Assembly (NCBI GenBank): GCA_030595925.1
Contig: JAUVLC010000098.1
Location: 1 to 9,038, forward strand
DNA: 9,038 nt
Reading direction: 5' to 3'
From: Clostridia bacterium
GTDB taxonomy: Bacteria > CBDUZB01 > JAGLHV01
In this document: piece by piece, positions 1-9,038 of the stretch
Position numbering within the stretch: position 1 is the first letter of the stretch
Layout: every line of letters begins with the position of its first letter
The notes under the pieces: model-generated
What the model saw: the letters and a program-made list of their open reading frames with translations, nothing else
Told to the model about the DNA's origin: nothing
Databases searched by the model: none
Program-made: the position numbers and the translations under genes

Positions 1-208
1 ATGTACCCGAATGTAATGAGTGGTTCATGGGGGCAGGATGTGTTTTTCAAAGAAAATTGGCGGAGAGCCGTGTACCCGAGCCATGTACCATTCACTTCGT
101 TCAGGTGCACGGCAGGCTGTGTGAGTAGTTCATGCGGAGCCATGTACCCGAATGTAATGAGTGGTTCATGGGGGCAGGATGTGTTTTTCAAAGAAAATTG
201 GCGGAGAG
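1..208. repeat. 67-bp perfect direct repeat, two copies at 141-bp period
   Basis: Positions 1-67 and 142-208 are identical, beginning ATGTACCCGAATG and ending TTGGCGGAGAG. The 74-bp spacer holds further fragments of the same motif (GTGTACCCGA at 70-79, CATGTACC at 82-89). It also holds an imperfect 10-bp stem (80-89 with 104-113, one mismatch, one G-T pair) with a 14-nt loop. This looks like a non-coding tandem repeat of REP/MITE character that probably continues upstream of the window. The reading frame through it is simply repeat-encoded and has no ribosome-binding site or family resemblance. No gene is seen in 1-268. Confidence 0.8.
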
Positions 209-221
209 AAAAATACTGAAT

Positions 222-240
222 ATTTACCAAAAAGGTAAAT
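222..240. other. Short hairpin upstream of the membrane protein gene
   Basis: ATTTACC (222-228) and GGTAAAT (234-240) form a perfect 7-bp stem around an AAAAA loop, 28 bases before the start codon at 269. No T-run follows on the plus strand, so a rightward terminator is unlikely. It could be a leader hairpin or an operator. A weak promoter-like pair (TTGGCG at 198-203, TATTTA at 221-226, 17-bp spacer) overlaps the end of the second repeat copy and this hairpin, but it matches consensus poorly. Confidence 0.4.
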
Positions 241-268
241 AAATTAATAATTAAAAAGGAAAACTTGA

Positions 269-1840
269 ATGAGAGACAAGTCTAACTTTTTATTATATGT
301 AATAGTAAGTTGGTTTTTTGCAATGGTTTTTATTATTACTGCATCGCAAATATTTCCTTCCGGAATTTGGCGAAGTTTGGTTACCGGGAAATATATTCTT
401 CAAACAAAAATATTTCCGTATAAAGATATTTTTTCATTTACAGCTGAAAATAATTGGATTGCTTATAGTTGGTTAGCAGAGATAATTTTTTATAAAATTA
501 GTCTTTTTGGGTTTTATTGGCTCAGCCTTTTTAGAGCGGTTTTAGTTACACTTACTTTTGCTATAGTTTTTAAAGCTTTTTATAATCGAACTGAAAGTCT
601 TCCGGGAACATTATTTATAATTTTATTATCCTTTTTTGTCTCTATCCTGGACCCTTTTTTTATGGATAGGGCACCTCTTTTTTCTTTTTTCTTTGTAGCA
701 ATTTATGGGTTTATTCTTTCCGAATATAAATATAAAAAGAAAGATTATCTTTGGGCAATACCGGTCATTATGGTTTTATGGGTAAATATGCATATTTTAT
801 TTGTAATGGGTTTTGTGCTTCTTTTTTTATTTGTCAGTGGCGAATTAATTGAAACATTTTTATTAACAAAGAAAATGAAAAAAGAAAATAGAAACGAATA
901 TGAAGAAAAGATGAATCTTACGCCAAAACAAATACGCAAACTGGGTAAAGTAATTTTATGGACTTTTTTGGTTTGTTTTTTGAATCCATATGGTTATCAT
1001 CTTTTTGTTCAAATCTTTGAATATGTTGGCAAAGAATATGTATATATGATAGATCCCGGTTTACAATCTTGTGATTTTCATAGAACAGAGATTTTTCTTT
1101 TTGAGATACTGTTCTTTTTGTGGATAGTTAACCTATTTCTATCTTTACAAACGTTGGATTTAGCAACTTTGTTTATTTTTTTGTTTTTTATGCATCATGG
1201 TTTGCATTTTTGTAGAGAGGTACCGTTTTTTTGTATTGTTGTACCTATTTTTTTAGCTCCGTATTTTAAATATTCTTTTACATATGTTGAAAGTAAATTA
1301 AAAAAAATATTAAAATTTTTATTCTATTTCTTCCATTTTGAAAAAAAATCAAAAACAATCATCACTGTTTTTTTAATGATAGGATTATTTATTCAGGTAC
1401 TAAGTTTTAAAAACCTTATTCCTCCATTTAATAATGAAAAAGTTAAAAATTTTATCAGAAAAGTAAGCCCAATTGGGGCAATAAATTTTATAGAACAAAA
1501 TCATCTTTTACCAAATATGTTTAATCCGATGGATTGGGGAGGCTATCTTTCTTACCAATTATATCCTCAATATAAAATAGCTGCTGATTATAGAATTCAT
1601 ATATATTCTGAGGGTTTTTTGGAAGATTACTTTAAAATTAAAAAGGCAAGAAGTGGATGGCGGGAGGTATTTGATAAATATAAAATTAATTTTGTTATTT
1701 GGAACAAAGAAAGTTGTCTTACTCAAGTATTAATGATAGACAAAAACTGGAAGTTAGTTTATAATGATAAAGTAGCAGTAGTATTCATCAGAAATTGTCC
1801 AGGGAACGAGGCAATTATTAGTAAATTTAGTATAAACTAA
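269..1840 (+). CDS. Polytopic membrane protein, GT-C glycosyltransferase-like, function unknown
   Basis: A 523-aa, very hydrophobic protein with roughly ten membrane segments: about residues 8-27, 68-105 (probably two), 112-132, 136-152, 160-199 (two), 226-248, 274-293, 297-330 (two) and 364-380. The layout resembles a widespread uncharacterised bacterial family. A first periplasmic loop carries a WRSLVTGKYIL...FPYKDIFSFT...W...WLAEI pattern (34-73). A C-terminal soluble tail of about 140 residues carries FNPMDWGGYLSYQLYP and AADYRIHIYSEGF (418-450), then a closing W-x-LVYND-x-VAVVFIR block (494-508). The fold is reminiscent of GT-C enzymes that use lipid-linked sugars, but no catalytic motif can be assigned, so transferase activity is inference only. 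The ATG at 269 is supported by AGGA at 257-260. Nothing in the adjacent signalling genes explains its role, and the 87-bp gap holds a repeat fragment. Confidence 0.85.
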   Translation: MRDKSNFLLYVIVSWFFAMVFIITASQIFPSGIWRSLVTGKYILQTKIFPYKDIFSFTAENNWIAYSWLAEIIFYKISLFGFYWLSLFRAVLVTLTFAIVFKAFYNRTESLPGTLFIILLSFFVSILDPFFMDRAPLFSFFFVAIYGFILSEYKYKKKDYLWAIPVIMVLWVNMHILFVMGFVLLFLFVSGELIETFLLTKKMKKENRNEYEEKMNLTPKQIRKLGKVILWTFLVCFLNPYGYHLFVQIFEYVGKEYVYMIDPGLQSCDFHRTEIFLFEILFFLWIVNLFLSLQTLDLATLFIFLFFMHHGLHFCREVPFFCIVVPIFLAPYFKYSFTYVESKLKKILKFLFYFFHFEKKSKTIITVFLMIGLFIQVLSFKNLIPPFNNEKVKNFIRKVSPIGAINFIEQNHLLPNMFNPMDWGGYLSYQLYPQYKIAADYRIHIYSEGFLEDYFKIKKARSGWREVFDKYKINFVIWNKESCLTQVLMIDKNWKLVYNDKVAVVFIRNCPGNEAIISKFSIN

Positions 1841-1841
1841 A

Positions 1842-1866
1842 GAACTGGGGACAGTCATATTTTTTA
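1842..1866. repeat. Fragment of a GGGGACAGTC-type dispersed repeat
   Basis: Right after the TAA stop of the membrane protein gene comes GAACTGGGGACAGTCATAT followed by a T-run. On the other strand it reads A-rich, then ATGACTGTCCCCAGTTC. I recognise this as a recurrent motif that flanks Y1/RAYT-type transposase genes and scattered short repeats in many bacterial genomes. Only one arm is present here, so it looks like a solo or degraded copy. The recognition is from memory and only one copy lies in the window. Confidence 0.4.
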
Positions 1867-1927
1867 AATGATTGGTAATTTAAGTAATACGATGTTAATG
1901 TCAAGTAATTTTGAAAAGGAAACAAGA

Positions 1928-2296
1928 ATGGAAAAAAACAGCAATATTCTTATTGTCGACGATGATAAAAGAAGCAGTGAAATACTGGGGGCGATATTAA
2001 AAGATGAAGGGTATAAGATAATTTGTGTTGAAACTATTGCCCGGGCAAAAGAAGAAGCAGCAGCAAATCTTTATCATTTGGTTTTGGTTGATATTAAGCT
2101 TTCCGATGGGTCGGGGTGGGAATTATTAAAGGAAATAAAAAAAATAAATGAAAAAATAATAGTAATTATTTTGAGTGGTATTGTTACTATGGAAAATTCA
2201 GATAAGGCAATCAATGAAGGCGCTTTTACTTTTATGCAAAAACCATTTGATGTGGACGAATTGAAAGCAACAATTAAAAAGGCACTGAAAATATAA
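1928..2296 (+). CDS. Receiver-only response regulator (CheY-like)
   Basis: A 122-aa stand-alone receiver domain. Visible motifs are the acidic cluster D11-D13 (ILIVDDD), phospho-acceptor D55 (LVLVDIKLSDGSG), the switch Ser83 (IILSG), the GAF-x-FMQKPF segment and the conserved K105. No DNA-binding or enzymatic output domain follows. The ATG at 1928 is chosen because AAAGGA at 1915-1920 sits about 7 bases upstream and the product then begins just ahead of the first beta strand. An in-frame ATG at 1868 would add 20 unrelated residues and has no ribosome-binding site. The gene lies 79 bases before the large sensor kinase gene, on the same strand, and is a natural phosphoryl acceptor for it. It probably relays signal by protein contact or as part of a phosphorelay. 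Confidence 0.9.
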   Translation: MEKNSNILIVDDDKRSSEILGAILKDEGYKIICVETIARAKEEAAANLYHLVLVDIKLSDGSGWELLKEIKKINEKIIVIILSGIVTMENSDKAINEGAFTFMQKPFDVDELKATIKKALKI

Positions 2297-2375
2297 AACT
2301 TAGTTAAAACACTAATTTGCAGATTAGAATAATAATAGATAACTTAAATTTAATTTAAAGAAGGAGATTGGGACA

Positions 2376-5300
2376 ATGAATGAAAATAAAATCTCGATTT
2401 CTAATTATGAAGTTGTCAAAAAACTCGGAGAAGATACCCAATCGATTATTTATAAAGTTTTTAGTAAAAAAGACCCTGAAAAACCGTTAGTTTTAAAAAT
2501 TTTAAAAGTTAGTTATCTTCCCGAACATCGAAAAATACATTTCCATCAAAAAATTGAACGATTAAAAGTTTTAAAAGATCCTCTACTAATGAAGCCTTTG
2601 TCTTTTGAAGTCCAGAAAGATATTCCCTTTATCGTTCGGGAATATTTTGATGGTATTCCTCTTAATGAATGGGCTTTAACTCAGGATAAAGTTTCTTTAA
2701 GAGATTTTTTTACGATAAGTTGTCCTTTAATTCAAGCATTAAATAAAATCCATGAAGCGGGTATTATTTATGGGGGTGTTAAACCGCATAATATATTAAT
2801 TAATCCCGGGACACTGGATATCCGATTAATTGATTTTATATCTTCCATAGATGTTAGGGAAATAAGTCATTTTATTTACGACCGTTCATTTGTTGAGGGG
2901 ACTTTGGCTTATACATCTCCGGAACAAACCGGCCGGATAAGCCATCGCGTGGGATTTTCTTCCGATCTGTATTCTTTAGGGATTATTTTTTATGAATTAT
3001 TAACCGGTAAACTTCCTTTTTTTTCCCTTGATCCCCTGGAATTGATCCATTCTCATCTGGCGGAACAAGCTGCCGATCTTAGCGAATTAAATCCTGAAAT
3101 TCCGCAAATGATAAGTAAGATTGTATCCAAATTGATTTTAAAACAGCCGGAAAAACGGTATCAAAATGCTAATGTACTGCTTACGGATATTATACATTGT
3201 CGTGACGAATATTTGAATAAAGGAATTATTGCTGAATTTTCTCTGGGTAGTGATGCTTATAATCGACGAATTACCTTTGTTTCAAAAATGGTAGGACGGA
3301 GAGATGAAGTAAAAATAATTTTAAATGAATACGAGGAGGTAAGTAAAGGGTTTTTCCGTTCTTTATTTATTTCCGGTTTGCCGGGTATCGGAAAAACCCG
3401 GCTGATTCAGGAACTGCAGAAACCAATTATTGAAAAAAGAGGGTATTTTACTTCCGGAAAATTTGACCTTTACCAAAAAAATGTTCCTTATAGCGCAGTT
3501 ATTCAGGCTTTACGTAATTTAATTCGTACATTATTGACCGAAAGTAATCAAAGGGTTAAAATCTGGAAGAGGAAAATAACCGAAGTTTTAGGGGTAAATG
3601 CTAAAATTATAGCGGATGTTATTCCTGAGTTAGAAATACTGATTGGTTATCAGCCGGAGGTTAAATCACTTCCTCCGGTGGAATCAAGGAATCGGTTCAA
3701 TGATCTTTTTGGTAAATTTTTAGGTTGTTTGGCTAGCAAAGAAAATCCTCTTATTTTATTTATTGATGACCTTCAGTGGGGAGATACAGCCACTTTTGAT
3801 TTTTTGGAGAATGCTTTTACCAGGTATGAACATTATAATTATCTTTTTTTCATTGGGGCTTATCGTTACAATGAAGTAGATTCCGGCCATTCGTTAATCC
3901 GACTGATACAAAAAGTTAAAGAAAATAAACAGCCTATAGAACAAATTAGATTAGGTCCATTGGAACATAAATATTGTCATGAGATGGTGGCTTATATTCT
4001 TGATTCGCCTCTTTCCCAAAATGAAGAATTATCTGTTTTTATTACTGACCTTTCAGAAGGGAATCCTTTATTTGTCAATGAAATTTTATCTTATCTCCAT
4101 AATGAAAGTTTGATTTTTTTGGACAAAAAACAGCATTGGCAATGGGATTTCAATAAAATACGGGAAACAAATATGCCCTCTACGGTAGTGGCTCTTTTTA
4201 GTGCTAAAATGCAAAAATTACCTCTTTTAACTAAAGACTTACTTGAATATTGTGCTTGTATGGGTAATCTTTTTTCGCCTACTGATGTTTCGATGGTTAA
4301 GGAAATAACGTTGGGAGGTACTTTTGAGATTTTAAAACCCGCTTTAGCCCAGGGCCTTTTAATGGAGAATAAAAATGATTTACAGTTTGTCCATGACCGG
4401 GTACAGGAAGCTGTTTTAAATAAAATTGATTATGAAAAAAGGAGACAGATACATTGGACTATAGGAAATCATTTGTTATCGCGTATTGCTGAAGGAACGG
4501 ATCTGGAAAAGCTGGATTATCTTTTTTCCATAGCAAACCATTTAAATATAGGACGCCCAAAAACATTGGATAGTGAGACTGCTTATCATTTGTCAACAAT
4601 AAATTATAAAGCGGGGAATAAAGCTTTGGCTGCCTTAGCGGCAAAAGCAGCGAATGAGTATTTTAAGTTAGCCAGAGAAATGCTTTCTGATGACTGTTGG
4701 AAAATTAATTACGAGGAAACCTTTAAGATTTATCAAAAAGCAGCAAAGACGGAATTAATGTGTGGTAATTATGATAATTCCGAGAAGTTACTTAATCGAT
4801 TATTGGATAATGCCAAAACGGATATGGATAAAGCAGAATGTTTGGCAGAACAGACTACTTCTCTTTCTTCAATAGGGGATTTTATTAAAGCCATTGAAAC
4901 AGCCAATCGTGGTTTGGATTATTTTAATAAATCAATACCGGTCAATTCCGAAGAAGCAGAGCAAAAAAGAGAACAGCAGATGAAAGAGATAGAATCTAAA
5001 GATATTGATATTTGGGATACAATTCTTAATATGCCTGTTACTAAAGACCGAAGGGGAAAAATTGAATTATCTTTTTATAGTGAACTCATTCCGGATTTAT
5101 ATATGTCGGGCTTTGTTTCTCAGTTGTATCTTTCTGCAGTGCAGTCAACTCAACAATGTTTGATCGGAATAATGGATGAGTCGGTAATTTATTCTTTTTC
5201 TATTATGGGTCTTTATTTAGCCGAAAAAGGTGAGTTTGAAGAAGCTTTTAAATACGAAGATCTTGCCCGGAATTTATGCGAAAAATATCCCAATACTTTT

Positions 5301-7649
5301 GGTGCTACCCGGGGGATGAACGGGATAGTCTGGTGTAATATGCATTCCCGGAGTCATCCCGAAGAGATAGTTAATTATTGCCTGAAGTCTATTCAGTGCG
5401 GTAAAAATTCGGGAGACCTTTATAATGCAGGACTTTCTTATGGTCCGTTAATGTGGAATTTACAGGTGCAGGGCGTTGATTTTTTGAAAATTCAGGAATA
5501 TGCCCGGGAATGTTTGGATTTTTCTAATAAATATCATTTATATTTTTCCGTTCATCTGGCAGAGGCAATGCAGGCTTCCTGGATAGAACCAATGAAAAAA
5601 GATTATATGCCTATTTCAATGGAGGAAAAATTAAAACAATGGGAAAAAGAAAATCATATTGCTTCGGTAGGGAGTTATTATGTGCATATGGCTCTTTCCT
5701 ATTATTACTTCGGAGAATATGAAAAAGCTGAAGAGTTTTTACAAAAGGTCAAACATTATTTAACCGGTTTGACCGATAATGTATTAAAGCGGCAATGGCA
5801 TGTTTTTTTAGTACTTAATGCCTTGCGTTTGTATGAACGGGGAATTAAATATAAGGACAGAGAAAAATTAATAGCCTATATTCAGCCGTTGATAAAGAAA
5901 ATTGAGATATGGGCTCATTTGGGGCCGTTATTAAAACCCTATCTTATTTTCGTTTATGCGGAAAAAGAACGGGTGATAGGAGATTTAAGAGAAGCCAGAA
6001 ATTTGTATTTTGATGCTATCAGTATGGCTTGTCAATACCGCTATACATTTTTAGAAGGATATATTAATGAATGTCTGGCGGAATTTATTACCGATCTTTC
6101 TGATTTTGCTAAAATTTGTCCCAAATATGAGGAATGCCGGGAGAAAAAGCCGCATTGTGATAGATGGTGGATTTGTTCTACTGAAGAAGACTGTACAAGA
6201 GAAAAACCTCGTTATGAAGGATTGAAAAGTGTTTTTTTGAAAGAGGCAGTTTTTTTGTATAAAAAATGCCATGCAGAACAAAAAGAAATATACTTGAAGA
6301 ATAAATATTCGCAATATTTTGAAAAAGAAATGCCGGTTGTTTTATCTCCTGCTTTGGCTGCGGAATCAGTGCTTCCCAATATTGATATAAACTATTTGAT
6401 GAAATCCTGCCTGGTTATTCCCGCAGAAATGGGGGAAGATGTTATTTTGCATAAGATTATGAATGTTGTTCTGGAAAGTTCCGGAGCTCAGCATGGATAT
6501 TTGATTATGGAAGAAAACGGCGATTTAATTATTCGTGCCGAGAGCCATATTACTGAGAAGGATGTAGTGCGAGCGGTAAACAAAAGGTCTGAAGATTGCA
6601 AGGAGATATGTCATGCTATTGTTCGCTATGTATATCGGACTAAAGAAATGGTATTATTGGAAAATGCTTTGGAGAAGGGGGCATTTAAGGATAATCCCGA
6701 AGTTCAGAAAATGAAGCTTAAATCAGTGCTTTGCCTGGAGATTGTTAAGCAGAATAAATTAGTGGGAATTCTTTATCTGGAAAATCGTTTAGCCGATTCG
6801 GTATTTACCGCAGAAAGAATAGATTTGACTAAGTTATTTACTTATCAGGCAGCTATTTCTCTGGAGAATGCGCGATTGTTAGAACGGATGAAGCAGACGG
6901 AATCTATGCTGCAACGGCATCGTGAACACTTGGAGGAGATGGTGGAACAGCGAACCCGTCAATTGCGTAAAACCCAGGAAGATTTATTGGTGGCAGAGCG
7001 ATTAGCAACGCTGGGACAATTAGCAGGAAGTATATCGCATGAGATTCGCAATCCTCTCAGTATTATTAATACCTCAGCCTATTATCTTAAGATGAGACTG
7101 GGAACAGCGGATGAGGATTTACGCCAACATATTGAATTTATAGAGACTGAAGTAAAAAAATCAGCCTTGATTATTGACAGTCCTTTAAGCCTTTCAGGAA
7201 TGAAAGATCCTCACAAAGAAAAAATAAATCTGATAGAAGTGATTAATTCTGTAATTGATTCCTCGGAAATATTAAATAAAGTAAAGATGACTAAAAATAT
7301 ACCGGAAGAAGAAATTTTTATAAATGCCGATAAAGAACAACTTTATATGGCTTTCAATAATATTATTAAAAATGCGGTGGAATCAATGGGGCAGGGTGGA
7401 ATGTTCACGATAAATGTTTTATTGAAAGGGGATAAACAGGTTAGAATATCATTTATGGATACCGGAATGGGTATTACCCCTGAAAGTATTGATAAAATAT
7501 TTCAACCCTTGTTTACCACTAAAACGCGGGGATTTGGATTTGGCCTTTCCATTTGTAAAATGATTTTTGAAAAACACAAAGGAAGTATTAACATTAAATC
7601 CAAAGTCGGTCAGGGAACAGAAGTAATCATAATCTTACCCCTTGCATGA
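2376..7649 (+). CDS. Trifunctional-type Ser/Thr (pseudo)kinase / AAA ATPase / sensor histidine kinase
   Basis: A 1757-aa cytoplasmic signalling protein with no membrane segment. Order: Ser/Thr-kinase-like domain (about 10-275); AAA_16/MalT-like ATPase (about 305-600) with Walker A GLPGIGKT (334-341), Walker B LILFIDD (459-465) and GNPLFVNE (562-569); TPR-like helical region (about 690-1240); five-Cys insertion (1248-1273); GAF (about 1350-1497) with KSVLCLEI and LYLEN; coiled coil (about 1497-1540); HisKA with H1555 in SHEIRNP; and HATPase_c with N1666, DTGMGI (1695-1700) and GFGFGLSI (1719-1726). The C-terminal histidine kinase looks complete. The N-terminal kinase keeps K41, K136, N139, D153 and the GTLAYTSPEQTGR segment. 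However, its catalytic triplet is Y132-G133-G134 (Asp lost), DFG reads DFI, and the Gly loop keeps only G18, so it is probably a pseudokinase. AAGGAG at 2361-2366 supports the ATG at 2376. Receiver genes on both sides are the likely partners. Confidence 0.93.
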   Translation: MNENKISISNYEVVKKLGEDTQSIIYKVFSKKDPEKPLVLKILKVSYLPEHRKIHFHQKIERLKVLKDPLLMKPLSFEVQKDIPFIVREYFDGIPLNEWALTQDKVSLRDFFTISCPLIQALNKIHEAGIIYGGVKPHNILINPGTLDIRLIDFISSIDVREISHFIYDRSFVEGTLAYTSPEQTGRISHRVGFSSDLYSLGIIFYELLTGKLPFFSLDPLELIHSHLAEQAADLSELNPEIPQMISKIVSKLILKQPEKRYQNANVLLTDIIHCRDEYLNKGIIAEFSLGSDAYNRRITFVSKMVGRRDEVKIILNEYEEVSKGFFRSLFISGLPGIGKTRLIQELQKPIIEKRGYFTSGKFDLYQKNVPYSAVIQALRNLIRTLLTESNQRVKIWKRKITEVLGVNAKIIADVIPELEILIGYQPEVKSLPPVESRNRFNDLFGKFLGCLASKENPLILFIDDLQWGDTATFDFLENAFTRYEHYNYLFFIGAYRYNEVDSGHSLIRLIQKVKENKQPIEQIRLGPLEHKYCHEMVAYILDSPLSQNEELSVFITDLSEGNPLFVNEILSYLHNESLIFLDKKQHWQWDFNKIRETNMPSTVVALFSAKMQKLPLLTKDLLEYCACMGNLFSPTDVSMVKEITLGGTFEILKPALAQGLLMENKNDLQFVHDRVQEAVLNKIDYEKRRQIHWTIGNHLLSRIAEGTDLEKLDYLFSIANHLNIGRPKTLDSETAYHLSTINYKAGNKALAALAAKAANEYFKLAREMLSDDCWKINYEETFKIYQKAAKTELMCGNYDNSEKLLNRLLDNAKTDMDKAECLAEQTTSLSSIGDFIKAIETANRGLDYFNKSIPVNSEEAEQKREQQMKEIESKDIDIWDTILNMPVTKDRRGKIELSFYSELIPDLYMSGFVSQLYLSAVQSTQQCLIGIMDESVIYSFSIMGLYLAEKGEFEEAFKYEDLARNLCEKYPNTFGATRGMNGIVWCNMHSRSHPEEIVNYCLKSIQCGKNSGDLYNAGLSYGPLMWNLQVQGVDFLKIQEYARECLDFSNKYHLYFSVHLAEAMQASWIEPMKKDYMPISMEEKLKQWEKENHIASVGSYYVHMALSYYYFGEYEKAEEFLQKVKHYLTGLTDNVLKRQWHVFLVLNALRLYERGIKYKDREKLIAYIQPLIKKIEIWAHLGPLLKPYLIFVYAEKERVIGDLREARNLYFDAISMACQYRYTFLEGYINECLAEFITDLSDFAKICPKYEECREKKPHCDRWWICSTEEDCTREKPRYEGLKSVFLKEAVFLYKKCHAEQKEIYLKNKYSQYFEKEMPVVLSPALAAESVLPNIDINYLMKSCLVIPAEMGEDVILHKIMNVVLESSGAQHGYLIMEENGDLIIRAESHITEKDVVRAVNKRSEDCKEICHAIVRYVYRTKEMVLLENALEKGAFKDNPEVQKMKLKSVLCLEIVKQNKLVGILYLENRLADSVFTAERIDLTKLFTYQAAISLENARLLERMKQTESMLQRHREHLEEMVEQRTRQLRKTQEDLLVAERLATLGQLAGSISHEIRNPLSIINTSAYYLKMRLGTADEDLRQHIEFIETEVKKSALIIDSPLSLSGMKDPHKEKINLIEVINSVIDSSEILNKVKMTKNIPEEEIFINADKEQLYMAFNNIIKNAVESMGQGGMFTINVLLKGDKQVRISFMDTGMGITPESIDKIFQPLFTTKTRGFGFGLSICKMIFEKHKGSINIKSKVGQGTEVIIILPLA

Positions 7650-7675
7650 AATATAGATGTTTTTGCTCTATATTT
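7649..7675 (+). terminator. AT-rich hairpin overlapping the sensor kinase stop codon
   Basis: AAATATAGA (7649-7657) pairs perfectly with TCTATATTT (7667-7675) across a 9-nt loop. The stem starts on the last base of the TGA stop and is followed by a short pyrimidine-rich stretch (TCCCTCTCCC) rather than a clean T-run. It may act as a weak terminator or as a 3'-end stabilising hairpin. The low GC of the stem makes strong termination doubtful. Confidence 0.35.
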
Positions 7676-7676
7676 T

Positions 7677-7696
7677 CCCTCTCCCTTAAGGTGAGG
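7677..7696. repeat. Small palindrome centred on CCTTAAGG
   Basis: CTC-CCTTAAGG-T-GAG is an imperfect palindrome with one bulged T, in a context (CCCTCTCCCTTAAGGTGAGG) that resembles a dispersed intergenic repeat seen in many bacteria. Only one copy is present in the window, so its status as a repeat rests on recognition alone. Confidence 0.3.
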
Positions 7697-7717
7697 ATGT
7701 TTAGTCTGTTGTCTGTC

Positions 7718-7737
7718 ATTCCTGCGGAAGCAGGAAT
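7718..7737. repeat. ATTCCTGC-type palindromic repeat
   Basis: ATTCCTGC (7718-7725) and GCAGGAAT (7730-7737) form a perfect 8-bp stem closed by GGAA. With its flanks (GTC before, CTA after) it matches the general form of the common intergenic palindrome with a CATTCC...GGAATC core that is found in high copy in many bacterial genomes, often near RAYT genes. It belongs to a different repeat family from the GTAG-type REPs that start 20 bases further on. Confidence 0.55.
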
Positions 7738-7757
7738 CTATAGTTGTTTTTTCGTTT

Positions 7758-7829
7758 GTAGTTGCCTGATTTATCAGGCAGATCAGGCAGAAATATAAAC
7801 AAATATAGCCTCATAAATGAGGCAACTAC
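7758..7829. repeat. REP pair (BIME-like unit), left copy
   Basis: This unit consists of two REPs facing each other. The first is GTAGTTGCC (7758-7766) running into a perfect hairpin TGCCTGAT-TT-ATCAGGCA (7763-7780). The second, on the minus strand, is GTAGTTGCC (7829-7821) with hairpin GCCTCAT-AA-ATGAGGC (7808-7823). The linker contains AAATATAAACAAATATA, which recurs in the other units. ATCAGGCAG is duplicated next to the first hairpin (7773-7781 and 7782-7790). The GTAG tetranucleotide just 5' of a hairpin is the hallmark of REP sequences mobilised by RAYTs, and a RAYT gene lies in the next unit. Confidence 0.8.
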
Positions 7830-7858
7830 GAAGGGAAAAGATTAAGATTTATTTTGTT

Positions 7859-8381
7859 GTAGTTGCCCAATGAACTTGTGCTGAGTGTAATCGAAGTATT
7901 GGGCAGAAATATTTAATGAGTAAACAAAATGAGAATAACAAAAAATATCCGTTTAGATGAGTATGATTATAGAAGTAATGGGTATTATTTTATAACTATA
8001 TGCACAAATTATCGACGACCATATTTAATTGGTGAAAAGAAAAATGTAGTCGCTCAATTTATTGAGCAGATACCGATAAAGACAAAAGGCGTGAAATTGG
8101 ATTACTATGAAATTATGTCCACACATATTCATAAGATATTAATTTTGGAAAGTAGTGAACTAAAACTTGGTGAAATCGTTCGTCGATTTAAAGCAAGGAC
8201 TAAAAGGGTTTTTGGTTTTAGTTTGTGGCAACCTAATTATTATGAGCATGTGATTAGAAATGATATGGCATTATCTAAAATTCGTGAATATATTAGAAAT
8301 AATCCTGAAATAGAAAAAATAGAATTTAAACAATTTTATGATAAAGATAAACAAATACAGCCTCATAAATGAGGCAACTAC
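7859..8381 (+). mobile_element. RAYT-carrying REP element with 9-bp inverted ends
   Basis: The element is bounded by GTAGTTGCC (7859-7867) and its complement GGCAACTAC (8373-8381). Each end carries a subterminal hairpin: TGCCCAAT/ATTGGGCA (7864-7871 with 7898-7905, 26-nt loop) on the left and GCCTCAT/ATGAGGC (8360-8366 with 8369-8375) on the right. This recalls IS200/IS605 ends, which are also hairpins recognised by an HUH-Y1 transposase. Between them lies the RAYT gene. The gene-less units on both sides have the same ends and linker, so they look like short non-autonomous relatives. Sequence matching both edges extends outward (7796-7870 and 8348-8421), so the exact transposition unit cannot be fixed from this copy. 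Confidence 0.7.
7929..8372 (+). CDS. REP-associated tyrosine transposase (RAYT, Y1/HUH family)
   Basis: A 147-aa single-domain protein of the Y1_Tnp/IS200-like superfamily, which nicks and rejoins single-stranded DNA at REP hairpins through a 5'-phosphotyrosine. The N-terminal RLDEYDYRSNGYYFITICT (8-26) is characteristic of RAYTs. The metal-binding HUH motif is H66-I67-H68, and the probable nucleophile is Y121 in REYIRNNP (119-126). The usual MPNHxH context reads MSTHIH here. YYEHVIRND (104-112) is also typical. Length is at the short end for the family but no domain seems missing. No convincing ribosome-binding site precedes the ATG at 7929, implying weak expression. The last six codons and the stop (8370-8372) lie inside conserved REP linker and hairpin sequence. 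Surrounding REPs are its expected substrates. Activity cannot be judged from sequence. Confidence 0.88.
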   Translation: MRITKNIRLDEYDYRSNGYYFITICTNYRRPYLIGEKKNVVAQFIEQIPIKTKGVKLDYYEIMSTHIHKILILESSELKLGEIVRRFKARTKRVFGFSLWQPNYYEHVIRNDMALSKIREYIRNNPEIEKIEFKQFYDKDKQIQPHK

Positions 8382-8409
8382 GAAGGAAAAAATGAAGATT
8401 TATTTTGTT

Positions 8410-8496
8410 GTAGTTGCCCAAATTATTGGGCAGAAATGTAAACAAATACAGCCTCATACATTCGACAAGCTCAGTACAAGTTCATGAGGCAACTAC
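8410..8496. repeat. REP pair (BIME-like unit), right copy
   Basis: This unit has the same architecture as the left one. GTAGTTGCC (8410-8418) enters hairpin TGCCCAA-ATTA-TTGGGCA (8415-8432). The linker CAGAAATGTAAACAAATACA follows (8431-8450). The inverted REP has stem GCCTCAT/ATGAGGC (8451-8457 with 8484-8490), a 26-nt loop extension (8458-8483), and GGCAACTAC (8488-8496). It ends only four bases before the ribosome-binding site of the downstream response regulator gene. Confidence 0.8.
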
Positions 8497-8516
8497 ACAA
8501 GAAGGGGAGAAAAGAA

Positions 8517-8882
8517 TTGGTTAAAAAACTTAAAGTATTGGTAGTAGATGACAATGAAAAATTGCGTAAAAATCTGCTGGATATTCTTCAATTAAAAGGA
8601 TATGATGCCCTTGGAGCTGAAAATGGGTATCAAGCCATAGACGCAGTAAAGACGCATCAATTTGATGTTATTCTTTTAGATATTAAAATGCCGGGGATGA
8701 ATGGGGTGGATACTTTAAAGATTTTGAGGGAAATTGTTCCCAATATAATGGTTATAATGGTTACCGCTTTTGCCGACGACGCTTTTTATAAAGAAAAACT
8801 GAAAAATATTAATTTCAAAATTATCCAAAAACCTATCGATATGAAGAAATTGTGGACATTGTTGGAAAAGATAAATAATTGA
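8517..8882 (+). CDS. Receiver-only response regulator (CheY-like), probable TTG start
   Basis: A 121-aa single receiver domain. It has D11/D12 in VLVVDDN, phospho-acceptor D55 in ILLDIKMPGMNG, T83 in MVTAF and K105 in IIQKPIDM. There is no output domain. GAAGGGGAG (8501-8509) lies about 7 bases before a TTG at 8517, after which the protein starts VKKLKVLVVDD, a normal receiver N-terminus. An in-frame ATG at 8484 exists but falls inside the REP hairpin and would add 11 unrelated residues, so TTG is preferred. D55, S/T83 and K105 fall at the same positions as in the receiver at 1928-2296, which is consistent with both serving the same histidine kinase. The REP/RAYT block separates it from that kinase gene by more than 860 bases, so co-transcription is uncertain. 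Confidence 0.88.
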   Translation: MVKKLKVLVVDDNEKLRKNLLDILQLKGYDALGAENGYQAIDAVKTHQFDVILLDIKMPGMNGVDTLKILREIVPNIMVIMVTAFADDAFYKEKLKNINFKIIQKPIDMKKLWTLLEKINN

Positions 8883-8886
8883 TTTT

Positions 8887-8911
8887 GTTCATCTTTTCAA
8901 TTGAACTTTTT
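8887..8911 (+). terminator. Weak hairpin plus T-run after the response regulator
   Basis: GTTCA (8887-8891) pairs with TGAAC (8902-8906) over a 10-nt loop and is followed directly by five T residues (8907-8911). The position, four bases after the stop codon, suits a terminator, but the stem is short and AT-rich. The same bases form the -35 box of the next promoter. TTCAATTGAA (8896-8905) is also a perfect palindrome and could be an operator instead. Confidence 0.3.
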
Positions 8912-8929
8912 CTTTATGTCTGCTATAAT
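8901..8929 (+). promoter_or_regulatory. Sigma70-type promoter with extended -10
   Basis: TTGAAC (8901-8906) and a perfect TATAAT (8924-8929) are separated by exactly 17 bases. A TG two bases before the -10 (8921-8922) makes it an extended -10 promoter. Initiation would be near 8936, about 20 bases before the ATG at 8955. This is the clearest promoter in the window and shows that the last gene starts its own transcript. Confidence 0.75.
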
Positions 8930-8954
8930 CAATATTCATCAAAAAGGGGGAACA

Positions 8955-9038
8955 ATGATACAAAAAACAAGTGGTAGACAAAAAATATTGGAAATGATAT
9001 TTTTTGTTTTTTGTTTGTTGGTCGTGGGGGTGGGAGTA
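8955..9038 (+). CDS. N-terminal fragment of a membrane-anchored protein, runs off the window
   Basis: The ATG at 8955 is preceded by AAAGGGGG (8943-8950) at a suitable distance and by a strong promoter. The 28 codons visible encode a short basic head (MIQKTSGRQKILE) followed by a hydrophobic run (MIFFVFCLLVVGVGV), which is either a first transmembrane helix or a signal anchor. Polytopic membrane proteins such as O-antigen ligases often begin this way, but the fragment is too short to name a family. Confidence 0.6.
   Translation, partial: MIQKTSGRQKILEMIFFVFCLLVVGVGV

Follow-up and report, generated by a model that had tools for sequence, protein, structure and literature searches.

The large sensor protein encoded in the window, the whole 9,038-nucleotide stretch of DNA from a Clostridia bacterium that was analysed, begins with a Hanks-type kinase-like domain that lacks the catalytic Asp and retains the kinase fold, and the same loss is a fixed state of a clade of related proteins. 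The domain is probably a regulatory switch in place of an enzyme and not a decayed gene, because the same loss is kept in relatives from about ten phyla. A sequence-only reading of this DNA had described the loss of the catalytic residues and had proposed a ligand-binding or scaffolding role that feeds the ATPase and the histidine kinase. The observation holds, and the case is stronger than that reading made it, since the loss extends over the entire clade. The interpretation is reasonable and partly supported, with ligand binding, scaffolding, and the feed to the ATPase and histidine kinase remaining putative. The features of the sensor gene and its partners are given in Table 1.

Table 1. 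Features of the sensor gene and of the neighbouring response regulators, in window coordinates.
Feature	Position	Strand	Basis
Pseudokinase-AAA-TPR-GAF-histidine kinase sensor ORF, 1757 aa	2376..7649	+	ORF and Pfam
Hanks-type kinase-like domain, residues 11-268	2406..3179	+	Pfam Pkinase 5e-30; AlphaFold2; structural matches
Degenerate Gly-rich loop LGEDTQSII, residues 17-25	2424..2450	+	Alignment
Beta3 Lys41	2496..2498	+	Retained in 73/74 of the HGG clade
Lys59 at the alphaC Glu column	2550..2552	+	PDB alignment and clade alignment
Catalytic loop YGGVKPHN, residues 132-139, Gly134 at the catalytic Asp position	2769..2792	+	
DFI, residues 153-155, at the DFG position (Asp retained, Gly gone)	2832..2840	+	
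Clade-specific activation-segment block D159...SHFIYD...F172	2850..2891	+	Clade alignment
AAA_16 ATPase, residues 305-493; Walker A GLPGIGKTRL and Walker B LFIDDLQW intact	3288..3854	+	Pfam
GAF domain, residues 1353-1497	6432..6866	+	Pfam
HisKA dimerisation/phosphoacceptor domain, residues 1546-1607, H1555 in SHEIRNP	7011..7196	+	Pfam
HATPase_c, residues 1652-1756; N and G boxes intact	7329..7643	+	Pfam
Upstream single-domain response regulator, probable partner	1868..2296	+	Response_reg 5e-22; same place in L034 and L039
Downstream single-domain response regulator, possible partner	8484..8882	+	Response_reg 2.5e-26; same place in L039

The motifs quoted in the sequence-only reading are found in residues 1-290 at the numbers that it gave, namely LGEDTQS with G18, K41, Y132-G133-G134, K136/N139, and D153-F154-I155, and the fold markers GTLAYTSPEQTGR and SSDLYSLGIIFYELLTGKLPF are present as described. 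The catalytic loop is expected to read HRDxKPxN and is YGGVKPHN in the window, and DFG has become DFI. In a PDB sequence search, IIYGGVKP of the window falls on IIHRDVKP of PknB from M. tuberculosis with no gap, thus the position of the catalytic Asp is occupied by Gly134, in agreement with the earlier assignment. An alternative Asp that could substitute within the catalytic loop was looked for and none was found there; D159 and D169 are conserved, but they are located in the activation segment. The PDB alignment also places residue 59 on E59 of PknB in an ungapped stretch, and this alphaC Glu column, which the earlier note did not mention, features Lys in the window. Of the features expected of an active Hanks-type Ser/Thr kinase, the domain therefore retains the beta3 Lys and the DFG Asp (K41 and D153), lacks the catalytic Asp (Gly134, with Asp in 0 of 77 aligned clade members), and lacks the alphaC Glu that pairs with the beta3 Lys.

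Residues 1-290 form a full Hanks-kinase fold. An AlphaFold2 model of the kinase-like domain was built from 68 sequences and features a bilobal kinase fold with a mean pLDDT of 84.9 and a pTM of 0.87. The best structural matches of the model are the bacterial kinases PknB and Stk1, with Z scores of ~28 over ~260 residues, which indicates that the kinase fold is complete. Pseudokinases in the PDB were not prominent among the structural matches, a result that is uninformative either way. The activation segment is modelled as helical at residues 160-168 and 170-175 with moderate confidence (pLDDT ~61-78). The motif losses, which are clade-wide, and the complete kinase fold together support the earlier assignment of the domain as a pseudokinase by sequence with a retained fold.

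A scan of 84,980 species genomes with peptide patterns that left out the catalytic loop retrieved 80 loci with 49-96% identity, and both the catalytic-loop Asp and the Gly of DFG are absent in all 80. A sequence artefact or assembly error was considered and rejected, as the motif recurs in these 80 loci, some of them in isolate genomes that are complete or nearly so. The norm of the clade is HGG[IV]KPHNIL, with HGS, HGN, and HAG as rare variants, and Tyr in place of His at position 132 is restricted to the window and its nearest relatives. The proposal that a clade might share the YGG/DFI signature is thus borne out for the loss of the Asp and of the DFG Gly, which is clade-wide, but not for the Tyr, since the norm is HGG. 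Among the aligned members, Asp at position 134 and the Gly of DFG are each found in 0 of 77, beta3 Lys41 is kept in 73 of 74, Asn139 in 77 of 77, and the DFG Asp153 in 74 of 77 (Gly replaces it in two members and Asn in one). K136 is kept almost without exception. At the alphaC Glu column all 77 members have Lys or Arg, whereas Glu is found in 22 of 26 relatives with an HKD catalytic loop, so the Lys-Glu pair of active kinases is absent from the clade. The Gly-rich loop is less informative. It had been read as a mark of inactivity, however, the argument is non-specific because HKD-bearing relatives have degenerate loops too: G18 is found in 1 of 22 HKD relatives versus 67 of 76 members of the HGG clade, and G20 in 2 of 22 versus 9 of 76.

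The clade also features a second motif that is absent from the earlier note, the activation-segment block D159-x4-S164-H-F-I-Y-D169-x2-F172. This block is near-invariant in the HGG clade, with D159 invariant and D169 near-invariant. It is kept in a sister clade with HKS or HKG in the catalytic loop and is absent from HKD-type relatives. That the block has been kept across such diverse bacteria suggests a function gained after catalysis was lost. According to the record titles, about ten named phyla are represented among the members: Pseudomonadota (mostly Methylococcales), Desulfobacteria/Deltaproteobacteria, Omnitrophota, Auribacterota, Acidobacteriota, Nitrospirota, Methylomirabilota, Bacillota, Bdellovibrionota, and Schekmanbacteria. 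Many of these are metagenome-assembled genomes whose labels carry a binning risk, and isolates such as Methylobacter tundripaludum SV96 and Methylomonas sp. LW13 are free of that risk. For the genome of the window, two same-genus genomes were found and every other relative offered is kin at the domain level only, which suggests that the source organism represents an isolated lineage.

The kinase domain is under strong purifying selection. Comparison of the window with two same-genus members gave dN/dS values of 0.087 and 0.144 for the kinase domain, similar to the values of 0.152 and 0.128 for the whole protein. Of the columns of the kinase domain, 62 are near-invariant across 58 full-length members, and the mean identity to the window is 0.57 for the kinase domain, 0.67 for AAA, 0.57 for GAF, 0.27 for HisKA, and 0.31 for HATPase, which makes the histidine kinase less conserved than the N-terminal core.

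Three sources supplied the HKD relatives: another 398 genomes from the phylum that includes Methylobacter luteus, plasmids of cyanobacteria and rhizobia, and the first genome search. Trees were built on the kinase and ATPase regions, a quick tree with the catalytic columns masked and a careful tree with the catalytic, alphaC, and activation-segment columns masked. Under this masking the HGG proteins group as a single clade with a support of 99/98. The sister of this clade is the small HKS/HKG clade, which belongs to Methylococcales (support 100/100), and the two together are separate from all HKD-type members with a support of 100/100. HKD relatives of the CP1/HstK type fall outside the HGG clade. 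The presence or absence of the Asp is one change on the tree, and the simplest reading is that there was one ancient loss of the catalytic Asp. The rhizobial members feature the opposite pattern, in which HKD and the Gly of DFG are kept and the beta3 Lys and the Asp of DFG are lost, which indicates that branches of the family have lost different catalytic residues; plasmid members from rhizobia, Microvirga, and Paraburkholderia (L175-L178 and L180) have the same architecture, with HKD kept and the beta3 Lys and DFG Asp lost. The earlier view that family members as a rule have the catalytic-loop Asp was overstated, given these rhizobial losses and the ~40% of the CP1 family that are classed as pseudokinases in a 2025 review of bacterial pseudokinases (PMC12599244). 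Carriage on mobile elements was also considered and rejected. Among the phage matches listed, query coverage is at most ~40% and is confined to the kinase part, and the plasmid matches are below 60% identity, those fetched being HKD-type members of the wider family or members without the beta3 Lys.

The pseudokinase, ATPase, TPR, and GAF regions form a core that stays constant, and it is the output that varies. The outputs found on this core include HisKA, HisKA_2, PAS with a histidine kinase and receiver, and GGDEF-EAL, and some members have none. In L084 and L104 the pseudokinase-ATPase-GAF core is followed by PAS-GGDEF-EAL in place of the histidine kinase. Proteins from L052, L055, and L072 stop at or just past the GAF domain, and in L052 and L072 the next gene encodes a histidine kinase with receiver domains. 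Of 59 informative loci, 48 have a response-regulator-like gene that starts no more than 300 nt downstream; those without one include several with a GGDEF-EAL output or a receiver already aboard. In the genus of the window the sensor gene is flanked by response regulators on both sides. A regulatory role of the pseudokinase in cis agrees with the conserved core, with outputs that can be exchanged, and with the response regulators next to the gene.

Several other features of these loci were observed. In Methylobacter luteus an adjacent response regulator (L057:13107-13892) has a C-terminal KaiB domain. A Cys-rich insert, CPKYEEC...CDRWWIC, is located at 6117-6176 of the window between the TPR and GAF regions; it is confined to the genus of the window and a few relatives, among them L043 and L041, and is possibly a metal site. 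An IS200-like/REP-associated tyrosine transposase gene (7929-8372) lies between the sensor gene and the downstream response regulator. In the close relative L039 this interval is shorter by ~590 bp, and a short repeat lies on either side in the window, which suggests that the insertion is recent. Positions 269-1840 encode a hydrophobic protein of 523 amino acids, apparently of a multi-spanning membrane type, that has no Pfam match.

The reading that we favour, with moderate confidence, is that the domain is a conserved pseudokinase and not a Ser/Thr kinase, and that it would bind a ligand without phosphotransfer and act in cis as an allosteric gate. The ancestor of the HGG and HKS/HKG clades would have been a Hanks kinase of the CP1 type, joined to an AAA ATPase, that lost three residues (the catalytic Asp, the Gly of DFG, and the Glu of alphaC) and gained the fixed activation-segment motif D-x4-SHFIYD. 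It would have kept the beta3 Lys and the Asp of DFG and, in the HGG clade, the Lys and Asn of the catalytic loop. The pseudokinase may then bind a nucleotide or other ligand without transferring phosphate, and its change of conformation would gate the neighbouring core of STAND-like ATPase, TPR, and GAF; that the pseudokinase touches the ATPase is assumed from their fusion. The core would set the activity of the attached output domain, which in the window is a histidine kinase predicted to phosphorylate the neighbouring receiver proteins. The degenerate Gly-rich loop and the missing DFG Gly are at odds with strong nucleotide binding, which could be weak or absent. A broader and more tentative form of this reading, which is possible but clearly less probable, is a portable ATP-dependent switch without phosphorylation, or a different ATP chemistry, in which K41, N139, D153, and the activation block would control several unrelated outputs (two histidine kinase classes and c-di-GMP enzymes) through one core.

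Other explanations are weaker. A pure scaffold would bind no nucleotide and serve as a rigid protein-protein platform, comparable to EssB/YukC. The degenerate Gly-rich loop and the loss of the DFG Gly and alphaC Glu agree with this, as does the surface-type activation-segment block, which is the most clade-specific of the conserved features, and the review groups CP1 with families in which all three motifs have diverged and ATP binding is nearly always lacking (PMC12599244). However, the nearly invariant retention of K41, K136, N139, and usually D153 is hard to explain without a function for the pocket, and we consider a pure scaffold rather unlikely. Less probable still is an active enzyme with an unusual route, either a weak phosphorylation of proteins in which another residue serves as the base, or a different ATP-dependent chemistry such as an AMPylation like that of SelO or a glutamylation like that of SidJ. 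Weak activity persists in some proteins without the HRD Asp (PMC4718504), and SelO and SidJ are precedents for such reuse (PMC12599244); the Lys, Asn, and DFG Asp are retained and D159 and D169 are candidate acidic residues. Both are in the activation segment, however, away from the position of the base, the catalytic loop has no Asp, and no SelO-like feature was seen in the sequence or structural matches of this PknB-like fold. A relic that is decaying without a role, as the lost catalytic residues and occasional truncated or frame-shifted copies such as L081 might suggest, is very improbable, since the low dN/dS, the 62 near-invariant columns, the clade-specific invariant motif, and the retention across about ten named phyla rule against it.

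The closest described family is CP1, in which a Hanks domain is linked to a COG3899 ATPase and to GAF/FhlA or PAS domains; the family mixes active-looking members with pseudokinases that have varied motif losses and no known function (PMC12599244). The window protein features a Hanks domain, an AAA_16 domain at residues 305-493 with Walker A and B motifs that is a candidate ATPase of the COG3899 type, and a GAF domain, and its relatives have both GAF and PAS domains. Judged by the architectural features tested, it fits the CP1 kind. Unlike CP1, the HGG clade is uniformly degraded in one fixed pattern (HGG, DFI, alphaC Lys, and the SHFIYD block) and its range extends well beyond cyanobacteria and proteobacteria. 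This signature does not appear in the published CP1 text, figure logos aside (PMC12599244). As pseudokinases are already reported in CP1, the HGG clade would be a sharply defined new form. The window protein also shares the architecture of the HstK/cbSTKIII dual kinases of cyanobacteria, which feature an N-terminal kinase domain, GAF, and a C-terminal histidine kinase (PMC2176072), and its H, N, and G boxes are present. Residues 1-740 are homologous to the cyanobacterial trifunctional kinases, with ~34-37% identity to cyanobacterial members. However, the cyanobacterial members examined keep HKD and DFG or DFS, and the window protein has neither and features no competent Ser/Thr kinase site.

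Function is known for few of the bacterial pseudokinases that have been catalogued. The HGG clade is widespread, uniform, and strongly constrained, is found in cultured methanotrophs (Methylobacter and Methylomonas), and has assayable outputs in one chain, so it offers a direct test of dead kinase domains as bacterial allosteric switches over two-component and c-di-GMP signalling. The eukaryotic counterpart of such switching is JAK JH2. In JAK2 JH2 the HRD Asp is replaced by Asn and ATP is bound with micromolar affinity; the partner of the beta3 Lys is the DFG Asp and not the alphaC Glu, and the activation loop features a helix (PMC4718504). The JAK JH2 domains and the domain of the window have in common a replaced catalytic Asp, a retained beta3 Lys and catalytic-loop Asn, and an unavailable pair of Lys and alphaC Glu. 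In both, the pseudokinase is in one chain with effector domains, which JH2 regulates and which the domain of the window is predicted to regulate. There is no kinship between JAK JH2 and the HGG proteins, and the effector here is an ATPase with a histidine kinase or c-di-GMP enzyme. By analogy, JAK JH2 is nevertheless the nearest mechanistic parallel, and the residue pattern is compatible with an ATP-binding regulatory pseudokinase. The domain is most likely an allosteric, possibly ATP-binding, switch with an architecture like that of JAK JH2.
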